DNA of 64,000 bases, taken from Timonella senegalensis JC301. Lineage in GTDB: Bacteria; Actinomycetota; Actinomycetes; Actinomycetales; Cellulomonadaceae. The stretch lies in assembly GCF_000312125.1 (NCBI RefSeq), contig NZ_HE978641.1, positions 209,533 through 273,532 of the forward strand, given 5' to 3'. Every line of letters begins with the position of its first letter. Position 1 is the first letter of the stretch. The position numbers and the translations under genes are program-made. A model generated the notes under the pieces. It had not been told where the DNA came from and ran no database searches. It saw nothing but the letters and a program-made list of their open reading frames with translations. Shown here piece after piece: positions 1 to 64,000 of the stretch.

Positions 1-46
1 TGATTGCCGCGCGGATCTGCTCAACTGACGGGGATGCGGTGGTCAT
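1..46 (-). CDS. N-terminus of an unidentified gene, cut by the window edge
   Basis: An ATG at 46..44 on the minus strand opens a frame to the window edge (15 residues, beginning MTTASPSVEQIRAAI). A purine-rich ribosome site (AGAGAGAGG) lies a few bases upstream. Two LacI-type operators sit 57-125 bases upstream and the LacI-family gene lies just beyond them on the same strand, so this is probably the repressor's target, likely a carbohydrate-use gene. Fifteen residues are too few to name a family. Confidence 0.55.
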   Translation of the reverse strand, partial: MTTASPSVEQIRAAI

Positions 47-102
47 CGCTGCCTCTCTCTGCCACAACGCTGTGCGGGTTCTGATGGTCCACGTGCGCGG
101 CT

Positions 103-116
103 TGTTAGCGTTCACA
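103..116. promoter_or_regulatory. LacI-family operator candidate, promoter-proximal copy
   Basis: The 14-mer TGTTAGCGTTCACA (reverse TGTGAACGCTAACA) has TGT...ACA ends and a CG-containing centre, as is usual for LacI-family operators. An identical 14-mer lies 55 bp further on, close to five helical turns. Both copies lie between the LacI-type gene and the gene that starts at 46. Binding is inferred. Confidence 0.55.
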
Positions 117-157
117 CTTTCGGGAACGCAGGGCGCGGCACGGTTTGATACTCAGAA

Positions 158-171
158 TGTTAGCGTTCACA
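158..171. promoter_or_regulatory. LacI-family operator candidate, distal copy
   Basis: Second perfect copy of the 14-mer found at 103-116. Its flanks are also similar (a run resembling CACTTTCGGGAA follows the first copy and CATTTGTGGGAA this one), which suggests a duplicated operator able to support looping or cooperative binding. Confidence 0.55.
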
Positions 172-241
172 TTTGTGGGAATCAAGCCGACCCGTTAAGT
201 CAGATTTCTTGCGTGCAAGCGCGCCGGACTCGGCGCAGCGC

Positions 242-1261
242 CTAGCCGGCCAGCGCCCGCGGCACCGCCGTGCTTGAACGGACCACCAGCTCGGGCTCAA
301 TCACCGAGTTGCGCGCCTCTCCCCCGTCAATCACGGCAAGGAGCGATTCGATGACCATCCGGCCCATCTCTGCAAACTTGTGGTGCACGGTGGTGAGCGG
401 CGGGATGAAGTTCGACGCGCCCGGCTGGTCGTCCACTCCAACTACCGAGACGTCCTGCGGAACTCGCAGGCCAGCTTCCGTGAACGCACGGATCAGACCC
501 AGAGCGATCATGTCGTTGGCGGCAAACACCGCGCTCGGCACTCCGGCTCGCGCGAGGTGCACGCCCACTTCGTACCCGCGCTCAGGCGACCAGTCCGCTT
601 GGACCAACGGCACTGGATTGAGCCCACGCTCGGTGCACTCAAGTTTCCACCCCTCGAGCCGTCCGCGAGCGTCCGTCCAGTTGAGCGGACCAGACACGTG
701 GGCTATGTCTTGGTGTCCCAACTCCGCGAGGTGCCGCACGGCGATTCGCCCCGCCTGCACCTGGTCCAAGGAAACCGACTGCATCGAGTCAGGCACGAGC
801 TCCGCGTCCGCGAACACAACTACCGGTACTGGCGCCACAAATGAGTGCAGCGCCTCTACCACCTCAGTCTCTGGTGCGATCACAACGATCCCGTCCACAC
901 CCTGCCCAAGCAGGTGGTCCAGAAGCTCCTTCATCACGCGCGACGACGCGCGCTTCACAGTGGCCATCGAGATGAAGTACCCGGCCTCGCGCGCAGCCTC
1001 CTCGATCGCAACCACCGCCCGCTGCGGGCCGAACAAGGACCGCCCGGTCGTGATGACGCCAATGGTCCCAGATCGTCGTGTAACGAGGGCCCGAGCCGCA
1101 AAATTGCGCCGGTATCCCAGTTCGTCAATGGCGGCCTGGACCCGCTCGCGGGTCTCTGGCCGCACTGAATCATGGCCGTTCAGGACGCGCGAGACCGTCT
1201 GGTGGGACACCCCAGCCAGTTTTGCCACGTCGTTCATGCCCGGTGGGCGCCCTGCAGCCAT
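242..1261 (-). CDS. LacI/GalR-family transcriptional repressor
   Basis: A 339-residue protein of normal LacI length. Residues about 9-28 form the helix-turn-helix and hinge start (VAKLAGVSHQTVSRVLNG), followed by the periplasmic-binding-protein-like sugar domain, with typical blocks such as GIVVIAPE, HVSGPLNW, FAANDMIALG and VVGVDDQPGASNF. It probably binds a sugar or sugar phosphate and represses the downstream gene that starts at 46, whose spacer carries two identical operator-like sites. The gene lies 8 bp after a 42-residue membrane protein gene on the same strand, so the two are probably co-transcribed. The inducer cannot be told from the sequence. Confidence 0.93.
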   Translation of the reverse strand: MAAGRPPGMNDVAKLAGVSHQTVSRVLNGHDSVRPETRERVQAAIDELGYRRNFAARALVTRRSGTIGVITTGRSLFGPQRAVVAIEEAAREAGYFISMATVKRASSRVMKELLDHLLGQGVDGIVVIAPETEVVEALHSFVAPVPVVVFADAELVPDSMQSVSLDQVQAGRIAVRHLAELGHQDIAHVSGPLNWTDARGRLEGWKLECTERGLNPVPLVQADWSPERGYEVGVHLARAGVPSAVFAANDMIALGLIRAFTEAGLRVPQDVSVVGVDDQPGASNFIPPLTTVHHKFAEMGRMVIESLLAVIDGGEARNSVIEPELVVRSSTAVPRALAG

Positions 1262-1269
1262 TCTTGTCC

Positions 1270-1398
1270 CTACTTCAGCAGGCCAATAATGCCGTCGGCA
1301 ATGAAGTACAGCGCTACGAGCGCCGCACCGAGCCAGATCAGCTTGCGCTGCATCGATGGCGGCTTAGGTGTCTTTTTGTCGTCCTGGCCTGTGGTCAT
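1270..1398 (-). CDS. 42-residue single-pass membrane protein
   Basis: ATG at 1398 and TAG at 1272..1270. The ribosome site AGGAG lies 8 bases before the start. The first 20 residues are charged and polar (Lys/Asp/Pro-rich), then comes one hydrophobic helix (LIWLGAALVALYFIADGIIG) ending in LLK. The positive-inside pattern suggests a cytoplasmic N-terminus. It lies directly upstream of the LacI-type gene with 8 bp between them. Function unknown; real coding is supported by the ribosome site, the helix and the tight spacing. Confidence 0.7.
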   Translation of the reverse strand: MTTGQDDKKTPKPPSMQRKLIWLGAALVALYFIADGIIGLLK

Positions 1399-1489
1399 AG
1401 TCGCGCTCCTGTGGGCGGGTTGGTCTGGTGACTCCACTGTAACCGTTCCGCGTCCTGGCGCCCGGCACCTCTCCGCCGCTCACATACGC

Positions 1490-1558
1490 CGAGATTGCAC
1501 CTGGGGGTCCGAGATGTTCCGGCGGCCGGAACATCTCGGACCCCCAGGTGCAATCTCG
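1490..1558. repeat. Perfect 33-bp inverted repeat with 3-base loop
   Basis: Arms 1490-1522 and 1526-1558 are exact reverse complements around the loop CGG. The arm itself contains CCGAGAT-like words twice. It lies between two divergently transcribed genes, so it is not an ordinary terminator for either. It could be a small mobile-element remnant or a structured RNA. Confidence 0.85.
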
Positions 1559-1577
1559 CGGGGAGAGGAGGGAAAGC

Positions 1578-1656
1578 CCTGCCGAGATTGGTGCGAGGAC
1601 TGCGAAATAGACGCTCCTAACGTGCATTTCGCAGTCCTCGCACCCTTCTCGGCAGG
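1578..1656. repeat. Second long inverted repeat, 31-bp arms with 2 mismatches
   Basis: Arms 1578-1608 and 1626-1656 pair at 29 of 31 positions around a 17-base loop. It begins 19 bp after the previous hairpin and shares the word GCCGAGATTG with it, so the two may be diverged members of one repeat family. It lies 88 bp upstream of radA. Confidence 0.8.
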
Positions 1657-1743
1657 TTATTTTCGACGATCTTGGTCCTGTACCAGCCCCAACTCACGCC
1701 CCAGCATTCGTTCAATGTCAGTGGCTCCGTCTAGGTTTGTTCC

Positions 1744-3117
1744 ATGGCTACAGCTACCAAGACCGGCAAGGTCCGCCCCGCTTTTCGTTGCACCGAGTGC
1801 GGATGGACCACTGCCAAGTGGGTTGGCCGCTGCGGGGAATGCCAGGAATGGGGCACTGTCTCGGAGGCGGGAACCGCCCCAACCGGCCCAAAGACTTCCG
1901 CGAGCAACCCTTCGGCAAACCCAGCGCGCCCCATCGCCGACATCTCGGTGGACTCTGCGCGCGCCGTACCTACTGGCATCTCGGAGTTTGACCGGGTTCT
2001 CGGCGGCGGCCTAGTACCAGGGGCCGTAGTCCTGCTCGCGGGAGAACCCGGCGTGGGAAAGTCCACACTCCTCCTCGATGTCGCGGCTACCGCGGCTCGC
2101 AATGGCCGCAGGGTTCTCTACATCACGGGAGAGGAATCGGCCGGGCAGGAGCGACTCCGCGCCGAGCGTATCCATGCGTTGGATGGGAACCTGCTGCTTG
2201 CCGCAGAGACTGACCTTGGACTGGTGCTTGGGCAAGTCGAGGCAACCAACCCAGATCTACTCATCGTGGACTCCGTGCAGACCATCGCATCCGCGGAAGT
2301 AGAGGGCTCTCCAGGAGGCGTTGGGCAGGTTCGAGAGGTCGCAGCATCCCTGATCAAGTGCGCCAAAGACCGCAACCTACCAGTTGTTTTGGTCGGCCAC
2401 GTGACCAAGGATGGATCGGTCGCCGGCCCCCGAACCCTCGAGCACCTCGTGGACGTGGTCTGCCAGTTTGAAGGTGATCGCCACTCTCGCCTACGCATGG
2501 TTCGCGCAGCCAAGAACCGCTTTGGCCCCACGGATGAGGTTGGCTGCTTTGAGCTCACAGAGGACGGCATCGTCGGACTCTCCGACCCTTCTGGCCTGTT
2601 CCTGTCCCACATAAACATGCTTGTCCCGGGCACCTGCGTAACCGTGACAATTGAGGGCCGCCGCCCGCTCGCTCTCGAGGTTCAGGCGCTCGTGGTCCCA
2701 AGCCCCTTGGCCAACCCCCGCCGCACTACCAGCGGAATAGATAACTCCCGCCTTGCCATGATTCTCGCCGTAGCGCACAGGCATCTGGGCGCCAAGCTCA
2801 TGGAAACGGACGTATACGTGTCCACCATCGGCGGCGCCAAGATCACCGAGCCCGCAGTAGATCTCGCACTCCTCTTGGCCATTATCTCTGCGCTTGAGGA
2901 TAAGGCCCTCCCTGTCGGAACGATCGCCCTTGGGGAGGTCGGATTGGCAGGAGAACTGCGTTCCGTGACAGGCATCGCGCAGCGCCTGCAGGAGGCAGCA
3001 CGCCTCGGTTTCAAGCGTGCAATCGTGCCCGCCAACGCAACGCTCAAGGCCCCCGCGGGTATGAAACTCCTCCAAGCGCAAACCGTGTATGAAGCAGTTG
3101 CCGCCGCCCATTCGTGA
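1744..3117 (+). CDS. radA: DNA repair protein RadA
   Basis: A 457-residue branch-migration ATPase of homologous recombination, full length. A four-cysteine zinc finger (C16, C19, C30, C33) opens the protein. The RecA-like core has a Walker A motif GEPGVGKST at 100-108 and the RadA signature KNRFG at 257-261. The C-terminal part is the Lon-protease-like domain (STIGGAKITEPAVDLALLLA). disA follows 95 bp downstream on the same strand; the radA-disA pairing is common in Gram-positive bacteria and links repair with c-di-AMP signalling. A weak dyad (TTTGTT...AACAAA) lies in the gap between them. Confidence 0.97.
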   Translation: MATATKTGKVRPAFRCTECGWTTAKWVGRCGECQEWGTVSEAGTAPTGPKTSASNPSANPARPIADISVDSARAVPTGISEFDRVLGGGLVPGAVVLLAGEPGVGKSTLLLDVAATAARNGRRVLYITGEESAGQERLRAERIHALDGNLLLAAETDLGLVLGQVEATNPDLLIVDSVQTIASAEVEGSPGGVGQVREVAASLIKCAKDRNLPVVLVGHVTKDGSVAGPRTLEHLVDVVCQFEGDRHSRLRMVRAAKNRFGPTDEVGCFELTEDGIVGLSDPSGLFLSHINMLVPGTCVTVTIEGRRPLALEVQALVVPSPLANPRRTTSGIDNSRLAMILAVAHRHLGAKLMETDVYVSTIGGAKITEPAVDLALLLAIISALEDKALPVGTIALGEVGLAGELRSVTGIAQRLQEAARLGFKRAIVPANATLKAPAGMKLLQAQTVYEAVAAAHS

Positions 3118-3200
3118 ATAACCGCAGGGTGAGCACCATTTGTTCGCACTTCGGTAACAAACACACCTGATTTCTCGCGGAACTTGAACGTTTTCCCGCG

Positions 3201-3206
3201 TAAGAT
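3201..3206 (+). promoter_or_regulatory. -10 box of a likely leaderless disA transcript
   Basis: TAAGAT lies six bases before the GTG at 3213, so transcription would begin at about the start codon. No Shine-Dalgarno sequence precedes any of the possible starts. No convincing -35 was found. Confidence 0.5.
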
Positions 3207-3212
3207 TTGGGT

Positions 3213-4298
3213 GTGGCCAATACCCCCGTGAATCACGATGAACTTTTGCGCGATACCCTCGCCGCCGTTGCTCCTGGTACGGAGCTACGTGACGGCCTTG
3301 AACGCATCCTGCGTGGACGCACCGGTGCCCTCATCGTGCTCGGATACAACGACCTGGTTGAGTCAATCGCAACCGGTGGATTCGACCTGAACGTCGAGTT
3401 CGCTTCAACGCGTCTTCGTGAGCTCTGCAAGATGGATGGCGCCGTTGTCATGGAGGGGTACGGCGGACACATTCGCCGCGCGGCCGTCCAGCTCTTGCCA
3501 GACCCCACCATCGAGACTTCCGAGTCGGGTACCCGTCACCGTACTGCCGAGCGAGTAGCCAAGCAGACCGGCCTTCCGGTCATTTCCGTGTCTCAGTCGA
3601 TGCACATCATTGCGCTCTACATCAACGACACCCGCTACGTGCTCGAGGACCCCGACACCATCCAGGGCCGGGCAAACCAGGCAATCGCCACACTTGAGCG
3701 ATACAAGTCGCGCCTCGACGAAGTTTCAGGCACTCTCTCCGCCCTTGAGATCGAGGACCTCGTCACGGTTCGTGACGTATGCATCGTGGTCCAACGCCTC
3801 GAAATGGTCGGCCGTATTTCTGATGAAGTCGCCGGCTACGTGGTCGAGCTCGGCACTGAAGGACGATTGCTCGCCCTCCAACACGACGAGCTCATCGGAG
3901 CGATCGTCTCCGACCGCGAACTCGTACTGCGCGACTACGTGGACACCACCCGCAAGGGTCAGTCCGTCCCTGAGATTCTGGCCTCACTCGGCAAGCTAAA
4001 CTCGACCGAACTCCTCGACCTCTCCGCGATTGGCCGTGTCCTGGGCCTTCCTGGCGGTGGCGATGCACTCGATGCAGCCGTTGCGCCGCACGGATATCGC
4101 ATGATGGCCCGCGTGCCACGCCTCCCCGGAGCAATTGTGGACCGCCTGGTCAACCACTTCGGTGGCCTCCAAAAGCTCCTCGCAGCAACCATTGAAGACC
4201 TCATGGCCGTTGACGGCGTGGGTGAACAGCGTGCACGAGCAGTCCGCGAGGGCCTGTCCCGCCTCGCTGAGTCAAGCATCCTCGAGCGCTACGTTTAG
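3213..4298 (+). CDS. disA: DNA integrity scanning diadenylate cyclase DisA
   Basis: Makes c-di-AMP from two ATP and scans DNA for branched structures. From GTG 3213 it is 361 residues, the usual length. The DAC domain carries the DGA motif at about 75-77 and RHR at about 108-110 ([14 protein letters not shown]). A helical linker follows, then a C-terminal helix-hairpin-helix DNA-binding domain ([20 protein letters not shown]). TTG 3207 is an alternative start; GTG 3213 is preferred because it sits six bases after a -10 box. The TAG stop overlaps the stop of the convergent neighbour by three to four bases. Confidence 0.96.
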
Positions 4299-5089
4299 TC
4301 CTTCGTTATCTGGAACACGAGTTCGTTCGACTTGACGTCCTTGTAGTTGGCCACTGCCTTATAGGTTCCGGGTAGTGCGGTCGGCATGTCTTTGGCACAC
4401 GAGGCGTTCGAGCGGTCGCCGCTCCAGTTGATCGTGTTCTTCGCCTTGGCGCCCGCCTCCATGTAGTACGGACGGCTCGAGTCGGTTTCGCAGTCTGCAC
4501 TGGACCAGATACGGTCAGAGCCCGAGAAGATCGTAAGGACCTCCTCGCTCGCGTTCAGATCCACGAGGCAGTCCTCTTGTCCCTGATACGTCAGGTCAAC
4601 GTTGAAGGCATTTCCCTTGCCCTCCACCACGCTCTTCGAGCCGCTGCTCAAGGCGAGCACGATAGCGCTGGGGTCACACGCGGCAGGAGCGCCCGCCTTG
4701 CCGTCCTTGAGATCGTCCTTGCCGGAGTCCTCGCCCTTGTCTGTGTCTTTGTCCGCATTCTTGGGCTCGTCAGTCTTGCCATCCTTGGTGGTGCTCACGG
4801 CAGAGTCGTCCTTCGCACTCTTGGAGGGCGCCGGATCCTTGGTCTTACCGGAGCCCGCCGTACCTTCCGCCGAATTCTGGGTGTCCGGTTCATCCTTGGT
4901 GAAGATCCCCGCGATGCCCTTGATCGCGAACACGAGGATGGCGACTAGGGCGAGGAGAATCAAGATCGCGACTGCCCGTCTGATCCAGTACACATACTGG
5001 GGAGTCGGGTCTGGACGTGGCGCGTTACGTTGCCTCGGCGCTGAGGGGTCGCCTTGTTCGCGACCAGGGGTGCGTGGCTCCATATCCAT
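4295..5089 (-). CDS. Single-pass membrane protein with acidic/lysine linker and extracellular domain
   Basis: From ATG 5089 it is 264 residues: a proline/arginine-rich cytoplasmic stretch (1-37), one membrane helix (about 38-56), then a Thr/Lys/Asp/Ser-rich low-complexity linker (about 64-125), then a C-terminal domain of about 125 residues with beta-rich pattern and four cysteines that could form disulfides. The frame stays open upstream into the mutY region, so the start is uncertain (ATG 5083 or 5089; no clear ribosome site). No family is recognised. It is convergent with disA (stops overlap) and divergent from mutY. Confidence 0.72.
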
Positions 5090-5243
5090 ACGGTACGGCG
5101 AGAACTGAGGAATCTTGCCGAATTCCGCGCTGGCGCGCCGCCGTTCGGCTGGACTCCCCATGCCACAATGGGGTGTGCGTCGTTCCATTCCAACTCCGGT
5201 TTCCGCAGCTTCAGCAACCCAAAAACCGCCCCTCGGACGGCGG

Positions 5244-6164
5244 GTGAACAGCACAGATTCCACCCGCGATGCGCGCTCGCTTGATCCCCGGATCAGCAAA
5301 ATCCAACGCCTCGTGGGCGAGTGGTTCCAAGAACACCAGCGGCCGCTTCCGTGGCGCGATCCCCAGACGTCAGCTTGGGCGGTGCTGTTGTCCGAGGTCA
5401 TGTCCCAGCAGACGCCGGTTTCCCGCGTGGAACCGATCTGGCGGCGCTGGCTCGACCTGTGGCCAACTCCGGCCGATCTTGCCGCCGCCCCCACCGCAGA
5501 CGTGCTACGAGAGTGGGCCTCACTCGGCTATCCGCGCCGGGCGCTGCGCCTTGCGGACTGTGCCCGGTCAATCGTCGAAAATCATGACGGACAGGTGCCA
5601 CGCACCTATCAGGAGCTGCTAGCGCTGCCCGGCATCGGCGACTACACGGCGGCGGCCGTGGTCGCGTTCGCCTACGGCGAGCGCTCCACCGTGGTGGACA
5701 CGAACGTGCGGCGCGTGTTGGCCAGGGCGATTGACGGGGATGCGCTCGCGCATCCCACGTACTCGGCGGCGGAGCGCGCTTTTGCGCGCAAAATTACTCC
5801 CGACGATTCTGGGGACGCAGCCCTGTGGGCTGCGGCTTCGATGGAACTCGGTGCCGTCATATGCACGGCACGGGTAGCGCTGTGCGAGCAATGCCCAATT
5901 AGGGCGCTCTGCGCTTGGCGGGCTGCGGGGTATCCGGAGGATGAGCACGCGCACAAGCGCACCACGCAAAAGTTCACGGGCACGGACCGCCAGGTCCGAG
6001 GCAAGGTCATGAAGCTACTTAGGGAGGCGCACGGACCTGTGCTCGGCGCGCAGGTCGACCTGGTGTGGCCGGACGCTGCCCAGCTGGAGCGGTGCGTGGG
6101 CTCGCTGATCGAGGACGGTCTTATTGAGCAGGACGGCGAGGCGTACTCGCTGCCCGCGTCCTAG
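5244..6164 (+). CDS. mutY: A/G-specific adenine DNA glycosylase MutY
   Basis: Removes adenine mispaired with 8-oxoguanine. From GTG 5244 it is 306 residues. It contains the helix-hairpin-helix glycosylase core, catalytic Glu51 in SEVMSQQTPVSRV, the hairpin LPGIGDYTAAAV, catalytic Asp152 in VVDTNVRRVLARAI, and a [4Fe-4S] site C207-X6-C214-X2-C217-X5-C223. The C-terminal NUDIX-like domain of long MutY proteins is missing; only about 60 residues of winged-helix-like sequence follow the cluster, as in many actinobacterial forms. The start is chosen by homology to the protein's core and a GGACGG site 7 bases upstream; the frame is open further upstream. Confidence 0.93.
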   Translation: MNSTDSTRDARSLDPRISKIQRLVGEWFQEHQRPLPWRDPQTSAWAVLLSEVMSQQTPVSRVEPIWRRWLDLWPTPADLAAAPTADVLREWASLGYPRRALRLADCARSIVENHDGQVPRTYQELLALPGIGDYTAAAVVAFAYGERSTVVDTNVRRVLARAIDGDALAHPTYSAAERAFARKITPDDSGDAALWAAASMELGAVICTARVALCEQCPIRALCAWRAAGYPEDEHAHKRTTQKFTGTDRQVRGKVMKLLREAHGPVLGAQVDLVWPDAAQLERCVGSLIEDGLIEQDGEAYSLPAS

Positions 6165-6188
6165 GAGCCAGCACTAGGTGTTGGCTCC
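6164..6188. terminator. Hairpin between convergent mutY and acetyltransferase genes
   Basis: GGAGCCAGCAC pairs with GTGTTGGCTCC (11 bp, one G-T) around a short TAG loop, directly at the mutY stop. A second small palindrome, AGCGTTAACGCT, follows. Confidence 0.5.
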
Positions 6189-6221
6189 AGGTGCTTGCCC
6201 CAGCGTTAACGCTAGGCGCTA

Positions 6222-6764
6222 CTAGAGCTCGAGGAGCATGCGCGAGTTGCCCAGGGTGTTGGGCTTCACGCGGGCGAGGTCGAGGAACTCGGCCACGCCG
6301 TCGTCGTGTGAGCGTAGGAGTTCCGCATACACGTCCACGCCCACTGGTGTGCCCTCGATCTGCTTGAAGCCGTGGCGCTCAAAGAACTTGATCTCAAAGG
6401 TCAGGCAGAAAACGTGCTTGAGTTCGAACTCGCGAGCCCGGCGCAGCAACTCTTCAACAATGGTCCCGCCGATGCCGTGGCCGAGGTATTCCTTGTCCAC
6501 CGCGAGCGTGCGGATCTCCCCCAGTTCCTCCCACATGATGTGGAGCGCACCGCAGCCCACAATACTGTTTGGTTCGCCAACCTTATGGATCACCACAAAT
6601 TCTTGGACTGACTCGTAGTACGTGACTGCTTCCTTAGCAATGAGGATGCGTTCCGCCGCATACGGCTCGACGAGCGCTCGGATGGCGGGTACGTCTTTGG
6701 GGCGTGCGGGACGAAGCTCAAAAGGAAAGTCACTATTCACACTTAGAACGTACGCCTTTCTCAC
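6222..6764 (-). CDS. GNAT N-acetyltransferase, N-acetylglutamate synthase-like
   Basis: A 180-residue single GNAT domain (LRPARPKDVPAIRALV; acetyl-CoA loop GHGIGGTIVEELLRRAREF). The overall pattern, including ALHIMWEELGEIRTLAV and FFERHGFKQIEGTPVGVDVY, matches the short actinobacterial N-acetylglutamate synthase (Rv2747/ArgA type), which starts arginine synthesis from glutamate. The amino-acid-kinase domain of E. coli ArgA is absent, as expected for this class. No arginine genes lie nearby. The GTG at 6764 is the longest start; GTG at the VNSDFPF position, nine residues in, is possible. Confidence 0.82.
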   Translation of the reverse strand: MRKAYVLSVNSDFPFELRPARPKDVPAIRALVEPYAAERILIAKEAVTYYESVQEFVVIHKVGEPNSIVGCGALHIMWEELGEIRTLAVDKEYLGHGIGGTIVEELLRRAREFELKHVFCLTFEIKFFERHGFKQIEGTPVGVDVYAELLRSHDDGVAEFLDLARVKPNTLGNSRMLLEL

Positions 6765-6799
6765 CGCTGAGTGAGGATACGACCACGATGCGTCGCAAA

Positions 6800-7753
6800 C
6801 TAGTCGGAGTTGATCATGAACTTGGTCGCCGTAATCTCATCAATGATGAGGTCAGTGATGACGCCCGCGCGCAGGGCAGCCCGAAGCGGCGTGACCTTGT
6901 TATCGCCGGAAACGGCGCACACGCGGCGCGGAATGTTCTTGAGCTGCATCGGGTTGGGCCCGGTGGCCCGGCTGTTAATAGGGATGTCCGCGTAGGTTCC
7001 ATCCTCGCGAAGGAACACAGTGCACACGTCACCCACCACGCCCTCGCGGTCAAGGGTCTCCACGTCGTCCTGCTCGAGATACCCGGCAGAGTACACATGG
7101 GAGGGCAGTCCACCAGTCAGAGCACCCACCGAGAAGAGCGCGATGTCGGCAGCCCGCTGCATCTCGATGACACGCCGGATCGAGCGTTCACGCCACATCG
7201 CCTCCTTGGTCTCGTCGAAGTCGAAGAAGGCCGGCACCGGGAAGTAGACGGCGTGCGCATCAAATGCCTCTGCGAAGCTTGCGATCAGGTCACCGGCATA
7301 GGCGACACCGGAAGTTCGGGTGTTTGCAGCCCCATTCAGTTGGACGATCGCCCCGCCCTGGGTGGGCTTCTTGGGCAGGTGCCGTGCGATGGCGCTCAGA
7401 GTCGTACCCCACGCAACAGACAAAACCATCTCTGACTGGAACCAGTTTGCAACCAATTTTGCGCACGTAAGTGCGACTTGCTCGTGCCTCGACTCGTCCG
7501 AGTGGCTGTCCATGACTGGCACAACAAATGCCTCGACACCCCATGTTTCACGAAAATGCTGGCGCAGGCCGGGTGCACGGGATTGCGCTGGTCGCAGTGT
7601 GATTTCCACCAGACCGGAGTCCCTTGCTTCTTTAATCATGCGGGAAACCGTCGAACGCGAAGTCCCCATGTGACGTGCGATTGTCTCCATTTTTACGTCT
7701 TGCAGGTAGTACATAGACGCAACGCGGAGGATGTCCTGGTCTCGGTAAGCCAT
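6800..7753 (-). CDS. SorC-family sugar-binding transcriptional regulator
   Basis: A 317-residue protein. Residues about 5-45 form the SorC helix-turn-helix (ILRVASMYYLQDVKMETIAR, then HMGTSRSTVSRMIKEARDSG); the rest is the NagB-like effector domain with typical blocks (LSVAWGTTLSAIARHL, VQLNGA, ADIALFSVGALTGGLPSHVY, CAVSGDNKVTPLRAALR). It is divergent from glpD with about 100 bp between them, and palindromes in that gap are candidate operators, so it very likely controls the glycerol genes. Its ligand would be a phosphorylated glycerol-pathway intermediate (inference). It has no clear ribosome site. Confidence 0.9.
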   Translation of the reverse strand: MAYRDQDILRVASMYYLQDVKMETIARHMGTSRSTVSRMIKEARDSGLVEITLRPAQSRAPGLRQHFRETWGVEAFVVPVMDSHSDESRHEQVALTCAKLVANWFQSEMVLSVAWGTTLSAIARHLPKKPTQGGAIVQLNGAANTRTSGVAYAGDLIASFAEAFDAHAVYFPVPAFFDFDETKEAMWRERSIRRVIEMQRAADIALFSVGALTGGLPSHVYSAGYLEQDDVETLDREGVVGDVCTVFLREDGTYADIPINSRATGPNPMQLKNIPRRVCAVSGDNKVTPLRAALRAGVITDLIIDEITATKFMINSD

Positions 7754-7763
7754 ACTCTAGTTT

Positions 7764-7777
7764 TGCACGTATGTGCA
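7764..7777. promoter_or_regulatory. Palindrome TGCAC-GTAT-GTGCA, candidate SorC-type operator
   Basis: A perfect 5+4+5 dyad 10 bp before the regulator's start codon, in the divergent spacer to glpD. A similar run, TTTTGCGCACGTAAGTGCGAC, lies inside the regulator gene near 7457-7477. Confidence 0.5.
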
Positions 7778-7782
7778 TTCGA

Positions 7783-7792
7783 GTTGCGCAAC
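7783..7792. promoter_or_regulatory. Palindrome GTTGCGCAAC, second candidate operator for the glycerol genes
   Basis: A perfect 10-bp palindrome between the first dyad and the glpD start at 7851. Its place in the divergent spacer is the only evidence for function. Confidence 0.35.
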
Positions 7793-7850
7793 CGTTCTAG
7801 GTCGTGGAAGTTTTGTAAATACGTCGAGGCCATTTTCTGAAAGGACAGCG

Positions 7851-9590
7851 ATGTCTGCCACAAGCCCAAACTCCACTCTCTCACCAGAGTCACGCTCGCG
7901 CTCACTAGAAGCAATGAAGGCTACTACCCCAGAAGCACCGCTCGATGTGCTCGTGATTGGTGGTGGTGTCACCGGCGCTGGAATTGTGCTCGACGCGGTG
8001 ACCCGTGGACTCGACACCGCAATCGTTGAGGCCCAGGACTGGGCTTCCGGAACCTCGAGCCGCTCATCCAAGCTTGTGCACGGTGGCCTGCGCTACCTGC
8101 AGATGCTCGACTTCTCCCTGGTGCACGAGGCCCTGACCGAGCGCGATCTGCTGCTCAACAAGCTGGCCCCACACCTGGTGAAGCCTGTGCCGTTCCTGTT
8201 CCCGCTCATCAAGCAGTACGAGCGCCCATACATCGGGGCCGGCATCATGCTCTACGACATCCTCGCTTCACTTGCCCCCGGCAAGCGTGCGATGCCCTTC
8301 CACCGCCACTACTCGCGCAAGGGAATGCAAAAGAAGTTCCCAAGCCTGCGCCACGATGCAGCGGTCGGAGCCATCGAATACTGGGACGGATCCGTTGACG
8401 ATGCTCGGCTCGTGCTGACGCTGGTCCGCACGGCAGCTAGCTACGGCGCGCACGCCGCTCCTCGCACCCAGGTCAAGGAACTGACCAAGTCCCCTGCTGG
8501 CCGCGTCAACGGCGCAGTACTCAAGGACCTCGAGACCGGCGAGACCTTCACTGTTCACGCTCGTCACGTCATCAACTCGACCGGCGTGTGGACTGAGGAG
8601 ACCGAAGCCCTCGCGGGTGGTACCGGAGGGCTCAAGGTTCTCGCTTCTAAGGGCATCCACATCGTGGTGCCACGCGATCGCATCAAGGGCACCTCGGGAC
8701 TTATCCTGCAGACTGAAAAGTCGGTGCTGTTCGTGATTCCATGGTCCCGCTATTGGATCATCGGAACCACCGATACCCCGTGGAAGCAAGAGCTGCAGCA
8801 CCCTGTAGCTACCTCCGCAGACATTGACTACGTGATCGAGCACGCCAACGCAGTACTCGCGGACCCAATCACCCGCGAAGACATCATTGGAACGTTCGCA
8901 GGCCTGCGCCCGCTCCTCCAGCCAGAGGTCAAGGAGGGCACCTCGTCCGCCAAGGTCTCGCGTGAGCACACTGTTGCCTCTCCAACACCGGGATTCACGG
9001 TCATCGCTGGCGGAAAGCTCACCACCTACCGAGTCATGGCAGAGGACGCCGTGGACTTCGCGCTCGGCGCCGAAGCCGCATCCAAGCCTTCGGTCACCAC
9101 GAACATCCCGCTCCTCGGAGCGGTCGGACTCGCGGCAATGAAGAACCAGACCCGCGCGTACCAACAAAAGTTTGGCTGGTCCAAGCAAATGGTCGAGCAC
9201 CTGCTCCACCGTTACGGATCGATGATCAACGAGATCGTCGCTATCTGCAACGAAGACCCAACCATGGCAAAGCCAGTCAAGGGCGCAGAGGCATACCTCC
9301 GCGCAGAGATCCACTACGCAGTGACCCGCGAAGGCGTCATCCACCTGGAAGATGTCCTGCTTCACCGCACCCGCATTAACTACGAGTTCGCAGATCGAGG
9401 ACTGAGCGCCCTCGAGGAAATCGCCGACATCGCAGCCAACGCGCTTGGCTGGGATGCGGAAACCCGCTCCGTTGAACTCAAGAACTACCGTGACCGTGCT
9501 GCCGCAGAAGAAGCCGCGGCAGCCGAACAGGACGACGCAAGCGCTGAACAAGTTCGACTTCAGGCTTCCGATCTCTCTCCTATGGAGTAG
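7851..9590 (+). CDS. glpD: Glycerol-3-phosphate dehydrogenase, FAD-dependent
   Basis: Oxidises glycerol 3-phosphate to dihydroxyacetone phosphate at the membrane, passing electrons to quinone. From ATG 7851 (GAAAGGA site upstream) it is 579 residues. The FAD-binding fold begins at about residue 36 (VLVIGGGVTGAGIVLDAV) and the family signature follows (SGTSSRSSKLVHGGLRYL). The C-terminal domain (from about 390) has the usual helical pattern, and the tail is Ala/Glu-rich. It is the first gene of glpD-glpF-glpK and divergent from the SorC-type regulator. Confidence 0.96.
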   Translation: MSATSPNSTLSPESRSRSLEAMKATTPEAPLDVLVIGGGVTGAGIVLDAVTRGLDTAIVEAQDWASGTSSRSSKLVHGGLRYLQMLDFSLVHEALTERDLLLNKLAPHLVKPVPFLFPLIKQYERPYIGAGIMLYDILASLAPGKRAMPFHRHYSRKGMQKKFPSLRHDAAVGAIEYWDGSVDDARLVLTLVRTAASYGAHAAPRTQVKELTKSPAGRVNGAVLKDLETGETFTVHARHVINSTGVWTEETEALAGGTGGLKVLASKGIHIVVPRDRIKGTSGLILQTEKSVLFVIPWSRYWIIGTTDTPWKQELQHPVATSADIDYVIEHANAVLADPITREDIIGTFAGLRPLLQPEVKEGTSSAKVSREHTVASPTPGFTVIAGGKLTTYRVMAEDAVDFALGAEAASKPSVTTNIPLLGAVGLAAMKNQTRAYQQKFGWSKQMVEHLLHRYGSMINEIVAICNEDPTMAKPVKGAEAYLRAEIHYAVTREGVIHLEDVLLHRTRINYEFADRGLSALEEIADIAANALGWDAETRSVELKNYRDRAAAEEAAAAEQDDASAEQVRLQASDLSPME

Positions 9591-9638
9591 ATCGGCGCAC
9601 GTCACGTACGCTCGGATAGGGCGTAAAAGCTCAAGTCC

Positions 9639-9661
9639 GCCCCCACAAAGGCTGTGGGGGC
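9639..9661 (+). terminator. Intercistronic hairpin between glpD and glpF
   Basis: GCCCCCACA pairs perfectly with TGTGGGGGC around AAGGC. No T-run follows, so it may act as a partial terminator or an RNA-stability element that sets the ratio of glpD to glpF-glpK message. Confidence 0.5.
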
Positions 9662-9703
9662 CACAGATGCCTTCGACAACGAAGTCAAGAGAGTAGGAAT
9701 CAC

Positions 9704-10456
9704 ATGGACGCAATTACACTCGGGGACATCTTCCTCTCCGAAGTCCTCGGTACTGCAATCCTCATCATCCTTGGTGCAGGCGTTGTGGCAAACCAGGTGC
9801 TCGGCAAGACGAAGGGTAATGGAACCGGTTGGGTTCTCATTACGTTCGGCTGGGGTTTTGCAGTCTTCGCTGGTGTTTACGCAGCGTACAAGTCGGGTGC
9901 ACACCTGAACCCAGCAGTAACCCTCGGTATCGCAGCGTCGGGAGCTGAGAACTACGTTCCCGGAATCGAAGTCAACGCAACCAGCACCCTGACCTACTTG
10001 GGTGCCCAGATGGTGGGTGCATTCATTGGTGCTGTCATCGCGTACCTCGCTTACAAGCAGCACTTTGACGCAACCGAAGACCCAGGCCTCAAGCTCGCAG
10101 TCTTCGCAACCGGCGCTGAAATCCGCAACCCACTGTGGAACGTCCTCACTGAGGCCGTCGGTACCTTTATCCTCGTGTTCTGGGTTCTCATCAACGGAGG
10201 AAGCCCATCCCAGATGGGTCCACTCGCTGTAGCACTCATCGTGGTTGCAGTCGGTATGTCCCTCGGTGGACCAACCGGATACGCCATCAACCCAGCTCGT
10301 GACCTCGGTCCACGTATCGCACACGCTGTCCTCCCAATCAAGGGCAAGGGCTCAAGCGACTGGGGCTACTCCTGGATCCCAGTAGTAGGTCCAATCGTTG
10401 GTGCTGTCATTGCTGGCCTCCTGGCCAACGGCCTCAACTGGATCCCCGTCTCCTGA
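9704..10456 (+). CDS. glpF: Glycerol facilitator (aquaglyceroporin), operon copy
   Basis: A 250-residue MIP-family channel with six membrane helices. The first half-helix motif is SGAHLNPAVTLG and the second is GYAINPARDLGPR, where the Asp after NPAR is typical of glycerol-conducting members. It imports glycerol for GlpK. An AGGA site lies 8 bases before the ATG. It sits between glpD and glpK and is a close paralogue of the MIP gene at 12933-13661. Confidence 0.95.
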   Translation: MDAITLGDIFLSEVLGTAILIILGAGVVANQVLGKTKGNGTGWVLITFGWGFAVFAGVYAAYKSGAHLNPAVTLGIAASGAENYVPGIEVNATSTLTYLGAQMVGAFIGAVIAYLAYKQHFDATEDPGLKLAVFATGAEIRNPLWNVLTEAVGTFILVFWVLINGGSPSQMGPLAVALIVVAVGMSLGGPTGYAINPARDLGPRIAHAVLPIKGKGSSDWGYSWIPVVGPIVGAVIAGLLANGLNWIPVS

Positions 10457-10471
10457 TTCAAACTCACAGGT

Positions 10472-10503
10472 GGCTGGGCGGCGCTAGCAATGGTCGCCCA
10501 GCC
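10472..10503 (+). terminator. Hairpin after glpF
   Basis: GGCTGGGCGGC pairs with GTCGCCCAGCC (one G-T) around a 10-base loop. A smaller hairpin (GATCCGC-GTA-GCGGATC) follows near 10511. The 190-bp gap to glpK also holds one copy of the dispersed CGACGAT motif (10577-10590, reverse). Confidence 0.5.
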
Positions 10504-10646
10504 GCACTGAGATCCGCGTAGCGGATCTTCTCCAAGCCCAGGTCCTCCCAACGAATGCGCGGGCGCCGACCCGCACTATCGTCGAAAATTCTCAGCTCAT
10601 CCCCCGAACCAAAACTTCAGTCCAAACACTGCAGAAAGCAAGACTC

Positions 10647-12164
10647 ATGACAAAGAAGTATGTTCTCGCAATCGACCAAGGAACTACCTCCTCGCGTGCA
10701 ATTTTGTTCAAGCACGACGGAACCATCCACTCAGTAGGCCAGCTCGAACACGACCAGATCTTCCCTCAGGCAGGCTGGGTCGAGCACAACGCAGACCAGA
10801 TCTGGAACAATGTGCGTGAGGTCGTGGGACTCGCTCTCACCCGCGGAAACGCAACACACGAAGACATCGCAGCTGTAGGTATCACGAACCAGCGTGAAAC
10901 CGCTGTTGTGTGGGACCGCAAGACCGGCAAGCCTGTCTACAACGCAATCGTGTGGCAGGACACCCGCACCCAGAAGATTGTTGACGAAATTGGCGGCGAA
11001 GAAGGCGCAGACCGCTACAAGAAGGTCACCGGCCTCCCTCTCGCAACCTACTTCTCCGGACCAAAGGTCCGCTGGATCCTAGACAACGTCGAAGGCGCTC
11101 GTGAGGCAGCAGAAGCTGGCGACCTGATGTTCGGAACCACCGACACCTGGGTACTGTGGAACATGACCGGTGGCGTAGACGGCGGCGTGCACGTCACCGA
11201 CGTCACCAACGCATCGCGTACCCTCCTCATGAACATCGAGACCCTCCAGTGGGACGACGCCATGTGCGAGGCAATCGGCATTCCAAAGTCGATGCTCCCA
11301 GAGATCAAGTCCTCCTCCGAGGTCTACGGCGTAGGCCGCAAGGGCGGACTCGTCCCAGACGTGCCAATCTCCGGTATTCTCGGCGACCAGCAGGCTGCTA
11401 CCTTCGGTCAGGCCTGCTTTGACAAGGGCAATGCCAAGAACACCTACGGCACCGGTAACTTCATGCTCATGAACACCGGCACCGAGCCAATCCACTCGGA
11501 GAACGGCCTGCTCACCACCGTTTGCTACAAGATCGGTGACGCACCAGCCGTCTACGCACTCGAGGGCTCGATCGCGGTGACCGGATCGCTAATCCAGTGG
11601 CTGCGTGACAACCTCGGCATGTTCGAGGACGCACCAGATGTCGAGTACTTGGCCAAGAAGGTTCCAGACAACGGTGGCGCATACATCGTCCCAGCGTTCT
11701 CCGGGCTTTTTGCACCTCACTGGCGTCCAGACGCACGCGGCGCAATCGTTGGTCTGACCCGCTTTGTGAACAAGAACCACATCGCACGCGCAGCCCTCGA
11801 GGCAGTTGCATTCCAGACCCGCGAGGTCGTTGACGCAATGAACGCCGACTCCGGCGTGGAGCTCACCGAACTCAAGGTTGACGGTGGAATGGTCGCCAAC
11901 GAGACCCTCATGCAGTTCCAGGCCGACCAGCTTGGCGTTGAGGTCATCCGTCCAGAGGTTGCAGAGACCACCGCACTCGGTGCTGCATACGCAGCAGGTA
12001 TCGCGGTTGGCTTCTGGAACGGCGAGCAGGACGTCCGCGACAACTGGGCAGAGGGCAAGCGTTGGGCGCCAGCTGCAACCCAGGACGAGCGTGCACGTCA
12101 GTACCGCAACTGGAAGAAGGCAGTTTCGAAGACCCTCGACTGGGTCGACGAAGACGTCAACTAG
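10647..12164 (+). CDS. glpK: Glycerol kinase
   Basis: Phosphorylates glycerol to glycerol 3-phosphate with ATP. At 505 residues it is the normal length of the FGGY kinase. It has the phosphate-binding start ([15 protein letters not shown]), substrate residues in [11 protein letters not shown] and IVWQDTRT, and the C-terminal signature ([20 protein letters not shown]). It is the third gene of the glycerol set; an AGAAAG run upstream is a weak ribosome site. A strong terminator follows. Confidence 0.97.
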
Positions 12165-12204
12165 TGCGACTTCCTACCCCGCCGTTGGGTAGGGCTCGTT
12201 AGAT

Positions 12205-12249
12205 AGGCAGGAGGGCCGCCTCACCTTTGGTGAGGCGGCCCTCCTGCCT
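12205..12249 (+). terminator. Strong terminator after glpK
   Basis: A perfect 21-bp stem (arms 12205-12225 and 12229-12249) with a TTT loop, followed by a short T-rich run (GTTTCT). Confidence 0.9.
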
Positions 12250-12346
12250 GTTTCTGATTCACGACGATCGTGCCCACTTCCCAGCACCATGTCCCTCACG
12301 GGGTGGTTTCGCCGTTGCTCGAGCCAGGGTTGTTGGCCGAACAGGG

Positions 12347-12682
12347 CTAGAGAAACTCCCTCAATTCAACCTTGCGGTTGCAGGCCTTGGATCCTTGCGT
12401 TGCAAGCTCGATTGCCGCGTCCCTGTCCTCCGCGTTGATGATCCAGAAACCCGAGACGAACTCCGTGGTGTCGTGCAAGGGGCCATTCTTGCGGGATGGT
12501 TCGGCTGGCCGTCCGTCGATCACCAGATTGTTCGCAGGTGCACACAGTCCTGCCGCAATGATCCAGTGCCCGTTCTCTTTGAGCTTGACGCTGAACTCAT
12601 CAACATCAGCCATTTCCGCAGCTGTGGCTGTGCCCGTGGCTCTGCCGTTAACCGTATCGATAACGTTGATCAGGAACTTCAT
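12347..12682 (-). CDS. YCII/DGPF-family protein
   Basis: From ATG 12682, chosen because GGAGG lies 7 bases upstream, it is 111 residues. The pattern MKFLINVIDT...GHWIIAAGLCAP...GFWIINAEDRDAAIELA matches the YCII-related (DGPF) alpha/beta barrel fold, often found near sigma factors as small dimeric proteins of unknown catalysis. It is convergent with glpK and divergent from the second aquaglyceroporin. Function not known. Confidence 0.82.
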   Translation of the reverse strand: MKFLINVIDTVNGRATGTATAAEMADVDEFSVKLKENGHWIIAAGLCAPANNLVIDGRPAEPSRKNGPLHDTTEFVSGFWIINAEDRDAAIELATQGSKACNRKVELREFL

Positions 12683-12932
12683 TTCCACTCCTCCCGTGAC
12701 GCACATCTGGGCCACGATTGCCCGATTCCTCGGAGGTTACGCCCCGCTAGGCGCAACCGCATGCGCAACCACGCAACTCCCAGCGGTACCAGCTGCTCGA
12801 CTTTGAACTCCAACGAAACTTTTTCCTAAACACCGCTCTGGGCCCTTCGCCGCGGAAGGATCCCGCAACCTGCACATACGGTTTTCGGGCGCACGGTCGC
12901 GCCCACCCCTCTCACCGATACGGACACCCAGC

Positions 12933-13661
12933 ATGAGCACCATTTCCCTGTGGCACGTCTTCTTTTCCGAGTTTCTCGGCACGGCAGTCCTCCTGACCAT
13001 TGGAACGTCCCTGTGCGCAAACAACACCCTGCGCACGACCAAGGGATTCAATGCCGGCTGGATAGGCATCACTTTTGGCTGGGGGTTTGCGGTATTCACT
13101 GCGGCGTACATCGCCTTCAAGTCCGGCGCACATCTCAATCCAGCTGTGACCCTCGGCTTTGCTCTACACGGCTCCGAGTTCGCACCTAGCATCGCCGTGA
13201 CATGGTCAAATGCGGCGATGTACATGTCCGGCCAACTCCTCGGCGCGTTTGTGGGCAGTTGCATCGCCTACCTCGTCTACCTCCCGCACTTTGACTCCGT
13301 CACGCGTGAAACATCGCTCGGCATCTTTGCCACGACTCCCGCGATCCGCCGCCCCGCCTCCAACCTGTTCACCGAGATCGCCGCGACCACCGTCCTCGTT
13401 CTGTGGCTTCTCGTCTCCAACTACACCGAGTCGAGCCTCGGTCCGCTCGCTGTTGCCGTGGTCATTGTTGCGATCGGAATGGGCCTCGGTGGCCCAACTG
13501 GCTACGCCATCAACCCCGCTCGCGACCTCGGCCCACGTATCGCGCACGCCGTCCTGCCGCTGCGCCATAAGGGCTCAAGCGACTGGGGTTACGCTTGGAT
13601 CCCCGTGGTCGGCCCATTGATCGGCGGCGTCGTGGGAGCATTCCTCGCTGGAGCGCTCTAA
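12933..13661 (+). CDS. Second MIP-family aquaglyceroporin
   Basis: A 242-residue channel closely related to glpF in this window; it has the same N-terminal helix pattern, the half-helix SGAHLNPAVTLG, and an identical block YAINPARDLGPRIAHAVLP. The second motif again carries the Asp typical of glycerol-type channels. It stands alone behind an upstream gap of about 250 bp with no clear ribosome site, so it is regulated apart from the glp genes. It probably arose by duplication of glpF; whether it carries glycerol or another polyol is not visible. Confidence 0.9.
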   Translation: MSTISLWHVFFSEFLGTAVLLTIGTSLCANNTLRTTKGFNAGWIGITFGWGFAVFTAAYIAFKSGAHLNPAVTLGFALHGSEFAPSIAVTWSNAAMYMSGQLLGAFVGSCIAYLVYLPHFDSVTRETSLGIFATTPAIRRPASNLFTEIAATTVLVLWLLVSNYTESSLGPLAVAVVIVAIGMGLGGPTGYAINPARDLGPRIAHAVLPLRHKGSSDWGYAWIPVVGPLIGGVVGAFLAGAL

Positions 13662-13844
13662 GTCCCTGAAAAGCCCTCAACGCCTGGGACTCCAGCAACG
13701 CCCCAGGCACCCAGCCCTTCGCTGCCTCGCCCGTTCCGGGCTCAAAAAATCCACTGCTTCTCGACGATCGTGCCCACCTTCCTGCCTCAACTCACCAACT
13801 CGTCCCATCCGTCTCGCACAACCCCCTGCACCCTCCAACACGGT

Positions 13845-13860
13845 TCGAACGTATGTTTGA
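13845..13860. promoter_or_regulatory. LexA (SOS) box upstream of the DNA polymerase gene
   Basis: TCGAACGTATGTTTGA matches the actinobacterial SOS box TCGAAC-N4-GTTCGA at all but one specified base (T for C in the right half). It ends 30 bp before the GTG start at 13891, so LexA would block transcription. Confidence 0.75.
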
Positions 13861-13890
13861 AAACCTGAGTACTAAAGGCACAATAGAAAT

Positions 13891-15597
13891 GTGCAGTTCG
13901 TAGTCGATCCAGTGAACGAGGATGAGTTTGAGGTGACCACCATCAAGGTGGGTCACAGCTCGGGCGACGTCCAAGCACTCGACGCTGCGCGACTCTCCCC
14001 CGAGGAACTAGTTGAGTTTGTCCGCGAGCGCGAGTCCGGGTTCTCCGAAGAACCTCACCCCCGCTGGGTGTGGGCGGATACGTCGATCACGTATGCTTTC
14101 CTGCTCTCCCACGGCGTCCGCGTTGAGCGCTGCCACGACCTGCGAAAGTCGCGCGCGATCCTGCGCGGTGCGGCGTGGACCGATTCTAGGGCGTTCAGCG
14201 AGGCTCCTAACATGCTGGAGTCCAATGCTTGGAACTTCCCTCCCGCTGCCCGCTCCGACGCGCTGTTCACAACCAAGCCGCGCGCAGTGCCCGAGCCCCT
14301 GACCGAACTCCGCCGCCAGCTCACTGTCTTAAGAACCGCGGAGCCCGCCCTGCGCGGCCGCCTCAACTTCCTGCTTGCTGCAGAGTCCGCGGGGACACTC
14401 ATCGCAGCCGAGATGTCCCACGCCGGCATTCCCTGGATCCGGGAGATCCACGACTCCATCCTGGCCGAGGCGCTGGGACCGCGCCCTCTTCCGGGAACCC
14501 GGCCCAATCGTCTTGAATCACTTGCGCAGCAGATCAGAGATCTGCTGGACGCGCCGGGACTGAACCCGGACTCCCCACGCGAGTTGCTGAAGGCATTGAA
14601 CCAGGCCGGGTTTGCGGTGAAATCCACGAACAAGTGGGAGATTAAGAACGTGGACCATCCTGCGGTGCCGGCCCTCCTGGAGTACAAGAAACTCTCGCGA
14701 ATGATGACCGCAAACGGCTGGACGTGGATGGACGAGTGGATCAAAGATGGTCGGTTCCGGCCAATCTACGTGCCCGGCGGCGCGGCCACCGGTAGGTGGG
14801 GCGCCGACGGCGGCGGGGCTTTGCAGCTCCCGCACTTTGTGCGACCGGCGGTTGTGGCGGACGAGGGGTGGTCGTTCGTGATCGCGGACGCCGCACAAGT
14901 TGAGCCACGTATCCTCGCGGCGATGTCCGGCGATCGCGCCATGGCGAGTGCAGGGCGCGGGCTGGACATGTATCAGGCCATCGCGGACGCAGGCATTACA
15001 GAGGATCGGTCGCACGCCAAGTACGGCATGCTCGGCGCAATGTACGGCGGGACCACTGGCGTGTCCGCACAGGTGCTGCCCAAGTTTAAGGTGGCGTTCC
15101 CGCGTGCAATGGGCATGCTAGAGCGGGCTGCGCGTGCGGGGGAACAGGGCGCAGTTGTCCATACGTGGCTTGGCCGCACCTCCGCGCCCGGATCGTTTGA
15201 TGGAGGAGGCGAGGGCGAGGACGCCGCGAGCGCCAAGGACCGTCGTGCGCGAGCCCGTGGCTATGGCCGCTTCACCAGGAACTTCATTGTCCAAGGGTCC
15301 GCCGCTGAGTGGGCCCTGTGCTGGATGGCCTCGGTCCGCCAGCAGCTGTGGCGGCTCTCGTTGAAGGAGTCTGCTGGCGCAGACGGTGCCGCGCCGCTGG
15401 TCACGGCAGGTCCTCACCTAGTATTTTTTCTTCACGACGAGATACTGGTTCACACCCCATCGCACCTTGCTCCTGCGGTCGCGAAAATCGTAGAGGACGC
15501 GGCGCGCGAGGCCGGCCGCCTATTGTTTGGGGAGAGCGATGTAGAGTTCCCCATCACCGCGGCGGTAAATTCCACGTACACGGATCCGAAATCGTGA
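13891..15597 (+). CDS. Family-A DNA polymerase, actinobacterial 'bifunctional 3'-5' exonuclease/DNA polymerase' type
   Basis: A 568-residue protein, much shorter than Pol I: no 5' nuclease and a reduced N-terminal exonuclease-like part (about 1-190) without obvious DEDD acidic residues. The polymerase core is intact: motif A DAAQVEPR with Asp333, motif B R373-X3-K377 to Tyr385 (RSHAKYGMLGAMYG, with Leu381 where E. coli Pol I has Phe762), and motif C HDE at 515-517. The LexA box upstream points to a DNA-damage role. The protein exists separately from the essential Pol I (not in window). GTG 13891 has no clear ribosome site. Confidence 0.88.
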   Translation: MQFVVDPVNEDEFEVTTIKVGHSSGDVQALDAARLSPEELVEFVRERESGFSEEPHPRWVWADTSITYAFLLSHGVRVERCHDLRKSRAILRGAAWTDSRAFSEAPNMLESNAWNFPPAARSDALFTTKPRAVPEPLTELRRQLTVLRTAEPALRGRLNFLLAAESAGTLIAAEMSHAGIPWIREIHDSILAEALGPRPLPGTRPNRLESLAQQIRDLLDAPGLNPDSPRELLKALNQAGFAVKSTNKWEIKNVDHPAVPALLEYKKLSRMMTANGWTWMDEWIKDGRFRPIYVPGGAATGRWGADGGGALQLPHFVRPAVVADEGWSFVIADAAQVEPRILAAMSGDRAMASAGRGLDMYQAIADAGITEDRSHAKYGMLGAMYGGTTGVSAQVLPKFKVAFPRAMGMLERAARAGEQGAVVHTWLGRTSAPGSFDGGGEGEDAASAKDRRARARGYGRFTRNFIVQGSAAEWALCWMASVRQQLWRLSLKESAGADGAAPLVTAGPHLVFFLHDEILVHTPSHLAPAVAKIVEDAAREAGRLLFGESDVEFPITAAVNSTYTDPKS

Positions 15598-15675
15598 GGT
15601 GATCCAGCGCTTTCGCTGATCATGGGGACCACAATGAAGCGGCCCCACACAACTGAGTTACGAGGAGATTGACCA

Positions 15676-16386
15676 ATGGCCTTTGTCGAGATCGGCATTA
15701 TCGTGGTGGCCCTCGTGGTTGCCATCCAAGCTATTCGGCACATCGTGTGGCCACTCGTCGGGCCAAAAAGGGGCGTACCCGGCCCGTCCGAGCCCCGCGA
15801 CTCTCACGACGAAGGTCAGGGTAACTCGGTAGCCACCACGACAAATGCCACAGCAGCTTCTCTCCACACCTCCAGCGCAGAGCGGTCGTCTCCAGAGTCT
15901 CTGGACGGCGATCAGTTTTGGCACTTAATTGAGGCTGCATGGAAGAGCGTGGACACAGAGAACACTAGGGCTTCCCTCGCAATTCCTTCGCTCTCACAGG
16001 ACGCAGCAAGCAGCCTTGAAGATCTACTTCCTAGCATGCTCGCCCAGTTGAGAACGTCCCTAGCACGGCTCACCCCAAGAAACTTGGCAGCTTTCGATCG
16101 CATCCTCGAAGAAAAGCTGTTCGAACTGGATCGCCAAAGTATTCACGAAGTTTTGGATGGCTCCGATGATGGTTTCCTTTATGCCCGAGGATTCGTGGTT
16201 GCAATGGGGCAGGCGTACTTCGACTCAGTTTTGGTCAATCCACAGGCCGCGGTCGAAGACACCGAATGTGAAGAATTTTGCTACTTCCCCGCTGAACTGC
16301 ATGAAGAACTCTATGGAACCTGGCCACAGCACGGAACGGGGAAGTCGCGGGAGTCATTCTCAAACAGTGCGGGTTGGGCAGAATAG
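15676..16386 (+). CDS. Membrane-anchored DUF4240 protein
   Basis: A 236-residue protein with a GAGGAG ribosome site. Residues about 5-28 form one membrane helix; residues 30-75 are a Ser/Thr/Glu linker. The rest matches the DUF4240 pattern: DGDQFWHLIEAAW, LRTSLARLTPRNLAAFDRIL, and GSDDGFLYARGFVVAMGQAY. Most DUF4240 proteins are soluble, so the membrane anchor is less common. It follows the polymerase by 78 bp on the same strand; a functional link is unproved. Confidence 0.75.
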   Translation: MAFVEIGIIVVALVVAIQAIRHIVWPLVGPKRGVPGPSEPRDSHDEGQGNSVATTTNATAASLHTSSAERSSPESLDGDQFWHLIEAAWKSVDTENTRASLAIPSLSQDAASSLEDLLPSMLAQLRTSLARLTPRNLAAFDRILEEKLFELDRQSIHEVLDGSDDGFLYARGFVVAMGQAYFDSVLVNPQAAVEDTECEEFCYFPAELHEELYGTWPQHGTGKSRESFSNSAGWAE

Positions 16387-16479
16387 CTCAGCTACCCGTA
16401 AGGAGCGGTGCTCCTGGCGCCGCTTCCCTAGCGTGAACTGCACCGATAGTTTCAAGGTGAAGTCGTGTGGGAGCACTGC

Positions 16480-16485
16480 TACCGT
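16480..16485 (+). promoter_or_regulatory. -10 box (TACCGT) of a likely leaderless gene
   Basis: TACCGT ends six bases before the ATG at 16492, and no Shine-Dalgarno site is present. GTGAAG 17 bp upstream is a poor -35. Confidence 0.4.
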
Positions 16486-16491
16486 CGAACG

Positions 16492-17151
16492 ATGAGCACA
16501 ATTGCCGTGGTGGGCGGACACGGAAAAATCGCCATGAAGCTGCATCCCCTGCTCGTTGAGGCGGGGTACACCTCGATCGCGCTTGCACGGTCTGAGGCGT
16601 ATCGCGAGGAGATCGCAAGCGCGGGTGCCGGGTTGAGAGTGCTAGATATCGAGCGCGCAGGTTTGGCTGATTTCGAACGAGCGCTGGAAGGCGTGGACGC
16701 TATTGTCTTCACCGCAGGTGGCGGCCCTGACGGGAACATTGAGCGTAAGCGCACAGTCGACCTTGAAGGGTCCCTCAACGCTCAACTTGCTGCGGCAAAC
16801 CTAGGTATTTCTCGGTTCATCCAGGTTTCCGCGCACGGTGTGGACAATCCCGTAGCGCCCGACTCCACGGCGGTTTGGGAGGCGTACGTGGATGCCAAGG
16901 CCCACGCAGACAGGTCCCTGCGAGAGTCCGAACTGGCCTGGACAATTCTGCGGCCGGGGCGGCTCACTGATGAAGAGCCATCAGGGGCCATTCTCTTGGG
17001 AGAAACGGTGGACCCAGGTGCCATCACCCGCGCAGACGTTGCTGCTCTCATTCTCGAGGTACTACACGACGACCGCACGATTGGTAGACAGTGGGAAGCC
17101 ATCAACGGGTCACTCCCTATTGCTCAAGCAGTGACTCAGGCGGTTTCGTAG
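16492..17151 (+). CDS. NAD(P)-binding (atypical SDR / NmrA-like) protein
   Basis: From ATG 16492 it is 219 residues. A Rossmann fold opens the protein (MSTIAVVGGHGKIAMKLHPL, the Gly pattern of atypical short-chain dehydrogenases), followed by VDAIVFTAGGGP, a DLEGSLNAQLAA block, VSAHGVDNP and the closing LAWTILRPGRLTDEEPSG. The catalytic Tyr-X3-Lys is replaced by YVDAKAHAD, where Tyr and Lys are kept at spacing three. Such proteins act as NADP-dependent reductases or redox sensors; substrate unknown. Confidence 0.8.
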   Translation: MSTIAVVGGHGKIAMKLHPLLVEAGYTSIALARSEAYREEIASAGAGLRVLDIERAGLADFERALEGVDAIVFTAGGGPDGNIERKRTVDLEGSLNAQLAAANLGISRFIQVSAHGVDNPVAPDSTAVWEAYVDAKAHADRSLRESELAWTILRPGRLTDEEPSGAILLGETVDPGAITRADVAALILEVLHDDRTIGRQWEAINGSLPIAQAVTQAVS

Positions 17152-17172
17152 GGCCCTACTGGCAGGAGCGAC

Positions 17173-17259
17173 TCAGATGTTGAGCACGTACAGGTAGCCG
17201 AGCAGGATGCCTCCGACGAGGATCATCGGGCGAAGTACGTAATTGCGGGCGATAGTCAT
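17173..17259 (-). CDS. 28-residue single-helix membrane protein
   Basis: ATG at 17259 and TGA at 17175..17173, with AAGGA six bases before the start. The product has a short basic head (MTIARNYVLRP) and one hydrophobic helix (MILVGGILLGYLYVLNI). It sits alone in a gap of 320 bp between two plus-strand genes. The ribosome site, basic head and uninterrupted helix are the evidence; such genes are missed by standard length cutoffs. Confidence 0.6.
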   Translation of the reverse strand: MTIARNYVLRPMILVGGILLGYLYVLNI

Positions 17260-17472
17260 GTCAGTTCCTTCGTTGGGCACAGCATCGGTCGGTCAAGGCC
17301 TCGTGTCAGCGCGTCGCTATCCCAACGGATCGGCAACGGCCGCCTACCTATAAGGACCCGCTCACCCCCGTTCTGTTACGAGAATCTGTGCCAAAATAGT
17401 AAAAGCGCAGGCCAGGCCGCTGCTTTTCACCCTTTGCATGCCCCCTCCCGAAAGAGAGGATAATGGAACACC

Positions 17473-17994
17473 GTGACTACCCAACCTGAACTCCCAACCC
17501 CCGTTGCTATCGAGCCTGGGCCAACCCAACTCCCACACATCGTGTTCCACGAGCCGCGTATCGCGGGCAACACCGGCAATGCCATTCGCTTGGCTGCAAT
17601 CACGGGAGCGCGCCTCCACCTTGTTGAGCCACTGGGCTTTGACCTCTCCGAGCCCAAGTTGAAGCGCGCCGGGTTGGACTACCACGACTTGGCAGTCATG
17701 GACGTGCACAAGAACTTTGATGCGCTCCTGGACCTGTACCCAACGTCTCGCGTGTTTGCGTTTACTACCCGCGCCACCACCAACTTTGCGGACGTTCAGT
17801 TCGAGCCCACGGATCTCATGGTCTTCGGGCCGGAGCCCACCGGCCTCGACGAGTCCGTCCTAAGCCACCCGCGCATCACGGACGAGCTGCGCATCCCCAT
17901 GCTCCCGGGCTTGCGTTCGCTGAACCTAACCAACTCCGCGAGCATCGCCATTTACGAGGCGTGGCGCCAGAACGGCTACACGGCCGGCGTCTGA
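17473..17994 (+). CDS. trmL: tRNA (cytidine/uridine-34 2'-O)-methyltransferase TrmL
   Basis: A 173-residue SPOUT (SpoU) enzyme that methylates the wobble ribose of some leucine tRNAs with S-adenosylmethionine. All three knot motifs are visible: motif 1 EPRIAGNTGNAIRLAA, motif 2 LMVFGPEPTGL, motif 3 RIPMLPGLRSLNLTNSASIA. The start is GTG 17473; GATAAT at 17459-17464 may be its -10 with TTGCAT upstream, giving a nearly leaderless transcript. Confidence 0.93.
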   Translation: MTTQPELPTPVAIEPGPTQLPHIVFHEPRIAGNTGNAIRLAAITGARLHLVEPLGFDLSEPKLKRAGLDYHDLAVMDVHKNFDALLDLYPTSRVFAFTTRATTNFADVQFEPTDLMVFGPEPTGLDESVLSHPRITDELRIPMLPGLRSLNLTNSASIAIYEAWRQNGYTAGV

Positions 17995-18113
17995 GTCCCT
18001 TCGCGGCACGCCAGCCCCCTCAGCACACCGTCACCGTCCAGCACCGAGTCACCTTCCCAGCACACCCGCTCCAGCTTGCCCCGACGCACCTCGCAGATCC
18101 TCCCCTAGGCCTG

Positions 18114-18119
18114 TAAGGT
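18114..18119 (+). promoter_or_regulatory. -10 box (TAAGGT) of a likely leaderless permease gene
   Basis: TAAGGT ends six bases before GTG 18126 with no ribosome site between; the same spacing is seen at disA and the 16492 gene. Confidence 0.4.
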
Positions 18120-18125
18120 CAACCC

Positions 18126-18881
18126 GTGGAGTGGATCATTGCGGGGGCGGCCTCACTGCTTGCCGGGTTTATTGACGCGGTTGTGGGCGGCGGCGGGCTG
18201 ATTCTGTTGCCCGCCCTGTTCTCCGTGTTCCCCACGGCTCCCGCGCCCACGATGCTTGGCACCAACAAGGCCACGGCCGTGTGGGGCACCGGCATCGCTG
18301 CCACGCAGTTTGCTCGCCGGGTTCAGATTCGCTGGCGCACGGTCCTGCCAGCGGCGGGCGCGGCCTTCGCAGCGGCATTCTTTGGCGCCTATCTTGCCAC
18401 GGTCGTGTCGGGAGATGCGCTGCGCAAGGCGTTACCTTTTGTCCTTCTGGCGGTGCTGCTCTACACCCTCGCGCGAAAGGACCTCGGCTCCCACCACACG
18501 CCGCGGTTTGTGGGCCGTGCCGAAGTCCTCATTGCGTGCGTGATTGGCGTAGCGATCGGCTTCTACGATGGTTTCTTTGGCCCCGGAACCGGCAGTTTCT
18601 TTGTGTTCTTGTTTGTACGCGCGCTCGGCTACGACTTCCTCAACGCATCCGCGAGCTCCAAGATCCTGAATGTCGCCACCAATGCCGCCGCCCTGATCCT
18701 GTTTGCCGCCACGGGTCACGTGTGGTGGCATCTGGCCCTGCCACTTGCGGTCCTTAACATCGCTGGCGCGCTCATCGGCGCACGCATGGCCCTACGCAAA
18801 GGCTCGGGCTTTGTCCGTTGGATCTTTATCGTGGTCGTTGGCGCCCTGATCATCAAGACCTTTGCTGACGCGTTCGTTTGA
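18126..18881 (+). CDS. TSUP (TauE/SafE) family membrane permease
   Basis: A 251-residue protein with about seven or eight membrane helices. The duplicated TSUP signature is visible: AGFIDAVVGGGGLILLPALF in the first half and GFYDGFFGPGTGSFFVFLFV in the second. The family exports sulfite, sulfonates or other small anions; no sulfur gene lies nearby, so the substrate is open. It starts at GTG 18126. Confidence 0.9.
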   Translation: MEWIIAGAASLLAGFIDAVVGGGGLILLPALFSVFPTAPAPTMLGTNKATAVWGTGIAATQFARRVQIRWRTVLPAAGAAFAAAFFGAYLATVVSGDALRKALPFVLLAVLLYTLARKDLGSHHTPRFVGRAEVLIACVIGVAIGFYDGFFGPGTGSFFVFLFVRALGYDFLNASASSKILNVATNAAALILFAATGHVWWHLALPLAVLNIAGALIGARMALRKGSGFVRWIFIVVVGALIIKTFADAFV

Positions 18882-18984
18882 ACGTCCCGTCTCAGCACGG
18901 TCTGGTCCAACTGATTCTCGACGATTCACGCCGCTCCCAGCCCACCCTTGCGGGCCGCGCTCCCTCGTTGCGTTCCCGTCCCCG

Positions 18985-19049
18985 AATGCCGGGTTTTGGG
19001 GTCGAGTGCCGGCGCGCGGATACGGCACTCAATTCCAAAAACCGGCACT
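18985..19049. terminator. Imperfect 27-bp inverted repeat between convergent genes
   Basis: Arms 18985-19011 and 19023-19049 match at 22 of 27 positions. It lies between the permease gene (plus) and xylB (minus), so it may terminate either. A copy of the dispersed motif (18912-18931) lies just before it. Confidence 0.55.
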
Positions 19050-19095
19050 CGCGCAGGGGCAGCACCCACAGCCCCATAGACATCTATAGACAGCA

Positions 19096-19130
19096 GTGGG
19101 CCCGAAGTTCCGTTGGAACTTCGGGCCCAC
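19096..19130. terminator. Perfect 16-bp hairpin between permease and xylB
   Basis: GTGGGCCCGAAGTTCC pairs exactly with its complement around a GTT loop. It stands 43 bp beyond the xylB stop and probably ends the xylAB transcript. Confidence 0.75.
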
Positions 19131-19173
19131 GTCGACGCCATCAACCTGCGCCTAGTCCTCGATCAACGGCGCA

Positions 19174-20613
19174 CTACACCAAGTGGCGTACCGCTGCGTA
19201 CTGTTCGCGGATGATCGGGGCAGGCTCCGCCTCGAACACCTCGACCCCGGCAAGCGGCCATGAGGGAGGCGTGTCGCCGCCCAGCAAGGTCCATGCGGCC
19301 TGGCGCGCTGCGCCATCCGCAACGTATTCGCCAGCGGCAGGTACAGTCACCGGCAAGCCAAACACAGCCGGAGCAATCGCACGCGTCGCAGGCGACTGCG
19401 CCCCACCACCAATGAGCAGCAGACGCTCCACCGCAACACCCAGCTCACGCAGAGCGTCGATGCCATCGGCCAGCGAGCAGCACAACGCCTCAACAGCGGC
19501 TCGCGCGATGTTCGCGGGCGTCGTGTTTTCGAGCGTCATGCCGTGCAGCGTACCCGTGGCATCCGGACGGTTCGGGGTGCGCTCACCCTCGAAGTACGGA
19601 ACCAACACGAGCCCGCCCGCTCCCGGCTGGGCGGACAGTGCCAACTCAGCCAGATCGTCGTAAGTCACACCCAAAATACGGCACGCAACATCAAGGATCC
19701 GCGAGGCATTGATGGTGCACACTAGCGGCAGAAAGTCGCCCGTAGCGGACGCGAATCCGGCCACGTTTCCGGTCACGTCGGCCACCTGGGTGGCCGACAC
19801 AGCAGTGACCACGCCGGACGTCCCAACGGACAGCACGATGTCCCCAGCAGACGCACCCAAACCAAGCGCGGCACCGGCGTTGTCGCCGGCTCCGGGACCA
19901 ACCAGCGCACCCCATGGGGTGATTCCGGCAGACTCGGATGGAGCCAGCACACGTGGCAAAGTGATGCGTTCAAACGTGCCCTCACCAGCAGCAAGTTCGA
20001 ACAACACGCGGTCGTACTCACCGGTCACAGAGTTGAAGTACGCGGTTCCAGACGCATCAGAACGGTCGGTGACCAGCGCGGACAGATCACGGGCAGCGCC
20101 CGGTTCCCCACCCGCGCCAATGATCTGCCACATGAGCCAATCGTGTGGCAGCGCGACTGCCGCAACACGGGCCATGTTCTCGGGTTCGTTGTCCCTCAAC
20201 CAGCGCAACTTGGTGGCCGTGAAGGACGCAACAGGAACCACGCCAATCTCCTCGGCGTAGGCAGTAGAGCCGTCGCGCCCGCGTAGCTCACCGAGCTCGC
20301 GGATCAGGTCCAGTGCGGCTCCAGCGGAACGCGTGTCGTTCCATAGCAGAGCGTCGCGGATGACCTCGCCATCCGCATCCAATGCAACAAGGCCGTGCTG
20401 CTGACCGCCAACGGCAATGGCCTCGACATCGTCGAGGCCACCAGCCTGTGCGACTGCCTCCTGATACGCGGCCCACCAGAACTTGGGGTGGACCGAGGTG
20501 CCATCAGGGTGCTTGGCGGAGCCGGAGCGCACGAGCGCTCCGGTCTCCGCGTCGCGGATGACGATCTTGCACGACTGCGTCGACGAGTCGACTCCAGCGA
20601 CAAGACGTGCCAT
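19174..20613 (-). CDS. xylB: Xylulokinase
   Basis: Phosphorylates D-xylulose to xylulose 5-phosphate, feeding the pentose-phosphate route. A 479-residue FGGY kinase: N-terminal [18 protein letters not shown], substrate block [26 protein letters not shown], and C-terminal [20 protein letters not shown]. It begins 4 bp after the xylA stop, with little ribosome-site sequence, so translation is probably coupled to xylA. Confidence 0.96.
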
Positions 20614-20617
20614 GAAA

Positions 20618-21796
20618 TCAGCCGATCAGGTGCTTGAGAGCAAGCTGGTTCAGGCGGACAAAGCCAAAGTCGCGCTGTGCTGCTGCGTCTGCGTCGAAGT
20701 CCTCGAACGTGGTGGTGTCCGCGAGGATGTCCGCCACGGTCTCGCCCTCGGCCAGGGTGGGGGTCGCAAGCTCGAACAGGCCAGCGGTCTTCATTGCCTC
20801 CTGAACCTCTGGGTCCTCGCGGTATGCCTTGGACTTGGCAGCGAGCATGTTGTACATCTCCATGTTCGCAACTGCCGAGTCCCACACACCCTCAACGGAT
20901 TCTGTGCGGCTTGGCTTGTAGTCGAAGTGACGTGGGCCGGTGTAGCGGGTTGCGTTTGGAAGGGCTGGGAAGCCGTTCTCCACGAGGTCAACGGTGAAGA
21001 ATGCCGAGGTCAGGTCGCCGTGACCGAACACAAGGTCCTGGTCGAACTTGATGGAGCGCTGGCCGTTGAGGTCGATGTGGAAGAGCTTGTCTGCCCACAG
21101 TGCCTGTGCGAGGCCGTGCGTGTAGTTCAGGCCAGCCATCTGCTCGTGACCGGTCTCTGGGTTCAGGCCAACGATGTCGCCGTGCTCGAGTTCAGCGATG
21201 AAGCCGAGTGCGTGGCCAACGGTTGGGAGGAAGATGTCTCCGCGTGGTTCGTTTGGCTTTGGCTCAAGAGCAATCCGGATGTCGTAGCCCTTTTCCTTGA
21301 TGTAGGCAGCTACGGTGTCCACGCCCTCGCGGTAACGGTCGAGTGCTGCGTACAGGTCCTTGGCACCGTCGTACTCGGAGCCTTCGCGGCCGCCCCACAT
21401 GACAAAAGTCTTGGCGCCGAGCTCAGCGGTGAGGTCAACGTTGCGCAGCACCTTGCGCAGTGCAAAACGGCGGACGTTGCGGTCGTTCGAGGTAACGCCG
21501 CCGTCCTTGAACACTGGGTGGGAGAAGAGGTTGGTGGTGACCATTTCGATGGTCAAGCCGGTTTCTTCTGCTGCGTCCTTGATCTCGCCGAGGAGCTTTG
21601 CACGGGTCGCGTCGTCGGAGCCGAATGGCACTACGTCATCGTCGTGGAAGGTGAAGCCCCATGCGCCGAGTTCTGCGAGCTTGCGGACGTCATCTGCTGG
21701 GTTGCGGTGTGCGCGCGATGCGGATCCGAACTGGTCCTGGCCGCTCCAGCCAGTGGTCCAGAGGCCAAATGAAAAGTTGATGTCGTGCTGAGCCAT
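20618..21796 (-). CDS. xylA: Xylose isomerase
   Basis: Converts D-xylose to D-xylulose. From ATG 21796, fixed by GAGGAG 8 bases upstream, it is 392 residues, the actinobacterial class I length. Visible active-site blocks include [10 protein letters not shown] (catalytic His), [12 protein letters not shown] and the metal-binding [14 protein letters not shown] and [15 protein letters not shown]. It is first in xylA-xylB and divergent from the ROK repressor. Confidence 0.97.
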
Positions 21797-21836
21797 TGTC
21801 GTGTCTCCTCGTTGAGAGAAATTATTTGTTGTGTGG

Positions 21837-21872
21837 TTAAACTTATACGTGGTTTTCGGTAAGGTCAACACC
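21837..21872. promoter_or_regulatory. Divergent xylA / xyl-repressor promoter region
   Basis: On the minus strand TTGACC and TAAGTT, 17 bp apart, form a good xylA promoter. On the plus strand TAAGGT (21860-21865) lies seven bases before the repressor ATG at 21873, so that gene is probably leaderless. The AT-rich stretch between, including GTTAAACTTATAC, is where the repressor operator should lie, but no clean dyad was found. Confidence 0.55.
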
Positions 21873-23105
21873 ATGACCGTAAGTAATGCAGCTGGGCAGC
21901 ACACGCTGCGCGAACGTAACCTCGCGCTCGTAGCCAAGGAGATCTTCGCCGCGCCCGAGCCCCTCTCCCGCGCGTCCATCGCGGGACTCACCGGCCTGAC
22001 CCGTGCAACGGTGTCTTCACTGGTGGATCTGCTGGTAGACGCCCAGATCGTCTCCGAGCTTGCCCCCGTGGTCTCCCGAAAGGCCGGTCGCCCGGCCGTT
22101 CCGCTGACCCCCGCCGCCGGCACTTACTTTGGGGTGGGCCTCGAGGTCAACGTCTCTCATCTGGGTGGAATCGTGGTCGATCTGACGGGAAACGTGCTGG
22201 CAGAACTCATTACGCCGGGTGATTTCCGCGGTTCTGACCCCGCCGCGGTGATGGCCCAACTAGGCACAATGGCGGTCGCACTCGTAGACGAGGCGTCCAA
22301 GGCTGTGCACCAGCCCCGCCGGCAGGCACCTCGCGTGGCGGGGGTGAACCTCGCCCTTCCCGGTCTCGTCGACCCAAACAAGTCGTCCCTCCGAGTAGCC
22401 CCAAACCTCGGCTGGAAGGACCTCGACCCGGTCGACACAACCCCAATCTCCTCCGCGCTTTCCGAGGCCCTCGGTTACGGCGTCGAGATCGCAATAGGCA
22501 ACGAGGCCAACTTCGGTGGCCTCGCCCAGATCGCTTCGAGCGGCCTATCGACCTTCATTTACGTGTCTGCCGAGGTCGGAATCGGCTCCGCGATCGTCTT
22601 GGACAGGGATGTGTTCCTGGGTCGCCGCGGGTGGAGCGGCGAGCTCGGCCACGTCAAGGTCGACCCCAACGGGCCGGAGTGCACCTGCGGGTCGCGCGGA
22701 TGCCTCGAGCAGTACGCAGGCCTGGCCGCGCTGCTGCGCGGCACAGGCCTGCCCATGGACGCCTCAGTTGATGACCTGGTGGAAAAGCTCAAAATTAACG
22801 ACGAGGTGGCTGGGCAGGTCATCCAGCGGGCCGGGCTGGCCCTCGGGTCCGCGCTGTCCGATTTCATCAACCTCATCGACATTCACATGGTGGTCCTCGG
22901 CGGCGTGTATCAAGCGCTTTCTCCGTACCTAATTCCCGTGGTTGAGGAGTCGCTCAAAGCTCACGTCCTCTCGGCGCAGTGGTCCGAGTTCCAGGTGTTG
23001 GAGAGTGCCGTTGGCTCCGGAGCTGCCGTTCTGGGTGCCGCTACGGACGTCACCCGCGCGGTCTACGAGTCTCCCGCCTCCTGGATCACCGAGCAGGACG
23101 ATTAG
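21873..23105 (+). CDS. xylR: ROK-family xylose repressor
   Basis: From ATG 21873 it is 410 residues: an N-terminal MarR-like winged helix ([20 protein letters not shown]), then the ROK sugar-binding fold. The zinc signature is [14 protein letters not shown]. It is divergent from xylA with 76 bp between, so it very likely represses xylAB in the absence of xylose. The identification of the effector as xylose rests on this context. Confidence 0.9.
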
Positions 23106-23215
23106 CGCACGCACGTGCAACTCAGCTTCTCCACGAGGTGCACTCGTCTCACCCACAGCGGTGCGCACCGGGGCAGATAGACTTGAGCGATCCTAAAAAC
23201 ACCGAAGTAGGTTGC

Positions 23216-25270
23216 GTGTTCGCTTCTCATCTAGTGCGCCGTCGGCGCCGATCCTCTGGTTCTGCTACCCGCATCGTGCTGCTGGGCGCGCTCGGCGCGG
23301 TCCTTGCCGCGCCAATGTTCATCGCACTGCCTGCGTCCGCGGAACCTGATGCTCCGGTCGACGTAGTTGAGGAGACAAACCAACTCCTCATTGATGTCAC
23401 CCTGAACAAGGACGGACGGGTCTCCGTGAAGGAGACCCTGACGTGGGACAAGGACGCCCTCGACTCCGCACCCATCCAGCGCGAGCTCCTCACGTTCTTG
23501 CCGTACACGAGCACGCAGTGGCGCAAGTTCGAGTATTCCAACTTTGGTGTGGAGTCGGAACAGGAGGACCTTACCTTCCAGGTGCTCGACGACACTAAGA
23601 ACATTGCCGTCAAAATCATGCGTGCTCCGGTCGGCCCCTCAACACCTACCACTGAGTCTTCTTCAGCGGGCGAGGAAGAAGAAGTACCCGAGCGCACCAC
23701 CGCCACCCTCTCCTACGACATCGAGGGCTCCCTCGCTGCCCTCACTACGATTACCGGTAGCCGCGACGAGTTCTATTGGGGAGCTCTGTCCCCCACTGGA
23801 CACGCATTTGATGCGGTTTCCCTGACAGTTCACTCCCCCACGGCACCGGTCACGGCGGACTGCACCGTCCTAACGCCAGGATCGCTAGATCTGAGCGCAT
23901 TGGAGGATCTTTCGCAGGAAGACACCCAGGAAGAGGCGCCAGACACCACCACGGACGCGGCCTGCGCCACCTCCGCTCTCAGGCCTGATGCTGTCACCTT
24001 CGAGGGAGAAAACCTCAGCGAGTACCGCGGCATCTCCGTCAGGATTGACTACCCCGCGCGCACGTTCGATTCCAGCAGCGCGATCCTCATCAAGGACCCC
24101 GATCCTGACGGCACCGCCACCGAGGGCGACGGCACATTGGAGAACGACCCCACCCTGACCGACTCCATCGACCAAGGTATTGAGGCCACGAGTCGCAACA
24201 CCCTGCCCATCATGGCCGGAGTCCTTGCAGCGATCCTTGGGGCCTTTGCCGTCTACTTCGGCCGCAGGAGGTCGGACGCAACGTTCGCAGGCTTGGCTGC
24301 AGGTGACGTCACCGAGGCGTTCGCTAGGACCGCTGCGGCTCGCGAATCTGCCGGGAAAATGTCCACCTCGGTGGCCACCCGCCTTGGACTCCCACTCCCC
24401 ATTCCAGGTACCACTCGCGTGACCAAGAAGTTCCCCGAGACTCTCCGGTTCGAACCGCCGGCGGACCTCACGGTGGGTGAGGCCGGCGCGGTGCTCTCAC
24501 TTGACCTGCAGTGGCGGGAGGCAACTGCGACACTCTTCGACCTGGCCTCACGCGGCTACTTCACCGTGTCCGTAGACCTCGATGACAGGCACGCCTTGCC
24601 CCGGGACACAGGCTCGGCCTCACCGCTCTCGTGGACCCTGACACGAGCCGCGGGCGCAGAGCTAGACAGCACGAAGCTCACTCGCCACGAGCGCAGGCTG
24701 CTCCAGGTGCTCTTTGAAGAGGCCACATCCGTGACTGTCTCGACCCTGCACTCCCACTTTGCGCCACAGGTCCTCGAGGTCCTGAGCGAACTTGGCCGCG
24801 AGTTCTCAGGCCGCGGCCTGACCCGCGGGGACCTCGACCACGCAGCGAACGGCCGCGCCCACCGGAAGCGCCGCACTCCGATCGGCCGAGCGTATGCGGA
24901 GCAAGCACACGCCTACGCCCAAGCGCTGCGTGTCGACCCAGATCTGGCCGCGTTCTCGCGGCCTGCTGGAGTCCAGTGGGACCCCGCCGACCCGACGGCC
25001 AAGATGGCCAAGACGGACCCGACGGAGCAGTCAGCCCAGACCGGCAATGCCACCCCGGACGCGAACCTCTTCTACACTCACCTCCCCTATGCGGTGGTGT
25101 TCGACGCTGAGCGGGAATGGGCTGCGGCCTTTGATTCCGCCAAGGTAGATTTTGAGCTGCCGAGCTGGATAGCAGTGAGCGAGCAGGTCCACGTGGCCTC
25201 TGCAGCCAAGGACAGGGCCGCGGAGCCGTTTGGCTGGTTTGTTGGGCTCATCTCAAAGCTCGGACACTAG
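23216..25270 (+). CDS. DUF2207 membrane protein
   Basis: From GTG 23216 (AGTAGG upstream) it is 684 residues. An arginine-rich head and hydrophobic segment (VLLGALGAVLAAPMFIALPA) form a signal peptide with cleavage near ASAEP. The extracellular half carries the DUF2207 pattern (VDVTLNKDGRVSVKETLTW-like, with YNRYF-type blocks diverged). One membrane helix (NTLPIMAGVLAAILGAFAVY) is followed by a cytoplasmic half of about 330 residues starting with GRRRSD. Family function unknown. The frame is open upstream into the repressor gene; the start is chosen by the signal peptide. A terminator follows. Confidence 0.82.
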   Translation: MFASHLVRRRRRSSGSATRIVLLGALGAVLAAPMFIALPASAEPDAPVDVVEETNQLLIDVTLNKDGRVSVKETLTWDKDALDSAPIQRELLTFLPYTSTQWRKFEYSNFGVESEQEDLTFQVLDDTKNIAVKIMRAPVGPSTPTTESSSAGEEEEVPERTTATLSYDIEGSLAALTTITGSRDEFYWGALSPTGHAFDAVSLTVHSPTAPVTADCTVLTPGSLDLSALEDLSQEDTQEEAPDTTTDAACATSALRPDAVTFEGENLSEYRGISVRIDYPARTFDSSSAILIKDPDPDGTATEGDGTLENDPTLTDSIDQGIEATSRNTLPIMAGVLAAILGAFAVYFGRRRSDATFAGLAAGDVTEAFARTAAARESAGKMSTSVATRLGLPLPIPGTTRVTKKFPETLRFEPPADLTVGEAGAVLSLDLQWREATATLFDLASRGYFTVSVDLDDRHALPRDTGSASPLSWTLTRAAGAELDSTKLTRHERRLLQVLFEEATSVTVSTLHSHFAPQVLEVLSELGREFSGRGLTRGDLDHAANGRAHRKRRTPIGRAYAEQAHAYAQALRVDPDLAAFSRPAGVQWDPADPTAKMAKTDPTEQSAQTGNATPDANLFYTHLPYAVVFDAEREWAAAFDSAKVDFELPSWIAVSEQVHVASAAKDRAAEPFGWFVGLISKLGH

Positions 25271-25295
25271 CTCGAACTTAGCCAACAACGCAAAA

Positions 25296-25321
25296 AGGCC
25301 CGGTCATCCTTGACCGGGCCT
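25296..25321 (+). terminator. Terminator after the DUF2207 gene
   Basis: AGGCCCGGTCA pairs perfectly with TGACCGGGCCT around TCCT. The rest of the gap to 25512 shows no gene or clear site. Confidence 0.8.
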
Positions 25322-25512
25322 ATGCTTTGAGTGTCGCGAGGTTCGCCGTTGAACCCCGCACTAGATACCTTACCCACGTAACGCAGGTCACCCTGGCCAA
25401 AATTGATTACGGTTCTCTAACGTTTCGGCGTGCTCCTTAGCGAGTCCAGACGCACCGTCACACGATGCCGCTGTCCCACCGCAAAACGCTTCTTTCGTGA
25501 AAGACTTCGGGC

Positions 25513-26562
25513 ATGGACATCTACATCCCTGCGCCCGAGCACTATAACGACATGCCCTACCGCCGCACCGGTGCGAGCGGCCTCCAACTCCCAGCGCTGT
25601 CGCTGGGCCTCTGGCACAATTTCGGCGACACCGCTCCATTCGAAACCCAGCGCGCAGTGCTGCGCCGTGCGTTCGATCTGGGTGTCACACACTTCGACCT
25701 CGCCAACAACTACGGCCCTCCCTATGGCAGCGCCGAACAGAACTTTGGCCGCCACATGGCCGCAGACTTCCGCCCCTTCCGTGACGAGATGATCATCTCG
25801 TCCAAGGCCGGGTATGACATGTGGCCGGGACCGTACGGCGACGGCGGCTCGCGCAAGTACCTGCTGGCCTCGCTCGACCAGTCCCTGAACCGCATGGGCC
25901 TCGACTACGTGGACATCTTCTACTCGCACCGCTTCGACCCAGACACCCCACTTGAAGAGACCATGGGCGCGCTACACACCGCAGTACAGAGCGGCCGCGC
26001 CCTGTACGCAGGTGTCTCCAACTACTCGCCAGCGCAGACCAAGCGCGCCGCTCAGATCCTCGCGGATCTGGGCACGCCGCTTCTGATCCACCAGCCGAGC
26101 TACTCCATGTTCAACCGCCATGTTGAACTGCCCGACGCCGGCGCCACCGAAGGCTCAGACCTCACGGGCAAGTCCCTGCTGGAGACCGTGGACGAGCTAG
26201 GCGTGGGCATGATCTGCTTCTCGCCGCTCGCCCAGGGGCTACTCACCAACCGCTACCTCGACGGCAGTGTCCCGTCTGATTCGCGTGCGGCAGTAGGTCA
26301 CTTCCTCAAGGCCGACAAGATCTCGGACACCTACCTGACACGCGCTCGCGCGCTCAACGAGATCGCCGGGTCGCGCGGGCAGACCCTGGCTCAGCTGGCG
26401 CTGAGCTGGATTCTTCGCGACGATCGAGTCACCTCAGTCCTAGTGGGCGCTTCCAGCGTGGCCCAGTTGGAGGACTCGCTCAAGGCCACCACTGCGGCTC
26501 CGCTGAGCGCCTCCGAGATCGAGGCCATTGAGGAGTTCGCAATCGACGGAACCGCCCGCTAG
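25513..26562 (+). CDS. Aldo/keto reductase, YghZ (glyceraldehyde 3-phosphate reductase) type
   Basis: A 349-residue TIM-barrel NADPH-dependent reductase. The tetrad is visible: Asp and Tyr in THFDLANNYGPPYG, Lys in MIISSKAGYDMWPGPYG and His in VDIFYSHRFDPDTP. Opening RRTGASGLQLPALSLGLWHN and the insertion around GPYGDGGSRKYL match YghZ/GPR proteins, which reduce methylglyoxal-like and L-glyceraldehyde 3-phosphate substrates. Its stop overlaps the stop of the convergent transglutaminase-like gene in the tetramer CTAG. Confidence 0.9.
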   Translation: MDIYIPAPEHYNDMPYRRTGASGLQLPALSLGLWHNFGDTAPFETQRAVLRRAFDLGVTHFDLANNYGPPYGSAEQNFGRHMAADFRPFRDEMIISSKAGYDMWPGPYGDGGSRKYLLASLDQSLNRMGLDYVDIFYSHRFDPDTPLEETMGALHTAVQSGRALYAGVSNYSPAQTKRAAQILADLGTPLLIHQPSYSMFNRHVELPDAGATEGSDLTGKSLLETVDELGVGMICFSPLAQGLLTNRYLDGSVPSDSRAAVGHFLKADKISDTYLTRARALNEIAGSRGQTLAQLALSWILRDDRVTSVLVGASSVAQLEDSLKATTAAPLSASEIEAIEEFAIDGTAR

Positions 26563-28949
26563 GACGAGGCGCGCTTCCTGCGCAGGGTCAACGGGAACGT
26601 ACCGAGCGAGAGCTTGGCCCGTAGTTTGCGCCACCGTGAAGTGCGTGCCCCGATCTGAACGATCGCCCGGTCCACCTTGCTCCAATAGTCGGCGCCGTGC
26701 GTGGGTTCCAGTTCGTCATAGCCGAACTGGGCCACGTCGGCGCCGTCTGCGAGCGGGAGCACGTGCGCCTCGGGGTTACCTGCCTCGATGAATCGGGCGG
26801 TCTCCCTGCGCGTCAGCTCCGCGGGAGGACGAATTCCCAGATCATGGGCGGCGTCAACAAACTCTTGCCAACCCCCTAAAACCTGCTCACGGCCCTCGGC
26901 CGACCTACGTGAGTTCCGCCTGCGCGCCTTCGCCGCCACGACAAGCAGCGGACCGAGCAACAGGACAAACACGGGGATGCCCACCGCGAGCGAAACCTTC
27001 AGAACGCGGGCCCAGTCGATGGGCGTGCCAGACTGTTCGTCGTCCGCGGCAACATTGGTCTCCTCGGTGTCAACGGCAGGAGGGCTCACGGAAGGCTGTG
27101 GGTCTGGCGGGTCCTGGATGGACTCGGGCTGCGGGGAAGGCTTGGCGGTCTCCTGGCTCTTGCTGGGAGTCCGCGACTCGTCAGGCGTTGGGAAGTACGA
27201 TACCCAGCCAAAATCGTCGTAAAACACTTCAGTCCACGCGGTCATATCCGCACCCGTGAACGTCACGTCACCACCCTGATCGGGTTCCGGAAGGAACCCC
27301 ATGACCACGCGCGACGGGATGCCCTGCGAGCGAGCCATGAGCGCCATCGCAGAGGCGTACTGCTCCGCATCCCCGATCATCTGGTCCTCGGCAAACAGGT
27401 CAGCGATGCGGGACGTCCCGTGGCCGGACAGGGACGGGAAGCCGTCCACCTGCTCGCCGTGGCTGAAGTAGCCGCCGTTGGCTAGGTACTCCTCGAACTT
27501 GCGCACCACTAGCGGGACCGTGGCGCCCTCGCGGGAGATCGCGGAGGCGCGGTCCGCGACGATCTCGGGGATCTGGGTCGCGGGGGCAACGTCGATCGAG
27601 CCCACTCCGGCCTGCCCGAGTTCCTCGTCCGTGGGCTGATCAGGGATTACGCCGGTCAGGGTGTAGCGGAGGTCGGGGCTCAGCCCGCCCGGCATCACGC
27701 CCGCGCCGGTGGCGTCGTTCAAACGGAAGTCGGCACCCAGCCAGGCGTCGTCGAAGGCGATGGAGGTCAGATACCCGATCGTCGGCGTCCACACGCCCCT
27801 TAGATAGCCCACCTGCAGGGACACGGAGTATTTCTGGCCTGTGCGGCTCTGCGGGACCTCGTCGCCGATCCGGCGGAACGAACCCGAGCCTGCACGGTTT
27901 CCGTCACTCGACACGTCCCACACCACGCCATCAAACTGGTCCATGGTGGCAAGCCGCACGGGAGTTCCTTGGGGCAATCCGGACACAGTCAGCAGTGGGG
28001 TCTCCGAGTAGTCCTTGATGAACTGACGGTACGTGGACAACGGCGAGATCTGGTCCTCAAGGTCAAAGGGCGGCACCACGACGGCACGCAGAACTGTGCG
28101 CTGGTGATCAGACTGAACAAGGGGCGTCAGGACGAGCGCACCGGCCAGCGCGGTGGCCAGAAGCCCTCCGAGAGACAGCGCACGCGACGGCCGCCACGTG
28201 TTCATCCGCCACGATGCCCACACCACCAGGATGAGGGCGAGCAAAATGCCCAGCCCGCGCGGGATCACGCTCTGCGCAGTCCCCCACAAAATGGCCGCAG
28301 CAAAGAGCACAAACGGCACACACACGGCCACGAGCGTGGTCGGCCAGGAACGGCGGCGCAGCACCAAGAAGGTCACCGCAACCGCGCCCAGCAGCGCCAT
28401 GAGAAACGGGAGAATCAGGACGCCATGCGACGCCCCCAGTGGCGGCTCAAGGGTGAGCGCCTCCATCCAGCTGGTGACGAGCCCACTCAGCATCGCCGAG
28501 ATCGAACGTCCGGAAGGCACAAACCCCGCCACGAGTTCGCTCCGGAATGCGAGAGCACCGCCCACAACCACGTAGGTGAAGAACAACACCACGAGAGTGA
28601 GCACGAACGGCCACCGCAGTCGGACCCCCATAACCACTGGCGCGACCCCGCTCAGCGCACCCGCGATGATCGCGCCGAGCGCCCAGGGGCTGTCATACGC
28701 CGGAAGCATCGGGACAAGCGCGAGAGCAACACAGAGCACGATGATCCCGACGTCGAGGACAGCGCGCACCACACCCCAATCGGTCGAGTCCGCGACCTCC
28801 TGACGCAGTCGTGCCCGGGTCACCCCCGAGGGCTTGCTGCCGAGGCTGGACTCGCTTGGGTCCGTGCCTTGCTGAGTACCCGTGTTCACGCCCGGTCCTC
28901 TGCCCTGGCCTGCCTCGCGGGCGGGCGTCACCGGCGAATATGCGGTCAT
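26559..28949 (-). CDS. Membrane transglutaminase-like protein with lost catalytic triad
   Basis: A 796-residue protein of the TgpA/DUF3488 plus transglutaminase type. About eight N-terminal helices are followed by an extracellular region (about 250-620), a Pro/Ser-rich linker, one helix (LAVGIPVFVLLLGPLLVVAA) and a cytoplasmic tail of about 130 residues. In the transglutaminase fold the catalytic Cys position is Ala528 (IGDAEQYASAMALMA), the His is Thr570 (MTAWTEVFYDD) and the Asp is Phe586 (SYFPTP). It therefore cannot work as a normal Cys-His-Asp enzyme and may bind peptides or scaffold. It is the last gene of the kinase/FHA cluster, overlapping DUF58 by ATGA. Confidence 0.9.
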   Translation of the reverse strand: MTAYSPVTPAREAGQGRGPGVNTGTQQGTDPSESSLGSKPSGVTRARLRQEVADSTDWGVVRAVLDVGIIVLCVALALVPMLPAYDSPWALGAIIAGALSGVAPVVMGVRLRWPFVLTLVVLFFTYVVVGGALAFRSELVAGFVPSGRSISAMLSGLVTSWMEALTLEPPLGASHGVLILPFLMALLGAVAVTFLVLRRRSWPTTLVAVCVPFVLFAAAILWGTAQSVIPRGLGILLALILVVWASWRMNTWRPSRALSLGGLLATALAGALVLTPLVQSDHQRTVLRAVVVPPFDLEDQISPLSTYRQFIKDYSETPLLTVSGLPQGTPVRLATMDQFDGVVWDVSSDGNRAGSGSFRRIGDEVPQSRTGQKYSVSLQVGYLRGVWTPTIGYLTSIAFDDAWLGADFRLNDATGAGVMPGGLSPDLRYTLTGVIPDQPTDEELGQAGVGSIDVAPATQIPEIVADRASAISREGATVPLVVRKFEEYLANGGYFSHGEQVDGFPSLSGHGTSRIADLFAEDQMIGDAEQYASAMALMARSQGIPSRVVMGFLPEPDQGGDVTFTGADMTAWTEVFYDDFGWVSYFPTPDESRTPSKSQETAKPSPQPESIQDPPDPQPSVSPPAVDTEETNVAADDEQSGTPIDWARVLKVSLAVGIPVFVLLLGPLLVVAAKARRRNSRRSAEGREQVLGGWQEFVDAAHDLGIRPPAELTRRETARFIEAGNPEAHVLPLADGADVAQFGYDELEPTHGADYWSKVDRAIVQIGARTSRWRKLRAKLSLGTFPLTLRRKRASS

Positions 28950-30181
28950 GCAACCACCGCCATGCGCAGCACCCTACCGAGGTCCTCAAGCGCGCCAAGA
29001 GATGCAAACGACACTTGGCCCCGGGAGGCGACCACTGACTTAGCGCCGTCCTCGCACAGCAGGAACAGCGCTCTCGCGCCCACCGGCAGGGTCTTTGCCA
29101 CCTCGCTGAGTTCGGCGCGCGACTGCGTGGTCCCTGTGATCACCACTGCGAGTGAGCAGGTGGGTGCGTCCATGGCGATCCGGCTTGCCGGATCGGTCGC
29201 CTGCGAACGCCGGTTCCGTGGTTCCAGCCTCTCGCCTTGGTCGTTGGGGAGTTCGATTCTCGACGAGTCATCGAGTAGCGCTCTCGCGCTGTGGGTCCGT
29301 AGGGTGCGAGCCCCCGCAAAAAGGGAAGCGTCCATGGAGTCCCGCAGTACCTGGAGGCCGAACGAGGCGAGCACGGAGACCCCCAGCTCGAACGACTGCT
29401 CGGTGTCCCAGTGTGGCCCGAACACGTCGAGCGACACTGCGGTATGCGTGCGCCTAGTGTCTTCGAACTGGCGGACCATCAGCTTGTTGGCGCGCGCCGA
29501 GGACTTCCAGTGGATGGTGCGCTTGTCATCGCCCGGCACGTACTCGCGCAGCGCATGAAAACTCATGTCGTCCTCGGACAGGGTGTTCCGAGACTGCCCC
29601 TCGAGGTCGTGGATGACTCCGGCCGCCGCGCCCGCCAGCGAAACCGTCCTCGGGTGGACAAATAGTTCCTCGCGGTCAGTCCACGTGACCTCCCTACGCA
29701 CGAGACCCAAGGCATCCGCGCGCACCGACTTGACCGGACCCACACCGATCACGGACCTGCGCGTCGTGGGGACTGCAAAGAGCTCGGTGTGCGTGGCATC
29801 AGGGGCGAGCATCGGCAGCGCAAACTCCGCGCGGCCGCGCCCCACGTTCAGTTCAATTCGCGCCGGAAGTACGCTGCGTCGGCCCACGTTGTGCACGTCG
29901 ATCGAGCCAAACGCGCGCTCACCAACCTTGACGTTGTACTCGCCCAAGCGAAGATCCACTTGGTAGCTTGACCGCCCGATCGTAGAGAGACCAGCGATCA
30001 CGACGAGAACGAGGAGCAGCGTACCCGCCGCCACGAACTCCACCCAGCCGAGCGTCCTGCCTACTACAAGGCCAACCACGCCCAGGCCAGCCGCGAGATA
30101 GGCGACCGGGGACACGGAAAGGGAACGCCTCCCCGCCTTCAGCGTGGGCCGCGCCGATCCTACTCGGGTGGAAAGCGGCAT
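28946..30181 (-). CDS. DUF58 protein
   Basis: A 411-residue protein with two membrane helices near the N-terminus (about 27-70) and the DUF58 core: FHALREYVPGDDKRTIHWKS with the conserved YVPGD and IHWKSSA blocks, followed by a von Willebrand A-like part (AVSLDVFG). MoxR-DUF58-transglutaminase triples are common; DUF58 is thought to pair with the MoxR ATPase. Four-base ATGA overlap with the next gene and a 3-bp gap from moxR show translational coupling. Confidence 0.93.
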   Translation of the reverse strand: MPLSTRVGSARPTLKAGRRSLSVSPVAYLAAGLGVVGLVVGRTLGWVEFVAAGTLLLVLVVIAGLSTIGRSSYQVDLRLGEYNVKVGERAFGSIDVHNVGRRSVLPARIELNVGRGRAEFALPMLAPDATHTELFAVPTTRRSVIGVGPVKSVRADALGLVRREVTWTDREELFVHPRTVSLAGAAAGVIHDLEGQSRNTLSEDDMSFHALREYVPGDDKRTIHWKSSARANKLMVRQFEDTRRTHTAVSLDVFGPHWDTEQSFELGVSVLASFGLQVLRDSMDASLFAGARTLRTHSARALLDDSSRIELPNDQGERLEPRNRRSQATDPASRIAMDAPTCSLAVVITGTTQSRAELSEVAKTLPVGARALFLLCEDGAKSVVASRGQVSFASLGALEDLGRVLRMAVVA

Positions 30182-30184
30182 GGA

Positions 30185-31432
30185 CTACTTCTTCGAGGTG
30201 GGTGGTGGAACCTGCACAAGAACGGACTCAACAACGTCCCGTCCCGTCACACCGTTGAACTCGGCGTCCACATCAACCACGACACGGTGGGACAGGACAT
30301 GCGGCGCCAACGACTTCACATCGTCGGGAATAACAAAGTTGCGGCCTTGGGCCGCAGCCCACACCTTGGCGCAACGGGCCAGCGCGAGGCTTCCACGCAC
30401 CGATACCCCCACGCGGGCGGACTCGTGCTCGTGTGTGCCCTCAGCGATGCGCGCGACATAGTCAGCGATCACGGGGTCCATGTATACACGCGCGGCAACG
30501 CTCGCAAGACCCACCACGTCCCGTGACGTAACGAGTGGCTGCAGCCCCTTAGTGCGGTCACGCTGCGCGGCACCCGCGAGGATCTCCACCACGGACTCGC
30601 GGTCAGGGTGGCCAATGGACGTCTTGATGAGAAAGCGGTCGAGCTGAGCCTCAGGGAGCCGGTAGGTTCCCGCCTGCTCGATGGGGTTCTGCGTTGCAAT
30701 GACCATGAACGGGCGCCCGGCTGGGTAAGTCACACCATCCACCGTCACCGCGGATTCCTCCATGACCTCAAGCAACGCGGACTGGGTCTTAGGCGAGGCG
30801 CGGTTGATCTCATCAGCGAGCACGATTGAGGCAAAGACCGGCCCGCGGTGGAAGTCAAAGCTGGACGTCTTCTGGTCGTAAATCGTCACGCCCGTGACGT
30901 CGGAGGGCAGGAGATCGGGCGTGAACTGGATGCGCGAGTGCGTCCCGTCAATCGAGGCGGCGATGGCCTTGGCCAGGCTCGTCTTACCCGTGCCGGGAGC
31001 GTCCTCAAGGAGCAGATGACCCTCGGTGAAGAGTGCGGTCAACGCCAAGCGAATCGCCGGTGTCTTACCCAGAACCGCCTGGGCCACGTTGTCCACGAGT
31101 GCGTTGAAGACTCGTGCGAACTGGGTGGCCTCGGCGGCGGAGGCGACTCGCTGGTCCTGCGCGGTGACGGACGTGCCCGCCTGAGCCGTGGCATCGGGGA
31201 GGGCAAGGGACGCGGGTGCTGCAGAGCTGAGGTCGTGTTGCGTGCTGCTGGCTGCCGGTGCAGGCACCTGCGCCGCGGGATGGCTCATCGCGGAATCGAG
31301 CGACCCGTAGGCTGCGGAGTCGGGAGAGATCGAGGAACGCGCTGACAGCGCATCGCCGCTGGTGTGCGTAAGGTCCACGCCTGCACGTTCGTCTCCCGGA
31401 AGGGGAGGAAGTGGCACGTTGCCATCTCTCAT
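30185..31432 (-). CDS. MoxR-family AAA+ ATPase
   Basis: From ATG 31432, fixed by GAGAAG six bases upstream (the frame opens at 31465), it is 415 residues. A Ser/Ala/Pro-rich tail of about 95 residues precedes the AAA+ core: Walker A DAPGTGKTSLAKAIA, Walker B VLADEINRASPKTQSALLE, sensor 1 IATQNPIEQAGTY. MoxR ATPases act as chaperones that mature or load partner proteins, here probably the DUF58 and surface proteins. A 125-bp gap separates it from the giant gene. Confidence 0.94.
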   Translation of the reverse strand: MRDGNVPLPPLPGDERAGVDLTHTSGDALSARSSISPDSAAYGSLDSAMSHPAAQVPAPAASSTQHDLSSAAPASLALPDATAQAGTSVTAQDQRVASAAEATQFARVFNALVDNVAQAVLGKTPAIRLALTALFTEGHLLLEDAPGTGKTSLAKAIAASIDGTHSRIQFTPDLLPSDVTGVTIYDQKTSSFDFHRGPVFASIVLADEINRASPKTQSALLEVMEESAVTVDGVTYPAGRPFMVIATQNPIEQAGTYRLPEAQLDRFLIKTSIGHPDRESVVEILAGAAQRDRTKGLQPLVTSRDVVGLASVAARVYMDPVIADYVARIAEGTHEHESARVGVSVRGSLALARCAKVWAAAQGRNFVIPDDVKSLAPHVLSHRVVVDVDAEFNGVTGRDVVESVLVQVPPPTSKK

Positions 31433-31557
31433 CTGACTTCTCGTTTCTCGCGTTGTTGTCCGCAAACGGTAAATCTATCAAGCCTTGCGAATTTCACCCA
31501 CTCCGGGCCAACTTCTTACCCCGGCACCCCTTGGTGTTTCCGCTGTTCAGCACAGAA

Positions 31558-34500
31558 TCATGGGACGGGCACGGTGATTGCATGCTCCGCAATCTCACCA
31601 ATTCCGGTCTCCGTGATTCCCCACACCTTGAACGTGAACGTTCCCCGCTCGAGCCTAGTCAGGATCGTGTTCCTCATGCTCGCATTCAGGGTGGTCAGGC
31701 CGTTGTAGTTCTCTGTGATCAAGGTTGGGCACGCCAGATTGCGCGGCCCGTCCACTAGGCAGTATCCATACTTGGTGATCTTGGAGGCACCAACAGTCGG
31801 AGCCTTCCATTGCACGAGGACGTCACGGTCGCTGCCGCTGGAGAAGCGGCCGAAGGTGATGTCAGTGGGCGCGCTCGGCATCGGTTCCTTGACCACCGTA
31901 ACCGTAAGCTCGCCAGGCTTCCCCGCACCCTGCGAGTTGGTTGCGCGCGCCTCAACTAGGACAGGTCGTGACGCGGCCTCGCCAAGGTCTTCGATGTCCA
32001 CGGTATTGGTCATCTTGCGCGCCTCAACCCAGGCGCCGCCGTCCACCCGGTACTCGTATGCGGTGACCTTGGACCCTCCGTCGTTGCGGCCCGTGATGGT
32101 GAAGGAGAACTTGGTGCCCTCGACAGTTTCCGGTCCGGATACCACCGGCGACTGCGGCGTTGTCACGGGCGTTGCCCCGGGAATTGTCATCCACGGTGAG
32201 CAGCTTCCACGATCGTTGCAGGCACGGACGTGGAAGTCTCCCGTCCACTGACCTGGCGTCAGTTGGTCCACCACGTGCTTGGTTCCGGAGACCTGGACGC
32301 CACCCTCCTTGACCTCGTAGTGGGATATGCGCACGCCCTTGCCACCGGTCTCTGCGGGGACGCCCCACGACAACTCGACCGCGCCACCCTGGGCATACGA
32401 TCTGCCCGTCACCACCGCTGACTGCCCAGAGGTCGGGCTGCTTGGCGCGGTGAACGATGAGATCGGGTCGCTGATTCCGGGAGCGGACTGGCCCGCCTTG
32501 TTCTTTGCCCTCACTGCGAACTTGTAGTCCACGCCGTTTTGGGCCTCGGTGAATGCCCAGGTGGTCACGGTGGCGTCGAACTTCTTGGTCAACACCTCCG
32601 TGGTGCCGTCCAGTACGGTCAGCGTGTATCCGCTGATGGCGTCACCGTTCGAACCGTTGGGGGTCCATGCAACGTTGATTTGGCGCCCCAGGGGCGTGTC
32701 CACAGGGAGTTTCGCCTTGACGCTCGGCGCCTCGGGTACGCCTGCAGGCTGAACGGGCACCGACATTGGACTCCACGGACCTGCGCCACCATCAACCAGA
32801 GCGGCATTCACAGCCCGCACGCGCACCGAGTAGGCTGTGCCGTTCTTCAGTCCGCCAATCGTGGTGTTGAGGCCCTGCACCGATCTGGTCGACACACCCT
32901 CTGAACCAATGCCCGGGGAGATCTCGACCGTGTAACTCAAGATCCGCGATCCCTCGTTGGTCGGCGCCTGCCAATTGACGGCAACGGACTGGTCGCCGTA
33001 GACAACCTGCGGCTGCGCCGGTGCCCCTGGGAGGATGTCCGGGGTGATGTCGGCGCTTGCCGGGGACTCCGGCGAATAGCCAACCTCGTTGAACGCGGCG
33101 ACCGTAAAGGTGTAGGCGGTGCCATTTTGTAGACCGGAGATCACGCATGTTGTCGTGGGACACGTCGTGGTAGTCCCACCGGGTGCTGCCGTGACCCGGT
33201 AGCCCTGGATCGGTGCGCCGTTCGAGGTTGGCGCGTCCCAGGCAACGGTCACTGACTTGTTTGCAGGGTTCGAAACTAGCGGGCGGCCCGGTGCGTCCGG
33301 TTCCTTGCGCACAGTGAGGTTGATCGTACCTTCGACCTCACGGCTCGGGTCATTGAGGGCGTCACGCACGGTGAACGCCACCTTCATGGTTCCCGAGAAG
33401 CCCTCGGCTGGGGTTACGTTGATGGTCTTTCCGGAGACCGCTGCGGACCCGCCGCTTGTGGCGGTCAAGACGGTTGCGCTGAGCACTCTCAGTCCCTGCC
33501 CCACGGGGTCAACCGCTCCGGCCAAGACATCAACGCTCGTGGTCTCTCCCGCGTTCGCAAGCACATCGTGGCTGCGCACCACTGGGAGTGTCTTGTTTGA
33601 GGCCACAGCCTCGAACGGCACCGTGACGGGCATGGAGCCCGCAACCCCGTAGGTGAGCGTCAGTGCGACGCTGCCGGAGGTTCCACGTGCCACGGAGACG
33701 GGCGCGGAGATGTGAAGGACGGAGTCCTCGATGTGGGCCTTGAACCCGGAGGTCGGTGCGCCGGACAACTTGTAACCAAACCCGGAGGTGGAATCTCGCC
33801 CCGGCGTGCTTGTGAACTCCCGGAGGTCCACAGGCACGGGCTCGCCTCCCTGCGGTACCTGAATGAGGGTTGGTGAGAACGTGGGAGGGTAGTCCTTCTC
33901 CGCAAAGACCTTGATCGGAATCGTCAGTACGGAGAACTTACCCTCATCGGTGGACGAGTCCCAGACCTGGAAGGTCAGCGAGGCCGTGCCCACAAAATCG
34001 GGGCGGGAGGTGAACCGTAGAGTCTGATCGTCAATCACCAGCGGAGAGCCGTCACCCTGTCCGGAGGAGACCGTTTGGGCGTCCCTGATGTACGCAGTTT
34101 TGCCGGGCCCCACCTGCACAAATTCCGCAAGCGGGATCTCGAGTGACTGCCCGCTTGCCACCTCGAGCGCGCGAGCTTTAGGGCGCAGAACAGGCGGAAA
34201 GTCGCCGAGAGCTGGCACGGAGATGAACGCGTAAGTGTAGGCGGCGGGCGCCTTGGTGTTTGTCAGCTTGAACGGGATGATCTGCGCGCTCTTGTCCAGC
34301 GCGACCGTGACCTTACCCGTACCCGTGACAGAGGCCGTTGCCGCGTGGGTGTCAGGGATGGCGAGTTCGAGGTCGCTGAGCGGCCCGGACGGGTTCTCTG
34401 CAACTGCCAGAACGTCGACCTCAACGCTGGTCTTGTCCACCACCTCATAGGGGGCCACCACGATGTCCTTTGCGCGAGGGGCCGCGATCAGGGCCTCCTC

Positions 34501-37500
34501 GTTGACGATCACACGCAGCACTGCCTGGGCTGTGGCGCCCACGGTGTTGCTCACGGAGTAGGGAATCAGGATCGTGCCGGCCGCGTCTCGTGGGACGGTC
34601 ACCACGATTCGGTTGTCCTTGAGTTCGGTCTCCGCTCCTGTGACCGCACCAAGTGGGGCCACCGTCAGTTCGAGGCCCGAGGGGTCCATATCGTTGCGGG
34701 TCACGCGGACCTCGACGCTGGTTCCTGGCGCGACAGTGACCTCGTCATCTGCGGCCACGATGGGCAGCGGCTTGAGTGGCTTCTCCACGATTCCCACCCG
34801 GATTGTTCCGAGTGCTCGTTGCCCCGTCCAGTCCTCGACCGCGTAGCTGAAGGTGTCCGTTGCACGCCCGGTATCTGAAGCCGTGTACTCGATCCAGTCG
34901 GCGCCCACCGCGCTGACGTAGCCCTGCTGGGGCACGGTGTCCCCCTGGCCAAGGAGCGTCACGCCGTCCCCGTCAGGGTCGATTCCGGTGAGCGGAATTT
35001 GGATGCGGATCGTCTCCCCCGCATACGCACGCGCTGTGATCACCTTGGGCTTGGTTGGGCCCTTGGTTTCTGGCGTCGAGTTGTGGACGTTCACCTGGAC
35101 CTCGCCGGTGGCGATGTTGCCCGCCGAGTCGGTGACCTGGAACGTCGCCTTAGTTGTGCGTGGCTTCTCGGGCGCGTGGTAACGCAGTACGTCGCCGGAA
35201 ACGAAGAGCAGCCCCTCGTCGGCGGCGAGTTGGGATGGGAGCTCTTGGACCAGGGAGACCGTTGAGTTGTCCGCGGAGGTCACGGCGTTGAGCACGGGGA
35301 TGGTGACCACGCCACCGGCGCGCACGGAGACGTTGATCGGCTTGATCTCTGGCGGACGCTGCTGAGAGGACGGTTCCACGGGCTGCACCAAGATTGTGCC
35401 CCGCGCAGTGTCGTAGCCGTTGTCCACGAGGTAGTGAATGACCTCCGGTTGCCTGATCGTCACGGACGAGGAGATCCTGATGAACCTGTGCTCGATCACG
35501 CCCACGTTCAGGCGCGAGCCCTCTTCGGTTCCCACGCCGGTCAGGACCATCACCCCGCCGTTGGGGTCGTAGTCGTTGGCGAGCGGGGCCACAGTCACTT
35601 CGGAGCCGCCCGGCAGCAGCGCCACGTCGGACACCGCTACGGGCCCGGACATGTCGGTGGGCCATTCGCTCACGTCGATGCGCGCGAGTGCCGTCACGGT
35701 GTGGGGAGCTGAGACGAGGGTGAGGTTGACGTAGTAGCTTCCGGCGCTTGGCGCCGAGAACGTGAACGTGCCGCCTTCGAGGTCCGCGTTGATTGTGGTT
35801 CCGGCGACCTCGTCAACAGCTGCAAGCCGCACCTCCTCTGTGGAGCGCGACTTAACAGCTCCGAGGACGTCAACCTCCACGGTCTGGGACACGTACGCGG
35901 TGCGCAACAGCGGGTCCACAACCGGAGGCAGTGTCGCGGAGGGCCGGACCTCAACCTCAAGGACCGAGGTCATGGAGTCGGTTCCGTCAGAGATCGTCAG
36001 TTCGATGTCTACGCGGCCCGGGCTGTTGGTATCCGCAACGTAGGTGAGCATCCCGTCCTTGCGGACGCGCACGGAGCCCTTCGCAGAGGCACCCTGCTTA
36101 TCGGCTCCCCGGATCTCCGCGGATTCGAGGATGAGAGGGTCGCCCTCCGGGTCGCGAACGTGCGCGAGCGCATTGAGTTTAAGGGTCGCGCCCTGCTCGA
36201 TCTGCGCGGTTGCCTTGCGCGTCTCCTCGGGCGCCTGGTTCTCCTGCGGCGCCTTGACCTGGAGTGTTGCGGTCGCGGTGGAGGGCGGGTTCACGCCGCG
36301 CCCGTCGGTGATCGTGTAATCGAACGTGATGGTGCCGCGGGCGTCGGGCTCCACGTCGACTTGGATGAGCCTGCCGTTCGAGACCATCTGCACCGTACCA
36401 AAGGAATCCGGCACGTCCTGGATGTTCGTGATTGCGATGATTCCGCAGGTCCCTGCTGAATCGTTGCCCAGCACGTCTAGGGTGGTGGAGCGTCCTGGCC
36501 GAACGCCGAACTCGTCATCCTTAGCCCGCGGTGGACGATCACCCGCCGCGCACTCGGCTTGGCGGTTGGTCTCGGGGTCGGTGTCGTCCTGTTCGTCGGT
36601 GGTCGACTCGTGTTGGTCCGGCGCCTCGATGTCACGCCAGTTCAGGGCCTCGCTCTGCGGCATGTTCTCGGGGAGCCAGACTTTTCCGGCCTTGGTGTCG
36701 TTCAGCACGATCACCGCGCGGTTGATCCGGAACGTCAGGGTGGAGAGCTCCGTGACGTCGTCGATCGTGGCAAGGCCCTGGCTCAGTACCGTGTAGTCGC
36801 CGCCGGTATGTCCGCAGGAGCGCACATAGTTTTGCGACGAGCTTGCCCACGCCCCGTAGAGGCACCCACCGAGGAGGACTGGTTGCGCGGGTCGCCCGCT
36901 CGCTCCCGTGACCAGAACGGTCACGTCACCGGACGCGAGATCCACCGCGATCATTCCAGAGTCGTGCGCAACCAATACCTGGCCGGTCTGCGGCCCCGGT
37001 GCTTGCAGCACGGACTGGTTGCCGTACTCGGCGAGCGAGACAGTTGCCTTCGGCGTGTAGAGCATGTCGTTAGCAACGACCACCGGGGTCTCGCCTACGA
37101 GCGTGATTGCTGGCGCCTGAGCGGGGTTGCTTGAGAGCGCGATGCCGCTAGCGTCCTTGAGGGGGATCTCGCCCACGGGGACGAGCGCGCCGCCCTCGCT
37201 CTTGGTGGTGAAGACGGAGCCGGACGCTGGGTCGAAGGAGTACACGAGGGAGGATGGGGAGACCGCAGATACCGCGCCGTCCGCAAGGTCGACTTCCGTG
37301 GGTGCGGCCTCGTCGATCGAGGTAATCTCGGCGCCATTCATGACCCAGACTTTTCCGCTGGGGTCGGTGACCGCGATGGTTCCGTTCGACATCGCCACCT
37401 GCGAGCGCGACGGAATCGTTGCCGCAGACTCGTAACTCAGCGTTGCGGGATCAATCTTGGAGATGAGCGCAGGCTCCACCGCATAGACATCGTCCGCGTC

Positions 37501-37806
37501 CTGCATGACGTCAAACGCGGTTCCGGTAGTGATGACCCCGCCGTTGAGCTCGCGCACCTTAGCGTTGTAGCGCCCGACCTTGAGGTCGTTCGTGTTGGTG
37601 ACCCATACGCCACCGTCGTTGAGGTCGACCTCTGAGACGGGAACGCCGGGGTTGACTATAGCCAAGGCGCCGAGGATCGCGGGAACCGCGATTCCTGCAA
37701 CGATCGAGGTTGTCTTACTCCGGTTGAGACCGGCGAGGGATCGGGTTGTGTTGGGATGAGTCTCCGCCTGGGTCTTCTTGCCCCGCAGCCCTTGGACCCA
37801 CCTCAT
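31558..37806 (-). CDS. 2082-residue anchored surface protein with Ig/cadherin-like and fibronectin III repeats
   Basis: ATG 37806 follows AAAGGAG by 8 bases and forms an ATGA overlap with the gene before it. Layout: cytoplasmic basic head (1-33), one helix (about 34-53), a region of about 350 residues of beta-propeller-like repeats, an acidic linker, then at least eight tandem Ig/cadherin-like modules marked by LDVLGNDSAG, VAPLANDYDPNGG, VRVTRNDMDPSG and VDVLAGAVDPVG, and finally four or five fibronectin III modules (for example LVSNPANKSVTVAWDAPTSN; GLQNGTAYTFTVAAFNEVG). No LPXTG or other C-terminal anchor is present, so it is held by the N-terminal helix and projects outward. Ligand unknown. 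Confidence 0.9.
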   Translation of the reverse strand: MRWVQGLRGKKTQAETHPNTTRSLAGLNRSKTTSIVAGIAVPAILGALAIVNPGVPVSEVDLNDGGVWVTNTNDLKVGRYNAKVRELNGGVITTGTAFDVMQDADDVYAVEPALISKIDPATLSYESAATIPSRSQVAMSNGTIAVTDPSGKVWVMNGAEITSIDEAAPTEVDLADGAVSAVSPSSLVYSFDPASGSVFTTKSEGGALVPVGEIPLKDASGIALSSNPAQAPAITLVGETPVVVANDMLYTPKATVSLAEYGNQSVLQAPGPQTGQVLVAHDSGMIAVDLASGDVTVLVTGASGRPAQPVLLGGCLYGAWASSSQNYVRSCGHTGGDYTVLSQGLATIDDVTELSTLTFRINRAVIVLNDTKAGKVWLPENMPQSEALNWRDIEAPDQHESTTDEQDDTDPETNRQAECAAGDRPPRAKDDEFGVRPGRSTTLDVLGNDSAGTCGIIAITNIQDVPDSFGTVQMVSNGRLIQVDVEPDARGTITFDYTITDGRGVNPPSTATATLQVKAPQENQAPEETRKATAQIEQGATLKLNALAHVRDPEGDPLILESAEIRGADKQGASAKGSVRVRKDGMLTYVADTNSPGRVDIELTISDGTDSMTSVLEVEVRPSATLPPVVDPLLRTAYVSQTVEVDVLGAVKSRSTEEVRLAAVDEVAGTTINADLEGGTFTFSAPSAGSYYVNLTLVSAPHTVTALARIDVSEWPTDMSGPVAVSDVALLPGGSEVTVAPLANDYDPNGGVMVLTGVGTEEGSRLNVGVIEHRFIRISSSVTIRQPEVIHYLVDNGYDTARGTILVQPVEPSSQQRPPEIKPINVSVRAGGVVTIPVLNAVTSADNSTVSLVQELPSQLAADEGLLFVSGDVLRYHAPEKPRTTKATFQVTDSAGNIATGEVQVNVHNSTPETKGPTKPKVITARAYAGETIRIQIPLTGIDPDGDGVTLLGQGDTVPQQGYVSAVGADWIEYTASDTGRATDTFSYAVEDWTGQRALGTIRVGIVEKPLKPLPIVAADDEVTVAPGTSVEVRVTRNDMDPSGLELTVAPLGAVTGAETELKDNRIVVTVPRDAAGTILIPYSVSNTVGATAQAVLRVIVNEEALIAAPRAKDIVVAPYEVVDKTSVEVDVLAVAENPSGPLSDLELAIPDTHAATASVTGTGKVTVALDKSAQIIPFKLTNTKAPAAYTYAFISVPALGDFPPVLRPKARALEVASGQSLEIPLAEFVQVGPGKTAYIRDAQTVSSGQGDGSPLVIDDQTLRFTSRPDFVGTASLTFQVWDSSTDEGKFSVLTIPIKVFAEKDYPPTFSPTLIQVPQGGEPVPVDLREFTSTPGRDSTSGFGYKLSGAPTSGFKAHIEDSVLHISAPVSVARGTSGSVALTLTYGVAGSMPVTVPFEAVASNKTLPVVRSHDVLANAGETTSVDVLAGAVDPVGQGLRVLSATVLTATSGGSAAVSGKTINVTPAEGFSGTMKVAFTVRDALNDPSREVEGTINLTVRKEPDAPGRPLVSNPANKSVTVAWDAPTSNGAPIQGYRVTAAPGGTTTTCPTTTCVISGLQNGTAYTFTVAAFNEVGYSPESPASADITPDILPGAPAQPQVVYGDQSVAVNWQAPTNEGSRILSYTVEISPGIGSEGVSTRSVQGLNTTIGGLKNGTAYSVRVRAVNAALVDGGAGPWSPMSVPVQPAGVPEAPSVKAKLPVDTPLGRQINVAWTPNGSNGDAISGYTLTVLDGTTEVLTKKFDATVTTWAFTEAQNGVDYKFAVRAKNKAGQSAPGISDPISSFTAPSSPTSGQSAVVTGRSYAQGGAVELSWGVPAETGGKGVRISHYEVKEGGVQVSGTKHVVDQLTPGQWTGDFHVRACNDRGSCSPWMTIPGATPVTTPQSPVVSGPETVEGTKFSFTITGRNDGGSKVTAYEYRVDGGAWVEARKMTNTVDIEDLGEAASRPVLVEARATNSQGAGKPGELTVTVVKEPMPSAPTDITFGRFSSGSDRDVLVQWKAPTVGASKITKYGYCLVDGPRNLACPTLITENYNGLTTLNASMRNTILTRLERGTFTFKVWGITETGIGEIAEHAITVPVP

Positions 37807-38444
37807 TGCGAGCACTCCTTTGTTGCACTGCTCGATATCTTGCCGTTGGCGCGCACGAGAGATACCTCAATGCACACTCGTTCGTTTCCCTCGCGCGGGA
37901 CGTCGATGGATGTCTCGGTGATGCGTGCGAGTGGCTGGGGATCCGTGGAGTTGGTGGTTCTCCACACGTATGCGTCCCCCTCCTGTGGATCGGGGTTTTC
38001 CCACGAGAACTCAACCATGCCGCCCTCGTCCTTGACCACTCTCAGGGTGGTGATCGCAGGAACGGCGTTGACCGAGTCCTGGATCGCAGTGTCCTCGGGA
38101 GAAGCCGTCGGGGTTTCCACTGGCAGTGGCCTATTGCTTACGGCGTTGAGCCCCACGTAGAGGACGACTCCCACTAGCACGAGTACGCTCGCCAAGGACA
38201 CCAGTGCTGTCAGCCTCTTACTCTTGCGTGACTCCTTGGAGTCGGCCTCCTGGCGCTTGCGAACAAAGTAGCTCTGAGTCCCGGGCGCATCGTCGAACTG
38301 CGGCATCTGGGTCGGCGTGGGGGCAGCCAGTGCCCGGCGCGCGGACCACTTGGGTGGCGTGGTGGCCGGCTCGGGAGCATTGTGGATTGTGGTAACCGGC
38401 CTCAGCCGGGTCTCGATGTCGGCCGGCGCTGGACCCTCATCCAC
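37803..38444 (-). CDS. Transmembrane and fibronectin-like tail, probably the C-terminal part of the kinase
   Basis: As an independent frame (GTG 38444) it is 213 residues: a cytoplasmic Pro/Ala/Thr-rich stretch, one helix (TALVSLASVLVLVGVVLYVG), then about 90 extracellular residues with a fibronectin III-like pattern (TTLRVVKDEGGMVEFSWENP; ERVCIEVSLVRANG) and two cysteines. It has no ribosome site, and the frame stays open upstream into the kinase gene, reading a normal acidic linker (DATNLRSITTIEPEA) that resembles its own ETRLRPVTTIHNAPE. Adding one base in the GGGG run at 38570-38573 joins it to the kinase. I think the two are one receptor kinase. Confidence 0.75.
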   Translation of the reverse strand: MDEGPAPADIETRLRPVTTIHNAPEPATTPPKWSARRALAAPTPTQMPQFDDAPGTQSYFVRKRQEADSKESRKSKRLTALVSLASVLVLVGVVLYVGLNAVSNRPLPVETPTASPEDTAIQDSVNAVPAITTLRVVKDEGGMVEFSWENPDPQEGDAYVWRTTNSTDPQPLARITETSIDVPREGNERVCIEVSLVRANGKISSSATKECSQ

Positions 38445-39586
38445 CCCACTGCCCCTTGCGTTGCCCTGCGCGGCTGCCTCGGGCTCGATCGTTGTGATCG
38501 ACCGCAGGTTAGTGGCGTCGTCGTCTGCACCCGTCGGCGCGGACGCCCCCGCACCACGCGGCCCATCAAGGGGCGCAAGGACGCTGGAACGTACGCAGAA
38601 TCGTCGGTAATCTTGTCCGCGTCCTGGCCACGAACCACGGTCAGCGACCGCTCACTGGCCCCGGCCGGGCTGGGAACGCGAGGGAGATCGGCCGGCGCAG
38701 TCGGACGTACCGGCCGCAGGTCGGTGACGTCAATGCCGGTGACGGGCAGTTGCATCTCGCGCTCGATGTTCTGGAGCGCGTGCGCGAACGCGTACGCGCT
38801 GGAGAAACGCTGCTCGGGATCCTTTGACATGGCCCGCGCGAGCACGATGTTGAGCTCATGCGGCACATCGACACGGTCCACTGGGCGCAATGGATCGCGC
38901 TCGATGCGGGTGATGAGGTCTACCGGAGAGTTGGAACGGCCGGGAATCTCAAACGGGGAGCGGCCCGCGACCAGCGAATACAGGGTCGCCGCGAGCGAGT
39001 ACACGTCCGAGCGGGCGTCCCCGAAGGGGTCATCCGCGAGCATCTCGGGCGGGGCCCACGGGATCGACATACCCGAAGCCATGAGGGTGTCGCCGATCGT
39101 CCCGGCAATACCGAAGTCCGTCAGCGCCGGCCAGCCAAAGTCGGTCGCAAGGATGTTGGCGGGCTTGATGTCGCGGTGCAGCACACCAGACCGGTGCGCG
39201 GTCTCCACCGCAGAGGCCACGCGGACGCCGGTGCGCAGGGTCTCCGCAACCGAGATGCGCTCGTTGCGGAAGCGCGCACCAAGGCTCGGCTTGCCACAGT
39301 ACTCCATGACAAAGTAGGGGCGTCCGTCCGAGGCAATAGCGGCCTGATGGATCGTGACGATCGAGGGGTGCTGGGACAGCGCGGCCATGATGTTCGCCTC
39401 TGCGAAGAAGGCATCGCGAGCGCCACCCTCAATCGAGGTGGACAGCAGGACCTTGACGGCCACCGAACGGCGCGGGAAGTCCTGGCGATACTCAAACACG
39501 TCGGCGAATCCGCCCATGCCAAGTAGCCCCACATACTCAAAACCAAGAATCTGTGGGGGCAGGGAGGGCGCTCTGCGACTCGTCAC
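38402..39586 (-). CDS. Ser/Thr protein kinase (PknB-like), C-terminus probably frameshifted
   Basis: A 394-residue frame with a complete Hanks-type kinase domain: P-loop GLLGMGGFADV (about 20-30), Lys45 in VAVKVLL, catalytic HRDIKPANIL (His137-Arg-Asp139), DFG at 157-159, and activation segment GTIGDTLMASGMSIPWAPPEM. After about residue 340 the sequence becomes Arg-rich and senseless (RPRRRVQTTTPL), whereas the other frame gives a normal linker, a membrane helix and an extracellular domain. The full protein would be about 590 residues and span the membrane. It overlaps the FHA gene by ATGA. Confidence 0.92.
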   Translation of the reverse strand: MTSRRAPSLPPQILGFEYVGLLGMGGFADVFEYRQDFPRRSVAVKVLLSTSIEGGARDAFFAEANIMAALSQHPSIVTIHQAAIASDGRPYFVMEYCGKPSLGARFRNERISVAETLRTGVRVASAVETAHRSGVLHRDIKPANILATDFGWPALTDFGIAGTIGDTLMASGMSIPWAPPEMLADDPFGDARSDVYSLAATLYSLVAGRSPFEIPGRSNSPVDLITRIERDPLRPVDRVDVPHELNIVLARAMSKDPEQRFSSAYAFAHALQNIEREMQLPVTGIDVTDLRPVRPTAPADLPRVPSPAGASERSLTVVRGQDADKITDDSAYVPASLRPLMGRVVRGRPRRRVQTTTPLTCGRSQRSSPRQPRRATQGAVGWMRVQRRPTSRPG

Positions 39587-41067
39587 GAACCTGCCTCGAG
39601 CTCGAAGGTCACGCCGTCGCCCAGGTCAACAACAACCTGCGGCTTGAGCTGCATGGGCTCGTCCGGGTGCAAGCGGCGCGGCGTAGCGCCAGGCTCAATG
39701 AGCAGCACGCCGTTGGTCGAGTTCAAGTCCGTCACCAGCACGACCTCGCCCTCCACGCGCACCTGGGCGTGCGTGCGCGACACATCGTTGGTGGGGCTGG
39801 GCACGGAGATCAGGCGAGGGAGGTCGCGCATGGGGAAGCGCGAGGCCTCGGGCGCTCGGCCGATGAGCACTGGCCGATCCAGCGATACCCGCACACCGTT
39901 GGACAGGCGGATCGCAGGAGCCGGTGCAGGCAGGCTCACCTCGATCGGCTCGGCAGGTAGAGGCAGATCGGGTTGGCTCTCCATGGCGGCGCGATACTCC
40001 ACCACGTCGTTGGTGAGAACCGTTGAGGACTCATCATCCGCGTACTGCTGGTACGGCGCGGTTCCGCCCAACTGGTAGTCGCCGTAAGCCGGGATGAACT
40101 CCGTGGGCGCCTCACTCAGTGAATAGCCTGAGGTCTCGTGCAGGTCGAACTCTCCCGTTGGGACGGGGGGAAGCGGCTGGAGCACGCGATTCATCGAGGT
40201 CGACAGATTGGCCTGCACAACGCGCTCATCGGGGAGGTCCGGAACAACCGGCAGGGCATGGGCCACAGGAGCCGCCGGGGCCGCTGGTGCTGCTGGGGCA
40301 GTAGGCGCCGCGGCGGGTGCAGGGAAGTCCGGCGATCCCGGATACACCGGAAGATCAGCGGTGGGCTGCGGTGGAAGCGGCACCGGCTGTGACGTGGGTG
40401 AGGCAGGCGAAGTGGGTGAAGATGGCGAGGCCGGCACGGAGAACGAGGCATGAGAAGGTGTGGCCGCCTCTGCCGCCCTTCGGGCCTCCCTCATGCGCTG
40501 GGCCACAGCCTGCGAGAGCGAGTGCGCATCGGCATCGGCGTACAACTCGACCTCAGGGATCGCTCCGGTCTCCACAAGCTCCACGGCGTTGACCGGCTGG
40601 TCCGGGTCGTCCCACCCGAGGGAGCACAGGACAGAGATGCTCGATACGCCGGAGGCGAGGTAGAACTCATCCTCGCCTTGAATTGACTTGCCAGGCTCAG
40701 CACGCACACAGAACTCCGAGGCGGCCAGGCCCGTGTGTTCGCGCCACGTCGCCACGTCGTCAGACCCCACGGTGGCGTACTTGCCGTCATGGTTGAGCAG
40801 TAGAACTGTGAACCCGCCGCGCACAACCACGTCCAGCCCGCGAGGATTGACCTTGAGCATCACAAACTCGGGCATGACCTCGAGACCGTTCTGAGCGAGG
40901 TGCGCGATTGCCTTGTGGATTCCCCGTTCGGATCCTAGGGCGTGCCACAGGTGGACGCCCATGTCCTTGTCCATGACGGAGGTGTTTGGGAGCGGACGCA
41001 GAACAACAAAAATGTTGTCGCGTGCAACAGTCACGAGGTCTCCGTGACTGATTCTGCACAGCATCAT
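39583..41067 (-). CDS. FHA-domain protein with long Pro/Ala linker
   Basis: A 494-residue protein with AAGGAG 7 bases before ATG 41067. The N-terminal 190 residues form a domain of unknown fold; a Pro/Ala/Ser-rich linker (about 200-300) follows; the last 120 residues form an FHA domain with phosphothreonine-binding blocks GRAPEASRF, VSRTHAQV and LNSTNGVLL. It probably binds phosphorylated kinase or its substrates. The gene overlaps the kinase gene by ATGA. Confidence 0.92.
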   Translation of the reverse strand: MMLCRISHGDLVTVARDNIFVVLRPLPNTSVMDKDMGVHLWHALGSERGIHKAIAHLAQNGLEVMPEFVMLKVNPRGLDVVVRGGFTVLLLNHDGKYATVGSDDVATWREHTGLAASEFCVRAEPGKSIQGEDEFYLASGVSSISVLCSLGWDDPDQPVNAVELVETGAIPEVELYADADAHSLSQAVAQRMREARRAAEAATPSHASFSVPASPSSPTSPASPTSQPVPLPPQPTADLPVYPGSPDFPAPAAAPTAPAAPAAPAAPVAHALPVVPDLPDERVVQANLSTSMNRVLQPLPPVPTGEFDLHETSGYSLSEAPTEFIPAYGDYQLGGTAPYQQYADDESSTVLTNDVVEYRAAMESQPDLPLPAEPIEVSLPAPAPAIRLSNGVRVSLDRPVLIGRAPEASRFPMRDLPRLISVPSPTNDVSRTHAQVRVEGEVVLVTDLNSTNGVLLIEPGATPRRLHPDEPMQLKPQVVVDLGDGVTFELEAGS

Positions 41068-41070
41068 GTG

Positions 41071-41910
41071 TTAGCTCCTTGAGGTGCGGGGGCTCGTGTT
41101 TTCTAGTGACCCATGCAAATCTGCGTGAGTTTCACCCGCTCTCTCTACCCTAACCATGGAAGCCGTGGTCTCGGAGACACCATCCGTAACGAATCCCACC
41201 GCCTGCGCACTGACCACAACGGCCGTGACATTATCTTTCCCACCTGCAGCAACGGCAGCTTCGACGAGTAGCGTGGCACTGTCCTGAGGGCCCGTTCCGG
41301 ACGCCCAGGTCTGGGCGATGTCTTGGTCACTGAGCTCGTCACACAGGCCGTCCGAGCACAGCAGGATTTCGTCGCCCTGCTCGATGGGGATCATCCAGTA
41401 GTCGGGCTCCGGCACGGACACTGTCTCGAGGGCCTTGGTGATGACGTGGCGCTCGCGGTGGCGTGTCGCGCCTTCTCTGTCCACCACCCCGGCCTCGAGC
41501 AACTCCTGGACAACCGAGTGGTCCACGCTGACCTGCTCCATGATGCGCTTTGCCTTGCTGAGACGGTACACGCGGGAGTCTCCCAGGTTGAAGATGAGCC
41601 AGTAGGGCACTCCGTCTTGCAGTGACAGCGCGACGCCACACACGGTGGTTCCGCCGACCCCTTCCGCCAGCGCGTCTCGCAGCCGGTGCGCAGCGTTTCG
41701 AAAGCACACGTCAATATCCTGCGGGAGAATGACGGATCGCTCCGCGAGGCTCGCGAACTCGTCGATTGCTATGGCACTTGCGAGGTCACCGCGCTGGTGT
41801 CCGCCCATGCCGTCCGCAACCACGAAGATCGGCAGTGCTGCCAGGTATGAGTCTTCGTTGATGGGTCGGCGGCGTCCAGCGCTCGTGGCTGCTCCCCACA
41901 CTTGCTCCAT
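41071..41910 (-). CDS. PP2C-family Ser/Thr phosphatase
   Basis: A 279-residue phosphatase, about 240 residues of catalytic domain plus a short tail. Metal-binding motifs are all present: NEDSYL, VVADGMGGHQRGD, FNLGDSRVYRL, LLCSDGLCDELSD and GGKDNVTAVVV. It would reverse the kinase next door. There is no transmembrane helix, so it is soluble, unlike mycobacterial PstP. It lies 9 bp after the small FHA gene and 3 bp before the large FHA gene. Confidence 0.95.
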   Translation of the reverse strand: MEQVWGAATSAGRRRPINEDSYLAALPIFVVADGMGGHQRGDLASAIAIDEFASLAERSVILPQDIDVCFRNAAHRLRDALAEGVGGTTVCGVALSLQDGVPYWLIFNLGDSRVYRLSKAKRIMEQVSVDHSVVQELLEAGVVDREGATRHRERHVITKALETVSVPEPDYWMIPIEQGDEILLCSDGLCDELSDQDIAQTWASGTGPQDSATLLVEAAVAAGGKDNVTAVVVSAQAVGFVTDGVSETTASMVRVERAGETHADLHGSLENTSPRTSRS

Positions 41911-41919
41911 GAGGTTCTC

Positions 41920-42300
41920 CTAGTACTGGAGGTCAACCTTCGCCGTGATTGCTCCGCACATGATGGTTGAGCCCACGGTGAAGCGAACCTTCTGTTCGGG
42001 CCCGCAGATGATCTGCTGGCCGTCAGGAAGGGTCACGACCGTTCCGTTCGTTGAGTGTCGATCGACCACGTACGGACCGGCTGGATCGACACCAACGAGC
42101 ATGTGGGTTTTGGACACAGTTCTCAATGGGTCGTTGAGCACGATCAGGTTGGTGTCGTGCTCGTGTGCTGCCGGTTGCGGGTTCCGTCCGACCAGGGTGG
42201 GAGCCGTCAGCGCATACCTGTTTCCATCACTGAAGGTGATGGCGTACCGCATGGGTTGAGTGGTGTCGGAAAAGACACCGTGGCTCGTAGCCTGGTCCAT
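41920..42300 (-). CDS. Small FHA-domain protein
   Basis: From ATG 42300 it is 126 residues, essentially one FHA domain with Gly-Arg at 38-39 (LVGRNP), Ser-Lys-Thr-His at 63-66, and STNG at 83-86. The frame is open upstream for 64 more residues, but that part is not FHA-like and lies in the divergent promoter region. It is the first gene of the kinase/FHA cluster. It may deliver phosphothreonine-bearing partners to the complex. Confidence 0.87.
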   Translation of the reverse strand: MDQATSHGVFSDTTQPMRYAITFSDGNRYALTAPTLVGRNPQPAAHEHDTNLIVLNDPLRTVSKTHMLVGVDPAGPYVVDRHSTNGTVVTLPDGQQIICGPEQKVRFTVGSTIMCGAITAKVDLQY

Positions 42301-42426
42301 CGTGGTTCTCGACTTCGTTGCATGTGGGGGCGGGCGGGTGAAGCAGGTTCCGTCCGGAAATTCTCTCACAGCCCCACCCAGATACTTTGTGACCACATGC
42401 CATTTCCCCAGATCAGCATTCACCCT

Positions 42427-42474
42427 GTGGGGACATCTCCCCACTGTGGCGCGGTGCACACCAGGGGCTACAAT
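42427..42474. promoter_or_regulatory. Divergent promoter region with GTGGGG-N6-CCCCAC dyad
   Basis: The dyad (42427-42444) precedes TACAAT (42469-42474), a good -10 for the plus-strand glycosidase-like gene. It may be an operator for that gene and the FHA-led cluster. No factor is known. Confidence 0.45.
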
Positions 42475-42523
42475 GGGAAATTGCGTAAACAACTTTCATC
42501 AGCGCTGATGCGGAGGTAAATCA

Positions 42524-44119
42524 ATGACATCGCAGTCAATCTCACGTCGAGGGTTCCTTGGACTCTCTTCGCTTGCTGCGGCAGGGGCAGTCGGAATTAG
42601 CATGGGCGGCGCCATCCCGGCGCTTGCCTCGGGAATTTCTCCCGCCGCCAACATGGCGGACGGCACCATGACTCCAAAACGCGAGTTTCGCGCCATCTGG
42701 CTGGCCTCGGTGCTCAACATCAACTGGCCACGGTCCGGCTCCGATTCGATGGAGAAGCAAAAGAGCGACTACATCGAATGGCTTGACCTGGCCAGGGAAA
42801 TCAATTTGAACGCTGTGGTCTCGCAGGTGCGACCCACGGCAGACGCATTTTGGCCATCACCTTATGAACCGTGGTCGCAGTATCTGACGGGGACCCAAGG
42901 CAAGGCCCCGGAATACGACCCACTGGCCTTCCAGGTCGAGGAGGCGCACAAGCGCAACCTCGAGTACCACGCTTGGTTCAACCCGTACCGCGTGTCGATG
43001 CAGGCAGACCCAAGCAAGCTCCACCCGGACCACCCCGCACGCAAGAACCCAGACTGGATCTTCCCGTTTGCGGGCAAGCTCTACTACAACCCGGGAATTC
43101 CAGAGGTTCGCGAGTTCGTCCAGACTGCAATGCTCGACGCAGTCATTAAGTACGATCTCGACGGGGTCCACTTCGACGACTACTTCTACCCGTATCCATC
43201 GGGCACTCTGACTCTCCCTGACCAGGAGACCTACGCACAGTACGGCGGCGATTTCGACAACATCGAAGACTGGCGCCGAAACAACGTGGACCTGATGGTG
43301 TCCGAGTTTGGCCGGAAGATCAAGGAAGTCAAGCCTTGGGTCAAGTTTGGTATTAGCCCGTTCGGCATCTGGCAGAACAAGACTGCGGACCAGCCTCTCG
43401 GCTCGGAGACGAACGGTACACAGTCCTACTCGGCTCTGTTCGCAGACACCCGCAAGTGGGTCAAGGAAGGCTACCTCGACTACATCAACCCACAGATCTA
43501 CTGGTTCATCGGTCAGGCTGCGGCGAACTACGCCAAGCTCGTGCCGTGGTGGGCTGACGTTGTGCGGGACACCGACGTGCAGTTGTACATTGGTCAGGGC
43601 GCGTACAAGGCGACGGACGGTGTTTTCACCGACCCGGACGAGATGCTCAAGCACATCGACATCGACCGCGCGACTCCCGAGGTTGCGGGTTCCGTGTTCT
43701 ACAACGGCGACTCCGTACGCCTGGCCCTCGGCGAGGGCCAATGGGCCCGGCGCCTCGTGGACACGTACTACACGCGTCCTGCGCTGCTTCCGCTGATCCC
43801 ACACCTAGGTGGCACTGTTCCTCGCCCACCGGTCTTGACCGGGTCCAAGCAGTCCGCCAAGGGTGTCACGCTCGAGTGGCACGTGCCCGGCAACGGTGGA
43901 GCGACCTCATTTGCGATCTGGCGCTTCAACGGGAAAGTCACGCCTACGGCCGCTGACTTTACGGATGCCCGCAACCTGATCGCGACAGAGCGCTCGACCG
44001 GCCGTGTGAACACGTACGTGGACGCCTCTGCCGCTTCGGGCGAGTACACCTACGTGGTCACGGCTCTGGACCGCCTCGGCAACGAGTCCGCGCCAAGCCG
44101 CGCACGCGCGTCTAACTAA
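42524..44119 (+). CDS. Tat-exported family-10-like (GHL10) glycosidase
   Basis: A 531-residue protein; GGAGG lies 7 bases before the ATG. The N-terminus is a twin-arginine signal (SISRRGFLGLSS, hydrophobic stretch, cut near ALA-SG). The GHL10 barrel follows (KREFRAIWLASVLNINWP; VVSQVRPTADAFWPS; LDGVHFDDYFYPYP, with acidic residues in the putative active site). The last 110 residues form a fibronectin III-like module. Family members cleave or bind peptidoglycan or bacterial surface glycans. It is divergent from the FHA-led cluster, which also concerns the envelope. Confidence 0.9.
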   Translation: MTSQSISRRGFLGLSSLAAAGAVGISMGGAIPALASGISPAANMADGTMTPKREFRAIWLASVLNINWPRSGSDSMEKQKSDYIEWLDLAREINLNAVVSQVRPTADAFWPSPYEPWSQYLTGTQGKAPEYDPLAFQVEEAHKRNLEYHAWFNPYRVSMQADPSKLHPDHPARKNPDWIFPFAGKLYYNPGIPEVREFVQTAMLDAVIKYDLDGVHFDDYFYPYPSGTLTLPDQETYAQYGGDFDNIEDWRRNNVDLMVSEFGRKIKEVKPWVKFGISPFGIWQNKTADQPLGSETNGTQSYSALFADTRKWVKEGYLDYINPQIYWFIGQAAANYAKLVPWWADVVRDTDVQLYIGQGAYKATDGVFTDPDEMLKHIDIDRATPEVAGSVFYNGDSVRLALGEGQWARRLVDTYYTRPALLPLIPHLGGTVPRPPVLTGSKQSAKGVTLEWHVPGNGGATSFAIWRFNGKVTPTAADFTDARNLIATERSTGRVNTYVDASAASGEYTYVVTALDRLGNESAPSRARASN

Positions 44120-44129
44120 AAGGAAGCCC

Positions 44130-44169
44130 AATGGGCCGGTCCGCGATTCTCATCGCGGCCCGGCCCATT
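44130..44169 (+). terminator. Terminator after the GHL10 gene
   Basis: 18-bp arms with one mismatch around a TCTC loop, lying 10 bp after the stop and facing the convergent FadR-type gene. Confidence 0.75.
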
Positions 44170-44192
44170 GCCATTACGGGGTGCGGCTGGGA

Positions 44193-44942
44193 TCAGCCGA
44201 GCGCCCTGCGGTAAAAACCTTCAATATGCTTTTCGACGAGGTGGGCCCCTTCCGCCGCTTCTCCCCGTCCCAGCGCCTCAAGTATTGCCCGGTGCTCTCC
44301 ACGCAGGGTTGCGGCCAGGCCCGGCCAGTCCGGCTCCCGGCTCACACCCTGCGCCACGTACTCCTCGATTGCCTTGCGCAGCCCCAACATCGTGGCCTCA
44401 AACAGCGAGTTTCCGGCGAGGGACACCAGCTCGACGTGGAGTTGGGCGTCGAGTCGCTGGAATTCCTCAATCTCAATGTCGGTATCTTCCATCTGCTCGA
44501 GAATCTCGAACGCCGCGTCGAGGCAGCCTGCAACTCCCCGAGCAGCCACGTCGTTCGACTCGTTGACTACTTCAGCCTGCTGAAGCTGTTCCGCCGCGCA
44601 GCGCATTGCCACCGATCTCGCGGACCACGACTCGATCAGGAGGCGCATCTCCACCACGTCCCGGACCGGCATCGCACCGGACGCCACGTGGAGCCGGATC
44701 GCAGAGCCGAGCCCCGCGGCGGGCTTATCAATCAGGATCGCGCCTGCGTCGGGGCCGGAGCCCGTTGATCGCTTGATGATCCCCATCGCCTCGAGCACCC
44801 GTAGCGCCTCGCGCACGGAGGCGCGGGATACCCCAAACTCCTCGCTCAGGGCGCGCTCGGAGGGGAGCCTATCGCCGAGCGTCCACCGACCACTACGAAG
44901 CCCCGACTCAACCCGCGCCAAGACGGACTCATACGTTTGCAT
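44193..44942 (-). CDS. FadR/LldR-family GntR regulator of lactate use
   Basis: A 249-residue protein: GntR winged helix at about 20-70 (LPSERALSEEFGVSRASVRE) and an FCD-type all-helical effector domain (VVEMRLLIESWSARSVAMRC). It is divergent from lutABC, whose promoter carries a perfect FadR-type operator, so it most likely represses lut in the absence of lactate. TACAGT lies six bases before its ATG, so it is probably leaderless and not strongly translated. Confidence 0.9.
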   Translation of the reverse strand: MQTYESVLARVESGLRSGRWTLGDRLPSERALSEEFGVSRASVREALRVLEAMGIIKRSTGSGPDAGAILIDKPAAGLGSAIRLHVASGAMPVRDVVEMRLLIESWSARSVAMRCAAEQLQQAEVVNESNDVAARGVAGCLDAAFEILEQMEDTDIEIEEFQRLDAQLHVELVSLAGNSLFEATMLGLRKAIEEYVAQGVSREPDWPGLAATLRGEHRAILEALGRGEAAEGAHLVEKHIEGFYRRALG

Positions 44943-44948
44943 GTCTCA

Positions 44949-44954
44949 ACTGTA
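44949..44954 (-). promoter_or_regulatory. -10 box (TACAGT) of a likely leaderless FadR-type gene
   Basis: Reading minus, TACAGT is followed by TGAGAC and then ATG 44942, the six-base spacing seen at other leaderless genes here. Confidence 0.45.
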
Positions 44955-45065
44955 GGCCCACCTGCCAACTCGCGCCGCGAAGGTACTTCTGGAGTGCAAC
45001 CCGGCGGAACTAGCGCTTGAATGGGACGTAAGAACCAGACACACGTAAGCAGAATCGTCGCCAAT

Positions 45066-45096
45066 TTGTCTTGTGGTCAGACCACAGGTGTAATGT
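45066..45096 (+). promoter_or_regulatory. lutABC promoter with FadR-type operator in the spacer
   Basis: TTGTCT (45066-45071) and TAATGT (45091-45096) are -35 and -10 boxes 19 bp apart. Between them lies the perfect palindrome TGTGGTC-A-GACCACA (45072-45086), which contains the TGGTNNNACCA core of FadR/LldR operators. A bound repressor would block RNA polymerase directly. Confidence 0.7.
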
Positions 45097-45148
45097 GACA
45101 AAGTGTCAAGGCGCCCCGCGCCGCCCCGACCCCACAAGGAAAGCGATC

Positions 45149-45961
45149 ATGCGCATAGCACTCGCAGCCACCTGCATTGCAGACGCCTTGTTCCCGCAAG
45201 CCCCCATCGCCACCGTTAAGCTGCTCGAACGGCTTGGACACACGGTTGTGTTCCCCGGCGGACAGGCCTGCTGCGGACAAATGCATGTCAACACCGGCTA
45301 CTTTGACAAGGCAGTTCCAGTCATCGAGAACCACGTCAAAACGTTCGAGCCAGTGTTGGACAACGAGTGGGATGCGGTCGTGATCCCATCGGGCTCGTGC
45401 GCCGGCTCCATCAAGCACCAGCAGGCGATGGTCTGCGAACGCGCGGGGCTGCCCGACCTTGCCAAGACTGCAAACGCCGTTGCCGCCAAGACGTACGAAC
45501 TGTCCGAGCTGCTCATTGACGTCCTCGGACTCACGGACGTGGGCGCCTACTTCCCGCACCGCGTGACCTACCACCCCACCTGCCACTCGATGCGCATGCT
45601 GGGAGTGGGCGACAAGCCGTACCAGCTATTGCGAGCGGTCGAGGGCATTGAACTCGTTGAACTCCCGGACGCCGACCAGTGCTGCGGTTTCGGCGGGACG
45701 TTCGCAGTCAAGAACGCGGACACGTCCTCGGCGATGCTCGCCGATAAGGTGGCCAACATTGAGTCCACGGCCGCAACCGTGGTGAGCGCGGGCGATTACT
45801 CGTGTCTCATGAACATCGGTGGAGGGCTCAACCGCAAGGGTTCCGCAACCACAACCATGCACCTGGCGGAGATCCTGGCCTCCACCCGCGAGGACCCCGC
45901 TACCCCGCCTGCGCCGTTACGCGCGGGTCATTCTGGCGCGGCAAAGGGGGCGCGGCGATGA
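45149..45961 (+). CDS. lutA: L-lactate utilisation protein LutA
   Basis: From ATG 45149, with AAGGAAAG upstream, it is 270 residues, slightly longer than usual because of a Pro/Ala tail. It carries two CCG domains with QACCGQMHVN and DQCCGFGGTF and the paired HPTCH motif, which bind an iron-sulfur cluster. LutABC oxidises L-lactate to pyruvate in the cytoplasm. Its stop overlaps lutB by ATGA. Confidence 0.95.
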   Translation: MRIALAATCIADALFPQAPIATVKLLERLGHTVVFPGGQACCGQMHVNTGYFDKAVPVIENHVKTFEPVLDNEWDAVVIPSGSCAGSIKHQQAMVCERAGLPDLAKTANAVAAKTYELSELLIDVLGLTDVGAYFPHRVTYHPTCHSMRMLGVGDKPYQLLRAVEGIELVELPDADQCCGFGGTFAVKNADTSSAMLADKVANIESTAATVVSAGDYSCLMNIGGGLNRKGSATTTMHLAEILASTREDPATPPAPLRAGHSGAAKGARR

Positions 45962-47592
45962 AGACGTTCCTCGGTATCCCCCTGGCCCGCCCAAGTGAGA
46001 GCCGGACCGCATACAAGTCGGAACCGGGCCACGCCACAACCCTTCAGGGTGACACAGGCGGCGGGCATCTCGCCAGCGAGGCTGCCCACAACCCAACCAC
46101 GATCCCCACAGAGCCATTGCGCTGGGGCACGTCCTTCCCCGAGGCCGCGCAGCGGGCGCTGAGCAATGACCAGTTGCGCCACAACCTCGGGTTTGCCACC
46201 AAGACCATCCGTTCCAAGCGGGCCGCCGTCGTGGCCGAGGCTCCGGACTGGGAGGACCTGCGTGATGCAGGGAGCCAGACCAAGATTAATGTGCTCGCCT
46301 CGCTACCAGCGCTGCTCGAGCAGTTTGAACGGAACTTCACCGCGCGTGGCGGGCACGTGCACTGGGCACGAGACGCCCAGGAGGCCAACGAGATCGTCAC
46401 CCGCCTGGTCAAAGAGCAGGACACCACCGAGGTGGTCAAGGTCAAATCCATGGCCACCCAGGAGATCGGCCTCAACGAATACTTAGCTGCACAGGGCATC
46501 GACGCATTCGAAACCGACCTCGCCGAACTCATCGTACAGCTGGGGGATGACCTGCCCTCGCACATCCTCGTGCCCGCCATCCACCGCAATCGCGCGGAGA
46601 TCAAGGAGATCTTCGAACGCCGGATGGAGTCCCTCCCTGAGGGCATGAGCGACGCCCCTCGCGAACTGGCCATGGCAGCCCGCGAACACTTGCGCAAAAA
46701 GTTCCTACGCGCAAAAGTCGCCATTTCAGGTGCCAACTTTGGCGTTGCCGAAACCGGGACGCTTACCGTGGTCGAGTCCGAGGGCAACGGCCGCATGTGC
46801 GTGACACTTCCCGAAACCCTCATCACGGTGATGGGAATCGAGAAGATCATCCCGAGCTTCTCGGACTACGAGGTGTTCATGCAGCTCCTCCCCCGCTCCT
46901 CAACCGGCGAACGCATGAACCCCTACACCTCCATGTGGACGGGCGTCACCCCTGGTGACGGCCCACAAAACGTCCACGTGATCCTGCTGGACAACGGGCG
47001 CACACGAGCGCTCGCGGACGACGTAGGGCGCGCGGCACTCAAGTGCATCCGCTGCTCGGCCTGCCTGAACGTGTGCCCCGTATACGAACGGGTTGGCGGA
47101 CATGCCTACGGCTCGGTGTACCCCGGACCCATCGGCGCGATCCTGACCCCACAGCTCACAGGCACCACGGGCCACAGCGACCCCAACGCCTCGCTGCCCT
47201 TTGCATCCTCGCTGTGCGGTGCCTGCTACGAGGCCTGCCCTGTCAAGATCGACATCCCCACCCTTCTTGTCTACCTGCGAAACCGTGTGGCGGAGGAAGA
47301 CAAAGCCAAGCACATGCCCACGGCATGGGGTGCGGCGATGTCCGCCGCGACCTTTGTCATGTCGGATTCCAAGAGGTTCGCTGCGGCCTCGAAGGGCGCT
47401 GGCGCGCTGCGCCTCATGGCCGGCAAGAAGGGGTACGTCCAGAACGTCCCGTTGCCGATCATCAAGGGCTGGACTCAGTCCCGCGACCTCCCGTCTGCGC
47501 CCAAGGAGACGTTCCGCGAGTGGTGGGAGCGGACGCACCCAGATGCTCCGCAGGAGTCACCACTCCCTACCGATCGAGAGGACAACGCATGA
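45958..47592 (+). CDS. lutB: L-lactate utilisation iron-sulfur protein LutB
   Basis: From ATG 45958 it is 544 residues, longer than the usual 470-500 because of about 60 extra N-terminal residues. It has the LUD domain (ANFGVAETGTLTVVESEGNG) and two [4Fe-4S] cluster motifs: CIRCSACLNVCPVY and CGACYEACPVKIDIP. Two four-base overlaps tie it into the lutABC operon. It passes electrons from lactate to the chain. Confidence 0.95.
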   Translation: MKTFLGIPLARPSESRTAYKSEPGHATTLQGDTGGGHLASEAAHNPTTIPTEPLRWGTSFPEAAQRALSNDQLRHNLGFATKTIRSKRAAVVAEAPDWEDLRDAGSQTKINVLASLPALLEQFERNFTARGGHVHWARDAQEANEIVTRLVKEQDTTEVVKVKSMATQEIGLNEYLAAQGIDAFETDLAELIVQLGDDLPSHILVPAIHRNRAEIKEIFERRMESLPEGMSDAPRELAMAAREHLRKKFLRAKVAISGANFGVAETGTLTVVESEGNGRMCVTLPETLITVMGIEKIIPSFSDYEVFMQLLPRSSTGERMNPYTSMWTGVTPGDGPQNVHVILLDNGRTRALADDVGRAALKCIRCSACLNVCPVYERVGGHAYGSVYPGPIGAILTPQLTGTTGHSDPNASLPFASSLCGACYEACPVKIDIPTLLVYLRNRVAEEDKAKHMPTAWGAAMSAATFVMSDSKRFAAASKGAGALRLMAGKKGYVQNVPLPIIKGWTQSRDLPSAPKETFREWWERTHPDAPQESPLPTDREDNA

Positions 47593-48260
47593 GCACCGCA
47601 CGCACTGAGATCCTGGGAAGCATCGCTCGCGCGCTCGACGGCGTCCCATCCGGAATCGGGCAGGGCGAGCTGGCCGAGGTCCCCCGAGCCTATCGCCGCA
47701 CTTCAGACCTGCTGCCGGGTTCCTCGCAGGTCATCGACATCCTGATCGACCGCCTCGAGGACTACAAGGCGCACGTGCACCAGGTGTCGTCCACGGATGA
47801 CATCCCCGCGGCGGTGCGCGACATCCTCTCGGAGGCCAGTTCCGTGGTTCGCCCTGCGGGACTGCCCGAGTCCTGGCTCAGCATGCTCCCGCCATCCACA
47901 ACTGTCACCACGGATGCGCCGCGCCCAGGTTCCCAGGGCCTATCCCCGTATGAGCTCGACGCGATTGACGCCGTGGTAACGGCCTCTCGCGTGTCCATTG
48001 CGGACACCGGCACGATCGTGTTGGATGGCCAGAGCGACCAGGGGCGCCGTGCGATCACGCTGGTCCCGGACACGCACGTGTGCGTGGTGCTCGCGTCCCA
48101 GGTGGTCCACCTGGTGCCCGAGGCGGTTGCGCTACTGGACGAGCACCCCGAGCGTCCACTCACGTGGATCTCCGGCCCTTCCGCCACATCGGACATCGAG
48201 CTCAACCGCGTGGAGGGCGTCCACGGTCCGCGCAACCTGCACGTGATCATCGTCGGCTAG
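47589..48260 (+). CDS. lutC: L-lactate utilisation protein LutC
   Basis: From ATG 47589 it is 223 residues, overlapping lutB by ATGA. It is a LUD-domain protein with blocks VTASRVSIADTGTIVLD, RRAITLVPDTHVCVVLASQV and SDIELNRVEGVHGPR. It is the third subunit needed for lactate oxidation. The operon ends in a long hairpin. Confidence 0.94.
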   Translation: MSTARTEILGSIARALDGVPSGIGQGELAEVPRAYRRTSDLLPGSSQVIDILIDRLEDYKAHVHQVSSTDDIPAAVRDILSEASSVVRPAGLPESWLSMLPPSTTVTTDAPRPGSQGLSPYELDAIDAVVTASRVSIADTGTIVLDGQSDQGRRAITLVPDTHVCVVLASQVVHLVPEAVALLDEHPERPLTWISGPSATSDIELNRVEGVHGPRNLHVIIVG

Positions 48261-48282
48261 CGCCTCCTCCTCTCACGCAACA

Positions 48283-48349
48283 ATGCGCTGGTAGGTGCGT
48301 GAATCGTCGTTAATCTGATTTTCGACGATTCCCGCGCCTACCAGCGCAT
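48283..48349. terminator. Long hairpin between convergent lutC and membrane-protein genes
   Basis: 27-bp arms (48283-48309 and 48323-48349) with two mismatches around a 13-base loop. Each arm contains the dispersed motif CGACGATTC, so two opposed copies make up the inner stem. It is placed to end both transcripts. Confidence 0.8.
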
Positions 48350-48374
48350 GTCACATTTGAGAGGGACCGAGTTG

Positions 48375-48986
48375 CTACTGGCCCAGCCGGACCTGCACCG
48401 TCCCGGTCCCTGAGGTGGTTCCTCTGAAGGTGCCGTCTGTGAAGGTAACGTCGACGCCAAACGCCGCGTTCGTGCTTTCCTGCTGCGTGACGCCCAATCC
48501 GAGGATGAGCTGGTAGCGTTGGCCCGGTTCCAGCACGAAGCCACGCGGATTCTGCCTGTTAGCCCAGGCTAAGGCGAAGTCGTTGTGCAGATCTTCGAGC
48601 GCAACCGCTCCAACCCCTGAGCCGTCCGGTGATCCTTGCGGCCCATCCAGAGAGATGATGTCCAGCGAGTAGCGCGCTTGGGAGGTGTTGCTCATCTTGG
48701 CCTCACCAACAGGGAGCGGCTTGTCGGTCGTGTTCACAATGTCGATGCCGAAGTAGCGCCATTCTCCGGGTGATCCCGCTTCCAACTCCACTGTCGATTC
48801 AACGGTGGGCATCGAGATGTCGAGCGAACTCGAGGAGAGGAACCACGGGGATGTCGTCCACCAGAGGAGAGCGCCGAGGACAGCAGCAGCCGTAATAGTG
48901 AGCGCCACGGAGAGCGGAATCCATTTGGGGACCTTGGGCTTTCGCTCCGACCTCAGTGCCGGTTGGATACGTTCCTGAACAGCCAC
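48375..48986 (-). CDS. Single-pass membrane protein with extracellular beta-rich domain
   Basis: From GTG 48986, chosen because CGGAG lies 8 bases upstream, it is 203 residues; the frame runs on to 49064. A basic head (AVQERIQPALRSERKPKVPK) precedes one helix (WIPLSVALTITAAAVLGALL) and about 140 extracellular residues with a beta-sandwich-like pattern (GEWRYFGIDIVNTTDKPLPV). No family is recognised. It is divergent from the zinc exporter gene. Confidence 0.75.
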   Translation of the reverse strand: MAVQERIQPALRSERKPKVPKWIPLSVALTITAAAVLGALLWWTTSPWFLSSSSLDISMPTVESTVELEAGSPGEWRYFGIDIVNTTDKPLPVGEAKMSNTSQARYSLDIISLDGPQGSPDGSGVGAVALEDLHNDFALAWANRQNPRGFVLEPGQRYQLILGLGVTQQESTNAAFGVDVTFTDGTFRGTTSGTGTVQVRLGQ

Positions 48987-49100
48987 TTCGCACTCCGTTG
49001 GTCGAGTAAACAATTCTTCGCAAATATCACGAGTAACGCTATTGCACCGCATGAAATCTGACAATAGGAGCGGATCGCCTAGGGCTACCCCGGAACTGAA

Positions 49101-49124
49101 ATATATGAAAAGATGTTCATATAT
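49101..49124. promoter_or_regulatory. ArsR/SmtB-type operator for the zinc exporter operon
   Basis: ATATATGAA-AAGATG-TTCATATAT is a perfect 9+6+9 palindrome, close to the ATATGAAC...GTTCATAT sites of SmtB/CzrA repressors. It ends 25 bp before the GTG of the CDF gene and presumably overlaps its promoter. Confidence 0.75.
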
Positions 49125-49149
49125 TCAGCGTTTAGGAAAGGCTGCTTCG

Positions 49150-50061
49150 GTGTCACACGATCACGGTCACTCCCACATCTCCATCTCGGCGGGTGCCGCG
49201 CACAAGAAACCGCTCGCGATCGCGCTCGGCCTCACCGCCACGTTCATGATTGTTGAGCTGGTTGTCGGCTTCTCCATCGGATCTCTCGCTCTGATCTCGG
49301 ACGGCGCCCATATGGGCACGGACGTGCTGGGGCTCGCCATGGCATTCGTTGCAATCACTCTGGCAAATCGGGCCACCTCGTCGGACCGCACCTTCGGCCT
49401 CTACCGGCTCGAAGTCCTCGCCGCGCTGGCAAACGGCGTCCTACTGTTCGCGGTTGCCGGATACGTCCTCATCGAGGCCGTCCAGCGGTTCCAACACCCC
49501 GCTGAGATCCCAGGCATCCCCCTCCTCATCACCGCGGTGCTCGGCCTGATCGTCAACATCATCAGCTTCCGCCTGCTGTCTGCCGGCTCCAAGGAGTCGA
49601 TCAACCTAAAGGGCGCAAGCCTCGAGGTCCTCGGTGACCTCATCGGGTCGATCGGTGTGATCCTCGGTGCGATCCTGTTGTACTTCACGGGCTGGAACTG
49701 GATCGACCCGGCCATCGGTGTGGCAGTCGGCCTGTTTATCCTGCCCAGGACCTGGAACCTTATGCGCCAAGCCCTGCGCATCCTCATCGAGGCGGCCCCC
49801 AAGGGGATGGACATCGACGCTCTCAAGGCTCGGATCGGCGCCCTCGAGGGTGTCACGCAAGTACACGACCTCCACGTCTGGACCATCACATCCGGAATGG
49901 TCAGCGCATCCGGGCACGTTGTGACTGAGCCTGGCGCGCAACCCTCCGAGGTGCTCCCTCGTATCCTCGAGCTCTTGCGCGCGGAGTACCACATCGACCA
50001 CGCCACCTTCCAGTGCGAGCCCATCGACCCGCTGTGCGGTCATGACGAAACGAAGATCTGA
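49150..50061 (+). CDS. Cation diffusion facilitator, probable zinc exporter
   Basis: From GTG 49150 (AGGAAAGG 8 bases upstream) it is 303 residues. A His-rich head (SHDHGHSHISIS) is followed by six helices. The metal motif on TM2 is SDGAHMGTD; the TM5 partner motif is LEVLGDLIGS, with Glu where His is usual in ZitB, as in many actinobacterial members. A cytoplasmic metallochaperone-like domain ends the protein. The ArsR-type gene overlaps the stop. Confidence 0.93.
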   Translation: MSHDHGHSHISISAGAAHKKPLAIALGLTATFMIVELVVGFSIGSLALISDGAHMGTDVLGLAMAFVAITLANRATSSDRTFGLYRLEVLAALANGVLLFAVAGYVLIEAVQRFQHPAEIPGIPLLITAVLGLIVNIISFRLLSAGSKESINLKGASLEVLGDLIGSIGVILGAILLYFTGWNWIDPAIGVAVGLFILPRTWNLMRQALRILIEAAPKGMDIDALKARIGALEGVTQVHDLHVWTITSGMVSASGHVVTEPGAQPSEVLPRILELLRAEYHIDHATFQCEPIDPLCGHDETKI

Positions 50062-50396
50062 TGAGCGCAGTCGAACCCGCCCAGCTCCATGAAGTCCACG
50101 ACTCCCTCCCGGACCCGCACACTGTCAGCCATATGGCCGACGTGTTCTCGCTCCTTGGTGATTCAGGTCGCCTCCGGATCCTCACCGCACTCCTGGGCGG
50201 ATCCCTTCGGGTACGTGACATCGCTGCGGTGACGCACCAAAGCCAATCCTCCGTATCCCACGCACTAAGGCTCCTGCGCGCGCACCACGTAGTTACGGCA
50301 ACTAGAAGCGGCCGTGAGGCACACTACGAACTGGCGGACCAGCACGTCCGCGAACTACTCGAACTCGCACTCGCTCACGTCCAACACGAGGCCTAG
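50061..50396 (+). CDS. ArsR/SmtB-family zinc-sensing repressor
   Basis: A 111-residue winged-helix protein (VRDIAAVTHQSQSSVSHALR as recognition region). The last helix has ADQHVRELLELALAHVQHE, fitting the alpha-5 zinc motif Asp-X-His-X10-His-X2-His/Glu of SmtB and CzrA. It starts one base inside the exporter stop (TGATG). With the operator at 49101-49124 it makes a zinc-responsive autoregulated unit. Confidence 0.93.
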   Translation: MSAVEPAQLHEVHDSLPDPHTVSHMADVFSLLGDSGRLRILTALLGGSLRVRDIAAVTHQSQSSVSHALRLLRAHHVVTATRSGREAHYELADQHVRELLELALAHVQHEA

Positions 50397-50447
50397 CGGC
50401 CACCATACGCTTGTCTTGCTTGTGCACCACTGACTCAAGGAAGAGCT

Positions 50448-51128
50448 ATGACCGCAGACAACTACACCGACGCATTCTCTGGCGACATTGCAGAGGTCAG
50501 CGTCCAACACCGCGAGCGCGGGATCGCCATTCTCAATAGCGGCGAACTGTACTCGGACCTGCACCCCGATCTCCTTTTCCTCGGTGTGGACAGGCTCCGC
50601 GCGCGTGAGTTCATCTACGAGTTCAACCGCTCCCACCCGAGCGAGTTCCAACTGCGCGCCGACCTTCAGGCCAAGTTCCTCGGCTCGGTTGGGGAGAACA
50701 CCTACATCGAGCCGCCGTTCAACGCATCCTACGGCTGCCACACCTATGTGGGAGCCCGCGTGTACGCGAACTTCAACCTGACCGTTGTTGACGACGCCGA
50801 CGTTCACATCGGCGACGAGGTCATGTTTGGCCCCAACGTCACGCTCGCCACCGCTGGGCACCCACTCGACCCAGCGCTGCGCACCACGGGTGAGCAGTTC
50901 TCCATGCCCATCACCATTGGCAACCGCGTGTGGATCGGCGCAAACGTCGTGGTCATGCCCGGAGTCACCATTGGTGCAGGCTCAGTCATTGGCGCCGGCT
51001 CCGTGGTCACCTCAAACATCCCCGAGAACGTAATCGCCGTGGGCTCCCCCGCCCGTGTTCTGCGCGAACTTACGGAGGCTGACGCTGAGTATCGTCGCCG
51101 CGAGCCCGACAACGCCCGCTGGGCCTAG
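50448..51128 (+). CDS. Sugar O-acetyltransferase, Maa/LacA type
   Basis: A 226-residue hexapeptide-repeat enzyme with AAGGAAGAG before the ATG. The N-terminal maltose-acetyltransferase part is followed by a left-handed beta helix (IGDEVMFGPNVTLATAGHPL; IGNRVWIGANVVVMPGVTIG; GAGSVIGAGSVVTSNIPENV). His in AGHPLD is the catalytic residue of the family. It transfers acetyl from acetyl-CoA to a sugar 6-hydroxyl. Confidence 0.92.
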   Translation: MTADNYTDAFSGDIAEVSVQHRERGIAILNSGELYSDLHPDLLFLGVDRLRAREFIYEFNRSHPSEFQLRADLQAKFLGSVGENTYIEPPFNASYGCHTYVGARVYANFNLTVVDDADVHIGDEVMFGPNVTLATAGHPLDPALRTTGEQFSMPITIGNRVWIGANVVVMPGVTIGAGSVIGAGSVVTSNIPENVIAVGSPARVLRELTEADAEYRRREPDNARWA

Positions 51129-51183
51129 CGGCCCAGCATCTCCTTCATCTCGGCTGCTACCGCAGCCCTGCTGCACCAAAACG

Positions 51184-51220
51184 ACTTCGGGTTGTGCGCA
51201 CACCGCGCACAACCCGAAGT
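51184..51220. terminator. Bidirectional terminator between acetyltransferase and FAH genes
   Basis: A perfect 16-bp stem (51184-51199 with 51205-51220), preceded by AAAA and followed by TTT, so it could work in both directions between convergent genes. Confidence 0.85.
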
Positions 51221-51225
51221 TTTGC

Positions 51226-52071
51226 CTACTTGCTGCGGAACACGTGCTCCTGCGTCCCAATTCCGTCGATCTCGAGGCGCACCACGTCCCCATCCACGAG
51301 GTATGGGAACCTCCCAGAGAACGCGACGCCCTCGGGAGTCCCGGTGCAAATCAGGTCGCCCGGTTCGAGGACCATGTACTGGGACAGGTGCCACACGATG
51401 TACTCAACGCTGAAAATCATGTCACTCGTGGTGGAGTCCTGGCGCAGCTCGCCGTTCACCCAGGATCGCAGCCCAAGATTCCCGGGGTCCACCTCGTCCG
51501 GAGTCACCACAACCGGCCCAGTGGGGGCGAAGCTCTCGCCATTCTTGCCCTTGGACCACTGGCCAAGAGACTGCTCCATCTGCCACGCCCGCTCGGAAAT
51601 GTCGTCCACAACCGTGTACCCACCTATGTGGGCGGCTGCTTCCTCAATCGAGCCCAGGTATGATGCTCGGCGGCCGATCACGATCGCGAGTTCGACCTCC
51701 CAGTCCACCTTTTCCGCACCGGGTGGCAGTGGCACGGTGTCGTTCGGGCCGACCACCGTGTTGGGGTGCTTCATAAACACGATCGGCGTGCTCGGTGGCT
51801 GCGCACCAGATTCCGCCGCATGCGCGGCGTAGTTCTGCCCGATGCAGATGACCGCCTGCGGGCGCGCAATGGGTGCGCCCACGCGCAGTTCTTCCGGATT
51901 TTCGACGATAGACAGAGTCCCAGCATCAAGTGCACCTTGGACCAGTTCCCCACCATCGTGGAGGAACTCTCCCGTGATGTCACCAGTGAGCGAGGAGATG
52001 TCGTACGTGGTGCCCTCGATGATGGCGACGGGCGTCTCGTGGCCAAGTGGGCCGAGGCGTGCAAACTTCAA
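51226..52071 (-). CDS. Fumarylacetoacetate hydrolase-family enzyme, likely 2,4-diketo-3-deoxy-L-fuconate hydrolase
   Basis: A 281-residue FAH-fold enzyme. Metal ligands lie in DWEVELAIVIG and VVDDISERAWQ, and the block CIGQNYAAHAAE is typical. Its neighbours (lactonase, SDR, aldo/keto reductase) fit the oxidative L-fucose/L-rhamnose-type pathway, where an FAH enzyme splits 2,4-diketo-3-deoxyfuconate into pyruvate and L-lactate. The substrate is inferred from context. Confidence 0.85.
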   Translation of the reverse strand: MKFARLGPLGHETPVAIIEGTTYDISSLTGDITGEFLHDGGELVQGALDAGTLSIVENPEELRVGAPIARPQAVICIGQNYAAHAAESGAQPPSTPIVFMKHPNTVVGPNDTVPLPPGAEKVDWEVELAIVIGRRASYLGSIEEAAAHIGGYTVVDDISERAWQMEQSLGQWSKGKNGESFAPTGPVVVTPDEVDPGNLGLRSWVNGELRQDSTTSDMIFSVEYIVWHLSQYMVLEPGDLICTGTPEGVAFSGRFPYLVDGDVVRLEIDGIGTQEHVFRSK

Positions 52072-52097
52072 TTGTCTTCCTTTAGTGATCGTGGGCG

Positions 52098-53138
52098 TCA
52101 GATGGTCGTAGGCGTAGGAGCGTCCTGCGCGAGCAGACCGTGTGCTTTGAGTTCTGCCCAGAGGGCATCAGGTACTGGGGCTGTTGCGCGTTCCACTGTG
52201 TCTTGGACCTGCGAGCGCGTACGCAGACCAACCACGGTGGACACCACCGCTGGGTGACCGAGCACGAACGCGAGCGCCGCCTGTGGAAGCGTCACCCCGT
52301 GCTCACCGCACACCTGCGAGATTGCGCGTGCTCGCTCGACCAAGTCCGCGGGCGCTGCCTCGTAGTTATAAGTGGCGTCCGGTGCAACGTGGTCTCGTGC
52401 GAGTAACCCCGAGTTGTAAACCCCTGCGATGACCACGCCCGCTCCTGTTTCAGCGGCGGCGGGGAGCAGATCCGTCAGTGCGGGCTGTTCCAACAGTGTG
52501 TAGCGCCCCGCGCACATGACCACGTCTGCGCCGTGCTCTCGCACAAACCTCGTGAGCATAGCGGACTGGTTCATGCCCGCGCCCCAAGCGCGGATTACGC
52601 CCTGGTCGCGCAGTTCCGTGAGCGCCTTGACGGCTCCCGTGGACGCGTCGTCATAATGCTCGTCCGGGTCATGGATGTATGCAACGTCGATGTAGTCGGT
52701 GCCAATCCGTTCGAGTGAGTCCTCTATGGAGCGCAGCACTCCATCGCGCGTGTAGTCCAGCTCTCGTCGCAGGGAGGCGGGCACCGCAAACCCCTGTGTG
52801 TCTTGTTCGGTGGCGGTCTCAGGGGAATCCACAAGGATGCGTCCGACCTTTGTGGACAGCGCGTACTCGCCTCGCGGGTGCCCAGCCAAGCCGGCACCAA
52901 GGCGCCGCTCCGAGAGCCCGAGCCCGTAGTGCGGCGCTGTGTCGAAGTACCGGATCCCGGCCTCCCACGCGGAGTCAACCGCTTCCTGTGCGTCCTGCTC
53001 TGAAGTCTCCCGATACAGGTTTCCCAGTTGCGCTGCGCCGAACCCCAGTGCGCTCAGGCGCACTCGGGCTTGGCGCGGCAGGGCAGTGGCTGTGAGCGAC
53101 CCTAGAGCGTCAAAATACCTCAATCGGTCACCAGCCAT
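52098..53138 (-). CDS. Aldo/keto reductase, L-fucose (D-threo-aldose) 1-dehydrogenase type
   Basis: A 346-residue barrel enzyme: LGFGAAQLGNLYRETSEQDA, RYFDTAPHYGLGLSERRLGA with the Asp/Tyr pair, Lys in LSTKVGRIL, and HDPDEHYDD. The family (Fdh/PdxI-like) oxidises sugar C1 to a lactone with NAD(P). It overlaps the SDR stop by 19 bases. It probably makes L-fuconolactone for the lactonase in this operon. Confidence 0.87.
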   Translation of the reverse strand: MAGDRLRYFDALGSLTATALPRQARVRLSALGFGAAQLGNLYRETSEQDAQEAVDSAWEAGIRYFDTAPHYGLGLSERRLGAGLAGHPRGEYALSTKVGRILVDSPETATEQDTQGFAVPASLRRELDYTRDGVLRSIEDSLERIGTDYIDVAYIHDPDEHYDDASTGAVKALTELRDQGVIRAWGAGMNQSAMLTRFVREHGADVVMCAGRYTLLEQPALTDLLPAAAETGAGVVIAGVYNSGLLARDHVAPDATYNYEAAPADLVERARAISQVCGEHGVTLPQAALAFVLGHPAVVSTVVGLRTRSQVQDTVERATAPVPDALWAELKAHGLLAQDAPTPTTI

Positions 53139-53917
53139 TCGGGCAGGTTTCCGCTGGACAGTGATTGGGACTTGCCCGCAACCCGCAGCCCGTACATTCC
53201 ACCGTCCACGGCTAGGAACGTTCCAGTGGTTGAGGTCGCCAGCGGCGAGGCCAGGTAGCAGACTGCGTGTGCGACCTCCGCGGGGCTCACCATACGTCCG
53301 GTGGCCTGGCGTTCCTCCATGAGTCGCAGCCCGTCGAGCGGGTTGTCTGCCGCGTTGATGTGGCCGCGCGCCATCGTGGTGTCCACGGTTCCTGGGTTCA
53401 CTGCGTTAACGCGGATGCCCTCTCCCACATAGTCCGCGGCCATGGACATCGTCAGCGCCTGAACTGCGCCCTTCGAGGTCTGATAGACGGCCCGGTCCAG
53501 AATTCCCGCCCAGCCAGCGATCGAGCTCGTGTTCACGATCGCGGCGTGTTCGGACCGGCGCAGGTATGGGATGGCCGCGCGGCTGGTCCGCACGATTCCC
53601 ATGACGTTGACGTCCAAAACCTTGGCCCAGTCCTCGTCCGAGTTATCCTCAACCCTCCCCCGAGCGCCGATGCCCGCATTGTTAACCAGCACGTCCAAGC
53701 CCCCGAGTACGTCCACCGCGTCCGCTATTCCCGCACGCACCGACTCGTCCGACCCGAGATCCGCTACCACCGCGTGCGCGCCTTCTGGTGTCCCCTCCGT
53801 GTTCTTGTCCAGTGACACCACCGCCGCGCCGCGCTCCATGAGCGCCACCACGATCGCGGCGCCGATGCCGCTCGCGCCGCCTGTGACTACAGCCTTGATT
53901 CCCTCAAACTCCTGCAT
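53120..53917 (-). CDS. Short-chain dehydrogenase, likely 2-keto-3-deoxy-L-fuconate dehydrogenase
   Basis: A 265-residue classical SDR: cofactor loop VVTGGASGIGAAIV, acidic residue in SLDKNTEG that favours NAD, NNAG block (LVNNAGIGARG), catalytic Ser in NTSSIAGW and Tyr-X3-Lys (YQTSKGAVQAL). With the FAH enzyme it fits oxidation of 2-keto-3-deoxyfuconate to the 2,4-diketo acid. It starts 14 bases inside the lactonase gene, with AAGGAC upstream. Confidence 0.87.
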   Translation of the reverse strand: MQEFEGIKAVVTGGASGIGAAIVVALMERGAAVVSLDKNTEGTPEGAHAVVADLGSDESVRAGIADAVDVLGGLDVLVNNAGIGARGRVEDNSDEDWAKVLDVNVMGIVRTSRAAIPYLRRSEHAAIVNTSSIAGWAGILDRAVYQTSKGAVQALTMSMAADYVGEGIRVNAVNPGTVDTTMARGHINAADNPLDGLRLMEERQATGRMVSPAEVAHAVCYLASPLATSTTGTFLAVDGGMYGLRVAGKSQSLSSGNLPEWLVTD

Positions 53918-54809
53918 GACCTTGTCCTTCCTCGCAGTCCGTCATGTCCAACTGGTAGGCCCGCTGCGCGGACCCGCACCAGATGTCGTTTCTTTGATTC
54001 TCGACGAGATGGCCGGTAAGCGCTTCCACAGTCGCCAACCAGCGCCTAAAGTCGCCCGCGAGCCGCAGGACGGGCCAGTCCGAGCCAAACATAAGGCGCT
54101 CGGCACCGAACGCGTCCACCGCGGTGGCCACCGGGAATGCCATGTCCACCGCCTCCCACGTGCTCCAGTTCGCCTCAACTGATAGCCCAGACAACTTGGC
54201 AAACGTGTTGGGGCTGGAAGCAAAACGCCGTAGGTTCCCAGCCCACTCGTCGAGAAGCAGTTGCTTCTTTGTGGCAAGCGGAGGCTTGCCCAGGTGATCG
54301 AGCACAAACGTGACGCGCGGGTGCGCGGCCGCAACTCGGGCCGCCGCCTCGATCTGGTCGGCGCGGATCACGAGGTCAAACGCCAGGCCAGAGCGCTCCA
54401 ACGCATCGAACGCCTGATCCGCCCGGGGGTGAGCGAGCAGCCCGTCCCCCTCCTCCTCCTGGATTTGGTGGCGTATCCCAACCAGCTTGGAACCTCCGGC
54501 CAGCGCGCGCAGTCGCGCGACCTCGGCGTCCACCTCGGGGTCCAACAGGTCTACCCAGCCCACGACCCCGCGGATTCTCGTACTACCCGCGGCTACAGAC
54601 AGCAGGTACTCCGTCTCCTCGGTGCTGTGCACGGTCTGGACGAGGACCGTGCCCTTGACGCGCTCGGCGTGGCCCGATTCCTCGAGCGCCTCCGTGTAGT
54701 TGGTGGGCGAGAAGTCCCGGTCGATCGCGGCCATGGTGTCGGGATCAATCCACGGCTGCGGAACTTCAGCCCGTGCCCACACATGGACATGGGTGTCGAT
54801 GATGTACAC
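53904..54809 (-). CDS. Amidohydrolase-2 family lactonase, likely L-fuconolactonase
   Basis: From GTG 54809, with GAGAGG 7 bases upstream, it is 301 residues (longest frame from 54839). Metal-binding IIDTHVHVW opens the barrel; FVLDHLGKPP and MFGSDWPV supply the other His and Asp. This is the L-fuconolactonase/L-rhamnono-lactonase type. It is the first gene of the four-gene set. The dehydratase and transporter expected for the pathway are not in the window. Confidence 0.88.
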   Translation of the reverse strand: MYIIDTHVHVWARAEVPQPWIDPDTMAAIDRDFSPTNYTEALEESGHAERVKGTVLVQTVHSTEETEYLLSVAAGSTRIRGVVGWVDLLDPEVDAEVARLRALAGGSKLVGIRHQIQEEEGDGLLAHPRADQAFDALERSGLAFDLVIRADQIEAAARVAAAHPRVTFVLDHLGKPPLATKKQLLLDEWAGNLRRFASSPNTFAKLSGLSVEANWSTWEAVDMAFPVATAVDAFGAERLMFGSDWPVLRLAGDFRRWLATVEALTGHLVENQRNDIWCGSAQRAYQLDMTDCEEGQGHAGV

Positions 54810-55027
54810 GCGGAATCCTCTCTGATTCTGCCCAGTCATCCAATGTTTAGTTCATTCTAGGCCTTACACCCTGCGAAACATCTAGCATTTCCGGCGAGTC
54901 ATCCAACCTATGGGACGATGACTGGCGCTTATGCAGGGCCAGGCAGTCCGCGCGCCGGCACAGCCTTGAGGCTGATCCCACAGCGACTTCCGCCCATTTG
55001 ACCCTTTGGATGGAGGACAATGGACGG

Positions 55028-55617
55028 GTGGTAGATGACAAGCCCTCGAAAATGATCCTGCTGACGGGACCTTCTGGTTCCGGGAAGTCACGGCTTTCGC
55101 GACTCTTGGGGTTGCCTTCATTGAACTTGGATAACTACTACCATGACCACGACTACCCCGGCATGCCTCAGCGTTTTGGGATCGTCGACTGGGACTCCCC
55201 ACTTTCGTGGAACAAGGAAGCAGCGCTCGAAGCCGTCACAGAGCTGACGCGTAGCGGCCGCACCGAGGTACCCATCTACGACATCTCGACCTCGAGCCGC
55301 ACCGGCTCGGAACATGTCGACATGACCGGATCCTCCGTATTCATTGCGGAGGGCATCTTTGCCGCCGAGCTCGTTGAGGAGCTCAAGGAACGCGGCGTCC
55401 TCGCCGACGCCCTGTGCATCACTAGGCCCCGCCTCCAAACCTTCTGGTTCCGCCTTATGCGGGACCTCTCCGAGTCGCGAAAACCGCCGCTCACGCTGCT
55501 CCGCCGTGGCTGGGGACTCATGCGGGACGAGCCGAGCAGATCAAGAAGTGGGTTGCCAAGGGCTGCCGCCCGGTCTCCGTGAGCGAGGCCGCCGACTGCG
55601 TGCGCTCGCACGTGTAA
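55028..55617 (+). CDS. udk: Uridine kinase with apparent one-base frameshift near the C-terminus
   Basis: GTG 55028 has GGAGGA 10 bases upstream. The P-loop LLTGPSGSGKSRLSRLLG, LDNYYHDHDYPGM, VDWDSPLSWN and FIAEGIFAAE fit the actinobacterial uridine kinase, which makes UMP from uridine. In the start frame the end reads PSRSRSGLPRAAARSP and stops at 55582. In the next frame the expected tail PEQIKKWVAKGCRPVSVSEA runs to TAA 55617. Adding one base at the CC of 55532-55533 joins the two exactly. It is either a sequencing error or a real lesion that alters only the last 30 residues. Confidence 0.82.
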
Positions 55618-55794
55618 CCCCCGCACTCACCCTCCCCCCCCTCTCCTCCCTCCCTCGTCGAGAGTGGGCTCAGGAATACTCTCGATGGCAAGGGTGGCGG
55701 CGACGGACCCGCTCGCGGGGGCACAGACGCGCTGCACAAGCACGAGACACAAGCACGAGGCTCAGACGCACTGCCCACGCAAGGACAAGCCACA

Positions 55795-55840
55795 AACGCC
55801 GAAGGGCGGCCACCCAACCGGGTAGCCGCCCTTCGGCGTT
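55795..55840 (-). terminator. Terminator after clpC
   Basis: Perfect 16-bp arms (55795-55810 and 55825-55840) with an imperfect inner stem, 20 bp beyond the clpC stop. The rest of the gap from 55618 is C/T-rich with no gene seen. Confidence 0.75.
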
Positions 55841-55860
55841 GTACGTGTGCGGAGCTAGGC

Positions 55861-58398
<2,538 letters not shown>

Positions 58399-58515
58399 GT
58401 GCGCTCCTCACGAGTGCTACCCTTCGATCCAGTCGGGGCGCCGCGGATCTCAGGTTGGCTTAGGTATGACTCTAGTAGGTTCAAACCCGCCGAGTCTCAC
58501 TCATATGCCCATGTT

Positions 58516-58526
58516 CGCCAGCGGCG
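58516..58526. promoter_or_regulatory. ClgR-box candidate upstream of clpC
   Basis: CGCCAGCGGCG fits the actinobacterial ClgR core CGCYNANRGCG at all specified positions but one. It lies 118 bp before the clpC start. clpC is a usual ClgR target. The short, GC-rich match could be chance. Confidence 0.4.
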
Positions 58527-58573
58527 TGACTGTTCAGCCCTGCGCGCACATCACAGCCACCTCAAACGAGCGA

Positions 58574-59728
58574 TCAGGCCGTGTAGATGTCCAGCACTCG
58601 GTGCCCGATGTAGTCCACGTCGAAGGACTTTGCTTGCTTGATTTGAGCCTCACTTTCGGCCGAGCGCAGTTCCTTGGACTCCACGTACCGCTTGAGCATC
58701 TGCGCAAAGGCCTCGGTGTCAGTTGCGTCCACGAGGTTCCGTTCGAGGCCCTCCATGACCGTGCGGTATCCGGGGTTGTCCCCCGCGATGACCACTCCGC
58801 GGCACGCAGCCAGAGCCTCGACCACGGAGATACCAAAGCTCTCGCCACCGGTGGATGGCAGCGCCACAATGTCCGCGCCAGCCAACAGTTCGGCCTTGTC
58901 ATCCTCGGCCACGTAGCCGATGAATGAGGTGATCTTATCCAAACCGGCCGACGCCACATAGCTGAGTAGATCGTCGTGAAGGGGCCCCTTGCCGCCGATG
59001 ACAATCTCGAACGGCGTATCGGTGATGTCCACGAGGCGGCGGCACGCCGCCAGCAGTTCGCGAGCGCCCTTGCGCTCGACCAGCCTGCCAAGGAAGAAGA
59101 TCTTCACAGGCGCACCAGAAGCCGCCGGCTGCTCCGCAAGCCTTGCCATCTCCGCGCGGTGCGCGTTCTCGTACCCGAGCACTCGCACGGGGTTCCCAAT
59201 GACCACGGGAGCGACCTTGAGCGCCTCGCGCGCGAACGACGCAGCAGGCGAGGACACCGCGATGACCTGCTTAAACCGGCGCAGTTGCTTGCGTTGCACC
59301 CAGCCGAGCGCCTTGGTGCCTACCCTGGTCAGCCACGACCACGGCAGGATATGGAACGTGCCCACGATCGCGGTGGAGGGCTTGGCATGCGCGATCACGC
59401 GCCCCGCCATGAGCGGGCTGTACGGCATGTGGATGTGCAGGACGTCGAAGTCAACGGTATCGAGCAGTTCCTTGATCGGCTCCGTGGGCGCCGGAAGCGG
59501 GATGCCCAGTCGGTTCCCATTGAACTTAAGGCGTAGGTTCTTGGCGAGCGAGTGCATGCGAGGTAGGTCCGTGCGCTTGGTGGTCGACGTCAGGTAGTGG
59601 ACCGTGTGCCCCTTGCCGGTCAGCCACCGTCCGAGCGTCAGCACATGCTGCTGCACGCCGTCCGTGCTGTCGAGTGAGTCGTCAATGACGAGGCCAATAG
59701 TGAGGGACCTGGTGGAGTCTTGGGTCAT
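58574..59728 (-). CDS. GT4-family glycosyltransferase, PimA-like
   Basis: A 384-residue GT-B enzyme. The N-terminal fold has IGLVIDDSLDSTDGVQQHV and VLHIHMPYSPLMAGRV; the C-terminal donor-binding half has FFLGRLVERKGARELL and the EX7E motif PSTGGESFGISVVEALAA. The pattern matches phosphatidylinositol mannosyltransferases (PimA/PimB/MgtA) and related actinobacterial lipid glycosyltransferases. No signal peptide, so it acts at the inner face of the membrane. Confidence 0.88.
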   Translation of the reverse strand: MTQDSTRSLTIGLVIDDSLDSTDGVQQHVLTLGRWLTGKGHTVHYLTSTTKRTDLPRMHSLAKNLRLKFNGNRLGIPLPAPTEPIKELLDTVDFDVLHIHMPYSPLMAGRVIAHAKPSTAIVGTFHILPWSWLTRVGTKALGWVQRKQLRRFKQVIAVSSPAASFAREALKVAPVVIGNPVRVLGYENAHRAEMARLAEQPAASGAPVKIFFLGRLVERKGARELLAACRRLVDITDTPFEIVIGGKGPLHDDLLSYVASAGLDKITSFIGYVAEDDKAELLAGADIVALPSTGGESFGISVVEALAACRGVVIAGDNPGYRTVMEGLERNLVDATDTEAFAQMLKRYVESKELRSAESEAQIKQAKSFDVDYIGHRVLDIYTA

Positions 59729-59818
59729 CAGTGCTGCACTTCCATCGTTGTCTTGCGTGTGGGGGCGGGCCCGCTGTGGGAGGAACGCTCAGTGGCGGCG
59801 CGCGGCGCGCCGCTCGGC

Positions 59819-60244
59819 CTACGTCTCGAGGAGGATCGTTACCGGTCCGTCGTTGGTGAACGCCACGTCCATGTGGGCGCCGAATACGCCGGTACCCACG
59901 GTCAGGTTTCGCGCACGCAGTCCGTCCACCACAGCCGCTACCAGCGGCTCGGCCACGTCGCCCTTGGCGGCGCCGTTCCAGGAGGGCCTACGGCCCTTCT
60001 TCACGTCCGCATACAGCGTGAACTGACTAACTACGATTATGGGTGCGTTCACGTCACTGGCCGACTTCTCGTCATCCAAGACTCGGAGCTCCGCTACCTT
60101 ACGGACGATCGTGTCGACCTCGGCCTGGCCGTCTCCATGGGTCACTCCAACGAGCACCACGAGGCCTTGGTCTGTGAACGACGAGACGACTTCACCATCA
60201 ACGGTCACGGATGCGTTGCGCGCCCGCTGCAGTACAGCCCGCAC
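59819..60244 (-). CDS. dtd: D-aminoacyl-tRNA deacylase
   Basis: A 141-residue homodimeric enzyme that frees D-amino acids from mischarged tRNA. It begins MRAVLQRARNASVTVDGEVV, followed by GLVVLVGVTHGDG and the signature SQFTLYAD; the cross-subunit Gly-Pro appears as NDGPVTILLET. GTG start with GGAGG 9 bases upstream. It lies 3 bp after the DUF2516 gene. Confidence 0.96.
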   Translation of the reverse strand: MRAVLQRARNASVTVDGEVVSSFTDQGLVVLVGVTHGDGQAEVDTIVRKVAELRVLDDEKSASDVNAPIIVVSQFTLYADVKKGRRPSWNGAAKGDVAEPLVAAVVDGLRARNLTVGTGVFGAHMDVAFTNDGPVTILLET

Positions 60245-60247
60245 AAG

Positions 60248-60589
60248 TCACCAGCCTCCGCGCTTGTTGTTTCCTGAGCCTGAGTTCCCGCTGCCATAGC
60301 CGTAAGGGGTTACCGCCGGGCGTACGTCGGTGAGGTAGATGAAGGAGGGAATCGCCACCAGAAGTGCGCTGAGCCCGAGGAAGCCCCAACCGAGCGGTGG
60401 CTGTAAGCCGAGGAACCCTACGAGCGCCGTACCGCCCAGGAGAAGAGACCAGAACTGCTTGGTCTTCTTGCCCTCACTGGTAAACGCCCGTGCTGGCCTA
60501 CGCAGGCAATCAACCAGCGCGAACACCTCGACCGCGAAGCAGCCAGCGGTGAGCGCGAACATGATGAGCTGTTGGAGTGGACCAAACAT
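60248..60589 (-). CDS. DUF2516 membrane protein
   Basis: From ATG 60589 it is 113 residues with three hydrophobic helices (MFALTAGCFAVEVFALVDCL; FWSLLLGGTALVGFLGL; GFLGLSALLVAIPSFIYLTD) and a Gly/Asn/Ser-rich tail. The order and the RPARAFTSEGKKTKQFW loop match DUF2516. Function unknown. It is tightly linked to dtd. Confidence 0.87.
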   Translation of the reverse strand: MFGPLQQLIMFALTAGCFAVEVFALVDCLRRPARAFTSEGKKTKQFWSLLLGGTALVGFLGLQPPLGWGFLGLSALLVAIPSFIYLTDVRPAVTPYGYGSGNSGSGNNKRGGW

Positions 60590-60656
60590 GGTGCCTACTT
60601 TTCGTTCGAAGGGGCGGGTGCGGAGCCGATTCGCTGGATTGGAGGATCTCGACGAA

Positions 60657-61769
60657 TCATAGCGGAGCCAGCAGTTCGCGGGCTTCGCTCTCAGTGGCGC
60701 CGCTCGCTTCCGCAAGGTCCACGATCGCGGACCGCAGGATCAGGATGAGGGACTGAGCGTGCCAGTTGGTCTCGCCCAATGCGCCGGGAGCCGCGTCGGC
60801 TCCGATCTCGCGAAGCATCTTGAGCGCCACCTTGGGTTCCTTGCCCAACGCGAGCGAGGTACCCAGTTCGACCACGGCTTCCGCCATTCGGTCCATGAGC
60901 TGCGCCACCTGTTCGGAGCCCTCCGAGTGCGGGGTGCTGCTCGCCCTGCGTGCGATGACGCGAACGGACCGCATTGCCCGGTCTACGAGTACTCGAACGT
61001 TCTCGATTCTGGTGATTTCACCGCGGTGTCTGCGTGCAGATGCCGCAATCCGTGCTGTGTTCAGGGACTCCTGCGAGGTGATGCGCCAGTCCTCGAGGAT
61101 GCCTTCGGAGGCTCGTCCACGGGACATCGCCACATCTTGATCGGCGGCAGAACCGGTCCGAAGTCCACGTGCCGTGAGTTTTAGGGTTTCCGCGAGTTCT
61201 CGGCAGGCCGCCCTTGCTGTAGCCCGTGCTCGACGATGTGGATCGCTCGGCACTAGGAGCGCCACGAGGACCGCGACGACCGAGCCGATGACCGCATCAG
61301 ACCAACGTCCAAAGCTCCCGCCCAAAGCGGGGCTGAGCAGTCCAGCCGGGAGGCCAATAAGAACTGCCGTCTGGGTGCCAGTGTGGCTGGCAAGGGTGGC
61401 GCCCGATCCCGCGAACCGCGCGATCATGACAGCGAGGAAAATTGCCACAGCAATCTGGATCGGTCCGTGGCCAAAGAACACGCCGAAGTACTCACCGGCA
61501 AAAATGCCAAAGGAGAGGCCTACACCGGTCTCCGCAACCCGGCGTACGCTGCGCTCGGCGGTGAAGCCAAGGCACGCCCACGCAGCGACGGGAGCGAAGT
61601 AGGGATACTGATGCCCAAAGACCTTGTTCGCCACCAAGTGGGCAAGCCCGCACGCAATTGCGGCGATAAGCGTTGGCCCAAAGGCTCGCCGCACTCGTCC
61701 AACCCCTTGGCGCGACCACGTGGCTATTCTGTTCCACAGGACTTGGGCTGGGGCTATAGCCGTTGCCAC
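60657..61769 (-). CDS. FUSC (aromatic acid exporter)-family membrane protein
   Basis: A 370-residue protein with about six helices in the first 170 residues (LIAAIACGLAHLVANKVFG; VAIFLAVMIARFAGSGATLA; DAVIGSVVAVLVALLVPSDP), followed by a helical cytoplasmic domain of about 190 residues. This is the short FUSC layout. It starts with a GTG just beyond the ygfZ stop (1 bp gap). Substrate unknown; possibly weak acids or envelope stress. Confidence 0.87.
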   Translation of the reverse strand: MATAIAPAQVLWNRIATWSRQGVGRVRRAFGPTLIAAIACGLAHLVANKVFGHQYPYFAPVAAWACLGFTAERSVRRVAETGVGLSFGIFAGEYFGVFFGHGPIQIAVAIFLAVMIARFAGSGATLASHTGTQTAVLIGLPAGLLSPALGGSFGRWSDAVIGSVVAVLVALLVPSDPHRRARATARAACRELAETLKLTARGLRTGSAADQDVAMSRGRASEGILEDWRITSQESLNTARIAASARRHRGEITRIENVRVLVDRAMRSVRVIARRASSTPHSEGSEQVAQLMDRMAEAVVELGTSLALGKEPKVALKMLREIGADAAPGALGETNWHAQSLILILRSAIVDLAEASGATESEARELLAPL

Positions 61770-61770
61770 C

Positions 61771-62922
61771 TTACAGATACCCGCCCATTGCGTTGCTCAG
61801 GTTGACTGCTCCACGCGCAGCACGAGACGTCTCGCCACGTGCACCGGGACGGTCGGCGGACACTCCTTCACCGGCCACGACGACCTCTTGGCCACCGGAG
61901 ATAGCGCCGCCATCGCAGTCCACTACAAACTCGGCATCTGTGGGGGTAGAACGCTTGATCACGCCCAACGCGATCGGGCCAAGTTCGTGGTGACGTGCCA
62001 CCGACGTGACCTGCCCTACGACCTTTTCGCCAACGTAAATGTTCGCTCCGCGTTCTGGAAGCAGGTGACCGGAACCATCGAGGTAGATCATCACGAGCCT
62101 GCGCGGAGGCCGGCCCAAGTTGTGCACACGCGCAATGGTTTCCTGGCCGCGGTAACAGCCCTTGTGCAGGTGGACAGCCGTGCGCAACCAGTCCAACTCG
62201 TGCGCGATCGACTTGTGGTCGACCTCGTTCTCGATACGGGGACGCCATGCCTCGATGCGGAGAGCCTCCGTGGCCCAGGTGCCCGCGAGTTTCCACCCGC
62301 CGGCCTCCCGCCGTGCCACTTGCGCCGCAAGGTCTTCGCGGGGAACCAGCACGAGACGCCACGGGCGCTGCGTGCCGGGGTGCTCGGAAGAGTCGGCCGC
62401 ATAGCGGGTTCCACCCTCGAGCACCTCAGGCCACCGGTCGAGCCACGTCACGGGCTCAGAATCCTTGCCCTCGTGAGAGATGGGCTCACCGATTGCGGCC
62501 CATTGGTCGGTGACATCGGCAATGTCCACTTGCTTCATGAACTTCATGCGGTTGAGCCACGCGTTCAACTCCACGGCCTTGGGCCGCGAGGTGATCAGCC
62601 AGGTGGTCTTGCCATCGTCTACAACTCCGGCGGCATGCTCAATGTGTCCCTGTGGAGACAGCACCAGGAGTTCCCGTGAACTACGAGGCTCCAAGCCCTC
62701 AAGCTGTGCCGAGGTGATGGAGTGCAGCCATTCGAGCCGTTCCGGCCCGGTTACGGAGACCACACCAAGGTGCGACTGATCCACCACCGCTGCCCCGCGC
62801 ACAAGTGCGCGCTGCTCCGCAGTGGGGTCGCCATAGTGCCACGCCACACCTGCATCAGGGCCGGCCGCGGCAACAGCACCGTGGCGAGATAGAAGGGGAC
62901 TCGAGTATTTCTGCTCACTCAA
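61771..62922 (-). CDS. ygfZ: Folate-binding protein YgfZ
   Basis: A 383-residue GcvT-like protein that helps assemble or repair iron-sulfur proteins such as MiaB. The YgfZ signature is HKGCYRGQETIARVHNLG with the key Cys. Opening LVRGAAVVDQSHLGVVSVTG, folate-binding LVLSPQGHIEHAAGVV. It follows the nitrobindin-like gene by 11 bp, forming an operon with it and the FUSC gene. Confidence 0.95.
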   Translation of the reverse strand: MSEQKYSSPLLSRHGAVAAAGPDAGVAWHYGDPTAEQRALVRGAAVVDQSHLGVVSVTGPERLEWLHSITSAQLEGLEPRSSRELLVLSPQGHIEHAAGVVDDGKTTWLITSRPKAVELNAWLNRMKFMKQVDIADVTDQWAAIGEPISHEGKDSEPVTWLDRWPEVLEGGTRYAADSSEHPGTQRPWRLVLVPREDLAAQVARREAGGWKLAGTWATEALRIEAWRPRIENEVDHKSIAHELDWLRTAVHLHKGCYRGQETIARVHNLGRPPRRLVMIYLDGSGHLLPERGANIYVGEKVVGQVTSVARHHELGPIALGVIKRSTPTDAEFVVDCDGGAISGGQEVVVAGEGVSADRPGARGETSRAARGAVNLSNAMGGYL

Positions 62923-62933
62923 TGCGCCGCCGC

Positions 62934-63569
62934 CTACTCTTCTACGCGAGTCAGCGTTGCCGAAACGTAGTCCTGCAACGGATTACCGAACGCCGCGAGC
63001 GACTGAACCCACATGAGGTTGCCGTTCACGTTGCCGTACATGCGCTTGGAGGCGGTGACCTCCGCGGCAGTTCCGGTGCGTGCGATCAGGTCGGAGACCA
63101 GCTGTACCTTGCCGTCGCCAGCGGCGCCAAGGTACACGGCCACACGGCCCGCAGGGTCGGAAAGCAGCACCTCAAGCGAGGTCTGCCCCGCGGGCACGCC
63201 CTGATGCGGTTCGGGAGCAATGCGCCAGTAGCCCGTCTCAGTCGACCACACGACCAACTCGGGGTCCGCTGGGTCGTGCGCAGAATCGTCGGAAATCAGT
63301 TCGGGGGCGTCATCGCCCGCGAGTTTGGCGTCCAACTTGTCAAACTCGGCCATCTGGTCGGGGACCTCTGGCATTGACTCGGGGGTCAAACGAATCGTGG
63401 ATTCGTACCGCAGGTACGGTCCACCATCGTGGTCAAACGTCACCTCTTGGATAAAACCGGAAGTCTCCAACCCTGGATACTCCAGCACCCCCTCACCTCG
63501 CCACGATCCAACCAACCACGCGAGCGGGTAAAGTTCGGGAGCTAGTCCCTGAGGAAACGTAAAAGCCAC
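62934..63569 (-). CDS. Nitrobindin-like (DUF1794/FABP) heme protein
   Basis: A 211-residue 10-strand beta-barrel protein. The family start GSWRGEGVLEYPG (Gly-X-Trp-X-Gly-X-Gly) is clear, and PNRMWVQSLA-type closing is seen as GNVNGNLMWVQSLAAFGNPL. Bacterial nitrobindins bind heme and handle nitric oxide or peroxynitrite. A conserved C-terminal His ligand is not certain here. It overlaps none but lies 2 bp after the 39-residue gene. Confidence 0.87.
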   Translation of the reverse strand: MAFTFPQGLAPELYPLAWLVGSWRGEGVLEYPGLETSGFIQEVTFDHDGGPYLRYESTIRLTPESMPEVPDQMAEFDKLDAKLAGDDAPELISDDSAHDPADPELVVWSTETGYWRIAPEPHQGVPAGQTSLEVLLSDPAGRVAVYLGAAGDGKVQLVSDLIARTGTAAEVTASKRMYGNVNGNLMWVQSLAAFGNPLQDYVSATLTRVEE

Positions 63570-63571
63570 TG

Positions 63572-63691
63572 TTATCGCTGTCCCTTAAAAAGCTTGTACA
63601 CGGCGTAGCCGGCGAACCACACAATGGTGACCGAAACGGCTACGAGCAGGGTGAGAAAGAAGGCCTCAAGAATCTGTACGTCTACGTCCAT
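63572..63691 (-). CDS. 39-residue single-pass membrane protein
   Basis: ATG 63691 has AGGA 8 bases upstream; stop TAA 63574..63572. It has an acidic head (MDVDVQILEA), one helix (FFLTLLVAVSVTIVWFAGYA) and a basic tail (YKLFKGQR), the opposite charge layout to the other two small proteins here, so the N-terminus should face outside. It begins the run to nitrobindin, ygfZ and FUSC with a 2-bp gap. Function unknown. Confidence 0.72.
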   Translation of the reverse strand: MDVDVQILEAFFLTLLVAVSVTIVWFAGYAVYKLFKGQR

Positions 63692-63739
63692 GAGGCAATC
63701 CTACCTGCCATATCTAACGCATTGGCATAACCCGAAGGC

Positions 63740-63815
63740 ACGTGGGTAGTATTCCCACGCTCACTGTGGCGTGGGCGGGAATCTCAGTGCAGGTCCCGCC
63801 GCGAACCTGCGTGAG
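63740..63815 (+). promoter_or_regulatory. Structured leader upstream of the DsrE-like gene
   Basis: Three short stems can form in series: CGTGGG-N7-CCCACG, CCCACGC-N8-GCGTGGG (exclusive with the first) and GCAGGT-N10-ACCTGC. Mutually exclusive stems suggest attenuation. No known riboswitch consensus was recognised. Confidence 0.3.
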
Positions 63816-63828
63816 GGAACATAGGATC

Positions 63829-64000
63829 ATGACCTACTCGCGACTCGTCATCAAATCAACCAACGGTACCGATCGCATCGAGACCGTGAACCAAGCCCTC
63901 ACCGTGGCAACCACCGCCTTGGCAGCAGGAGTCGAGACGTCCGTGTGGCTCACGGGAGACTCCGTGCTGCTCGCGGTTCCGCGCTACGCCGCCGACATCG
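63829..64000 (+). CDS. N-terminus of a DsrE-like protein, cut by the window edge
   Basis: ATG 63829 follows TAGGATC. The 57 visible residues (TYSRLVIKSTNGTDRIETVN; ALAAGVETSVWLTGDSVLLA) resemble the DsrE/DsrF-like fold of small sulfur-relay and peroxide-linked proteins. It is divergent from the 39-residue gene. Confidence 0.65.
   Translation, partial: MTYSRLVIKSTNGTDRIETVNQALTVATTALAAGVETSVWLTGDSVLLAVPRYAADI

Follow-up and report, generated by a model that had tools for sequence, protein, structure and literature searches.

The gene at positions 13891–15597 (+ strand) of the window, i.e., the whole 64-kb stretch of DNA that was analyzed, encodes a putative DNA polymerase and is preceded by a LexA (SOS) box-like sequence. 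The locus was originally predicted to carry an SOS box directly before a reduced family-A polymerase, which would be damage-induced and possibly of low fidelity. This raises the question of what kind of polymerase is encoded, and whether its control by LexA is a property of the polymerase family or of the window species.

The polymerase and its proofreading domain

The predicted protein (568 amino acids, GTG start) matched the NCBIfam family NF011538 (PRK14975.1-1) with 693.4 bits against a curated cut-off of 389, residues 25–567 aligning to positions 20–557 of the 557-position profile, and the family-A polymerase family PF00476 with 75.6 bits against a gathering cut-off of 34.3. An ordinary polA was located at another site of the genome (PF00476, 506.7 bits). 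By these profile matches, the window protein is a second, divergent family-A polymerase and a full-length member of NF011538, with which it shares the motif pattern. The key family-A residues Asp333, Lys377, Tyr385, and His515-Asp516-Glu517 were found to be present. In the family alignment, motif A (ADAAQVEPR; 14884–14910, + strand) contained the catalytic Asp333 and the steric-gate Glu338, motif B or the O-helix extended from Arg373 to Tyr385 (15007–15045, + strand), and motif C corresponded to His515-Asp516-Glu517 (15433–15441, + strand). The Klenow residues Asp705, Glu710, Arg754, Lys758, Tyr766, Gln849, and His881-Asp882-Glu883 were retained, and the changes relative to Klenow were Tyr706 to Ala in motif A and Phe762 to Leu381 in the O-helix. 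The claim that motifs A, B, and C are kept and that Leu381 replaces the O-helix Phe was borne out by this alignment. Leu381, presumably in the column of Taq Phe667, was also common to the family, being invariant in 91 of 91 NF011538 members (110 loci, 20 of them left out) and in 45 of 45 sequences of a second alignment, composed of the window protein and a hand-picked 44 of the 80 named loci.

The AlphaFold model of the protein (mean pLDDT 91.4) aligned over its full length, residues 1–568 with Taq 303–832 and residues 1–567 with Klenow 350–928. The fold matches included Taq (3lwl; Z 27.6, 3.8 Å over 467 residues) and Klenow (1kfd; Z 25.1), in a comparison (Foldseek/VIA) whose list does not exclude the families outside it. 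From the full-length alignment, the N-terminal ∼130 residues (13891–14280, + strand) would occupy the place of the 3′–5′ exonuclease domain, and secondary structure together with structural alignment suggested a remnant of that fold. No exonuclease family of Pfam matched the 568-residue protein at an E value of 0.001. In the family alignment, which is weak and unreliable in the N-terminal part, the columns of Klenow D355, E357, and D501 were empty, and that of D424 corresponded to Asn115 in the window protein and to Asp in 43 of 45 sequences; the hhalign coverage did not include the N-terminal part. Within the limits of that alignment, these observations agree with the predicted lack of recognizable proofreading acids. 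It is probable that the 3′–5′ exonuclease domain is dead, and proofreading lost, across the whole NF011538 family; the exonuclease part of its name, “bifunctional 3′-5′ exonuclease/DNA polymerase,” was unsupported by the residues of the window protein. The window polymerase also has no 5′–3′ exonuclease domain.

Leu381 was considered as the mark of a special mutator and rejected, as the residue is invariant in the family; together with the probable family-wide loss of proofreading, it represents a family trait and not a sign of a special mutator. The family-A, Klenow-like fold of the model is shared with the human polymerases theta (Z 26.4) and nu (Z 25.2), neither of which is known to proofread. 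Since the Taq Klenow fragment fitted equally well or better (Z 27.6), the modeled fold gives no specific indication of a translesion type. “Low-fidelity” is a guess, if a fair one, for the window polymerase. The protein may instead be an accurate exonuclease-minus gap-filler in excision or recombination repair, with damage control only raising the repair capacity, a possibility that we rate just short of even. The retention of the steric-gate Glu338, Arg373, Lys377, Tyr385, and motif C is consistent with such an enzyme, as is the placement of the ordinary polA of a Streptomyces-like genome (G372) under the same type of promoter as the NF011538 gene (see below). The Pol I of Helicobacter pylori, which has the same family-A, Klenow-like fold and is devoid of proofreading, is described as accurate on undamaged DNA, with mutagenic bypass reported in the same source (PMC3121766). 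However, the O-helix Leu and the Ala at the Tyr706 position, both (nearly) invariant, could loosen base selection, and the loss of proofreading takes away the editing step.

PafBC-type promoters of the orthologs

Of 200 genomes from the window species' family, 182 scored above the NF011538 cut-off, as did 105 of 296 sampled from the class; none of the 14 control genomes, Corynebacterium glutamicum among them, did so. As far as the open-licence literature was searched, NF011538 is a catalogued and widespread family without characterization, and no paper naming it as PafBC- or LexA-controlled was found there.

The P1/RecA-NDp promoter, which is independent of LexA/RecA, is given the consensus tTGTCRgtg–8 nt–TAnnnT (PMC5656591). 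PafBC is described as activating P1 on a single-stranded DNA (ssDNA) signal by binding the −26 motif in place of a −35 element (PMC11804915), and RecA-NDp is said in a review to extend to other Actinobacteria (PMC8223512). A k-mer and motif scan upstream of the 80 named loci revealed an element at −28/−29 from the start that matched this published P1. Removal of duplicates reduced 227 upstream regions to 212 (L244 and L246, among 60 fetched regions, had been dropped before the P1 counts for want of a tblastn hit). P1 (TTGTCRGTG-N8-TANNNT) was detected by either criterion in 130 of the 212, usually 5–7 nt before the start codon: 129 regions carried P1 alone, one carried P1 and a LexA box, five a LexA box alone, and 77 neither. 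By group, P1 was present in 45 of 65 regions of the window species' own family, 23 of 24 of a Streptomyces-like genus, 38 of 80 named loci, 4 of 12 in group f5, and 0 of 3 in group f33.

With up to three mismatches allowed, 76 of 198 orthologs carried the published P1, whereas 99 permuted versions averaged 6.0 matches, the highest count being 30. When the spacer was varied, the published motif occurred in 83 of 212 regions at spacer 8 and in 12–44 at the others, which is less sharp than for a refined motif. The latter (TGTCRG...SASAMT) was derived from the same orthologs, the published motif alone being independent; with up to one mismatch it occurred in 123 of 212 regions at spacer 8, in 0–7 at each of the others between 3 and 14, and in 8 of 3,666 windows taken from other parts of these loci. 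Its permutations gave a mean of 5.2, one reaching 107 against the 116 observed, presumably as a near-copy of the refined motif.

Most orthologs thus carry a PafBC-type promoter as judged by its pattern, and SOS control is the exception within NF011538. LexA boxes with up to one mismatch were seen in 5 of 80 named loci, 5 of 140 loci, and 7 of 199 rows including the window; in one of these seven (L212) the box lies within the end of the upstream gene and may be a chance match. This rarity led us to reject SOS control as a trait conserved in the family. The orthologs share with the mycobacterial PafBC/RecA-NDp regulon the −26 element, the 8-nt spacer, and the −10 element, a combination lost in the window gene: TTGTCRGTG-N8-TANNNT was absent from its promoter, the best match having four mismatches and lying within the coding sequence.

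The Streptomyces-like genus (f25/g54) is probably Streptomyces, with 5–10 SsgA-type genes per genome in the five genomes tested. Its orthologs carry P1 without a LexA box, unlike the window gene. In G372 (L305–L323), 141 places matched the P1 pattern with up to one mismatch against 18 for the reversed control. Nineteen sites were exact, and the genes at ten of them were scanned with Pfam: five were repair or polymerase genes, three had no known repair role, and two gave no hit; several of the other nine sites had a doubtful ORF call. Exact P1 was present 7 nt before recA, polA, the DinB-type, the alkyltransferase-like, and the NF011538 genes. The three genes without a known repair role encode DUF6891, RidA-like, and amine oxidase proteins. 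These patterns speak for an extensive P1 regulon in Streptomyces-like genomes. We take SCO3434 to be the NF011538 ortholog of Streptomyces coelicolor. The transcript of SCO3434 (“DNA polymerase I”) is listed as raised along with dnaE2, dinP, recA, lexA, and uvrA on topA mis-expression (PMC6637917, Tables 5 and 6). In an initial search reported by Stratton et al. (2022) (PMC9380542), the PafBC motif of M. smegmatis appeared not to be conserved in S. venezuelae; the G372 sites bear on the question that was left open there, that of a RecA/LexA-independent response in Streptomyces.

The window species has the pathway as well. Its genome contains tandem genes, one of the WYL/WCX type followed by one with a PafC HTH domain. 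Among the 21 P1 sites (up to one mismatch) examined, those before radA, dnaX, uvrB, and a gyrB/parE-type gene lie 6–8 nt from the start, those before recA and imuA′ lie further off (51 and 57 nt, respectively), and the remainder precede other or doubtful ORFs. The site ATGTCAGTG-N8-TAGGTT (1715–1737) lies 6 nt before the ATG of the radA-like gene (from 1744), whose product has a zinc ribbon, a RecA-type ATPase, and a Lon-C domain. A P1 promoter was also observed 6 nt before the start of a DUF5998 gene (L188; G000:C2:360431), a candidate new damage-response gene. This P1 set is functional-looking, and since pafBC-type genes are present along with it, the pathway appears to have been retained and the polymerase gene to have left it.

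It is unlikely that the element of the orthologs, TTGTCRGTG-N8-NANNNT, is bound by a different activator or represents a general promoter type for leaderless transcripts. PafBC binding data from outside mycobacteria were not found in the literature searched, and the initial search in S. venezuelae mentioned above also favors such a reading. Against it, sequence and spacing agree with the published P1 consensus (PMC5656591), the gap of 11 nt from TTGTCR to the −10 element is too short for a sigma-70 −35 element, and the copies in the window species' own genome precede recA, radA, uvrB, and dnaX, with pafC present.

The LexA box and a probable change of regulator

The LexA box of the window gene, TCGAACGTATGTTTGA (13845–13860, + strand), has one mismatch to the palindromic consensus TCGAACNNNNGTTCGA and is an exact match to TCGAACNNNNGTTYGA. 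It was the only site with up to one mismatch to TCGAACNNNNGTTCGA in the 64-kb window, where ten sites with up to two mismatches were found against 3.14 expected from shuffles, and its end lies 30 nt before the GTG start codon (13891), as originally described. A sigma-70-like promoter scan of 301 bases (13660–13960) gave a single promoter, TTGAAA-N16-CACAAT (13857–13884), pointing into the ORF at 13891, against 0.0 expected in shuffles. The box overlaps the −35-like hexamer TTGAAA (13857–13862, + strand) and is so placed that LexA could block the promoter. The −10-like hexamer CACAAT (13879–13884, + strand), which was compared with L271, L005, L273, and L024, is followed after 6 nt by the start codon, and both its sequence and its position are identical in the nearest relative, L271. 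With the box over the −35 element and the start 6 nt after the −10 element, this promoter is most simply read as giving a leaderless transcript repressed by LexA.

In the whole genome (6 contigs, 3.0 Mb), sites with up to one mismatch gave 83 strand-hits against 63 for the reversed control, so that the LexA pattern at one mismatch is mostly noise. The case for the box consequently rests on the exact class, on the neighbors of its other members, and on the promoter overlap. Exact TCGAACNNNNGTTYGA sites numbered four against one for the reversed pattern, and the other three precede lexA, a HEPN/dinB pair, and imuA′. The lexA upstream region carries the exact box and, 69 nt further on, a second box with one mismatch; the exact box of L138:1543-3201 (G000:C3:524342) stands before a gene pair, the first with a HEPN_SAV_6107 domain and the second of DNA polymerase IV type; and recA and uvrA are also preceded by one-mismatch sites. 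In the imuA′ locus L139:1-3001 (G000:C2:460917-460960), a P1 site is followed after 5 nt by the exact LexA box. imuA′ is apparently under both PafBC and LexA, as for recA.

The SOS box of the window gene is real and probably works, and LexA control of the polymerase gene in the window species is well supported by these sequence features. It is very improbable that the LexA-like box arose by chance and that the gene is constitutive or otherwise controlled: the one-mismatch count is barely above its control and the box is missing from most orthologs, the nearest relative L271 included, but the box belongs to the exact class together with lexA, HEPN/dinB, and imuA′, overlaps the −35 hexamer, and has counterparts at the same gene in Microterricola and Rathayibacter. 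The window gene shares its LexA box class with DinB and the ImuA′-ImuB-DnaE2 mutasome. DinB is a family Y and DnaE2 a family C polymerase, and the window protein belongs to family A instead. No accessory partner gene was seen beside it. The DinB-like and ImuA′ genes lie elsewhere in the genome with LexA boxes of their own, in agreement with the proposal that the locus is distinct from these mutasomes.

On the protein tree, which comprised 155 rows, three changes were needed to account for the six rows with LexA (the window, Microterricola, and four Rathayibacter), so that, as read from the tree, LexA control was gained separately in the window species, Microterricola, and Rathayibacter. The window row grouped with L271, L005, and L273 (100% SH-aLRT). 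P1 was present in the near relatives L005 (Jonesia quinghaiensis) and L273; the closest relative, L271, had a decayed P1 and no LexA box, with the same CACAAT-6 nt-start as the window. Hence, P1 decay may have preceded LexA gain in this lineage. A GAGAAT −10 element is common to Microterricola (L030) and its sister, Leifsonia sp. Root4 (L041); it is preceded by ATGTCGGCG (P1) in L041 and by a LexA box in L030. In Rathayibacter, 370–458 nt separate the LexA box from the inferred polymerase start downstream, and the box precedes a small conserved ORF of ∼97 amino acids (L043:2573-2866, L044, L074, and L063; Rathayibacter and a related strain), of which the L043 copy had no Pfam match. LexA control in Rathayibacter would therefore act through an operon. 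The occurrence of P1 in close relatives of the first two LexA-gaining lineages suggests that the polymerase gene exchanged PafBC activation for LexA repression more than once.

A phage or plasmid origin of the polymerase was also considered and was unsupported by matches to plasmid and phage records. Three plasmid records (Nonomuraea, Embleya) matched, that of Nonomuraea being 11.85 Mb long; of 20 phage-record matches, one covered at least 80% of the query, an unverified faecal contig. This contig (L303; MT836519.1), a “Bacteriophage sp.” from human faeces, carries an NF011538-like polymerase 70% identical to that of the bacterial locus L178, the closest among 11 proteins compared, and is probably a mislabelled bacterial contig. 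These loci (L300–L303) were examined separately, outside all counts; the Nonomuraea locus L300 had P1 with three mismatches just before the start, and neither the two Embleya loci nor L303 had P1 at the start.

Proposed mechanism and significance

We consider it likely that the gene encodes a short second family-A polymerase for the damage response, whose control passed from P1 to LexA in the window species. Ancestrally, the gene would have had an activator-dependent P1/RecA-NDp promoter, in which TTGTCRGTG at −26 is separated by 8 nt from the −10 element and the transcript is leaderless; as established in mycobacteria, such promoters are read by RNA polymerase together with ssDNA-activated PafBC. 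The window species lacks the −26 element but keeps the −10 element and start, and upstream of these it has a −35 hexamer overlapped by the LexA box, where LexA would block RNA polymerase until RecA on ssDNA triggers its self-cleavage. The most likely role of the polymerase would be to close gaps during repair and to continue synthesis beyond lesions or mismatches. Binding of LexA and PafBC, induction by damage, and the enzymology of the window polymerase are predictions from sequence in this scheme. For the family as a whole, we lean toward a damage-response polymerase of many Actinomycetes that was ancestrally PafBC-driven and came under LexA on three or more occasions, two of which left the −10 element and start in place and replaced the −26 element.

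Of greatest interest is that a PafBC-type promoter is conserved across this family and that LexA control has taken its place more than once. If true, this would constitute a natural experiment in which an activator is swapped for a repressor and the ssDNA signal is kept. NF011538 is now a clear candidate for a place in the DNA-damage response of actinobacteria, and its polymerase may add to the mutation supply beside DinB and DnaE2. With the regulator changed repeatedly, relatives that differ in the driver of the same gene would allow the purpose of each damage pathway to be asked.
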